Shown: piece after piece, positions 1-33,445 of the stretch
Layout: each line of letters opens with the position of its first letter
Position numbering within the stretch: the stretch's first letter is position 1
Assembly: GCA_025361365.1 (NCBI GenBank)
Contig: JANYAM010000126.1
Span: 1-33,445 of the forward strand
Direction of reading: 5' to 3'
From: Opitutus sp.
GTDB taxonomy: Bacteria; Verrucomicrobiota; Verrucomicrobiia; Opitutales; Opitutaceae
Length of the DNA stretch: 33,445 nucleotides
Position numbers and translations under genes: made by a program
Notes under the pieces: model-generated
The model's input: the letters and a program-made list of their open reading frames with translations, nothing else
What the model was told of the DNA's origin: nothing
Databases searched by the model: none

Positions 1-490
1 TGAACCCGAGGGCCTGGATGTCCGCGCGCTCCTCCGGGCTCGTGGCATGCCAGCCAGCCGCGGTGGCGAACGCGCCGGGATGGACGAGCAACTCGGCCAG
101 GCGCTTGCGGCTGCGCCGGTGGCGGTAAGCCCAGCCGCTCAGCATGCCGCGCGGAGAAATCACCAGCGGCACGGACCGCCGGCGCGCCGCCTCGGTCGCG
201 TAGCGCAGCGGCAGTAACCAGAGCGAATGATGGTGCACCACATCAGCGGGCGTGGCCTGCAGGTAACGGTGCAGTTCCGGTGAACGCGAGAGCCAGCGCG
301 GCGCCACGCGCGGAAAAGTGCGGACCGTCGCGCGGTCCTCGCCGGCCGCCACGGTCTGGCCCGGCTCCAGGGTGGCCAGCAACTCGACCTGCTCGCCCAA
401 CGCGGCCCCGGCGTTGGCGAGGGCCCGCACCGACTTCGACGGCCCGCCGTGGCGTTCCTCGAGGCTCGGCACGATGTGGACGATTTTCAT
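1..490 (-). CDS. Glycosyltransferase family 4, N-terminal part (runs off the left edge)
   Basis: The protein starts at an ATG at 490 with MKIVHIVPSLEERHGGPSKS, the typical first beta strand and glycine-rich loop of the N-terminal Rossmann domain of GT-B, family 4 glycosyltransferases. 163 codons are readable without a stop before the window ends, so only the acceptor-binding half is present and the donor-binding EX7E region lies outside. The segment DVVHHHSLWLLPL followed by VISPRGMLSGWA is also characteristic of this family. The start overlaps the stop of the upstream acyltransferase gene by one base (TGATG), suggesting translational coupling. It probably adds one sugar to the lipid-linked repeat unit at the cytoplasmic face of the inner membrane. 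Donor and acceptor cannot be told from sequence. The family call is strong; the pathway role is inferred from context. Confidence 0.9.
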   Translation of the reverse strand, partial: MKIVHIVPSLEERHGGPSKSVRALANAGAALGEQVELLATLEPGQTVAAGEDRATVRTFPRVAPRWLSRSPELHRYLQATPADVVHHHSLWLLPLRYATEAARRRSVPLVISPRGMLSGWAYRHRRSRKRLAELLVHPGAFATAAGWHATSPEERADIQALGF

Positions 491-1563
491 CAAAGGAAGA
501 GGCGGCGGCACCAGCGCTGGAAATAATGTTCCGCCACCCAGGCCACCAACAGCACCAGCGCGGCGTTGAGCGCGGTTTGGAGCGGCACGTTGGTTATGAA
601 GCCCAGCGGGTTGGCATGCAGCACGATCGGCTCATGCAGCAGGTAGATGGCGTAGGTGAGCGGAGCCACCCGGACAAACCCGCCGAACAGGGTGCGAAAC
701 CCCGCCCACTTCAGATGATGCCAGATGAGGGCGCCACCGGTGATGAGCAGCGCGGCGAGGAAGTGCCGCAGCTCCAGGACAGGATGGGTGCCAGCTCGCA
801 ACGCGACGCCCGCCGCGGCGTCCCGCCAGACTCCGCAACCCAGCACGACCGCAGCCAGCGCCATCGTGCTGAGCGAAACCCCGACAGCCCGGGCGTGCAG
901 CGGACGCCCCGCGAGTTTGGTGCGGGCGAGTTCCACGCCGGTCCACCAGATGGAGAAATAAAGGAGGAAGCGGGAGAGTTGATTGGGCAGCCAAAGATAA
1001 ATGAGAGCCTGGGAGAGCGACAGGATCGCGACCACCCAGACCTGGCGGGATGCGGAAATTTTCCGACTAATCGGATAGTAGAGCATGTAGAACCACCACT
1101 CGTAGGAGAGTGACCAAAGCACCAGGATCCCGGCGTAGACATCCACCCAGACTCCCGGTTTGATGGTAGCCCAGTCCTGCAGCATGAGCATATTGCCGAG
1201 TAACACCGGCCAGGAGAGGCGGGGATCAGGCGGAATCTGCCGCTGGGTCAGCAGCAGGCCCAGCAGAAGCGTGAGAATAAAGAGCGGATAAATCCGCACG
1301 GCCCGGGCCCGCAGATAGGCGCCAAACGTCAGGCCTGGCTTGTGGGCCGTGGACCAGTGAATCACAAAACCCGAGAGCAGGAAGAATACGATCACCGCCT
1401 CCTGGCCGAAATCGAGCAGCCACCGCAAGCCCGGCACGAACAGGTCGAGCTTGTCCCGGCACAAATGACCGGCGGCAATATAGCAGGCGGCGCCGCCGCG
1501 CGCGGCATCCAGCTGCCAGAGGGAAACGGGAGCAGGGGCCGGGCTGTGGGCGGAAGAATTCAA
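490..1563 (-). CDS. Acyltransferase 3 family membrane protein (OafA-like O-acetyltransferase)
   Basis: This 357-residue, strongly hydrophobic protein has the hallmarks of the acyltransferase 3 family: a conserved His near the N-terminus (H33 in YIAAGHLC) and FFLLSGF at residues 60-66, followed by many membrane segments (about ten). Members move acetyl or other acyl groups from the cytoplasm onto sugars of O-antigen, capsule or exopolysaccharide. The reading frame opens with a TTG at 1563, 7 bases after the stop of the WcaF-like gene; I see no better in-frame start, so this start is plausible but not proven. Its stop overlaps the next gene by one base. It sits beside a soluble hexapeptide acetyltransferase, an arrangement repeated at 17609-19323. 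The exact acyl group and target sugar are unknown. Confidence 0.88.
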   Translation of the reverse strand: MNSSAHSPAPAPVSLWQLDAARGGAACYIAAGHLCRDKLDLFVPGLRWLLDFGQEAVIVFFLLSGFVIHWSTAHKPGLTFGAYLRARAVRIYPLFILTLLLGLLLTQRQIPPDPRLSWPVLLGNMLMLQDWATIKPGVWVDVYAGILVLWSLSYEWWFYMLYYPISRKISASRQVWVVAILSLSQALIYLWLPNQLSRFLLYFSIWWTGVELARTKLAGRPLHARAVGVSLSTMALAAVVLGCGVWRDAAAGVALRAGTHPVLELRHFLAALLITGGALIWHHLKWAGFRTLFGGFVRVAPLTYAIYLLHEPIVLHANPLGFITNVPLQTALNAALVLLVAWVAEHYFQRWCRRLFL

Positions 1564-1570
1564 GGGCGCT

Positions 1571-2122
1571 TCACACCGGCTCCGGCCGGGCCTTGACGGG
1601 CCGGCAAGGCGAACCGACGCAAACCTGGCGGGGCGGCAGGTCCTTCACCACGACCGAGCGGGCGCCGACGACGCAGAGTTCGCCGATCGTGACACCGGGG
1701 CCGACAAATACATCGGCGCCGAGCCAGACGTTGGGGCCGATCACAATCGGCTTCGCGACCAGCGGCATGGACCATTGAGTGAAGTCATGCGTGCCGGCGC
1801 ACAGGTGGCAGTGCTGGCTGAGGTTGGCGCCGGTCTCGAGGCGGATGCGGGCGAGATTGTAGAGGTTGACGTGCGGGCCGACCATGCTGTGCGGCGCGAG
1901 CGAGAGATTCTTGGGGAAGACAATCCGGGCCGTGGGGAAAATCACGACCGGGCCGGTGATGTCGGCGCCGAACAGGCGCAGCAGCGCCGCGCGGAAGCCA
2001 TGGAACGGGCGCGGACTCCAGCGGAACAGGGTGGATTGGACGACCAGCCAAAGCCAACGGCCTATCACGACCGACTTAGGGTAGGGCGTGGTGCAGTTCT
2101 GGCCGAGGTAGGGAGCGCTCAC
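1571..2122 (-). CDS. WcaF-like hexapeptide-repeat acetyltransferase
   Basis: The 183-residue protein belongs to the left-handed beta-helix acyltransferases and most resembles the colanic acid acetyltransferase WcaF. Evidence is the N-terminal PYPKSVVIGRWLWLVVQ and FHGFRAALLRLFGADI region, then hexapeptide turns such as GPHVNLYNLARIRLETGANL, the catalytic-type His in CAGTHDF, and the C-terminal GPNVWLGADVFVGPGVTIGE with VVVKDLPP. It probably O-acetylates a sugar, using acetyl-CoA in the cytoplasm. The start is GTG at 2122, giving a 4-base GTGA overlap with the stop of the upstream glycosyltransferase. The length is normal for the family (about 180). The substrate sugar is not predictable. Confidence 0.88.
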   Translation of the reverse strand: MSAPYLGQNCTTPYPKSVVIGRWLWLVVQSTLFRWSPRPFHGFRAALLRLFGADITGPVVIFPTARIVFPKNLSLAPHSMVGPHVNLYNLARIRLETGANLSQHCHLCAGTHDFTQWSMPLVAKPIVIGPNVWLGADVFVGPGVTIGELCVVGARSVVVKDLPPRQVCVGSPCRPVKARPEPV

Positions 2123-3306
2123 GAGGCGGAGGATGCGGGCTTTGCAGGGGCGGTCAACTGCGTGAAGTCGGCGAGCAGGCGTCCGGCATAGGCGGCGTAG
2201 TCGTAGACACTGACGTCCTGTCGGGCCGCCGCGGCAAAGCGTGTGCGCAGGTCGGAATCCGCCAGCAGCCGACCCAGCGCCGCGGCGAGCTGGGCCGCGG
2301 CATCGGGGGCGTCGTGGTTGAAGACCAGCCCGTTCTCCCCGTCGCGCACGAAATCGGTGAAGCAGGCGAGCCGCGACACGACCGGCACGGCGCCCGCGGC
2401 CATGGCCTCGGCCACGGCGACACCAAACGTCTCACCCTGCGCGGCCAAGCTGGGATAACAGAAAACCTGCAGGCGGTGGTAGACGCCGGCCAGCGTGCGC
2501 TCGTTAAACTGCGGGTCGAGCAGATGGAAGCGCTCGGCGGGCATCACCGCCGCGAGTCGGCGCAGCAACCGACTGCGGAACTCGGGCCCGGAACCGCCGC
2601 GGGCCACGTCGGTCGGGCCGCACAGGAGCAGGCGCCAGGGCGGCAAGCCGGATTGGGCGGCCAGGAGTTTGAGCGCCTCGGCCAGGAGCAGCAGTCCCTT
2701 CTCCTCGTGAATGCGCCCGACAAACCCGAGCACGACTTCGCTGGCCGCGAACGGAGGCATCGTGGTCGGGGCGCTCGCTGCGGTTTCGTTCAGCAGGCGC
2801 CAGTCGATGGGATAGCCGTAGAGCCGGGTGACCGGGGCGAGACCGGGGTTTTCCGCCAGCACGCGGTCGCGGACATAGCTGCTCGCCGCCAGCACCAGGG
2901 CGATGGCGCGGTAGCGGCGATATTGGCCCTTTGGCATGCGGCCGGTCATGATGACCACTCGCCCGGCGCGGGGCTTCAGCCAGCCGAGCCAAACCGGCAG
3001 CGCCACGGCGTTGACCACGACGATGTCGGCCGCGGGCAGGGCGAAGAACACCCGCCAGCTCCACCAGAAATCGAGAAGCAGGTTGCGCAGCAGGCTGCTC
3101 TGGTGGTCCCAGCCGGGCAGGCGCACATGCCGGATGCCGTCCTTGGTCTCATCATGGGGAAAATTCCGCCAGCGGCGTGAGATCATGGTCACTGCGTGGC
3201 CGCGCGCGGCAAATTCCTGGCCCAGCCGGTGCCAGGATTTTTCCGTGGCGCCGCCGCTCACGGGCGGGAGAGGCAGGAAGAAACCGCTGACGATGGTGAT
3301 GCGCAT
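2119..3306 (-). CDS. Glycosyltransferase family 4
   Basis: A complete 395-residue GT-B enzyme. The N-terminal domain opens with MRITIVSGFFLPLPPVSGGA, with the glycine-rich loop of family 4. The C-terminal domain starts near ASEVVLGFVGRIHEEKGLL, which is the usual GR(I/L)xxEKG donor-domain strand. The donor-binding region reads FCYPSLAAQGETFGVAVAEA, where E-x7-E (GETFGVAVAEA) is the expected catalytic signature. The ATG at 3306 lies 3 bases after the stop of the preceding glycosyltransferase and the stop overlaps the WcaF-like gene. It likely transfers a sugar from an NDP-sugar to the growing repeat unit. Donor specificity is unknown. Confidence 0.93.
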   Translation of the reverse strand: MRITIVSGFFLPLPPVSGGATEKSWHRLGQEFAARGHAVTMISRRWRNFPHDETKDGIRHVRLPGWDHQSSLLRNLLLDFWWSWRVFFALPAADIVVVNAVALPVWLGWLKPRAGRVVIMTGRMPKGQYRRYRAIALVLAASSYVRDRVLAENPGLAPVTRLYGYPIDWRLLNETAASAPTTMPPFAASEVVLGFVGRIHEEKGLLLLAEALKLLAAQSGLPPWRLLLCGPTDVARGGSGPEFRSRLLRRLAAVMPAERFHLLDPQFNERTLAGVYHRLQVFCYPSLAAQGETFGVAVAEAMAAGAVPVVSRLACFTDFVRDGENGLVFNHDAPDAAAQLAAALGRLLADSDLRTRFAAAARQDVSVYDYAAYAGRLLADFTQLTAPAKPASSAS

Positions 3307-3309
3307 GAT

Positions 3310-4485
3310 TCAGGGCGGTGGCAGGCTGGCCACGGCGGCGAGCAGGCCGTCGCTGGTCTGCTGGTAAGTGTAACGCGCGACCTGGGCGAGCGCGTTCCGG
3401 CGGAGCCGTTGCATCTCCTCTGGTGGCGTGTGCAACGCGGCGCGCAGCGTGGCGGCCAGGGCGGCCGGATCCGTCGTCGGGAAAACCCAGCCCGTCTCGC
3501 CGGGCGTGACCAGATCGCGCTGGCAACCGACCAGGTCGGAGACGAGGCAGGGCACGCCCAGGTGCATAGCCTCATTCACCGCGAGACCCCAGGTCTCGTA
3601 GACCCCGCGCGAGGGCAGCGCGAAGATGTTCGCCAACCGGTAGCGCGCTGGCATCTCGCTCTGGTTCGCAAAAGGCAGGAAGCGCACGAGGGCCGCGGGG
3701 TGCGCAGCCGCGAGTTCCTGCAGTCGTGGCCGCTCGTCGCCGTCGCCGACGAAGACCAGCGCGTCATCCGGAGTGGCGACTTGCTGGAAAGCCGCGAGCA
3801 GCTCCACCGGTTGCTTGGCCGCGGAGAACTTGCCGGCGAAGAGCACCACGCGCTTGCCCGCGAGGCCGAGGTCGGCCCGCAACTGGTCCGCGGCGGCCTG
3901 CGTGGCCGCCTCCGCAGGGTTAAAGTGCGCGGCATTGACCGAGTGCGGGGCGAAGAAGAGCTTCTTCTCCGGCACGCCCAGCGCACGGAAGTAGTCGCGG
4001 TTGGCGGCGCCGACATAGGTGATCGCGGCGAACTGGTGGTAAAGAAACCGGAGCAGCTGGCGGCGCACGAAGGGCAGGCCCGCCCGGCCGAGCACGTGCG
4101 AATCACCGCGGAAAAGCAACGGGACGCCGTGGCGTCGCGCCCACCAGATCGCGCGCTGGTGCGAGCGCCAGTTGTAGCCGAAGAGCAGCACGGCGCCGGG
4201 CTGCCACGCGGCGAGGCGGCCAGCCAGCGCCGGATTGTCGAGGCCGGCGAAATGATGCGTGCCGGGATCGCGCGCCACGTTCGGCACGAACTCGGATTCA
4301 TAGCCGGCGAGGAGATCCACGTCCCACTGGAAGGTGGTCCCGAACTGCCGGTCGCGCTGTGCGGTGACGCCGAACTCCCAGAGGTAAAACACGCGGAACT
4401 CGAGCGGCGTGTTTGCCCGCAGCCAGCGGAACCACGGGCTGTAATATTGCACCGGGTGCGACAGGATGATGGCGAGACGGCGCAT
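3310..4485 (-). CDS. Glycosyltransferase family 4
   Basis: 391 residues from the ATG at 4485 (MRRLAIILSHPVQYYSPWFR). An open frame extends further upstream to 4590, but that part runs into the polymerase gene and has the composition of an out-of-frame shadow. The start chosen lies 4 bases after the polymerase stop. SHPVQYYSPWFR is a typical opening for a subgroup of GT4 enzymes from surface-polysaccharide clusters. The donor domain begins with KRVVLFAGKFSAAKQP, and the EX7E region is ALPSRGVYETWGLAVNEAMH (E in YETWG and E in NEAMH). The function is sugar transfer in repeat-unit assembly. Acceptor and donor are unknown. Confidence 0.92.
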   Translation of the reverse strand: MRRLAIILSHPVQYYSPWFRWLRANTPLEFRVFYLWEFGVTAQRDRQFGTTFQWDVDLLAGYESEFVPNVARDPGTHHFAGLDNPALAGRLAAWQPGAVLLFGYNWRSHQRAIWWARRHGVPLLFRGDSHVLGRAGLPFVRRQLLRFLYHQFAAITYVGAANRDYFRALGVPEKKLFFAPHSVNAAHFNPAEAATQAAADQLRADLGLAGKRVVLFAGKFSAAKQPVELLAAFQQVATPDDALVFVGDGDERPRLQELAAAHPAALVRFLPFANQSEMPARYRLANIFALPSRGVYETWGLAVNEAMHLGVPCLVSDLVGCQRDLVTPGETGWVFPTTDPAALAATLRAALHTPPEEMQRLRRNALAQVARYTYQQTSDGLLAAVASLPPP

Positions 4486-4489
4486 GTGG

Positions 4490-5941
4490 TCAGAAGCCGA
4501 GCAGTCCCTTGAGCACCATGGGCACGCCGAGGACAACGAGGACCGCCTGCTCGAGGGAGGAGACCCACGCGGCCATAGTGAGCTCGGCATTCAATGACCA
4601 GGCGGTCAGAAGGATCATGAAAAGGCCGGCGAACGAAAACATCGGGCTGAAGGTGGACCAAATCTGCAGCTTCTTTAGCGCGCTGCCCCAGAACAAACCG
4701 AGTAACACCGCCCCCAGCATGCCAAAATTGGCGTAGGCCTCGGCGAGGAGGCCGAAGGCGATGGTGGTGTTGTTGGTTGCATCCTCGTCCTGCAGCCCGT
4801 AATAAATCCCCAGTTGATAAGTGGCGACATGGGCGCGCGGTTTACCCGGCCAAAACAAACGGGGGATGAGCTGCGGCAACACATGGCCGTAGGTCTGGCC
4901 GTAGAGGTAGTCCTGCCGCGAGGGGGTGCAATTGATGATCAGGCAGAGAATGTGCATCAGGGATGTTCTCTCTAGCATCTTCTGGCTAACCGTCTTGTCC
5001 CCGCTGGTCGGCTGCAGCCCGTAGTCCACCCACTCGGAGAAAAATTCGGGCAGCTGGGTGAACGTCGGCGGCGGAGCGCCTTGCTCCCAATATTTCTCCC
5101 GCATCCTCGTCTTGCCCGTATGCAATACCGCCAGCACCGCAAACGTCAGGCCCATCGCCAGCCACGGAACACGCTTGCCCCCCGAGAGGTAGCCGAGCAG
5201 GGCAATCCCCGTCAGGCTCATGGCGCCGATCAGTAGCAGGCCCACGCTCATCATGATCAACTGCGGGATCAAAGTGCAGAGCAGCACGGCTTTTTCGATC
5301 TGCGTCAGCTCGCCGCGCCCCCAGCGCTGCGAGCTGACAAAGGTGCAGAGGATGCCGATGCCGTAGAAGACGGCGCGCAGGCCGCTCTCCAGGTCAGGGG
5401 GCACCCAGGTGGTGAACGTGCTCGCCCAGACATAAGCGGTCGAGAGGATGAGACCGTAGACGATCAGCTTCTCCAGCTGGCGCGTGACGAGCGATTCGAG
5501 CCAGAATCGCGACCGACCCGGCAGGCCGCGCACGGTGACATAAGTCAGGATGGCCGTGATCTCGTAGAGGATGACGGTCAGGCTGGCCGCAGTGATGACC
5601 TCCGGGCTATAGCCGGCCAGCTGTTCACGGGCATTGAGCACTGGCAGGGCGTAGGCGTTGGCGCAAAGCGCGAGGATCGTCTCGAACACCGGAAACCGGT
5701 TGCCGCCCGATTTGGCCCAGAGCAGCGACGGGACGGCCGCGAGCGCGAAGATAATGAGGCCCAGGACCAGGTGGAACGGGTCGTCGACGTTGGCTTTGTT
5801 GGCCAGGTAACAGAGAGTGCCAGCGAGGATGACCGACGCGGTCAGGAACAGTTTGCGTCCTCGCTCGGCTTCGCCGCCGCCCAGCAATCCGTAGTTCTGG
5901 GGCGTTTCACCAGGCAATGGGGTGGGGCTGAGGTATTCCAT
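4490..5941 (-). CDS. Polytopic membrane protein, Wzy-like oligosaccharide repeat-unit polymerase
   Basis: A 483-residue integral membrane protein with roughly ten to twelve hydrophobic segments, for example around residues 33-46, 57-74, 115-137 and 210-235. A larger polar loop lies at about 275-375, between the middle and last segments. That loop holds QTYGHVLPQLIPRLFWPGKP, a motif I associate with O-antigen or exopolysaccharide polymerases (Wzy type). Such enzymes join lipid-linked repeat units at the periplasmic face. An O-antigen ligase (WaaL) is a less likely alternative because the large periplasmic loop and its tail look more like the polymerase group. It lies among GT4 genes, 8 bases after the preceding stop. 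Its presence together with an ABC exporter is unusual and is discussed in the findings. Confidence 0.75.
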   Translation of the reverse strand: MEYLSPTPLPGETPQNYGLLGGGEAERGRKLFLTASVILAGTLCYLANKANVDDPFHLVLGLIIFALAAVPSLLWAKSGGNRFPVFETILALCANAYALPVLNAREQLAGYSPEVITAASLTVILYEITAILTYVTVRGLPGRSRFWLESLVTRQLEKLIVYGLILSTAYVWASTFTTWVPPDLESGLRAVFYGIGILCTFVSSQRWGRGELTQIEKAVLLCTLIPQLIMMSVGLLLIGAMSLTGIALLGYLSGGKRVPWLAMGLTFAVLAVLHTGKTRMREKYWEQGAPPPTFTQLPEFFSEWVDYGLQPTSGDKTVSQKMLERTSLMHILCLIINCTPSRQDYLYGQTYGHVLPQLIPRLFWPGKPRAHVATYQLGIYYGLQDEDATNNTTIAFGLLAEAYANFGMLGAVLLGLFWGSALKKLQIWSTFSPMFSFAGLFMILLTAWSLNAELTMAAWVSSLEQAVLVVLGVPMVLKGLLGF

Positions 5942-5949
5942 ATTGCAGG

Positions 5950-7221
5950 TCAGGTCGCGGAGGCGGCGGTCAGGATTTCAAGTTGCCGGGCGGCGACGGC
6001 GCGGGCGCTGTAACGCTCCGTCGCGGCCGAAGCAGTTTGCGCGGACCGGCCCGCGGCCAGCTCGCGCAATTGATTCACGGTGGCGGCGACGCTGGCTTGG
6101 TCCGCGCCGGACGGCGAAAAGATGACGCAAGATTGGCCGAGCTGGCGCAGTCGCTCGATCATGGCGCTGCCGGCGGGCGCGAGCGCGAGCACCGGCCGGC
6201 CGGTCCCGAGCAAGGCCACCAGCTTGGAGGGCGTGAATGCCAGGTCGGTCGAACCGAAGAGGAGGTTGGCGTCCGCCTCGAGACTCACCTGCAGGGCGGC
6301 AAAATAGCGCAGACGGCCGGGCTGCTCGCGCACACAGTCCAGCAAACCATATTGCGTCGCGAGGGCGAGCGTCGCGGGTTGGCTCTTCTCCGCGTAGCTC
6401 GTGCCAAAGAAGTGCACGGTTACGGGCACGCCGGCGCGGCGGACTTCCGCGAGCGCGGCAAACAGGACCGCCACGGCGGCCAGCTGCCCGGGCCCGAGAG
6501 CCCCGGCAAAAGCGAGACGCAAGCCGCCCGCCGGCAGCAAGTGCGGCCGGCCGGCCAGCGTGGCCCGGAGATGCGCGAGGTCGGGATCGGGCGAACCGAA
6601 GGGCAGCTCAATGGCCGGGGTGGCGCGCAGGCCGGCATAGCGGGCGCGCAGAGTGTCGCTATACGCGTCCGAGACGGTGATCAATCCGGCGACGCGGCGC
6701 ATGGTCCATCCCTCCAAAGCGCGGCCCATGATCTGGGCCACGCGGTATTTCCAGCCACCCGGCGGCGGCGGCGATCCAGGACGTTCGTAGTAGTCGGTGA
6801 CCCACGGGTCCTGCAGGTCGATGACGTAGGGGACGCCCGTCAGCATCCGCCAGAGCCGGCCCAACGGCAGCACGATGAACATGGTCGTGGAAAAATAAAC
6901 CACATCGTAGCGCCGGCCCCGGAGCAGCCGGCGACCGGTCAGGAAAAGCCAGGGCAGGGAGCGCAGGGCGACGTTGTTGACGCCGAGCAGGCCGGTCCAC
7001 CGGCGGGAATGGCAACGGGCGCGCACGACGCGCACCGCCGGAGGCAGTGTCGCGCTCAATTCCGGCTCGACGGGCGCGGTGGGCGTGGGATCGGCCACGG
7101 TCAGCACGGTCACCTCCCAACCGGCCTCGACAAAATATGGCAGGGCCACGCGGACGCGCTGCATGTCCGGTGTGTTGACCGGCGGAAAATGCGGACTGAC
7201 TATGAGGACGCGCTTGGTCAC
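5950..7221 (-). CDS. Glycosyltransferase family 4
   Basis: 423 residues starting at GTG 7221 (MTKRVLIVSPHFPPVNTPDM), overlapping the upstream methyltransferase stop in a GTGA. N-terminal motifs RVLIVSPHFPP and DMQRVRVALPYFVEAGWEV are typical of WcaI/GT4-type enzymes. VPYVIDLQDPWVTDYY at about residue 130 is the usual acceptor-domain strand with the DPW triad. The donor domain is divergent: LRLAFAGALGPGQ replaces the common GR.xxxKG strand and FGSTDLAFTPSKLVALLGTG replaces a clear EX7E, so the catalytic Glu pair is not evident. It may still be active, since this subgroup often ends with the sequence PSKLxxLLAxG. It probably adds a sugar in the same pathway. Confidence 0.85.
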   Translation of the reverse strand: MTKRVLIVSPHFPPVNTPDMQRVRVALPYFVEAGWEVTVLTVADPTPTAPVEPELSATLPPAVRVVRARCHSRRWTGLLGVNNVALRSLPWLFLTGRRLLRGRRYDVVYFSTTMFIVLPLGRLWRMLTGVPYVIDLQDPWVTDYYERPGSPPPPGGWKYRVAQIMGRALEGWTMRRVAGLITVSDAYSDTLRARYAGLRATPAIELPFGSPDPDLAHLRATLAGRPHLLPAGGLRLAFAGALGPGQLAAVAVLFAALAEVRRAGVPVTVHFFGTSYAEKSQPATLALATQYGLLDCVREQPGRLRYFAALQVSLEADANLLFGSTDLAFTPSKLVALLGTGRPVLALAPAGSAMIERLRQLGQSCVIFSPSGADQASVAATVNQLRELAAGRSAQTASAATERYSARAVAARQLEILTAASAT

Positions 7222-7844
7222 GGGGATCCGGCGGGGCGGAGCAGTTTGATGTCCCAGGTCTGGTGCTGGTCGTTGACCACGACGCGCGCCAGTTCCGGCC
7301 GGGCGTGCAGCTCGATGCGGCGCCAGAGTGCCACCCAGTTGCCCGAACGATAATAAGAGACGACCAGCGCGCCGCCGGGCTCAAGCCAGCGCAGGAACGC
7401 GGCGACCAGCGCACCGGGATCGCGGGCATAGCCGACGGCCTCGCTGAAGACGATCACGTCGAATTTATCGATCGGGCGCCAGGTCTCGAAGTCACCCTGA
7501 ACGAACTCGCAGCCGCGCAAGCCGAGCGCCCGGGCGCGGGCGAGCGCTTCGGGCGAGAAATCGAGCCCGACGTAGCGACGGAACGGATGGGGCTGGAGCA
7601 GTTGCGCGAGACGGCCGCTGCCGCAGCCGATATCTAGAACGGCGGGCTGCGCGTGGGATTGCATGATGTATTCCACTGCGGCCGCTTGGCGTGGCTGCTC
7701 CGCTGGCTGGTCGAAATGGGCCCAGGCACCCGACCGGTATTCGCCATCGGCAACCGCCGGGGCGATGGGCCGGCCATAGCCGGCGGGCTCGAGCAGCAGC
7801 TTGTGCCGGAGCCGGGAGAGAAGGCCTTGGGGGCGGAGGTTCAC
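7218..7844 (-). CDS. Class I SAM-dependent methyltransferase
   Basis: 208 residues with the SAM-binding motif I VLDIGCGSGRLAQLL at about 90-104, the acidic end of strand 2 in YVGLDFSPEALARA, motif II-like QGDFETW, and the post-motif region FDVIVFSEAV and LEPGGALVVSYY. This is the Methyltransf_11/25 type fold. The start is GTG at 7844, overlapping the PIG-L deacetylase stop by 4 bases. The product is in turn overlapped by the following GT4 gene. The gene order deacetylase, methyltransferase, glycosyltransferase suggests that a sugar is deacetylated, methylated (N- or O-) and transferred. That link is inference and the methyl acceptor is unknown. Confidence 0.88.
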   Translation of the reverse strand: MNLRPQGLLSRLRHKLLLEPAGYGRPIAPAVADGEYRSGAWAHFDQPAEQPRQAAAVEYIMQSHAQPAVLDIGCGSGRLAQLLQPHPFRRYVGLDFSPEALARARALGLRGCEFVQGDFETWRPIDKFDVIVFSEAVGYARDPGALVAAFLRWLEPGGALVVSYYRSGNWVALWRRIELHARPELARVVVNDQHQTWDIKLLRPAGSP

Positions 7845-8635
7845 GCGGAGGGCATCTCGTAGCGGAAAAAGAATTCCGTGTCGGCGAGGAAGATATCAAC
7901 CAGTTCGGGCGGCAGGGCTGCCGCCGTGCGCGGGTCCAGCGGGGCGATCTGCGACTGGTAACAGCGGATGGCTTCCTGCTTGGCCTGGCGGTAATCCTCC
8001 AAGGGCAGCCGCCGGCAGTCCTTGGTGTCCCGCCAGCGGTGCAGCAGCAGCACCGGGTTCCACCACGACCAGACCGGATACTGCCAGATGTCCAGCCGCA
8101 GCTTGGTGCGCGCCAGCGCATCCATGACGAACCCGAAGGTGGCGTCGTGCTCGCTGCTGCCGTCGGGATTGCACGGCAGAAAAATCTCCCCGGGCGCGAT
8201 CGGCCCGAGCAACCCCGCCAGCCGCGCCACGAGGTCCTCGCGCCGCGCGGCCGTGATGGTCTTCAGCGAGCCGTCGGGCTCGTCCAGGAAATGCACCGCC
8301 TGGCGCTCGACGCCGAGGCAGGCCATGGCGCGCAGGGCTTCCGCGCGCCGCAGGGTCGAGATGTCGGCGGGCCCGAGGCGGGGATGGCCGGGATGGGAGG
8401 CGGAGCCGTCTGTGATGAAGATCACGTGCACGGGCAGGCCCTCGCTGCGCTTGCGCGCGATGATGCCGCCGCAGGCCAGCGTCTCGTCGTCCTGATGCGG
8501 GGCGATCACCACGGCGGGCGCGTCGCGCAGCTGGTAGGGCTTGCTGCCGACCTGGAGCAGGCCGCCGCAGAGTTCGATGGCGATGTGTCGCAGGAATTCC
8601 TTGGCGCGCTGGCGGCGGAGCGAAAGGGGATGCAT
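7841..8635 (-). CDS. PIG-L/LmbE family deacetylase
   Basis: 264 residues. The diagnostic zinc-site motif of the family is present as APHQDDETLACGG (residues 45-57), a variant of the common AHPDDE; H47 and D50 are the expected metal ligands and D49 the expected base. The third ligand is probably the His in DGSSEHDATFGF. PIG-L proteins remove acetyl groups from N-acetylated sugars, for example GlcNAc-PI, mycothiol precursors and antibiotic sugars. Here it may deacetylate an amino sugar of the polysaccharide or its precursor. The ATG at 8635 lies 5 bases after the preceding glycosyltransferase. No signal peptide is visible, so a cytoplasmic site is likely. Confidence 0.92.
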   Translation of the reverse strand: MHPLSLRRQRAKEFLRHIAIELCGGLLQVGSKPYQLRDAPAVVIAPHQDDETLACGGIIARKRSEGLPVHVIFITDGSASHPGHPRLGPADISTLRRAEALRAMACLGVERQAVHFLDEPDGSLKTITAARREDLVARLAGLLGPIAPGEIFLPCNPDGSSEHDATFGFVMDALARTKLRLDIWQYPVWSWWNPVLLLHRWRDTKDCRRLPLEDYRQAKQEAIRCYQSQIAPLDPRTAAALPPELVDIFLADTEFFFRYEMPSA

Positions 8636-8640
8636 GGCGG

Positions 8641-9867
8641 TCAGGCGAGGGCGCGCGCCACGGCGGCAAGCAGGCGGGGGGTTTCGCGTTCCCAGCAGAA
8701 TTCGCGCTCCGCCGCGGCGCGGGAGGCGAGCTGGGTCGCGCGCAGGCGGCGGTGGTCGCCGAGCAGGGCGTCGAGCCTGGCCGCATACTCCGTGGTCTCG
8801 TGGGCGGTGATCAGCAGACCGCAGTCGGGTGCCGCCGCCATGACTTCCTGCTGGCCCGCCGTGTCGGTGGCGATGACCGCGAGCCCGGCGTTCATGTATT
8901 GCAGGATTTTATTGGTGATCGTGATGTTGCGGTTCAACGGCCAGCGGGGCTCGAGCGCCAGCCCAATGTCGAACTCGGCCAGTTTGAACGGCAGCACCTC
9001 GGGCGTCACCAGCGGGATGAAATGCACGTCGCCGCGCCGCGCCTCCGGCAGCCGGGCCAGCAGCTTCTCCCGGTAGCCCCCGCGCTCGTCGCCGAGCAGG
9101 TAGACCTTGCTCGGCTGCGTGGTGCGGGCCCACGCGGCGAAGAAAAGCTCCAGGCCACGGCCCGGGCCGATCGTTTGCGAGAACCAGATGAAACTCGGGG
9201 CGCCGGTGCAGGCCGGCTGGTCCACCCGGCTGCGCGGCTGCAGCGGGAAGCTGTTGCGGATGACAATTGGCGGCGGGCAATGGTAGGCGCCGGTCAGTGC
9301 GTCGGCCATGCTCTGCGCGGTGGCGGAGGAATAGGCCGCATGGCGCAGCGCGAATTCCTCGGCGTAACGGAGCAGTTTGAGCGGGCGGCTCTGCCGGTCC
9401 GCGTAAAGCAGGTCCTCGGAATACCAGTCCTCCACGTCCACGGCGACACGCCGGCCGTCCTGGATGAGATGCTGGGCGGCCCAGATGGGAATCTCCGTGT
9501 GGACAATGGTCAGGTCGGCGGGAAAACCGCGGGCGAAATTGAGGAGCGCGGACGCCGGACCGAGGGTCTGCGCCGTCTCAATCTCCAGCTCGCTGCACAC
9601 GCGGCGCGCCACCCAGGTGGCGCCGCGCTGGAAGAAATCCGCCAGGCGGGCGCGAGGGGAGTCGGCCGCGTAGTCGAGGGTGATCCGTTTGACCGGCAGC
9701 CCACGCATCAACTCGCGGTCCATGCGCTCGAACCGTTCCTGCACCGAGACGCTCATGACGGTCACGTCGTAACCCGCCGCACCAAGCGCAGTGGCCTCCT
9801 TGAGCACGCGCGGGTTCCGGCAGAGGTGCGAGGCCGTCAGGATGAGAATGGTCCGGGGCGGGGTCAT
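8641..9867 (-). CDS. Glycosyltransferase family 4 (divergent)
   Basis: 408 residues. The opening TILILTASHLCRNPRVLKEA is characteristic of GT4-type enzymes with an N-terminal SxHLxRNPRxxKEA motif. The donor domain starts near APSFIWFSQTIGPGRGLELF and contains LALEPRWPLNRNITITNKIL followed by YMNAGLAVIATDTAGQQEV. The latter is the usual nucleotide-sugar loop (G-x-P/A-V-I-A-T-D-x-x-G) of this family. The ATG at 9867 overlaps the stop of the upstream methyltransferase by 4 bases. It is expected to act in the cytoplasm as one of the assembly glycosyltransferases. Specificity is unknown. Confidence 0.88.
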   Translation of the reverse strand: MTPPRTILILTASHLCRNPRVLKEATALGAAGYDVTVMSVSVQERFERMDRELMRGLPVKRITLDYAADSPRARLADFFQRGATWVARRVCSELEIETAQTLGPASALLNFARGFPADLTIVHTEIPIWAAQHLIQDGRRVAVDVEDWYSEDLLYADRQSRPLKLLRYAEEFALRHAAYSSATAQSMADALTGAYHCPPPIVIRNSFPLQPRSRVDQPACTGAPSFIWFSQTIGPGRGLELFFAAWARTTQPSKVYLLGDERGGYREKLLARLPEARRGDVHFIPLVTPEVLPFKLAEFDIGLALEPRWPLNRNITITNKILQYMNAGLAVIATDTAGQQEVMAAAPDCGLLITAHETTEYAARLDALLGDHRRLRATQLASRAAAEREFCWERETPRLLAAVARALA

Positions 9868-10565
9868 GGGACGGCCGAACCAGGCGTGGCTTCGACATAG
9901 AGCGATTCACAGCACCGGGCGGGTGTGTCAATCAACAGCCGCGGATCCGCCCCTGCGCCGAAGCGACAGCGGGTCACCTGGGCGAACCCGGCGGCCCCGA
10001 GCAGCTGCGCCAACAGCGGGAAATCAAAGATGGTGCGGTGGCCGAAGAGCGACTCGCGATCCTGGTAGAAGATCCGATTCACACTGACCATGGGTGTCCA
10101 GCCGGGCTGCCGGCGCTCGGCTGCCTCATAGGGGAAGGACTGCGTGTTGTCGCCTTCCCGCTGCCGCACATAGGTCTGCAGGTAGAGTTCGCCGTCGGGC
10201 ACGACGATCCGCGCCGTGCCGTCGGGCCGGAGCACCCGCCGGATCTCGCGCAGCAGTTTCGCGGCCCGCTCCGGCGGGAAATGCTCGAGGCAATGCTCGC
10301 TGAACACGCCGCGCAGCGAACCGTCGGCAAACGGCAGCCCGCAGCCGATGTCCCAGCACAGGTCGACGCCGGGATGCCAGAGGTAGTCGAGGTTTATGAA
10401 CCCGGCGTGGGGGTTGAGCCCGCAGCCGATGTCGAGGTAGACGGCGTCGCGGACCCGCGGGCGGCGGAGCTGGAACCGCCGGTTGCGGATCAAACGGCCG
10501 ACGACGGCCTGGACCTTGGCGTAGGAGGTCAGCGGGCGGCGAAAAGAAAATTTGCTCAACGGCAT
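9864..10565 (-). CDS. SAM-dependent methyltransferase (COG4627-like)
   Basis: 233 residues from the ATG at 10565 (MPLSKFSFRRPLTSYAK). The open frame continues upstream to 10694, but that part lies inside the preceding GT2 gene. SAM motif I is YLDIGCGLNPHAGFINLD, an arrangement typical of predicted methyltransferases that sit in glycan clusters. It continues with GCGLPFADGSLRGVFSEHCL and FPPERAAKLLREIRRVLRPD, the canonical post-motif helix and strand (VLRPDGTARIVVPDG). It starts 7 bases after the GT2 stop. It probably methylates a sugar or a chain terminus, and in ABC-exported O-antigens terminal methylation can cap the chain. That role is only a possibility here. Confidence 0.87.
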   Translation of the reverse strand: MPLSKFSFRRPLTSYAKVQAVVGRLIRNRRFQLRRPRVRDAVYLDIGCGLNPHAGFINLDYLWHPGVDLCWDIGCGLPFADGSLRGVFSEHCLEHFPPERAAKLLREIRRVLRPDGTARIVVPDGELYLQTYVRQREGDNTQSFPYEAAERRQPGWTPMVSVNRIFYQDRESLFGHRTIFDFPLLAQLLGAAGFAQVTRCRFGAGADPRLLIDTPARCCESLYVEATPGSAVP

Positions 10566-10572
10566 GGGCGGG

Positions 10573-11517
10573 TCAGCGGCCGAGGTAATGCTTGAGGCGC
10601 CACACGTTTTTCCACCCGAGGACGCGGGCCAGCGCGGTGGTCTGCGGTCCCATCGGCGGCGGGCCGAGTGTGCTGCCCCCGAGCGCGGTGACACGGGCGT
10701 CGGCCTGTTGCATCAAACCGGCCGGCGCGGGAAAGAAATCGTGGATGAAGCGCTGGAAATAATTGGCCGCCGCGCGACGGGTGCGGGGCGAGTCCTCGGC
10801 GGCGAGCAGATGGTCCGTGATCAGCTCCAGCGAGTGGAATTGTGAGCGCCTGGCCCGCTCGCCCCGCTGCTGGCTGAGACTGCCGGCCAGGCCCGAGCGG
10901 TAGTAGCTGCGGCCGACCGGGCAAAACACCATGTTGGCGCCGGCCAGCGCCACGCGGCAGAAATATTCGCCGTCGTCGTTGAGGGACAGAGACTCGTCCC
11001 ACGGGCCGGCGCGGTCCGCGACGGCGCGCGGCACGAGCCAGGCGCTGGGATGCATCATCGCCCCGGTATCGCCGGCGAGCACCAGGAAATCAACCGGCGC
11101 GAAATCACGAAAGACCGCCGCGTCCACGAATTGCGCGGCGGCCGGATCGGACGCGAAACGCCCCCAGGTGCATGTGGCCAGCGTGCCGGCGGGCTTGACG
11201 CGCAGCAGCTCGACCTGCGCCGCAATCTTGTCCGGCGAAATCAGGTCGTCGGCGTCGAGGAACTGGATGAACTCGCCGCGCGCCTCCCGCAGGCCGCGGT
11301 TGCGCGCAGCGCTCGCCCCGGCATTGGGCTGGTCGATGACGCGGACGCCGCGGCCGGCAAACGCCTGCGCTAACTGCAGACTGCCGTCCCGTGACCCGTC
11401 GTTGATCACGATGATCTCGAGGTTCGCCCACGTCTGGGCCAGCGCCGACTCCAGCGTTTCGCCCAACCAGCGCTCCGCATTGTAGCTGGGGATGAGGATA
11501 CTGACGAGCGGGGGCAT
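10573..11517 (-). CDS. Glycosyltransferase family 2
   Basis: 314 residues with a full GT-A fold of family 2. Strand 1 is PLVSILIPSYNAERWL (3-18), the nucleotide-binding acid lies in IIVINDGSRDGS (35-46), the DXD-type motif is FLDADD (86-91), and GASAARNRGLREARGE is the typical helix before it. An in-frame TAG stands three codons before the ATG at 11517, which fixes the start. The gene follows the only sizeable gap of the operon (71 bases, 11518-11588). It uses an NDP-sugar to extend a lipid-linked saccharide. The sugar is unknown. Confidence 0.95.
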   Translation of the reverse strand: MPPLVSILIPSYNAERWLGETLESALAQTWANLEIIVINDGSRDGSLQLAQAFAGRGVRVIDQPNAGASAARNRGLREARGEFIQFLDADDLISPDKIAAQVELLRVKPAGTLATCTWGRFASDPAAAQFVDAAVFRDFAPVDFLVLAGDTGAMMHPSAWLVPRAVADRAGPWDESLSLNDDGEYFCRVALAGANMVFCPVGRSYYRSGLAGSLSQQRGERARRSQFHSLELITDHLLAAEDSPRTRRAAANYFQRFIHDFFPAPAGLMQQADARVTALGGSTLGPPPMGPQTTALARVLGWKNVWRLKHYLGR

Positions 11518-11588
11518 GCGGGGGCTCTAGCGGCGCCGGCGCAAAGCGCGGGATTTTCCGGACACGGTGAGGGCGATGGAAACCGGGT

Positions 11589-12524
11589 TCATGGCGCGGA
11601 GGGGAAATCGCGCCGCCAGTTTTCCTGGAAATACCAGCGCTTAGAGTTCGCGACGTAATGGTGCATGACCGCGCGGCATTCCCTGATCTCGGGGCGCGTG
11701 GGCAGGGTCACATAGTCGGCGGCTGGCGCAATGGCGCAGGGGCGGTCTGCTACCAGCATCGCAATGAGCGCCTGCTCGAGGTAATAGCTGGTGCGCTCCC
11801 GGGCTATCAGCGTGGCACACCAATGCTCCAGTCGCTCCCAGTCGAGTTCGCTGCTGTTTAATCCGGTCAGCCCGACGTTGACCAAGTCTGCGACGGGGGC
11901 GTCGGCCAGTTCATTCATGAGCGGACGGGAGTAACCATACGACGTCTCGCAGTCCACGGCGTGCAGCGGACGGTCCGGCGTGGCGAGCCAGTCGAGCAGG
12001 ATTTGCGGGCGCCGAAAAAAGAGGAGGTCGGAATCCAGCACGAGTTTCCAACCGGTGCCGCCGAGGTGAGGGTCGATGAGTTTGCGGATGTTCGGGTAGT
12101 TGAGCCAGCGTTCGCGCAGCGCCGGATAGCGGGCTGCGGGGAGGAATTCATCCAACCGGGCGACGGTTGCGGAGCGGTCCACGAAGCGGGTGGCCGGGAA
12201 GAGCCGGACCAGGGGGGCCTGAAATTCCCCGGTCAGCGAACCATCATCATAGATGACCGGCTTTAGCGGTCGTCCGGAATGGCGGGCCAGGGTCCAGAGG
12301 CAGAACGCGGTCTGATACCAGAAGCGGCGGCCGGTGAGCAGGTGGAGTTCCAGCGGCATGCCGGCCGCGGGCGGCAACCGCGGCAGCGTGTGCGCCGCCG
12401 CCTCCATTGCCTGGCGGCCGCACTCGGTGCGGCGTTCCTGCCACGGGCCGCCGTTGCGCAGCGAGTCGCGCATCTGCGCGACCGGCGTGTGGTAGAACTT
12501 GAGGAGAAACTGGCCAGGGGTCAT
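11589..12524 (-). CDS. GT-A-like glycosyltransferase with DSD motif
   Basis: 311 residues that I cannot assign to a named family with certainty. The core looks like a GT-A nucleotide-sugar enzyme: LELHLLTGRRFWYQTAFCLW at 59-78 resembles the first strand and helix, KPVIYDDGSLTGEF at 88-101 the second strand, and KLVLDSDLLFFRRP at 160-173 carries a DXD-type DSD (164-166) expected to bind the metal and diphosphate. The C-terminal part contains NVGLTGLNSSELDWERLEHW and MHHYVANSKRWYFQENW, with His and Tyr residues often seen in GT8-like proteins. It overlaps the similar-sized gene at 12521-13411 by 4 bases (ATGA). The two may work as a pair. A sugar-transfer role is inferred. Confidence 0.7.
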   Translation of the reverse strand: MTPGQFLLKFYHTPVAQMRDSLRNGGPWQERRTECGRQAMEAAAHTLPRLPPAAGMPLELHLLTGRRFWYQTAFCLWTLARHSGRPLKPVIYDDGSLTGEFQAPLVRLFPATRFVDRSATVARLDEFLPAARYPALRERWLNYPNIRKLIDPHLGGTGWKLVLDSDLLFFRRPQILLDWLATPDRPLHAVDCETSYGYSRPLMNELADAPVADLVNVGLTGLNSSELDWERLEHWCATLIARERTSYYLEQALIAMLVADRPCAIAPAADYVTLPTRPEIRECRAVMHHYVANSKRWYFQENWRRDFPSAP

Positions 12525-13411
12525 GGCAACGGAGTTTGCCCGGGCGTCTCAGGCTTGGCCTCCGCCCGGGCCGCCGTCAGGGACCGCTCCTCCTGCGTCC
12601 AATGACTGGGGGCCTGGGCGGTTCCGAAATTTCCCCCAGCCACGCGCAGCCCGCGGACCAGCAACCGTACCAGCTGGCGGAGCCAGAGTTTCCGGCCCGC
12701 GAACCCCGCCACGGGACCCAACCCGGGAACGTAGGCGCGGGCTCCGAGTTGCGCATTCAAATCGCGGCTCAACGCAGGAAGATCGCCCCGCCCGTGGACG
12801 AGCCGCACCTGCCACATGACGTAGTTGGGGGTGAGCGCGAGGAAGTGGAATTCGCTGGGGAGCGGGGCGACGCGCGCGGGGCCGCGAAAGGCGGACCAGC
12901 GAAAGGCCGGCTGGTCGGACACAAAACCATGGGAAGCGTGCAGCCGCTGGTAGTCCGCCCGCCAGGACTGGAAAAAAGCCGCCGTTGCGGCGGTGCGCCG
13001 AAACGCGATGACGCCGGTGTTGAACTCGGAGAAAGCCCCGGGCACGCCGGGCAGCTGGTAGTGCAGCCCACGGAGGGTTTCAGGGGTGGCGGCGAGGTCA
13101 TGGGTTTCGAGCACGTCGAACAGTTCCGAAAGATCGCCGCTGACATGTGTATCCGTATCGAGGAAGACGCAGCGCTCAAACGGCGCTTCCCAAGCCAGCA
13201 GCTTGTCGATCGGCCGGTGCTGGACGTCGGTGCGCACCAGCACTGTGTCGAAGAGATGCGCGGCATCCAGGGGCGGCGCATCGGTGACCAGGGCGATCCG
13301 GGCTGCCGGCATGGCGGCGCGCAGGGAGGCGGCCGATAAGCACGCCTCGGCGATATAGCGGGCTCCGGTCGCCACGTAGACGAAACCGCGGGACTGGTTG
13401 GGCGGGTTCAT
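12521..13411 (-). CDS. GT-A-like nucleotide-sugar transferase with DTD motif
   Basis: 296 residues from the ATG at 13411, which overlaps the methyltransferase stop as ATGA; another ATG at 13420 would add three residues. The protein opens with RGFVYVATGARYIAEACLSA, as in glycogenin-like and related GT-A proteins that begin with VATGxxYxxxAxxSAxSLR. RCVFLDTDTHVSGDLSELFD at 80-99 holds the DXD motif (DTD 85-87). GAFSEFNTGVIAFRRT matches the conserved FNTGVIAFR region of such enzymes. The C-terminal 100 residues are basic and may touch the membrane. The closest functional description is a putative nucleotide-diphospho-sugar transferase. The substrate is not recognisable. Confidence 0.75.
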   Translation of the reverse strand: MNPPNQSRGFVYVATGARYIAEACLSAASLRAAMPAARIALVTDAPPLDAAHLFDTVLVRTDVQHRPIDKLLAWEAPFERCVFLDTDTHVSGDLSELFDVLETHDLAATPETLRGLHYQLPGVPGAFSEFNTGVIAFRRTAATAAFFQSWRADYQRLHASHGFVSDQPAFRWSAFRGPARVAPLPSEFHFLALTPNYVMWQVRLVHGRGDLPALSRDLNAQLGARAYVPGLGPVAGFAGRKLWLRQLVRLLVRGLRVAGGNFGTAQAPSHWTQEERSLTAARAEAKPETPGQTPLP

Positions 13412-14148
13412 TGCGGCCATAGTACGGTGATGCCGTTGCTTCGTTCTGTGGCAAACGTGGCCACGCGGAACCGGTCCTTGCGTTCATAGACGGCGCGACG
13501 CACGCCGGAGGCGGAGAGAGAGTCGTGCAGCACAAGGCAGCCGCCGGGGTTGAGGCGCGCACCGTAATGGTCGATCTCCTGCAGCGTGCATTCGTAATCG
13601 TGCGAGGTGTCGATAAAGACGATGTCAGCCTTGGCCGGGAGCGCCGATTGGACCGCGGGGTCGGTTGACATGCCCTGGTGGGGCTGCCCCTGGGCCTCGA
13701 GTCCCAGACGGCGGAGATTGGCGCCGGCCGTGTCCAGATAGCGCCGGTCATAATCAAGGTAGTGCACACGGCCGGCCGGATTGGATTTGGCCAGCGCAAG
13801 GGCGATGTGCGCGGTGGACCAGCCGACGAAGCAGCCGAGTTCGATGACCACGGCGGCGCGCCGCGCCGCGGCCAGGCGGCCCAGGAAGCGGCCGACTGAG
13901 GGTTCGGAGGACCAGCCGGCGGCATAGGCGTCGGCGGCGGTGAAATCCGCTTCGCGCAACACGGAGAAATCCGGGCCGGAGAGCGGCGAGCCCGTGGCCA
14001 GCGCGGCGAACTCGAAGGGCTCCACGTCGGCGCAAACATCCCTGATGCTGAGGCCGTATTGCTCGGCCATGGCTACAATGTCGGTGTAGATAAAGCGGCG
14101 CATGAGCGCCGTGCGAAGGAGGCGGAGGCGGGCGGAAATGTTACTCAT
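13408..14148 (-). CDS. Class I SAM-dependent O-methyltransferase (Methyltransf_24 type)
   Basis: 246 residues. Motif I is VVIELGCFVGWSTAHIALAL, the E-L-G-x3-G-x-S-T form typical of the macrocin/caffeoyl-CoA type O-methyltransferases. It is followed by VHYLDYDRRYLDTAGANLRR (strand 2 acid), IVFIDTSHDYECTLQEIDHY (metal- and substrate-side region with D and H) and LNPGGCLVLHDSLSASGVRR. The ATG at 14148 overlaps the GT2 stop by 4 bases. The product probably O-methylates a sugar of the repeat unit in the cytoplasm. Small-molecule substrates cannot be excluded. Confidence 0.87.
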   Translation of the reverse strand: MSNISARLRLLRTALMRRFIYTDIVAMAEQYGLSIRDVCADVEPFEFAALATGSPLSGPDFSVLREADFTAADAYAAGWSSEPSVGRFLGRLAAARRAAVVIELGCFVGWSTAHIALALAKSNPAGRVHYLDYDRRYLDTAGANLRRLGLEAQGQPHQGMSTDPAVQSALPAKADIVFIDTSHDYECTLQEIDHYGARLNPGGCLVLHDSLSASGVRRAVYERKDRFRVATFATERSNGITVLWPQ

Positions 14149-15068
14149 GGCGGGGAAAGGCTGATGCGGCCCTCGAAATGTCCGCAGGCACCCTGCCAGC
14201 GGATCCGGGCGGCGGGGGAAGACCAGGCCCGGTGGGTGAACCAGGCCTTGGCCTGGCGAAGGTGCGCGCCGGCGGCGGTGAGCGGCGGCCAGGGGTTGGC
14301 GTCATACCGGGCGAGAACCTGCATCCAGGATTTCTGGATGCCCCGGTTGAGCCGGGCGAGATAACCGGCCTCGAGCCGGCCGGCGGGAATGAGGTGGGTG
14401 AGCACTAGCTCGGGAAAATAACCGACATTCCAGCCGGCTTGCATGATGGAGAGCACAATGTCGTTGTCCCCGCCGGAAGTGAGTTCCGCGCCCCGGCGGT
14501 CGGTGAGGGAGGAAGCGGCCTGCGCCAGCCAAGGCCCGATGGCGGCGCGACGCAGTGCCATGCCGGCGCCGATGGGCGCGAAATCGGGATAGACATTATT
14601 GATTGCACCGGTCGGGCGCAGGCCGGTGGAAAGGAGCGGGGCCGACCCCAGGTCGCGCAGGGCCAGCAAGGCATGGAACTCCGCCGTCCAGGTGGGCGGC
14701 GGAGCGGCGAATTCCGGCAGGGATTTACCGCCGAGCGCACCAACCTTCGGGTGCGCGGCAAAAAGCCGGAGGACATCAGCCAGGTAGCCCGGCGCGAGCA
14801 CATTGTCGTCGTCGACCAGCACAATGAATTCCCCGCGAGCCTCGTCCAGACCACGGCGGCGAGCGGTGGTGAGGCCGAGCTGGGGTTCGCGGACGATGCG
14901 AAGAGAGGCGGGACCACCCGCGGTTGCGCCCACGGGGGGGGCGGAAGCGTTGTCCACCAGCAGCACTTCCCACTCGGTTGCGAGCAGAGTCTGCGCGTCC
15001 AGGCCGGCGAGCGTGCGTGCGAGGCGCGTGGGCTCGGGGTTGTGCGTGGGAATGATGACAGTGAGCAC
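14145..15068 (-). CDS. Glycosyltransferase family 2
   Basis: 307 residues if translation begins at the GTG at 15068 (MLTVIIPTHNPEPTRLARTL), 8 bases after the previous stop. The open frame extends to 15224 but would overlap the upstream GT2 gene by about 150 bases, and nothing in that part looks like a GT2 N-terminus. Key elements are VLLVDNASAPP (35-45), the helix LTTARRRGLDEARGEFIVLV, and the DXD region VDDDN (85-89). The later GGDNDIVLSIMQAGWNVGYF matches the ED/ND acceptor-site helix of family 2. It is one of two tandem GT2 genes. The sugar is unknown. Confidence 0.9.
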   Translation of the reverse strand: MLTVIIPTHNPEPTRLARTLAGLDAQTLLATEWEVLLVDNASAPPVGATAGGPASLRIVREPQLGLTTARRRGLDEARGEFIVLVDDDNVLAPGYLADVLRLFAAHPKVGALGGKSLPEFAAPPPTWTAEFHALLALRDLGSAPLLSTGLRPTGAINNVYPDFAPIGAGMALRRAAIGPWLAQAASSLTDRRGAELTSGGDNDIVLSIMQAGWNVGYFPELVLTHLIPAGRLEAGYLARLNRGIQKSWMQVLARYDANPWPPLTAAGAHLRQAKAWFTHRAWSSPAARIRWQGACGHFEGRISLSPP

Positions 15069-15076
15069 AGCAGGGG

Positions 15077-16084
15077 TCAGCCGCGGTTGCGCCAGCGCCG
15101 GGCCATCGTGGCGAGCGCGGGCGGGATCCATTCCCGCCAGCGCAGCGGCGAAGGATGGGCGCGGGGATCCTGTCGCAACCGCTCCGGGGCCAGGCCGGCG
15201 GCCACCAGCGGGCCGTGGCACCACGGGGCGGTGTAGTAGGCGAGGAGGTAGGGTTGCAGTTCCGCGGGATGATTGGCGAACAGGGTCTCGAGCGCCGCAC
15301 GGACATCAAGGCCACCCTGCCGCGCGAGCGCCAGGATCCGGTTGGTTGTGCCTGTCATCCAGCGGCGGTGGGCTGCGTCGTCGAATCGTTTGATATCCTG
15401 CGCGGCGTGCTGGCGCACGAAAAGTTCCGGTTGCGGGTGATACAGCAGAAGTCCGTGGCGGCTGAGCTCGGCCGTCAGATGGCGGTCGTTGTCCATCGGA
15501 TTATCCAGCTGGTAGATCGGCGCGGCCGCGCGCAGGGCCGTGGCGCGGGCGACCAGCGAGGAGTAATGGCCCAGCGCTCCGCCGAGCGTGGCCAGGAGCA
15601 CCTGCGGATGCGTGAGCGTCCAGGTCGTGGTGTCGATCAGCGGCCGGCCGGTAACCGCCCAGAAGAGCCCGTTGTCCTGTTGGCCGACCACGCTGGATTG
15701 TTCGCCGATCACGCACCAGTAGCCGCCATAGCTGACGGCCGCCTCCGGTTGCCGATCCAGGGCGCCCAATGCGCGCTCCAGGTGACCGGGCCGCCACCAG
15801 TCGTCATCATGCAACACTGCGGTGTAAGCCGTGCCATGGTCGTGGCTGAACAAAGTGTGCGCATGCTGCAGGGTGCTGAGGCGCGGTTCACGCATGACAT
15901 GCTGAATCGGCAGATCGGGAAACCGGGAGCACACTTCCCGCGAACGGGGGTCGCCCAGATTTTCGGAGACGATCACCTGGGCGATGCGTGCGCGGCCGGT
16001 CTGCCGGTGCACCGATTCCAACGCGGTCCGCAGCGTGTCCGGCCGGCCGGCGGTCGGAATCAGGATGGTGAGGTCGCGCGTCAT
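15077..16084 (-). CDS. Glycosyltransferase family 2
   Basis: 335 residues with a family 2 GT-A core. The opening is TRDLTILIPTAGRPDTLRTA, the nucleotide-contact strand IAQVIVSENLGD occurs at 34-45 (with SEN in place of the more common NDGS), and the DXD-type motif is LHDDDWWRPG (91-100). RLSTLQHAHTLFSHDHGTAY takes the place of the usual N-x-G-x-x-x-A-R-N helix, so the enzyme is a little divergent. The ATG at 16084 lies 16 bases after the stop of the GT39-like gene. The C-terminal extension ends with a basic tail (ARRWRNRG). Confidence 0.9.
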   Translation of the reverse strand: MTRDLTILIPTAGRPDTLRTALESVHRQTGRARIAQVIVSENLGDPRSREVCSRFPDLPIQHVMREPRLSTLQHAHTLFSHDHGTAYTAVLHDDDWWRPGHLERALGALDRQPEAAVSYGGYWCVIGEQSSVVGQQDNGLFWAVTGRPLIDTTTWTLTHPQVLLATLGGALGHYSSLVARATALRAAAPIYQLDNPMDNDRHLTAELSRHGLLLYHPQPELFVRQHAAQDIKRFDDAAHRRWMTGTTNRILALARQGGLDVRAALETLFANHPAELQPYLLAYYTAPWCHGPLVAAGLAPERLRQDPRAHPSPLRWREWIPPALATMARRWRNRG

Positions 16085-16100
16085 GCCATTGCTCCGGGGT

Positions 16101-17612
16101 TCAGCTGGCCGCCGGCTCGGCCACGATCAGGGTCAGGTCGGCTTCCTGCCAAGCGACACCGGCCGGCCGGCCCTGGCGGGAGATTTCGGCGACGGCCTGA
16201 TCGAACACGGCTCGGAATTGCTGGAGATAGTAATCGTTCCGATAGACCACCAGCACGCGGCTGCGGCGGTCCAGCCCGGCGAGCCGGCGTTGCAACTTCG
16301 CCAGCTGGGGTGCGGCCTCCATGGTTTGATCGAACAACAGGAGTTCGGTCCCCGCGGGTGGGCAGCGATAGGCCGCCAGGCTGTAATCCATCGCACGGAA
16401 AACCACCAGCAGGTCGCCTGGCCGGCAGCCGGCGTTCGTGGCGGCGGCGAGCCCTCGCAGGCCGGCTTCCGGGAGGACGGCGCGGCGCGCTCCGGGTGTG
16501 GCCGCGAGGCTGGCATAGATCACAACCGCCGCCGCCGCCAGCGCGCGACGCCAGGCCACCGGATGCGTGCCGATGCCCCGGGCCAGGCCCGCCACAAAAA
16601 GCATTAGGCCAGGCAGAAGTGTGCGCGCCATGATCACGTGTTCGAAGACACATGAATAGGCGATGACGGTGGCGGAATAAATCAGGGCCGAGGCCAACAG
16701 CGTCCAGGCCAGCGGATCGCCTTGACGGCGGTTCCAAGCTGTGGCGGCGGCAAAGATGGCGGCGGCCAGCGCCAGGCCCAGCACGGGCCAGCCATTTCCG
16801 GGTGCATGCCGGGCCGCGGCATCGGCCAGCCATTGCACTTCTTCCCAAGAGACTGCATCGCGTAAGGCGCGGCCGACCGCCGCGGCGTCCGCAGGCATCC
16901 ACCAACCGCCGCCCAGGGTTTCCGGCGGGGTGATGAAATAATATTTGAACCACAACGCCAGCAGGCCGGATGGCGCCAGGGGCAGGAGGGCGGCAATCCA
17001 CGCCCGCGGGGGAAGGCGGTGGACTGGCCAGAACAACAGGGGGGCGAGGGCGAGCAGGAAGAAAACGGTGATCAGGTGCGTGGCGGCTGCCATCATGAGC
17101 ACCAGGCAAAGGGCGACCCGGGTGCGCAGATCAGCCGCCTCGCGAAAAATACTCACGGCGAGAACGAGGGCGGTCGCGAGCAGCAGGAAGAGCAGCGCGT
17201 AGGATCGCAGTTGCTGGGAAAAAAGCACAAACCCCGGCAGCGCGGCGATGGCCGCGCCTGCGACCACCGCGGCCGCCGGTGTTTTGCGGAAGGAACCGAT
17301 GGCCAGGGCGAGCAGCCCGAGGCCGCAGCCCACGGAAAACAGCCGCAGGGCGGTGAACGAAGGCGTGATTTTTTGCACCAGCCGCACGGCGAAATAATAG
17401 AAGGGGGGATGAACGTCGTGCTTCGCGGTGTTCCAGAAGTCCGGGGCGGCGGATTGGGCGACGGTCCACGCCTCGTCAACGGTGAGGCTGCGCCCTAGTC
17501 CCAGGAGGCGGAGACCGAGGGCGGCACTGATCAGCAGGATGAGCGCGCAGACCTGGTAACGGACGGAACCGAAACGGGAGCCGGGGGCCGGCGAGGTCGG
17601 CAATGAATTCAC
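16101..17612 (-). CDS. GT39/ArnT-like polytopic membrane glycosyltransferase
   Basis: 503 residues with about ten to twelve membrane segments in the first 380 residues and a soluble tail of about 110 residues, the layout of the PMT_2/ArnT family (GT-C fold). The first periplasmic loop holds LTVDEAWTVAQSA (43-55), with the acidic pair D46-E47 expected in catalysis, and HDVHPPFYYFAVRLV (65-79), the family motif HPP-(F/L)-Y. These enzymes use polyprenyl-phosphate sugars and work on the periplasmic side. Here it may add a side-branch sugar to the polymer or to a lipid anchor. The start is GTG at 17612, overlapping the acetyltransferase stop as GTGA. Confidence 0.85.
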   Translation of the reverse strand: MNSLPTSPAPGSRFGSVRYQVCALILLISAALGLRLLGLGRSLTVDEAWTVAQSAAPDFWNTAKHDVHPPFYYFAVRLVQKITPSFTALRLFSVGCGLGLLALAIGSFRKTPAAAVVAGAAIAALPGFVLFSQQLRSYALLFLLLATALVLAVSIFREAADLRTRVALCLVLMMAAATHLITVFFLLALAPLLFWPVHRLPPRAWIAALLPLAPSGLLALWFKYYFITPPETLGGGWWMPADAAAVGRALRDAVSWEEVQWLADAAARHAPGNGWPVLGLALAAAIFAAATAWNRRQGDPLAWTLLASALIYSATVIAYSCVFEHVIMARTLLPGLMLFVAGLARGIGTHPVAWRRALAAAAVVIYASLAATPGARRAVLPEAGLRGLAAATNAGCRPGDLLVVFRAMDYSLAAYRCPPAGTELLLFDQTMEAAPQLAKLQRRLAGLDRRSRVLVVYRNDYYLQQFRAVFDQAVAEISRQGRPAGVAWQEADLTLIVAEPAAS

Positions 17613-18202
17613 AGGTTCGGCGCTGCCGGGGCGCCCGGGCGGTAACCTTGCACCTTGGCGGGCGTGCCGTGGGCGATGGCTCCCGGCGGAAGGTCCTTGG
17701 TGACCACCGCGCCGGCGCCGACGATGCAGCCGTCACCGATCGTGACTCCGCCCAGCACCGTGACACCCGCGCCGAGCCAGACATCGCGGCCGATTCCGGT
17801 GGGACGCAGCACGTCGGGTTGCGAGCGGATGGGGGTCGCGAACGGCGCGATGGTATGATTGGAGGACAGGATACGGCAATTCATCGCAATCAGGGTGTCG
17901 GCCCCGATAGTGACGCCCCCATGGCCATAGATGACGGTGCACGGTCCGACGAAAATATTCCGGGCCAGCCGGATGGAGCCCCCATAGGGATGCAGGATGA
18001 CGCCGGTGGCCAGTTCGCATTCATCCCCGAGTTCGATGACCCCGCGCCGCGGCGCGGCGGAGCCAAGGCCGAGATCGCAGCCCGGCCCGAGCCGGCACCC
18101 GTCGCCAATCCGCGTTCCCGTGATCCCCGCCAACGCGATGCGGACGGAAGATGCGAGACGGCGGGTCCGCTCCAAGAGGCGGGCGAAGAAGGTCGTTTTC
18201 AT
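17609..18202 (-). CDS. Hexapeptide-repeat acyltransferase (LbH family)
   Basis: 197 residues from the ATG at 18202; the longer open frame upstream overlaps the acyltransferase-3 gene and is not protein-like. The sequence is a run of hexapeptide turns: IGDGCRLGPGCDLGLG, NIFVGPCTVIYGHGGVTIGA and DVWLGAGVTVLGGVTIGDGC, with AVVTKDLPPGAIAHGTPAKV at the end, as in serine/maltose O-acetyltransferase-like enzymes. The active-site His is probably in SSNHTIAP. It is expected to acetylate a sugar with acetyl-CoA in the cytoplasm. It overlaps the acyltransferase-3 stop by 4 bases (ATGA). Confidence 0.9.
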   Translation of the reverse strand: MKTTFFARLLERTRRLASSVRIALAGITGTRIGDGCRLGPGCDLGLGSAAPRRGVIELGDECELATGVILHPYGGSIRLARNIFVGPCTVIYGHGGVTIGADTLIAMNCRILSSNHTIAPFATPIRSQPDVLRPTGIGRDVWLGAGVTVLGGVTIGDGCIVGAGAVVTKDLPPGAIAHGTPAKVQGYRPGAPAAPNL

Positions 18203-19323
18203 GCGGTGGCGATCGGGAAAAGCCGCGGCCGGGCCAGTGATTTGAGGGTCAGGGCAGGTTTCTCGACCAGATGCCAGCTGAGCGCGGCGCACGCGAGGGC
18301 CAATGTGAAGCCGGCCCCCAGGTAGACGGTAAATCCATGTTGGGGCACCTGGAAGTGGGCGAGCACCTGCTGCACCGGGTAACCGTAGACATAAATGCCA
18401 TAACTGTAATCGCCGCCGACTTTCCCTTCGAAGCCCGACAGCCACTCGCGGTGCGCGATCCAGAGGAGCACCGGCGGCAGGATCAGGGGTGAGATCCAAG
18501 GATGAATCCGGAAATGCCAGCTGGTCACCAGAAGCAAGGCCAGCCCGAGGACCAGCCAGGCGGAAAAAAATCCCGGCAGGAGATTTCTCACCCCCACGGC
18601 CCACGCCGCCCCCGCCAGAAAATGCAAGGTGAGCTGCTTGCCGGGCGTGTCGTAGAAACGGGGCAGATATCCGCTCACGCCACTCAACGTGCCAAAGTGC
18701 AGCAGGATCAGGCTGGCAATCAGGGCGGTGCCGGTCCACTTCCACCGCGTAAGCAGACCGAAGAGGCCGAGGCCGGCGATCATGAGATAACACGCCCCTT
18801 CATAAAAAAGCGTCCACAGCGAACCGTTCCAGTCGCCCGGCCAAGCACCACGATCGGGCAGATAGCCAATCGCAATTTGCGAGCGTGGGAGCACGAGATT
18901 GTGCCAGACATATCCCCAGGCACCGGGCTCCAGGCTGAAAAAAGGGACTGACTTGTTTCCATCCAGCCACAGCAGCGGGGTGAAAAGAAAGGCCGTGACG
19001 AGCAGGCACGCCCACATCCCCGGCGCGAGCCGGAGCAATCGGTTCCAGGCAAACCGTCCGAGGTGAGGCTGCCGGCACCAACTTACCGCGACCAGCCACC
19101 CGCTCAGCACGAAGAAACACTGCACGGCCAGCTGGCCGGCTGTCATGGTGCCGTGGCTCCAGCGGTCCAGCGGCTCGGGGCCAAATCCGCCGAGGTAGAA
19201 AGCATGGGTGTAGAGCACAAGCACCGCCAGCAGCAGGCGGAGGGCGCCAATCGAATTATGCCGGGCGGAAATCCCACCGGCATCCGGCCCGGCGGGGAGA
19301 TTCTGCGAGGTGGGCAACTTCAT
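18199..19323 (-). CDS. Acyltransferase 3 family membrane protein (OafA-like O-acetyltransferase)
   Basis: 374 residues from the ATG at 19323, which lies 10 bases after the Wzt stop. NSIGALRLLLAVLVLYTHAF with H40 and CFFVLSGWLVAVSW (FFVLSGW at 70-76) are the signature positions of acyltransferase 3 proteins. Some ten hydrophobic helices follow, and the family's late motif appears as DYSYGIYVYGYPVQQVL near residue 300. It should acylate a sugar of the polymer, drawing on cytoplasmic acyl-CoA. It is not a close duplicate of the first member at 490-1563: outside the motifs the two sequences differ widely, which suggests two different acylation sites. Confidence 0.92.
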   Translation of the reverse strand: MKLPTSQNLPAGPDAGGISARHNSIGALRLLLAVLVLYTHAFYLGGFGPEPLDRWSHGTMTAGQLAVQCFFVLSGWLVAVSWCRQPHLGRFAWNRLLRLAPGMWACLLVTAFLFTPLLWLDGNKSVPFFSLEPGAWGYVWHNLVLPRSQIAIGYLPDRGAWPGDWNGSLWTLFYEGACYLMIAGLGLFGLLTRWKWTGTALIASLILLHFGTLSGVSGYLPRFYDTPGKQLTLHFLAGAAWAVGVRNLLPGFFSAWLVLGLALLLVTSWHFRIHPWISPLILPPVLLWIAHREWLSGFEGKVGGDYSYGIYVYGYPVQQVLAHFQVPQHGFTVYLGAGFTLALACAALSWHLVEKPALTLKSLARPRLFPIATA

Positions 19324-19333
19324 GCGACCGGGG

Positions 19334-20542
19334 TCAGCCGGCTGAGACGGACCAGCGCCAGGGCAGGTCAACGGGCCCGATGAAATCCAGCCGCGGGGTC
19401 TGCGGGTAGAAGTGCGGCGCCACGTAGTCGAATTCCAGGGCATCGCGCTTTTCGTCGTAATCCTGCGTCCCGTCACCGAGGTAGAGCGTGATGCGGTAGG
19501 TGTCGCTATGCAGCGGCAAGTGGTCGAGTTCGATCGTGACGAGGCCGGCGGCCAGCGGTGGCGGGGCCCAGCCGTCCCCCTGCATGCGGCCGTTGGACCC
19601 GGAGATCGGCTGGCCATATTTGCTGTGCAGGATGATGCCCAGGATGGGCGGATTGAGCGGGAAGGGGGACTGGAAACCGACTTGGATGCGCAACCGGCCG
19701 CGGGCGAGGGCGGCCTGGTCGATCGAGGCGGACGTCAGGTGCGGCTTGGCGGCGGACTGGGCGGTGAACTTGGCCGGTTCAGTGCCCGAACCCAGGTAGG
19801 CGGACAAGCACTCGTTCATCGGGCCGGCCTGCACGACGCGGCCCTGCTGCAGCCAAAGGCCGGTGCGGCAGATCGCCTGCAGGGCGGCGGTGTTGTGGCT
19901 GACGAAGAGGATGGTGCGGCCCGAGGTGCGGGCCACGTCCTGCATCTTGCCGAGGCACTTCTTCTGGAACTGGGCGTCGCCGACGGCGAGGACCTCGTCG
20001 ACGATCAGGATCTCCGGCTCGAGGTGGGCGGCGACGGCGAAGGCCAGGCGCACATACATGCCGCTCGAATAATGTTTCACCTGGGTGTCAAGGAAGCGCT
20101 CGACCTCGGCGAAGGCGACGATCTCGTCGAACTTCCGCGTGATCTCGGCGCGCGACATGCCGAGGATGGCGCCGTTGAGGAAGATGTTCTCCCGGCCGGA
20201 GAGCTCGGGATGAAAGCCGGTGCCGACCTCGAGCAGGCTGGCCACGCGGCCGCGGATGACGGCCCGGCCGAGGGTGGGCTCCGTGATGCGCGACAAGACC
20301 TTCAGCAGGGTCGACTTGCCCGCGCCGTTACGGCCGATGATGCCGACCACGTCGCCTTCGGCAACCTCGAACGAAACATCCCGCAGCGCCCAGAATTCCT
20401 CTGCGTCACTCTCCACCCCAGTGCGACCCGTCAGGCGGCGGAATTTCTGCACCAGCGAATCGCGCAGGGTGTCCTGGCGCTTCTCATGGGAGAGATAGTA
20501 GCGTTTGGCGAGGCCGGAGACGGAAATGACGGACTGGCCCAT
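19334..20542 (-). CDS. ABC transporter ATP-binding protein, Wzt-like, with C-terminal sugar-binding domain
   Basis: 402 residues from the ATG at 20542 (MGQSVISVSGLAKRYY), 2 bases after the permease stop. The nucleotide-binding domain covers about 1-250: Walker A GRNGAGKST (70-78), the polysaccharide-subfamily signature YSSGMYVRLAFAVA (158-171), Walker B ILIVDEVLAVGD (178-189) and the switch His in FVSHN (H216). Residues 265-402 form an added beta-rich domain (ASIDQAALARGRLRIQVGF to the end) in the place of the Wzt C-terminal carbohydrate-binding domain. In O9a-type systems that domain recognises the chain terminus before export. The product pairs with the permease encoded directly upstream and powers export of the glycan across the inner membrane. 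Confidence 0.95.
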   Translation of the reverse strand: MGQSVISVSGLAKRYYLSHEKRQDTLRDSLVQKFRRLTGRTGVESDAEEFWALRDVSFEVAEGDVVGIIGRNGAGKSTLLKVLSRITEPTLGRAVIRGRVASLLEVGTGFHPELSGRENIFLNGAILGMSRAEITRKFDEIVAFAEVERFLDTQVKHYSSGMYVRLAFAVAAHLEPEILIVDEVLAVGDAQFQKKCLGKMQDVARTSGRTILFVSHNTAALQAICRTGLWLQQGRVVQAGPMNECLSAYLGSGTEPAKFTAQSAAKPHLTSASIDQAALARGRLRIQVGFQSPFPLNPPILGIILHSKYGQPISGSNGRMQGDGWAPPPLAAGLVTIELDHLPLHSDTYRITLYLGDGTQDYDEKRDALEFDYVAPHFYPQTPRLDFIGPVDLPWRWSVSAG

Positions 20543-20544
20543 GG

Positions 20545-21375
20545 TCAGATAATGTCGGCGAACGTGCGCTCGGTGCGGCGGAAATACCACAGCCCGGAAA
20601 CGAGGAGCAGCGCGCTCATCGCGACGGACACACCGAGGTTGACCGGGTCGAGCGCCGGCTCACCGTGCAACAGGCACCAGCGGAAGCCGTCGATCGCGCC
20701 GACCATCGGGTTGAGCGAATAGATGAAGCGCCAGTTCGGCAGGTTGGTCGAGCTGAAGCCGACCGGCGAAAGGAAGAGGCCGACCTGCAGGAGGAACGGC
20801 ACGACGAAGCGAAAGTCGCGGTATTTCACCGTCAGCGCCGTCAACCAGAGTCCGGTGCCGATGGCGGTGAGCAGCGTAAGCACGACAAAGAGCGGCAGCA
20901 GCAGCACGCGCCAGTCGGGCATGAACTGCCACCAGACGCAGAGCGTGGTGAGCAGCACGAGCACGACGCCGAAATCGATCAGTGCCACCGCCACCGACGA
21001 CAGCGGAACGATCAGCCGCGGAAAATAGATCTTGGAGATCAGGTGCGTGTTGGCCACGAGGCTGCCGCTGGCATTGGAGAAGGCGGCGGCGAACAGCTGC
21101 CAGGGCAGCAGGCCGCAGAGCACGAGCAGCGGGTAGGGCACATGGCCCGCCGGCATGCCGGCCAGTTTGCCGAAGATAAAGGTGAACACCGCGAGCGTGA
21201 CGGCCGGCTGGATGAGGGCCCAGAGCACGCCGAGGGTGGTCTGCTTGTAGCGCACCTTGATGTCGCGCCACGCGAGGAACCCGAGCAGCTCCCGGTAGCG
21301 CCACAGGTCGGCCCAGTAGTGGCGGCTGGCGCGGCCGGCTTCGAGGACGAGTTCGGGCGTGGCGGGTTTCTCCAT
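20545..21375 (-). CDS. ABC-2 type polysaccharide export permease, Wzm-like
   Basis: 276 residues from the ATG at 21375; the extra upstream frame belongs to a shadow of the GT4 gene. YWADLWRYRELLGFLAWRDI and VRYKQTTLGVLWALIQPAVT are the classic amphipathic entry and first membrane helix of Wzm/KpsM-like permeases. Six membrane segments follow, with SLNPMVGAIDGFRWCLL as the conserved late loop (NPM...ID.FR). It forms the membrane channel through which the undecaprenyl-linked polymer is exported, partnered by the adjacent ATPase. The 276-residue length is usual for the family. Confidence 0.95.
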   Translation of the reverse strand: MEKPATPELVLEAGRASRHYWADLWRYRELLGFLAWRDIKVRYKQTTLGVLWALIQPAVTLAVFTFIFGKLAGMPAGHVPYPLLVLCGLLPWQLFAAAFSNASGSLVANTHLISKIYFPRLIVPLSSVAVALIDFGVVLVLLTTLCVWWQFMPDWRVLLLPLFVVLTLLTAIGTGLWLTALTVKYRDFRFVVPFLLQVGLFLSPVGFSSTNLPNWRFIYSLNPMVGAIDGFRWCLLHGEPALDPVNLGVSVAMSALLLVSGLWYFRRTERTFADII

Positions 21376-21377
21376 GG

Positions 21378-22457
21378 TCAGGCGAGGGTGGCGACGAGGC
21401 GCCGCGTGAAGGCGGGGAAAGCAAAGGAGTCGGCGTGCCGCCGCACAACCTCCGAATCGCGCGGGTGGCGGACCAGGTCGGCCACCGCCGCCGCCAGGTC
21501 GGGGATGTTGCCGTATTCGACGAGCTGGCCGGGGGCTTCGGTGATGACCTCGGGCGTGCCGCCCGCGCGCGCACCGAGGCAGGCCTTGCCGTAGGTCATG
21601 GCCTCGAGGAAAACCAGGCCGAAGCCTTCCTTGCGGCTGGGCAGCGCGAAGAGGTCGCACACCGCGTATTCGGCACGCAGCGCCTCGTCGCTGAGCGGCC
21701 CGGTGAAGTCCACCGCGAAGCCGACGCCGAGGCGCTGGACCAGCGCGGTCAGGCGTGGGAGGTCGTCGCCTTGGCCGACCACGCGCAGCCGCGCCATGGG
21801 AAAATCGCGGCGCACGAGCGGCATCGCCTCGATCAGGGTATCCACACCCTTATAAGTGTCGGTGGCCGAGAGCCGCGAAACCGTGAGGATGCGCGGTGTG
21901 GCGAACGGCGCCTGGGACAGCTGGTCGTTGAGGGCCGGCGCAAAATAGGGGTCGAGCGTGTTGGGCACGACGAGGAGTCGTTCCGCCGGGAGGCCAGGGA
22001 AAAACCGCAACATCTGGCGGCGCGTGTATTCGCTGATGCAGAGGATGCGGTGCGCGCCGAGCAGCGCCCGGCGCTCGAGCAGGCTATAGGGCCGCCAGAC
22101 CTCGATGCCGTGGGCCACGAGATAATAGCGGAGCCGGGGGTTAAGGAATTTGGCGAGCCGCGCGATCGGGAGCTGGTGCAGATGGCCGCAAACGAGGACG
22201 TCGGTCCGCCGGCCCAGGCGAATGGTCTCGCGGATGAAGCGCAGTTTGCTCCGGTTGCATCCGACCTGTTCACCGAGCTGCGATCCGCTGTAGCGCGGCA
22301 GGCGGGGATCACGGCCGGGCTGATCGTTCAGCACCAGCGAATCAACGCGGCCCGCCGGACCGGCCAGTTCGCAGAGCGCCTTGAGGTAGAGCCGCATGAT
22401 GCGTGCGATGCCTCCTTCGTGGAGGAACAGCTCGGGCGAGAGGAGCAGGGCCTTCAT
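21378..22457 (-). CDS. Glycosyltransferase family 4
   Basis: 359 residues from the ATG at 22457 (MKALLLSPELFLHEGGIARI), overlapping the stop of the asparagine synthetase-like gene as ATGA. An uninterrupted frame continues upstream to 24206, but it runs antisense-frame to the asnB-like coding sequence and is low-complexity Arg/Pro/Ala, so it is not a fusion. The N-terminal glycine loop HEGGIARIMR, the hinge SEYTRRQMLRFFPGLP, the donor strand RILTVSRLSATDTYKGVDTL and the EX7E signature SRKEGFGLVFLEAMTYGKAC are all clear. It probably adds an early sugar of the repeat unit. Confidence 0.94.
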   Translation of the reverse strand: MKALLLSPELFLHEGGIARIMRLYLKALCELAGPAGRVDSLVLNDQPGRDPRLPRYSGSQLGEQVGCNRSKLRFIRETIRLGRRTDVLVCGHLHQLPIARLAKFLNPRLRYYLVAHGIEVWRPYSLLERRALLGAHRILCISEYTRRQMLRFFPGLPAERLLVVPNTLDPYFAPALNDQLSQAPFATPRILTVSRLSATDTYKGVDTLIEAMPLVRRDFPMARLRVVGQGDDLPRLTALVQRLGVGFAVDFTGPLSDEALRAEYAVCDLFALPSRKEGFGLVFLEAMTYGKACLGARAGGTPEVITEAPGQLVEYGNIPDLAAAVADLVRHPRDSEVVRRHADSFAFPAFTRRLVATLA

Positions 22458-24349
22458 GGGGCGCGGCGGTTGGCGAAGGCGATGAGCACGGCGAGCGTCC
22501 AGACGCGCGACCACGCCCGGGTGTCGCGGCCGGTCTTGTAGTTGGCCCACATCTGCTGGACCTCCGCGGCCTGGAGCCAGGGGCACGCGCCGAGCGAGGC
22601 GGTGGAGAAGGTCTCGTCGAGGAACGGCCGCAACTCGGCCAACATCCAGAGCGCGAAGGGCAGGGTGAAGCCCTGCTTGCGGCGGTGGCGGATCGCCGCG
22701 GGCACCAGGTCGGCGGTGGCGTCGGCCAGCGCGCGCTTGGAGCGCGCCGGGTCGTATTTGAAGTAGGACTGCTGGGGCCACAGCCACTCGAGCAGCTGGC
22801 GGTCCACAAAGGGCACGCGCAGCTCGAGCGAATGCGCCATGCTGAAGACGTCGCTGTCGCGCAGCAGCACGTCGGCCATGTAGGTGCGCAGCTCCCAGGC
22901 GCTGATGATCTGGAAGGCGTCGGCGCCGATCAGCTCGAAGGCGAAATCCTCGAGCATCGGGTGGTTGGGCCCGAGTCGCTCCGCCTGGGCCCGGGCCTCT
23001 GGCGCGAGCAAGGCGAGCCGGGCCGTCTCCGGCAGCACGCGGCGCTGAAGCGAGGCGAGTTCGTGCAGGTCGCGGGCGTGGGCGAGAAAGTCGGCCAGCT
23101 TGCGGGCCCGGGTGCCGGGGCGCTCGCGCAACTGCGCCACCACGGTGCGGCGCAGCCCACCCGGCAGCCGGCGCCAGAACGGGAGCAGCCGCTGGAGGCG
23201 CGGGAGGTCGCGGAACGACGGGTAGCCGCCGAACAGCTCGTCGCCGCCCAGTCCGGACAACGCGACCGTCACGCCGCCGCGGCGGGCCGTCTGGCTGGCG
23301 TAATAGGTGTTGATGCCGTCGCCGGTCGGCTGGTCGAAACTGGCGAGCAGGTGCGGCAGGTCCGCGGCGACGCGCGCGCCGGTGATGAGTTCCTCGTGAT
23401 GTTCCGTGCCGAACGCCTGGGCCGCGAGCCGCGCGCTGGCCTGTTCGGAGAAGCCGGCCTCGCCGAAAACGAGCGAGAAGGTCTTCAGCTTCGTCGCGCC
23501 ACTCCGGGCCATCAAGCCGACGACCGCGGTCGAGTCCATGCCGCCGGAAAGGAAGGCGCCGACGGGAACGTCCGCCACGCGATGGGCCCGGATGGAATCC
23601 TCCAGCTGGTAACGCAGGCCGCTGACGAAGTCGTGGTAGTTGGTAGCGATGCGGCCGGGTTGGATCGGCGCGGGCAACTGCCACCACTGGCTGGTCCGCA
23701 CGCGGCCCGCGGCATCCACCGTGAGGCTGTGCCCCGGCGGCAGGTTGGCGATGCCCCGATAGAGTGTCCGAGGCGACGGCACGCTGAACCACGCGAGGTA
23801 TTCGCCGACGGAGGTGGGGTCGATCTCGCGCGGCACCGCGCCGCTGGCGAGGAGCGCGTTCAGTTCCGAGGCGAGCACGACGCCCGCATCGGGTAGCCGG
23901 GCATAATAGAGCGGCTTGATGCCGAGCGGGTCGCGCGCGGCGAAGAGGTTTTGCTCGCGCGCATCCCAGACGGCGAAGGCGAACATGCCGCGCAGCCGCT
24001 TCAGGCAGGCTGCGCCGTACAACGCGTAGGCCGCGAGCAGCACCTCGGTGTCGCATTTGGTGCGGAAATTCCAGCCGCTGAGCGCCAGGTCGGTCTGGAG
24101 TTCGCGGTAGTTGTAGATGGCCCCGTTGAAGACGAGGGTGAAGCGCCCGTCGGGACTGAGCATCGGCTGATGTCCGTTGGCCAGGTCGATGATCGCCAGC
24201 CGGCACATGCCGAGGGTCGCGGACCCGTTTGAATGCACGCCGCGGTCATCCGGTCCGCGATGCTGCTGGCGCTGGACCATGCGGTCCACCGCGGCCTCGC
24301 GAGTCGCGAGGTCACGCTTGGGTGAGACCATTCCGGCTATGCCGCACAT
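22454..24349 (-). CDS. asnB: Glutamine-dependent asparagine synthetase-like amidotransferase
   Basis: 631 residues from the ATG at 24349 (MCGIAGMVSP), chosen because Cys2 must become the N-terminal nucleophile of the class II glutaminase domain; an upstream frame to 24415 would block it. The glutaminase pocket is seen in R50, FNGAIYN (74-80) and CDTEV (99-103). The synthetase domain carries the PP-loop FLSGGMDSTAVV (SGGMDS 268-273) and SGLGGDELFGGY. It fits the long AsnB family found in polysaccharide clusters as well as true asparagine synthetases. It makes Asn from Asp, or more likely here amidates a carboxyl group such as that of a uronic acid in the glycan; the choice is inference. It is the first gene of the long minus-strand unit. 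Confidence 0.9.
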   Translation of the reverse strand: MCGIAGMVSPKRDLATREAAVDRMVQRQQHRGPDDRGVHSNGSATLGMCRLAIIDLANGHQPMLSPDGRFTLVFNGAIYNYRELQTDLALSGWNFRTKCDTEVLLAAYALYGAACLKRLRGMFAFAVWDAREQNLFAARDPLGIKPLYYARLPDAGVVLASELNALLASGAVPREIDPTSVGEYLAWFSVPSPRTLYRGIANLPPGHSLTVDAAGRVRTSQWWQLPAPIQPGRIATNYHDFVSGLRYQLEDSIRAHRVADVPVGAFLSGGMDSTAVVGLMARSGATKLKTFSLVFGEAGFSEQASARLAAQAFGTEHHEELITGARVAADLPHLLASFDQPTGDGINTYYASQTARRGGVTVALSGLGGDELFGGYPSFRDLPRLQRLLPFWRRLPGGLRRTVVAQLRERPGTRARKLADFLAHARDLHELASLQRRVLPETARLALLAPEARAQAERLGPNHPMLEDFAFELIGADAFQIISAWELRTYMADVLLRDSDVFSMAHSLELRVPFVDRQLLEWLWPQQSYFKYDPARSKRALADATADLVPAAIRHRRKQGFTLPFALWMLAELRPFLDETFSTASLGACPWLQAAEVQQMWANYKTGRDTRAWSRVWTLAVLIAFANRRAP

Positions 24350-24512
24350 AAGGAAAACACACCAGGGACGGCTTCGCCCCGTCGCTTCCCGAATTCGGAG
24401 GCGCCGAGACGGCAATCAGCTCTATTCATTCGCAAACAAGTGGCCGGTAACCGGCCGCCCTCATGCAATGGGACAAGCCCCGGCGTGGCAATGCCGATTT
24501 TGACGCAAAGCC
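24350..24512 (-). promoter_or_regulatory. 163-base spacer upstream of the polysaccharide operon (probable promoter region)
   Basis: This is the only gap over 100 bases next to the minus-strand polysaccharide genes, so transcription of the operon probably begins here. It holds a perfect 7-base inverted repeat with a single-base centre at 24442-24456 (GGCCGGT A ACCGGCC), about 93 bases before the asnB-like start, which could be an operator. I could not settle on a convincing -35/-10 pair, and there is no purine-rich Shine-Dalgarno just before the ATG (the minus strand reads TGTTTTCCTT there). The DJ-1 gene upstream could also read through, because no terminator is visible. Confidence 0.4.
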
Positions 24513-25052
24513 TTAAAGGCAAATAGCTTTGCTGATTTCCGTCGCTTTGTCAGCGGTGCTCAGCAATGCAACCAGATGCAGGCCGAATTCCACCGCCGTG
24601 CCGGCGCCACGGGAGGTGGTAATTTTGCCATCCGTGACAATGCGTTCGGCGGCGAGGATGGCGGGCAGCTCGTTCGCTACCGAAAAATGCGCCGTGTAAC
24701 GCCGGCCGGCCAGTAGCCCCGCGTCATGCAGCACCGTGGGCGCGGCGCAGATGGCGGCCAGCCACCGGCCGGCCGTGTGTTGGCGCCGGGCGATCTCGAG
24801 CACGCGCGCATCAGCGCGAAGATTTTTCACCCCGGCGCCACCGGGCAGAAATACGAGATCAAAGTCCTGCGCCTGGACGGCGGACAGGGCTGCGTCCGCA
24901 TGGGCGGTGATGCCGCTGCGGCCGGTGGCGTGGCGGTTCTCGTTGAGGGATGCGACCGTGACTTCGATCCCCGCGCGGCGCAGCAGGTCGACGGGCGCCA
25001 GCGCCTCGATTTCCTCGAAACCATCGGCAAGCAACACGAGCACGGTGGGCAT
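24513..25052 (-). CDS. DJ-1/PfpI family protein
   Basis: 179 residues, the normal size for the DJ-1/YajL branch. The nucleophile elbow is LAAICAAPTVL with C102, and the conserved acidic partner is E14 in ADGFEEIEALAPVDLLRRAG. FLPGGAGVKNLR (68-79) and TSRGAGTAVEFGL near the end are further family marks. Members have been described as glyoxalase III or deglycase-like enzymes and redox-responsive chaperones; the true substrate is unsettled even for well-studied members. The gene is divergent from the SDR gene at 25233, and its start lies only 12 bases from a large palindromic repeat element, so its promoter probably lies within or against that element. Confidence 0.93.
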   Translation of the reverse strand: MPTVLVLLADGFEEIEALAPVDLLRRAGIEVTVASLNENRHATGRSGITAHADAALSAVQAQDFDLVFLPGGAGVKNLRADARVLEIARRQHTAGRWLAAICAAPTVLHDAGLLAGRRYTAHFSVANELPAILAAERIVTDGKITTSRGAGTAVEFGLHLVALLSTADKATEISKAICL

Positions 25053-25064
25053 GGTGGAAGTGAA

Positions 25065-25224
25065 CCACTAATTGGCACTAATGGGACATTAATCTTCGTC
25101 CCCTGTCATCCTGAGCGAAGCGAAGGATCCAGTCGGGCGCAGGAAACTGGATTCCTCGTTTCGCTCAGAATGGCAGGCAGGGGACTTCGGTCTGGATTAG
25201 TGGGAACTTAGTGATGATTAGTGG
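25065..25224. repeat. Composite palindromic element (CACTAAT arrays around a GTCATCCTGAGCGAAG-type hairpin)
   Basis: A roughly 160-base near-palindrome fills the spacer between two divergent genes. The left outer arm has 7-base units at 25066 (CACTAAT), 25076 (CACTAAT) and 25087 (CATTAAT). The right arm has the mirrored units at 25217 (ATTAGTG), 25207 (CTTAGTG) and 25196 (ATTAGTG). The spacing is 10 then 11 bases on both sides. The inner arms are 25111-25133 and 25146-25168, matching at 20 of 23 positions as inverted copies, with a 12-base loop. It could be a non-autonomous mobile element of the MITE/REPIN type; no transposase lies nearby. See findings for the wider family. Confidence 0.85.
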
Positions 25225-25232
25225 TGCCTTCC

Positions 25233-26132
25233 ATGTCCTCCCTCTCTGGCAAACGCCTCGTCATCTTCGGCTGCGGCTATGTCGGCTCGGCCCTGGCCCG
25301 CGCCGCGCTCGCAGCCGGCGCGCAGGTCGAGGGTCTGACGCGCAACCCGAAGAAGGCTGCGGCCTTGCGAACCGCCGGCCTGGCGAAAGTCGTGGTGGCC
25401 GATCTGTCCACCGTCGATTGGCACGGCCAGATCGCGGGCGGGGCCGATTTTGTGGTCAATTGCGTCAGCTCGGGCGGACCCGACACGTATCGCCAGTCCT
25501 ATGTGGGCGGCATGCAATCCGTGCTGGCATGGGCGGCCCAGGGCCCGGCGCCGGTCAGCACCTTGGTCTACACCAGCAGCACGGCCGTTTATGCGCAGGG
25601 CGAAGGCGCGGTGGTCGATGAGTCCGCTCCCGCGGACGGAGCCACGCCCAACGGGGCCATCATTCGCGAATCCGAGATTCTCCTGCAGCAAGCGTCGGTC
25701 GCGGCCGTGCGCCGGCATTTCATCTTGCGCCTGGCCGGTATCTACGGTCCGGACCGGCATCACCTGCTCGACCAGCTGCGCGCCGGTCTGCCGGTGCTCG
25801 GAGGTTCCGGCAGCCACCGGCTGAATCTGGCGCATCGCGACGACATTGTCGCCGCGATACTGGCCTGTCTCACCGCGCCGGCGGCAATCGGCAGCGGCAT
25901 TTTCAACGTGGCCGATTCGGCGCCGGCCTCACGGGCGGAAGTAGTGGGCTGGCTGGCGCAGCGCCTCGGTCGTCCGGCGCCGGGCTTCGACGGTTCGACC
26001 ACGGCCCGGCGGGGCGGGGCGCCGATGCCGGACCGGATTATCAGCAATGCCCGCATCCAACGGGTCCTCGGCTGGCAGCCGCAGTATCCGGACTACCGGG
26101 CGGGGTTTGAATCGATCCTTGGCACCTCTTGA
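25233..26132 (+). CDS. NAD(P)-binding SDR-family protein (YeeZ-like epimerase/dehydratase)
   Basis: 299 residues from the ATG at 25233. The frame also opens at a GTG at 25221, but that lies inside the repeat element. The Rossmann motif is IFGCGYVGSALARA (G-x-G-x-x-G near residues 12-17), as in the YeeZ branch of extended SDR proteins. YTSSTAVYAQGEGAVVDESA is the usual SSTxVYG strand, and FILRLAGIYGPDR the RxxGIYGPG strand. The classical catalytic YxxxK is not evident, because that position reads NGAIIRESE. This is common in the branch and leaves the reaction unknown. LGWQPQYPDYRAGFESIL at the end is a typical extended-SDR C-terminus. It is followed by the repeat region at 26156. Confidence 0.87.
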   Translation: MSSLSGKRLVIFGCGYVGSALARAALAAGAQVEGLTRNPKKAAALRTAGLAKVVVADLSTVDWHGQIAGGADFVVNCVSSGGPDTYRQSYVGGMQSVLAWAAQGPAPVSTLVYTSSTAVYAQGEGAVVDESAPADGATPNGAIIRESEILLQQASVAAVRRHFILRLAGIYGPDRHHLLDQLRAGLPVLGGSGSHRLNLAHRDDIVAAILACLTAPAAIGSGIFNVADSAPASRAEVVGWLAQRLGRPAPGFDGSTTARRGGAPMPDRIISNARIQRVLGWQPQYPDYRAGFESILGTS

Positions 26133-26155
26133 AAACGTAGTCGGAGCAAACCGGT

Positions 26156-26243
26156 TTTTAGCCACAAAAGAACGCAAGGAACACAAAGACCATCCAGTCA
26201 GGCCGTTCTTCCTTGCGATCTATGCGTTCCTTCGTGGCTAAAA
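26156..26243. repeat. Inverted repeat with CACAAAG/CGCAAGG units
   Basis: Two arms of about 33 bases face each other across a short spacer downstream of the SDR gene. The left arm (26156-26190) starts TTTTAGCCAC and carries 7-base units at 26163 (CACAAAA), 26173 (CGCAAGG) and 26182 (CACAAAG). The right arm (about 26207-26243) is an imperfect inverted copy ending CGTGGCTAAAA. The spacing of 9-10 bases and the CAC/CGC-start units resemble the other repeats of this stretch, though the core sequence differs. It could act as a transcript-end hairpin for the SDR gene, but there is no terminal T-run. Confidence 0.75.
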
Positions 26244-26267
26244 GAAATTTCCAGGAAATTGTGCGTG

Positions 26268-26295
26268 ATTAGTGTCGGTTAGTGTTCATTAGTGG
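26268..26295 (+). repeat. Half-array of three ATTAGTG units
   Basis: Units at 26268 (ATTAGTG), 26278 (GTTAGTG) and 26288 (ATTAGTG) follow each other at exactly 10 bases. This is the right half of the array seen at 25196-25223 and 31792-31819, but no matching left half is present. It ends 27 bases before the ybaB start codon. Confidence 0.75.
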
Positions 26296-26322
26296 ACTCA
26301 AACCCATCAACCCAATCCAATC

Positions 26323-26631
26323 ATGGCCGGCGTAGGCAAACTCCTCAAACAAGCGCAGAAAATGCAGAAACAGATCGAGACGTTGCAGTCGACGCTCGAG
26401 ACGCAGGTGATCGACGTGTCCAGCGGCGGCGGCGCCGTGCAGGTCAAGATCAACGGCGCGGGAAAATTCCTGGCCATCAAGCTGGATCCCGAATTCCTGA
26501 AGGAGGATGTGAAGCTCATCGAGGAGACGCTGCTGCAGGCCACGCAGGAAGCCGCCGCAAAGGCCAAGGAACGCAACGAGGCGGAGATGCAGAAGATTTC
26601 CGCGACGTTCCAGATGCCCGGGATGTTCTGA
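26323..26631 (+). CDS. ybaB: YbaB/EbfC family nucleoid-associated protein
   Basis: 102 residues, the normal family length. The N-terminal helix GKLLKQAQKMQKQIETLQST is the typical coiled coil that forms the tweezers-like dimer. The central VDVSSGGGAVQVKINGAG-like strand region and the conserved FLAIKLDPEFL and TFQMPGMF segments complete the match. Family members bind DNA as dimers and are often encoded directly before recR, as here: recR starts 107 bases downstream on the same strand. A repeat element lies between the two genes. The ATG at 26323 is the only reasonable start. Confidence 0.95.
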   Translation: MAGVGKLLKQAQKMQKQIETLQSTLETQVIDVSSGGGAVQVKINGAGKFLAIKLDPEFLKEDVKLIEETLLQATQEAAAKAKERNEAEMQKISATFQMPGMF

Positions 26632-26650
26632 GGAACCGATCAGCCGAACA

Positions 26651-26726
26651 CCGCGGATGACGCTGATGAACGCGGATCGACTGCAGGATTTGGTTTTAGC
26701 CGTGCCTTTATCCGCGTAATCCGCGG
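26651..26726. repeat. Palindromic repeat with CGCGGAT units between ybaB and recR
   Basis: The left arm has 7-base units at 26652 (CGCGGAT), 26661 (CGCTGAT) and 26671 (CGCGGAT). The right arm has inverted units ATCCGCG at 26710 and 26719, flanked on the inside by a degenerate third copy near 26699-26706. The spacing is 9-10 bases. The element begins 20 bases after the ybaB stop and ends 12 bases before the recR ATG, so any ybaB-recR transcript would carry it as a long hairpin in the recR leader. Confidence 0.8.
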
Positions 26727-26738
26727 GAAATTCTTCTC

Positions 26739-27332
26739 ATGACTCCCGCTCTTGAAACCCTGCAGAAGCAGCTGAAGCAGCTGCCCGGCATAGGCTACCG
26801 GTCGGCCGAGCGCATTGCGCTCCACCTGCTGGTCGAGAAACCGGGCCGGTTGCCCGAGCTGGTCGCCGCCCTGCAGTCCGCCGCGCAAAACGTCCGCCGC
26901 TGTTCCGTGTGCGGCAATCTCGCCGAAGACGAGCGATGCGCGGTCTGTGCCGACGAGCGCCGTCGCACCGGCCAGGTGTGCGTGGTGGAATACGTGCCGG
27001 ATCTCGCCGCCATTGAGCGCTCGGGCGCCTTCCGCGGCCGCTACCACGTCCTGCACGGCAAACTTTCCCCGATCCGCGGCGTGGCGCCGGAGGATCTCAA
27101 CCTCGCGGCGCTGCTGACACGCATCGCGTCGGGCGAGATCACCGAGGTGATCCTGGCGCTGTCCAACGACGTCGAGGGCGAGGCGACCTGCCATTACCTG
27201 ACCGAGCGGCTGCCCAAGACCGGCGTGCAGGTGACGCGCATCGGCTTCGGCCTGCCCAGCGGGGGCGGGGTGCTCTACGCTGACGCCGTCACGCTGAAGA
27301 GCGCCCTCGAGGCGCGACGGGATTACACCTGA
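26739..27332 (+). CDS. recR: Recombination mediator protein RecR
   Basis: 197 residues, the standard RecR length. The helix-hairpin-helix is LPGIGYRSAERIALHLL (15-31). The zinc finger has four Cys at 55, 58, 67 and 70 (CSVCGNLAEDERCAVC), and a Toprim domain follows from VCVVEYVPDLAAIERSG. HGKLSPIRGVAPEDL (106-120) and the C-terminal VTRIGFGLPSGGGVLYAD are highly conserved RecR segments. RecR works with RecF/RecO to load RecA at gaps and stalled forks. The ATG at 26739 has no strong Shine-Dalgarno, and a palindromic repeat ends 12 bases upstream. Confidence 0.98.
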   Translation: MTPALETLQKQLKQLPGIGYRSAERIALHLLVEKPGRLPELVAALQSAAQNVRRCSVCGNLAEDERCAVCADERRRTGQVCVVEYVPDLAAIERSGAFRGRYHVLHGKLSPIRGVAPEDLNLAALLTRIASGEITEVILALSNDVEGEATCHYLTERLPKTGVQVTRIGFGLPSGGGVLYADAVTLKSALEARRDYT

Positions 27333-27339
27333 GCATAGG

Positions 27340-27391
27340 TGGAGGGCCCAGCTCCAGCTGGGCCGCGGCTCACCTGGAGCTGAGCCCTCCA
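27340..27391. repeat. Large imperfect hairpin (REP-like) downstream of recR
   Basis: Arms 27340-27364 and 27367-27391 are inverted copies with about 21 of 25 positions matching and an almost absent loop. The sequence is GC-rich with GGAGGG at the base and CAGCTCCAG in the stem. It starts 8 bases after the recR stop. It lacks a T-run, so it is a REP-type or mRNA-3'-end structure more than a classical terminator. Confidence 0.7.
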
Positions 27392-27457
27392 TTTCTAAGG
27401 GCGATTCGCGTCTTGCCCGATGGCGTGCGGCCGCTTTTAGTGCCGGCTCGGTTCTTT

Positions 27458-27531
27458 GCGGGCGTAGTATATCGGTATTATGCGTGCTTCCCAAGCATGA
27501 GAGGAGGGTTCGATTCCCTCCGCCCGCACCA
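27458..27531 (+). tRNA. tRNA-Gly (anticodon CCC)
   Basis: A full cloverleaf can be drawn. The acceptor stem pairs GCGGGCG (27458-27464) with CGCCCGC (27521-27527), and is followed by discriminator A and an encoded CCA (27529-27531). The anticodon arm CGTGC-TTCCCAA-GCATG gives anticodon CCC, reading GGG (Gly). The T arm AGGGTTCGATTCCCT has the standard TTCGATT loop. The D arm is short and weak (GTAT with TTAT), as in other bacterial tRNA-Gly. Confidence 0.95.
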
Positions 27532-27596
27532 GCCTTCGCCAAACCTGCGGCGGGCAGGCCAGTTTTCCGTTGGTTAACCCCGAAACCCCAGATCCC

Positions 27597-27842
27597 ATGA
27601 AATACCCCAAGTCCATCGTCGCCCTCGTTGTCCTCGCCCTGCTCGCTGCCACTGCCTCGTTTGCCGCGGATGACAAGAAGAACACCACGGTCTCCAAACA
27701 GGCGGGTTGCTGCGCCAAGGCCGCAGCCGCCGGCAAGACCTGCGAGCATGAATGCTGCATCGCGGCCGCCAAGGCCGGCAACAACTGCGAAAAGTGCCAC
27801 GGCAGCGGCAAGATCGAGAAGAAGGAAGAGACCAAGAAGTAA
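27597..27842 (+). CDS. Small secreted cysteine-rich protein with one CxxCxGxG motif
   Basis: 81 residues from the ATG at 27597 (a GTG nine codons earlier would spoil the signal peptide). Residues 1-23 form a clean Sec signal peptide (SIVALVVLALLAATASFAAD, cleavage after AFA/SFA). The mature part is about 58 residues, Lys/Ala-rich, with seven Cys: CC, CEHECC and CEKCHGSG. The last one fits CxxCxGxG, the unit repeated in the zinc domain of DnaJ, but only a single copy is present. It may bind a metal or form disulfides in the periplasm. I do not recognise the family. An intrinsic terminator follows 24 bases after the stop, so the gene is probably a single transcript of its own. Confidence 0.7.
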   Translation: MKYPKSIVALVVLALLAATASFAADDKKNTTVSKQAGCCAKAAAAGKTCEHECCIAAAKAGNNCEKCHGSGKIEKKEETKK

Positions 27843-27865
27843 CGCTTCCGTCCCCCACGCCATGC

Positions 27866-27898
27866 AAGCCGCGCACCCGGAAGGGGCGCGGCTTTTTT
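27866..27898 (+). terminator. Intrinsic (Rho-independent) terminator
   Basis: A perfect 9-base stem (AAGCCGCGC at 27866-27874 with GCGCGGCTT at 27886-27894) is followed by a run of T to 27898. The loop is 11 bases. It ends transcripts of the Cys-rich gene on the plus strand. On the minus strand the stem has no T-run after it, so it should not terminate dxs transcripts, whose stop codon it just touches. Confidence 0.9.
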
Positions 27899-29828
27899 AT
27901 CCGCGATCGGCGACGACTTTGTCCGGCTGCAAGCCGCGCCAGCGCGCGATGACCCGTTGGGCGATCGCGTCCGGCGCGAGGCCGTAGGCGGCGCGCAAGA
28001 TCTCCACGCTGCTGCCGTGCTCGACGAACTTGTCGGGCCAGCCGATGCGCTCGACCGGGGTCGGGCAATGCGCTTCCTGCAGGGCCTCGAGCACCGCACT
28101 GCCGAAACCGCCGGCAAGCACGTTGTCTTCCATCGTGACGAGCAGCGGGACAACGGCGGCCTGACTGAGCAGCAAATTACGGTCGAGCGGCTTGATGAAG
28201 CGGGCGTTCACGACGCCGACGGAGATGTGCTCCTCGCGCTCGAGGCGCTGGGCGAGCTTGAGGGCGTCGGCCACCATATTGCCGATGGCCCAAATGATGA
28301 CGTTCGTGCCGACCTTGAGGACCTCGGCTTGCCCGACGGGCATGAGCGCCGGCTCGGCCTTGATCGCGGCGCCGGTGCCGGCCCCGCGCGGGTAGCGGAT
28401 AAAGCCGGGCCCGGGCAGGTGCAGTGAGGTGTGCAGCATGTCCACGAGCTCGTCCTCGTCCTTCGGCTGCATAACCGTGGCGTTGGGCACGCAGCGCAGG
28501 TAGGAAATGTCGAACAGTCCGTGGTGCGTCGGGCCGTCGTTGGGCGAGAGGCCGGCGCGGTCCATGCAGAACGTCACGGGCAGGTTCTGCAGGCAGACGT
28601 CGTGGATGACCTGGTCGTAGGCGCGCTGCAGGAAGGTCGAGTAGATCGCGCAGACGGGGCGGAAGCCCTTGGTCGCGAGGCCGGCGGCAAAGAGCACGGC
28701 GTGCTCCTCGGCGATGCCGACGTCGAAGAACTGGCCGGGCACTTCCCGCGCGAGCTGGGACAGGCCGGTGCCGGCGGGCATGGCGCCGGTGATGCCGAGC
28801 ACCTTGGGATTCGAGCGGGCGAAGCGCGACAACGCCGCGCCGAAGACGTCCTGGTAGTTCGGCGGCGTGCCGGGGATGGCCTTGACGCTCTCGCCGGTGT
28901 CAGGATCGAACGGGCTGGCGCCGTGGAATTTCTCGGGCGAGTTGACGGCGGCGTCGAGGCCCTTGCCCTTCTTGGTCAGCACGTGGATGAGCACGGGCAC
29001 GTCGCAGTGGCGGGCGAACTCCAGGTTTTTCTCGAGCGCCTCGAGGTTGTGGCCGTCGACAGGCCCGAGGTAGCGCAGGCCGAATTTCTCGAAAAGGGAC
29101 GACTCGACGAAGAAGTCCTTCGTCTCGCGCTTCCACTTGTGGTAAACCTTGTTCATCTCGACGCCGGTCGGGAAGCTCTTGAAGAACGCCTCGATGTCGT
29201 GGTGCAGCTTGTTGTAGGTCGGGCTGGTGCTGATGCGGTTCAGGTAGCCGGAGATGGCGCCGACGTTCTTGGCGATGGACCACTCGTTGTCGTTGAGGAT
29301 GACGATCAGGCGCTTGGTCGAGCTGACGACGTTGTTCATCGCCTCGAGGGTGATGCCGCAGGTGAAGGCCGCGTCGCCGCACACCGCCACCACATGCTCG
29401 GCCGAGCCGCGCAGGTCGCGCGCGGTGGCCATGCCCAGCGCAGCCGAGAGCGCAGTGCCGGCGTGGCCGGCGCCGAAGGCATCGTGCTTGCTCTCGCTGC
29501 GGTAGAGGAAGCCCGAGGCGCCGCCGGTCTTGCGCAGTTGGTGAAAAAATTCGCCCTGGCGGCCGGTGAGCAGCTTGTGCACGTAGCCCTGGTGGGCGAC
29601 GTCGAACACGAACTGGTCCTCGGGCGTGCTGAACACGCGGTGCAACGCGATGGTCAGCTCGACGACGCCGAGGTTGGGACCGACGTGGCCACCATTGCGG
29701 GCGGTGACCTCAATCAGCTCGTCGCGGATTTCCTGCGCGAGCTGCGGCAGCTGGGCGGGCGCGAGGGCCTTGACGTCGGCCGGGCCGGCGATGCGGGAGA
29801 GAAGGGTGGGAGACGGAGAGGTGCTCAT
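27897..29828 (-). CDS. dxs: 1-deoxy-D-xylulose-5-phosphate synthase
   Basis: 643 residues from the ATG at 29828 (a frame to 29870 exists but overlaps xseB). Dxs condenses pyruvate and glyceraldehyde 3-phosphate to DXP, the first step of the MEP isoprenoid pathway, using thiamine diphosphate. Family marks: AHQGYVHKLLTGR (78-90), RSESKHDAFGAGHAGTALSA, the Mg/ThDP pair D152 and N181, catalytic Glu E374 in DVGIAEEHAV, and MDRAGLSPNDGPTHHGLFDI. The ThDP motif reads GDAAFTCGITLEAMNN where most Dxs have GDG(A/S), and NDNEWSIAKNVGAI replaces NDNEMSIS.NVGA(L). All catalytic positions I can see are kept, so an active enzyme is expected. The stop touches the terminator at 27866-27898. Confidence 0.95.
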   Translation of the reverse strand: MSTSPSPTLLSRIAGPADVKALAPAQLPQLAQEIRDELIEVTARNGGHVGPNLGVVELTIALHRVFSTPEDQFVFDVAHQGYVHKLLTGRQGEFFHQLRKTGGASGFLYRSESKHDAFGAGHAGTALSAALGMATARDLRGSAEHVVAVCGDAAFTCGITLEAMNNVVSSTKRLIVILNDNEWSIAKNVGAISGYLNRISTSPTYNKLHHDIEAFFKSFPTGVEMNKVYHKWKRETKDFFVESSLFEKFGLRYLGPVDGHNLEALEKNLEFARHCDVPVLIHVLTKKGKGLDAAVNSPEKFHGASPFDPDTGESVKAIPGTPPNYQDVFGAALSRFARSNPKVLGITGAMPAGTGLSQLAREVPGQFFDVGIAEEHAVLFAAGLATKGFRPVCAIYSTFLQRAYDQVIHDVCLQNLPVTFCMDRAGLSPNDGPTHHGLFDISYLRCVPNATVMQPKDEDELVDMLHTSLHLPGPGFIRYPRGAGTGAAIKAEPALMPVGQAEVLKVGTNVIIWAIGNMVADALKLAQRLEREEHISVGVVNARFIKPLDRNLLLSQAAVVPLLVTMEDNVLAGGFGSAVLEALQEAHCPTPVERIGWPDKFVEHGSSVEILRAAYGLAPDAIAQRVIARWRGLQPDKVVADRG

Positions 29829-29847
29829 CGAGGGTGGCGCGGACCGC

Positions 29848-30096
29848 TTATTCGCTGCGGCTTGATTCAAACGGCTCGAAGGCGGCGCTGCCGTCCTTGC
29901 CCTTCTTCAGCTTCTCGATCTTGAGCTCGGCCTCCTTGAGGCGGCCTTCGCAGACCTTGAGCAACTTGCTGCCTTCCTCGTATTTGGCCATCAGCTCGGC
30001 CAGCGGCACCTCGCCCGATTCCATCGAATCGACGATGGCCTCGAGCTTGGCGAGCGCGCTTTCGAAACTGAGTTTGGCGGTCTTGTCTGAATCCAC
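29848..30096 (-). CDS. xseB: Exodeoxyribonuclease VII small subunit
   Basis: 82 residues, the usual XseB size. LSFESALAKLEAIVDSMESG and VPLAELMAKYEEGSKLLKVC are the two conserved helices that contact the large subunit XseA, and the tail is acidic/basic mixed as in the family. The start codon is GTG at 30096; no in-frame ATG lies nearby. The neighbour dxs follows 19 bases downstream, an order seen in many bacteria (xseB next to isoprenoid genes). The large subunit xseA is not in the window. Confidence 0.93.
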   Translation of the reverse strand: MDSDKTAKLSFESALAKLEAIVDSMESGEVPLAELMAKYEEGSKLLKVCEGRLKEAELKIEKLKKGKDGSAAFEPFESSRSE

Positions 30097-30202
30097 GCCG
30101 CCACCATGCGCCGGGAGGCGGGGATTTCAATCAAACTTTGGCTGGAACCAAGCCGGGGATAAATCGCGGAAGCAGGGGAGGACGAAATAGCGAAAGGTTC
30201 TT

Positions 30203-30265
30203 GTAGGAGGGGCTTTAGGCCCCGACTTTCCGATGCACGTTGTCGGGGCGTAAAGCCCCTCCCAC
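30203..30265. repeat. REP-like inverted pair (GTAGGAGGGGCTTTA type)
   Basis: Two 24-base arms, 30203-30226 and 30242-30265, are inverted copies with 22 of 24 positions matching and a 15-base spacer. Each arm is itself partly palindromic (GGGGCTTTAGGCCCC). The motif resembles the GTAGGAGCGGCTT-type REP sequences known from Pseudomonas and Xanthomonas. It lies between the divergent xseB and M48 genes. Confidence 0.85.
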
Positions 30266-30317
30266 ACCGCTTCTTCGGGCTGGCGCAGTCTCGAAAACCT
30301 GTTCTCCATTTTGCCCC

Positions 30318-31556
30318 ATGGATTGGCTGCTCCCCTCGGTCGTTGCCCTCATTGTTCTCCGCTTCCTCGCCCAGCAGGCGTTGGAGGCGCTCAACCGCGC
30401 GGAGGTCCGTCGCCATGCCGGCGCCCGCCCGGCCGCGCTGGCGGGTGTGATGGACGACGCCACCTACGCCAAGTCCGTGGACTACACGCTCGCCAAGAGC
30501 CGGTTCAGCTCGGTCGAAACGGTGTGGGAAGTCGTGGTGCTGTTCGCGGTGCTGTTCAGCGGCGTGCTGCCGTGGCTGTGGACGAAGTTCAACAGCCTCG
30601 CGCCCGGCGCGGCATGGAGCGGTGCGCTGTTTCTAGTCGGCACCCTGGTATTGATCGGGCTGCCCAACCTGCCGTTTGAATGGTGGTCCCAGTTCCGCCT
30701 CGAGGCGCGCTTCGGTTTCAACAAGAGCACGCTCAAGCTGTGGGTCATGGATCATGTCAAAGGCTGGCTGCTCGCGCTGGTCATAGGTTTTCCACTGGCC
30801 TGGGGTCTGCTCGCGCTCGTCGGCTGGGTGGGGACGTATTGGTGGGTGTGGGGCTTTGCGCTGCTCTTCGGCTTCCAGCTGCTGATGATTGTGCTCTATC
30901 CCAAGCTCATCCTGCCGCTCTTCAACAAGCTCACGCCGCTGCCCGAGGGCGACGCCCGTGCGCGGTTGCTCGCGCTGTCCGAGCGCACCGGCTTCCGCGC
31001 ACAGACCATCGAGGTGATGGACGGCTCGAAGCGCTCGGGCCACTCCAACGCTTTCTTCACCGGCTTCGGCCGCTTCCGTCGCATCGTGCTCTTTGACACC
31101 CTCATGGCGCAGCTGGCGCAGGACGAACTCGAGGCGGTGCTGGCGCACGAGATCGGCCACTACAAGCGCGGCCACATCCCGAAGCGGCTCATTACGGTCG
31201 GCGTGATGCAACTCGCAGCCTTCGCGGCCATCGCCTGGCTGAGCCAGGCCGCCTGGTTCAACGCCGCGTTCGGCCTGCCGGCCGGTGCCACGGCGCCGAC
31301 GTTCCTGCTGTTTGGCCTGCTCGGCGGGCTCGTGACGTTCTGGTTCTCGCCGATCGGCAACCGGGTGTCGCGCAAGCACGAGTATGAGGCGGACGCTTTC
31401 GCCAAGAACGCCATGAGCAGCGCGGCCCCGCTGGTCGGCGCGCTGCGCAAGCTCTCGCAGAAGAATCTCTCGAACCTCACGCCGCACCCGCTCTACAGTG
31501 CCGTGTATTACTCGCACCCGACCCTGGTCGAGCGCGAGCGGGCGCTGCAATCATAG
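30318..31556 (+). CDS. M48 family metallopeptidase, Ste24/CAAX protease 1-like
   Basis: 412 residues from the ATG at 30318. The zinc site is LAHEIGHYKRGH (H277 and H281, E278 catalytic), with the third ligand E355 in SRKHEYEADAFAK. The N-terminal membrane helices and segments such as SLAP and NLPFEWWSQFRLEARFGFNK match the Ste24 branch of M48, which differs from the shorter HtpX branch. Eukaryotic Ste24 trims prenylated proteins. The bacterial relatives have no known prenylated substrate and are thought to act in membrane-protein or general quality control. About seven hydrophobic segments place it in the inner membrane. A palindromic repeat starts 6 bases after its stop. Confidence 0.95.
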   Translation: MDWLLPSVVALIVLRFLAQQALEALNRAEVRRHAGARPAALAGVMDDATYAKSVDYTLAKSRFSSVETVWEVVVLFAVLFSGVLPWLWTKFNSLAPGAAWSGALFLVGTLVLIGLPNLPFEWWSQFRLEARFGFNKSTLKLWVMDHVKGWLLALVIGFPLAWGLLALVGWVGTYWWVWGFALLFGFQLLMIVLYPKLILPLFNKLTPLPEGDARARLLALSERTGFRAQTIEVMDGSKRSGHSNAFFTGFGRFRRIVLFDTLMAQLAQDELEAVLAHEIGHYKRGHIPKRLITVGVMQLAAFAAIAWLSQAAWFNAAFGLPAGATAPTFLLFGLLGGLVTFWFSPIGNRVSRKHEYEADAFAKNAMSSAAPLVGALRKLSQKNLSNLTPHPLYSAVYYSHPTLVERERALQS

Positions 31557-31562
31557 GCATTA

Positions 31563-31719
31563 CACAGGAGGTAACAGAGGAAAGGCAGGAGATTTTTAAC
31601 CACGGATGGAACCCGGATCAGCACGGATACTGACTTGCCCTGACTTGGTCCCATCCGTGTCGATCCGTGCAATCCGTGGTCCAAAACGTATTCTCCGTTC
31701 TTTCTGTTCCCTCCTGTGA
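31563..31719. repeat. Nested palindromic element with CACGGAT arrays
   Basis: The outermost arms CACAGGAGGTAACAG (31563-31577) and its inverted copy CTGTTCCCTCCTGTG (31704-31718) match at 14 of 15 positions. Inside them, left-arm units lie at 31601 (CACGGAT), 31612 (CCCGGAT) and 31622 (CACGGAT), and right-arm units ATCCGTG at 31653, 31663 and 31672. The unit spacing is 9-11 bases. The whole can fold as one long hairpin of about 157 bases. It follows the M48 stop by 6 bases. Confidence 0.85.
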
Positions 31720-31746
31720 GAATTTCCGCCTGGTCGCCACTTATGA

Positions 31747-31819
31747 CCACTAATTAGGCACTAATCGGAATTGGGATTGGGCCGTTCTGAGATTAGTGAG
31801 TTCTTAGTGTGGATTTGTG
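31747..31819. repeat. Palindromic element with CACTAAT/ATTAGTG arrays
   Basis: Left units are at 31748 (CACTAAT) and 31759 (CACTAAT). Right units are at 31792 (ATTAGTG), 31803 (CTTAGTG) and 31813 (ATTTGTG), spaced 11 then 10 bases exactly as in the element at 25065-25224. The right arm is followed by GGTGCC, as at 25224-25228. The central part is only about 26 bases here, so this copy lacks the inner hairpin of the first one. Confidence 0.8.
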
Positions 31820-31830
31820 GTGCCATCCCT

Positions 31831-32724
31831 TTGCCTCCTCTGCGCCTTTTTGCGGCCAGTAGCCTGCTCGCGGTCGTCGCTTCGGCGGCCATCACGATCG
31901 CGGCCTACAATGTGGAGAATTACACGCTGGCCGATCGGATGGTGGACGGCGTCTACCGGCCGGCCTATCCCAAGCCCGAGAAGGAGAAATCCGCTCTGTG
32001 GGAGGTCATCGCTGGCATCAAGCCGGAAATCCTCGCCGTCGAGGAGATGGGGCCGCAGGCCTACCTGGAAGATTTTCAGCGCGAGTTGAAGCGGGCCGGA
32101 CAGGACTTCCCTTACGCGGTGGTGCTGGAGGCAGCCGATTCGGACCGCCACGTTGCACTGCTGTCGAAGCTACCGTTCAAGGAAGTGCGGCGGCACGCCA
32201 AGGTGCCCATCCGGTATTTGGGCAAGAGCGGCGTCGTGAAACGGGGCGCGCTTGAGGTGATCTTCGCCACAACTGAGGGCGACTTCTCGGTTTTCGTCGT
32301 CCACCTCAAGAGCAAGCGCACCGAGCGGAAGGACGATCCGGAATCGGCACAGCAACGGGCGCTCGAGGCCGAGGCCGTGCGCGACCTGGTGCTGTCACGC
32401 TATCCCACCCCGGCGAAGGGCAGGTTCATGGTCGTGGGCGACTGGAACGACACGCTCGGCACCCGGCCGGTGCGGGCCATGCTGAAGCGCGGCGACACCG
32501 TGATCGGCGAGCTCGCCGAGGCGATCGATTCGCGCGGCCAAGTCTGGACGCATTTCTACCGCCGCGAGGCCACCTACAGCCGGATTGACTACCTGATGGT
32601 CTCACCCGGCCTGAAGCCGTTCGTCGTCGAGAACAGTGCCAGAATCTGGGACGGCCCGCGCACCGGCGCCGCCAGCGACCACCGTCCGGTCTACCTGCAG
32701 CTGAATCTCGAGGCGGCCAAGTAG
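31831..32724 (+). CDS. Endonuclease/exonuclease/phosphatase family protein, secreted
   Basis: 297 residues if read from TTG 31831, which gives the signal peptide MPPLRLFAASSLLAVVASA. The frame is open back to 31771 (TTG) with a GTG at 31807, but those positions fall in the repeat element, so the start is uncertain. The EEP fold is recognised from AAYNVENYTLADRM (catalytic Asn), LAVEEMG (metal-binding Glu), VVHLKSKRTERKDDPE, GDWNDTLGT (D and N of the active site) and the final ASDHRPVYLQL (D-H pair). Members cleave phosphodiesters or phosphomonoesters of DNA, RNA or lipids. Export to the periplasm or outside is likely. The substrate is unknown. Confidence 0.87.
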   Translation: MPPLRLFAASSLLAVVASAAITIAAYNVENYTLADRMVDGVYRPAYPKPEKEKSALWEVIAGIKPEILAVEEMGPQAYLEDFQRELKRAGQDFPYAVVLEAADSDRHVALLSKLPFKEVRRHAKVPIRYLGKSGVVKRGALEVIFATTEGDFSVFVVHLKSKRTERKDDPESAQQRALEAEAVRDLVLSRYPTPAKGRFMVVGDWNDTLGTRPVRAMLKRGDTVIGELAEAIDSRGQVWTHFYRREATYSRIDYLMVSPGLKPFVVENSARIWDGPRTGAASDHRPVYLQLNLEAAK

Positions 32725-32748
32725 CGTCGCGTTGGCTTTCGCGCGTTG

Positions 32749-33141
32749 TCAGCCCTTTTTTTCAATCGGCGCTCGCTTCGCGTTCCAGTCGAGTTTGACC
32801 GACGCGCCGCCGTCGTGGCCGGGTGCCTCGATGGTGCCGCTGATCGCGTCGCCCGCCAGCTTGCCCTGATACTTCACGATATACTTGGTGCCACCAAAAT
32901 CGCGCACCACTTCGAAGGCGATCGCATCTTCCTTGAGGGAAGCGTTGCTGATCGCGGTATCGCCAAATTGATTCGAATAGGCGCCAGCGAGCTGGCCGTC
33001 TTTCACTTCGAGTTTGAGCGTGGTGGGGATGTCGCCGTTCGGTGAGTGGGAGGTCCACTGCCAGCTGCCGGTGGGATCCGCGGCAAGCGCGGATGTCACA
33101 CCGACCGCGAGGAGCAAACAGAGGAAGCGAATAGTTTTCAT
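32749..33141 (-). CDS. Secreted hypothetical protein with GSW-type beta fold
   Basis: 130 residues from the ATG at 33141, chosen because it gives a normal Sec signal peptide (MKTIRFLCLLLAVGVTSALA, cleavage before ADPTG); the longer frame to 33192 does not. The mature protein starts with DPTGSWQWTSHSPNGDIPTT and runs through alternating short strands (LKLEVKDGQLAGAYSN, AIAFEVVRDFGGTKYIVKY and GKLAGDAISGTIEA), suggesting a small beta-barrel or lipocalin-like fold. Similar small GTW/GSW proteins are common as uncharacterised secreted proteins in Verrucomicrobiota and Planctomycetota. This is from memory and unverified. The gene converges with the EEP-family gene and diverges from the MFS gene. 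Confidence 0.8.
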   Translation of the reverse strand: MKTIRFLCLLLAVGVTSALAADPTGSWQWTSHSPNGDIPTTLKLEVKDGQLAGAYSNQFGDTAISNASLKEDAIAFEVVRDFGGTKYIVKYQGKLAGDAISGTIEAPGHDGGASVKLDWNAKRAPIEKKG

Positions 33142-33185
33142 GGGATAGTTGACCGGCGCGAAAGAGTCGGGCTTATCGGGAGCGC

Positions 33186-33445
33186 GTGGCAACCGAAAAT
33201 CCCAGTCCTGAATCGCCGGCGCGCGTCTACTGGACGGCGTTTGTCGGGCTGTTCTTCGATTACTACGATCTCTACCTGTTCATCTATCTGCAAAAGGTGC
33301 TGGAGGGCTACTTCGCGTTGACGGAGTCGCAGAGCGACTGGCTGCAGTTCACGGGACTTGCCGGCGTCGGCTTGGGCGCGCTGGTCTTCGGTTATTTAGC
33401 GGACCGCTTCGGCCGCGGTCGGATGATGCTGGCGGTCTTCGGTGT
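33186..33445 (+). CDS. MFS transporter, N-terminal part (runs off the right edge)
   Basis: 86 codons are visible from a GTG at 33186 (MATENPSPESPARVYWTAFV). A first membrane helix (WTAFVGLFFDYYDLYLFIYL) with the D-x-Y-D-x-Y acid/aromatic pattern of sugar/acid-type MFS carriers is followed by a second helix, then the loop 2-3 motif A, GYLADRFGRGRMML. The rest of the transporter lies beyond the window. The substrate cannot be guessed from this part. The gene diverges from the secreted hypothetical gene across a 44-base gap that must hold both promoters. Confidence 0.88.
   Translation, partial: MATENPSPESPARVYWTAFVGLFFDYYDLYLFIYLQKVLEGYFALTESQSDWLQFTGLAGVGLGALVFGYLADRFGRGRMMLAVFG

Follow-up and report, generated by a model that had tools for sequence, protein, structure and literature searches.

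Among described systems, the element reported here stands closest to MITEs, to homing endonuclease elements and to the REP/BIME/REPIN repeats with their RAYT transposases. Like our element, MITEs are short, gene-less and intergenic, have inverted ends and are related to a longer form that carries a gene. Homing endonuclease elements, whose enzymes include PD-(D/E)XK members, are likewise small insertions that encode a single nuclease-fold protein and lie in conserved gene gaps, occupied or empty depending on the species. REP/BIME/REPIN repeats, too, are short palindromes dispersed between genes, with a single enzyme family as their partner, and GTAG-tagged repeats are reported to be abundant in Opitutus terrae (PMC3733652). 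A protein family that bears directly on this work is GxxExxY (TIGR04256/PF13366), which has a PD-(D/E)XK fold and is the same protein that we find encoded inside the arrays described below. Among the open-access literature matches listed, GxxExxY proteins receive passing mention, and we found no description of the array family or of arrays flanking GxxExxY genes; the array-element family seems to be undescribed so far.

Anatomy of the DJ-1/SDR spacer

The window, by which we mean the whole stretch of DNA analyzed, is a single contig of 33,445 nucleotides from a 3.56-Mb, 297-contig Opitutus sp. genome. In it, a DJ-1/PfpI family gene (24513–25052, − strand; PF01965, E 1.5e-45), whose product has its nearest named relatives in Opitutia/Opitutus MAGs, diverges from an SDR/NAD-dependent epimerase-like gene (25233–26132, + strand; PF01370, E 1.2e-16 on the longer frame 25221–26132). 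The SDR start was set at the ATG at 25233 from relatives, as the N-terminus MSSLSGKR can be aligned there. With the DJ-1 start codon ending at 25052, the spacer measures 180 bases, and 162 of them (25064–25225) form a nested near-palindrome. A sequence-only reading had described about 160 bases as one near-palindrome; extent and nesting hold, but the composite is not a plain palindrome, since the spacers between heptamers differ across the outer arms (TGG/CAT, GGGA/TTCC) and the heptamers alone match.

The outer arms (25064–25094, + strand, and 25195–25225, − strand) are 31 nt each, 71% complementary and 100 bases apart in a repeat search. They form a mirrored pair of inverted arrays with three CACTAAT-type heptamers each: CACTAAT at 25066, CACTAAT at 25076 and CATTAAT at 25087 on the left, and, going inward from 25223, CACTAAT at 25217, CACTAAG at 25207 and CACTAAT at 25196 on the right. 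Counted from outside, the steps are 10 and then 11 bases on both arms, just as had been read from the letters, and thus lie within the 9–11 base range of the arrays treated below. The pair scores 40 of 42, against a best of 32 in 1000 dinucleotide shuffles, and CACTAAT occurs nine times in the window where 0.5 would be expected. Folded as single-stranded DNA, 25064–25225 has a z of −6.5. The 100-base interior is occupied by a hairpin of the TCATCCTGAGCGAAGCGAAGGATCCAGT family, with arms at 25102–25133 (+ strand) and 25146–25177 (− strand) that are 32 nt each, 84% complementary and 12 bases apart in the same search; the 23-base arm noted earlier is real and forms part of these longer arms. CCCCTG (25100–25105, + strand) and its partner CAGGGG (25178–25183, − strand) are present as claimed, the last two bases of CCCCTG being the usual TG edge of the hairpin.

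A simple scan of 24990–25300 gave no sigma-70 promoter and no terminator, a result that lends no support to the proposal that an insertion had brought promoters or replaced them. An Rfam scan of the window returned tRNA only, a plasmid collection searched with the spacer gave no match, and neither the window nor the comparisons of sites with relatives showed a target-site duplication on inspection by eye. Further arrays lie elsewhere in the window: beyond the SDR gene (about 26150–26294), a further composite in which a single − strand CACTAAT array comes after a CACAAAG-like inverted repeat, a CGCGGAT-type pair with unmirrored steps and a score of 37 (26652–26736), and, within 31601–31819, a CACGGAT-type pair (31601–31678) directly adjoining a CACTAAT pair (31738–31819).

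The Two Repeats Are Dispersed Separately

Searching the window's own genome with the spacer gave 49 matches, the window included, and the others cover only query bases 48–132, so the inner hairpin occurs separately. It usually has the edges TGTCAT...ATGACA and a variable loop. In 24 other copies examined, CCCCTG never precedes TCAT and TG does so in 23, which makes CCCC/GGGG a local feature of the window, outside the usual edge of the family. The outer arrays are dispersed as well: two heptamers ten bases apart, with at most two mismatches, were found at 81 places of the same genome against 4 for a reversed control, and a wider array pattern at 75 places against 1. Most of these places are converging pairs, usually of three heptamers each, and some arrays stand alone; the outer edge of the pairs often reads AACC...GGTT, and their interiors range from about 1 to 400 bases. 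Separate genomic copies of both parts, which the sequence-only reading had envisaged, therefore exist. The wider pattern matched 60 of the 61 genomes of a family sample, with many counts well above control and a number at control level. Two long array interiors in the window's genome encode GxxExxY proteins (TIGR04256, E 1.7e-38 and 4e-34; PF13366, E 8.6e-40 and 2.8e-31). Three relatives have the inner hairpin, or a close variant, beside or inside array elements at five more loci: L338 and L351, where it lies between two arms, and L346, L350, and L357, where the right array alone is clear. Such recurrent nesting may be a mere consequence of gaps that are short and already mostly repeat.

The Outer Arms Are Shared Within the Genus

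The DJ-1 gene was found in 15 of 21 genus genomes, and 14 spacers were readable. CACTAAT outer arrays, read by eye, are present in seven of them (the window's genome, G072, G074, G068, G064, G071, and G079), among them G072, the closest relative as judged by DJ-1 (92% identity), so the outer part is not a recent insertion, which counts against the earlier reading. The sequence surrounding the innermost heptamer of the left arm (GGGACATTAATCTTCGTC) is common to the window and G064, which supports common descent of this outer part. On these comparisons, the outer element is old at the DJ-1/SDR spacer. Measured against the refuting condition set in the earlier reading, the result is mixed. What is shared at the same place is this outer part and not the full composite: the TCATCCTGAGCG hairpin lies inside the outer arms in the window only (1/14), and in the six relatives with outer arms the inner repeats are inverted arrays built on other words (CACGGAT, CGCAGAG, CACGGAA twice, and CACGAAA-like twice). 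Together with the separate dispersal of the hairpin, these other inner repeats bear out the suggestion that one element is nested in another. Single heptamers are altered in several of the seven, the left arm is largely decayed in G074, the right arm is lost in G068 and G064 (loci L281 and L282 lack it), and such decay speaks against the arms being strictly required. The G037 spacer retains a trace of the arrays. Versions without CACTAAT outer arms, which the earlier reading had proposed to look for among relatives, make up six of the 14 spacers, and five of these six carry a different inverted repeat with a period of about seven bases; in the DJ-1/SDR spacers L277, L279, L283, L285, and L287 such a repeat, read by eye, is made of AAGTANC-like units. 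The loci of the DJ-1 protein's nearest named relatives yielded no gene for a GxxExxY protein.

Paired Arrays Bracket Many GxxExxY Genes

Among 38 relatives searched with PF13366, 29 genomes yielded a total of 148 matches; 113 of these matches were taken for scoring, those left out being mostly weaker and partial. Paired arrays were scored in the 130-base flanks with any heptamer allowed, and 75 of the 113 genes reach the threshold of 37 of 42 (71 score at least 38). By comparison, the threshold was reached by 1/225 random positions in the same loci, by none of 113 shuffled flanks (best 32), by 6/113 genes when the steps were set to 6–8 bases, and by none at steps of 12–14 or 15–17. When flank partners were swapped between genes, 15/113 passed because some genes share a word. 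Some of the 38 genes below threshold show arrays at other steps by eye. The window's genome has 12 GxxExxY genes, none of them CACTAAT-type; five score 34 or less and one scores 35. Within the 75 passing elements, the step pairs are identical on both arms in 67, both arms share a word varying around C-R-C-N-R-A-D, and arm-to-arm identity is 94% for heptamers, a figure to which the score threshold itself contributes, and 55% for spacers. The heptamer varies most at positions 2, 4, 5 and 7. In the protein, D72 and K84 (numbered as in L201) are invariant. A PDB sequence search returned four matches at E 0.99–2, none convincing. Six matches to four-helix-bundle proteins (PF05635) were also located.

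In a tree of 112 GxxExxY proteins, in which many forks are unresolved (118 columns for 112 rows), the clades broadly follow words and steps: CACTAAT 10/11, CACTGAT 10/10, CGCTAAT 10/10, CGCGGAT 9/10, CGCGAAG 9/10, CACGGAA 9/9, and others. All six genes of the CACTAAT clade have 10/11 steps, and the window's outer arms fit this clade in both heptamer and steps. Among the passing elements, the 52 pairs with at least 80% protein identity, same-locus pairs included, have no heptamer mismatch, and pairs at 30–40% identity have 2.49. Nearest proteins at different loci differ by a mean of 1.23 word mismatches, compared with 2.24 ± 0.16 after shuffling (300 shuffles, lowest 1.72). The exact same word is found in only 15% of these cases against 5% when shuffled, so the link between word and protein is graded. 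Such co-variation could also arise by joint inheritance without contact.

For a sample of the phylum, 29 new loci were fetched, one of them unscorable, and 8 of the 28 scored reach 37 (6/25 outside the family). Eight plasmid records contain a GxxExxY relative; of six inspected, those of Bacteroides (40) and Bernardetia (38) pass. A Sphingomonas parapaucimobilis plasmid has its GxxExxY gene between fabD and fabG, inside the fatty-acid synthesis genes, with CGCGAAG arrays visible by eye at a score of 32, and the remaining three fail. Viral contigs and phages gave no relative of the GxxExxY queries.

Gene-Less Copies and Variable Gaps

Six genus genomes have a CACTAAT gene, and they contain 7, 11, 19, 21, 28, and 58 CACTAAT 10/11 arrays, compared with 0–33 (median 0) in the other 15 of 21 (p = 0.0012). 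CGCTAAT arrays number 4–110 with a CGCTAAT gene and 0–49 without (p = 0.012), whereas the cross-comparisons of array type with the other gene type gave p = 0.35 (CACTAAT arrays against the CGCTAAT gene) and 0.32. All these counts include arrays beside genes, and the genomes are related, many of them drafts. There are exceptions: G075 has 33 CACTAAT arrays and G071 has 49 CGCTAAT arrays, and the matching gene was found in neither. The nadE/hemL gap, followed in 19 genomes, holds an array-gene-array element in eight (CACTAAT in six, CGCTAAT in two). In G037 it is occupied by a composite, in G068 by a different reading frame together with the relic of a CACTAAT right arm, in G078 by a short CACGGAT-like repeat, and in two genomes by other long inserts; it is just 27 bases long in G062, G065, and G067 and 51–72 bases in three genomes. 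One-sided CCTATAAG-type repeats with a period of about ten bases were seen in L394, L396, and L405, short nadE/hemL gaps without a GxxExxY element. Gene-less elements of the window's genome are cleanly absent from relatives at two sites (L136a against L330 of G070, L133 against L331 of G037) and are also missing at two more (L125 against G070, L142 against G037), where bases around the site are lost too. In the L125, L133, and L142 gaps, other relatives carry arrays of another word.

Near-identical arrays in G064 and G033 were considered as proof that the arrays move by themselves and were rejected, as these copies ride in larger repeats: a larger MITE with duplications of about 5–7 bases, read by eye, in G064, and a larger repeated unit in G033. 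The G064 MITE (L310–L329) is about 190 bases long, has the ends CCTAAATTCCGCAG...GTTTTCTAGG, and contains CGCTAAT arrays in many of the 20 copies fetched.

Discussion

The feature between the DJ-1 and SDR genes consists of two unrelated dispersed repeats, of which one is nested in the other. Our comparisons document the association of genes with arrays, the mirrored steps, the agreement of the arms, the graded co-variation and the presence or absence of elements between species. We consider it probable (about 0.7) that the outer part is a gene-less, MITE-like relic of a GxxExxY-nuclease element that was later invaded by a second repeat. As no GxxExxY gene lies between its outer arms, the window element is classed as a gene-less derivative only. 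That the whole unit is one mobile element brought in by one insertion would fit its overall symmetry, but this is very improbable, given that outer and inner parts are distributed independently, that the hairpin occupies this spacer in one genus genome of 14, and that no second full composite occurs among the 49 own-genome matches.

The arrays might instead be an old regulatory region, with sites for a host regulator on one face of the DNA controlling both divergent genes. OmpR/PhoB-type regulators use 7-base direct repeats at 10–11 bases, and the helical spacing of the heptamers, the location between divergent genes and the conservation of the outer arms in 7/14 spacers are all in keeping with such a role. 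We nevertheless regard it as quite unlikely, because such arrays also flank nuclease genes between co-directional genes, because elements within a single genome have different words, which broadly track the nuclease tree, and because six of 14 spacers have no such arrays and L281 and L282 no right arm. Somewhat less doubtful, while still unlikely, is that the arms act as a base-paired hairpin, in RNA or extruded DNA, for example as the target of a structure-specific nuclease or as an mRNA element, and not as double-stranded protein sites. The strong fold is in its favor, as are spacers more alike between arms (55%) than between elements (36%) and single variants mirrored between arms at 11/98 positions against 6/225 unmatched ones (Fisher p 0.0046, with cells that are not independent). 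The same spacers are, however, far less matched than the heptamers (55% against 94%), which would leave short internal loops at regular intervals.

Under the relic reading, a full-length element would comprise a three-heptamer array, the gene for a GxxExxY PD-(D/E)XK protein and an inverted three-heptamer array. The protein would be an active nuclease that recognizes its own heptamer, with a unit about every helix turn and three units at each end, and that drives insertion or copying of the element into gaps between genes; gene-less copies with the same motif would be driven by it as well. Array recognition and movement by the nuclease are what we infer from the sequence comparisons. The inner hairpin probably entered the outer remnant in the window's lineage, and any effect on DJ-1/SDR transcription would be secondary. 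More broadly, and here we see the odds as about even, GxxExxY proteins may be the enzymes, one gene per element, of mobile elements that form an undescribed class and occur in several phyla of bacteria; each enzyme would read a seven-base word of its own, present three times at either end, with word and enzyme co-evolving, gene-less copies moved in trans, and elements of different words replacing or invading one another in the same gaps; the window would then be a fossil of such rounds. On this account, a nuclease-fold family of unknown function would gain a concrete, testable role, a large set of Opitutaceae intergenic repeats would be accounted for, and the pairs of protein and target word would make up a natural series from which recognition rules could be read.

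Set against known systems, the outer element resembles a MITE in having terminal inverted repeats, no gene and several genomic copies. Array elements differ from MITEs in that their ends are phased heptamer arrays and the product of their partner gene has a PD-(D/E)XK fold and is not a classic transposase; by eye, no target duplication was seen for them. With regard to REP/RAYT systems, GTAG is absent from both strands of 25053–25232, and CGTC occurs once, at 25097–25100 between outer arm and hairpin, and not on the other strand, so neither tag stands at the base of the hairpin; in addition, the linked protein family is another, and each arm is an array and not a hairpin of its own. Array elements are set apart from homing endonuclease elements by the inverted arrays of heptamers at their two ends and by gene-less derivatives that keep these ends.
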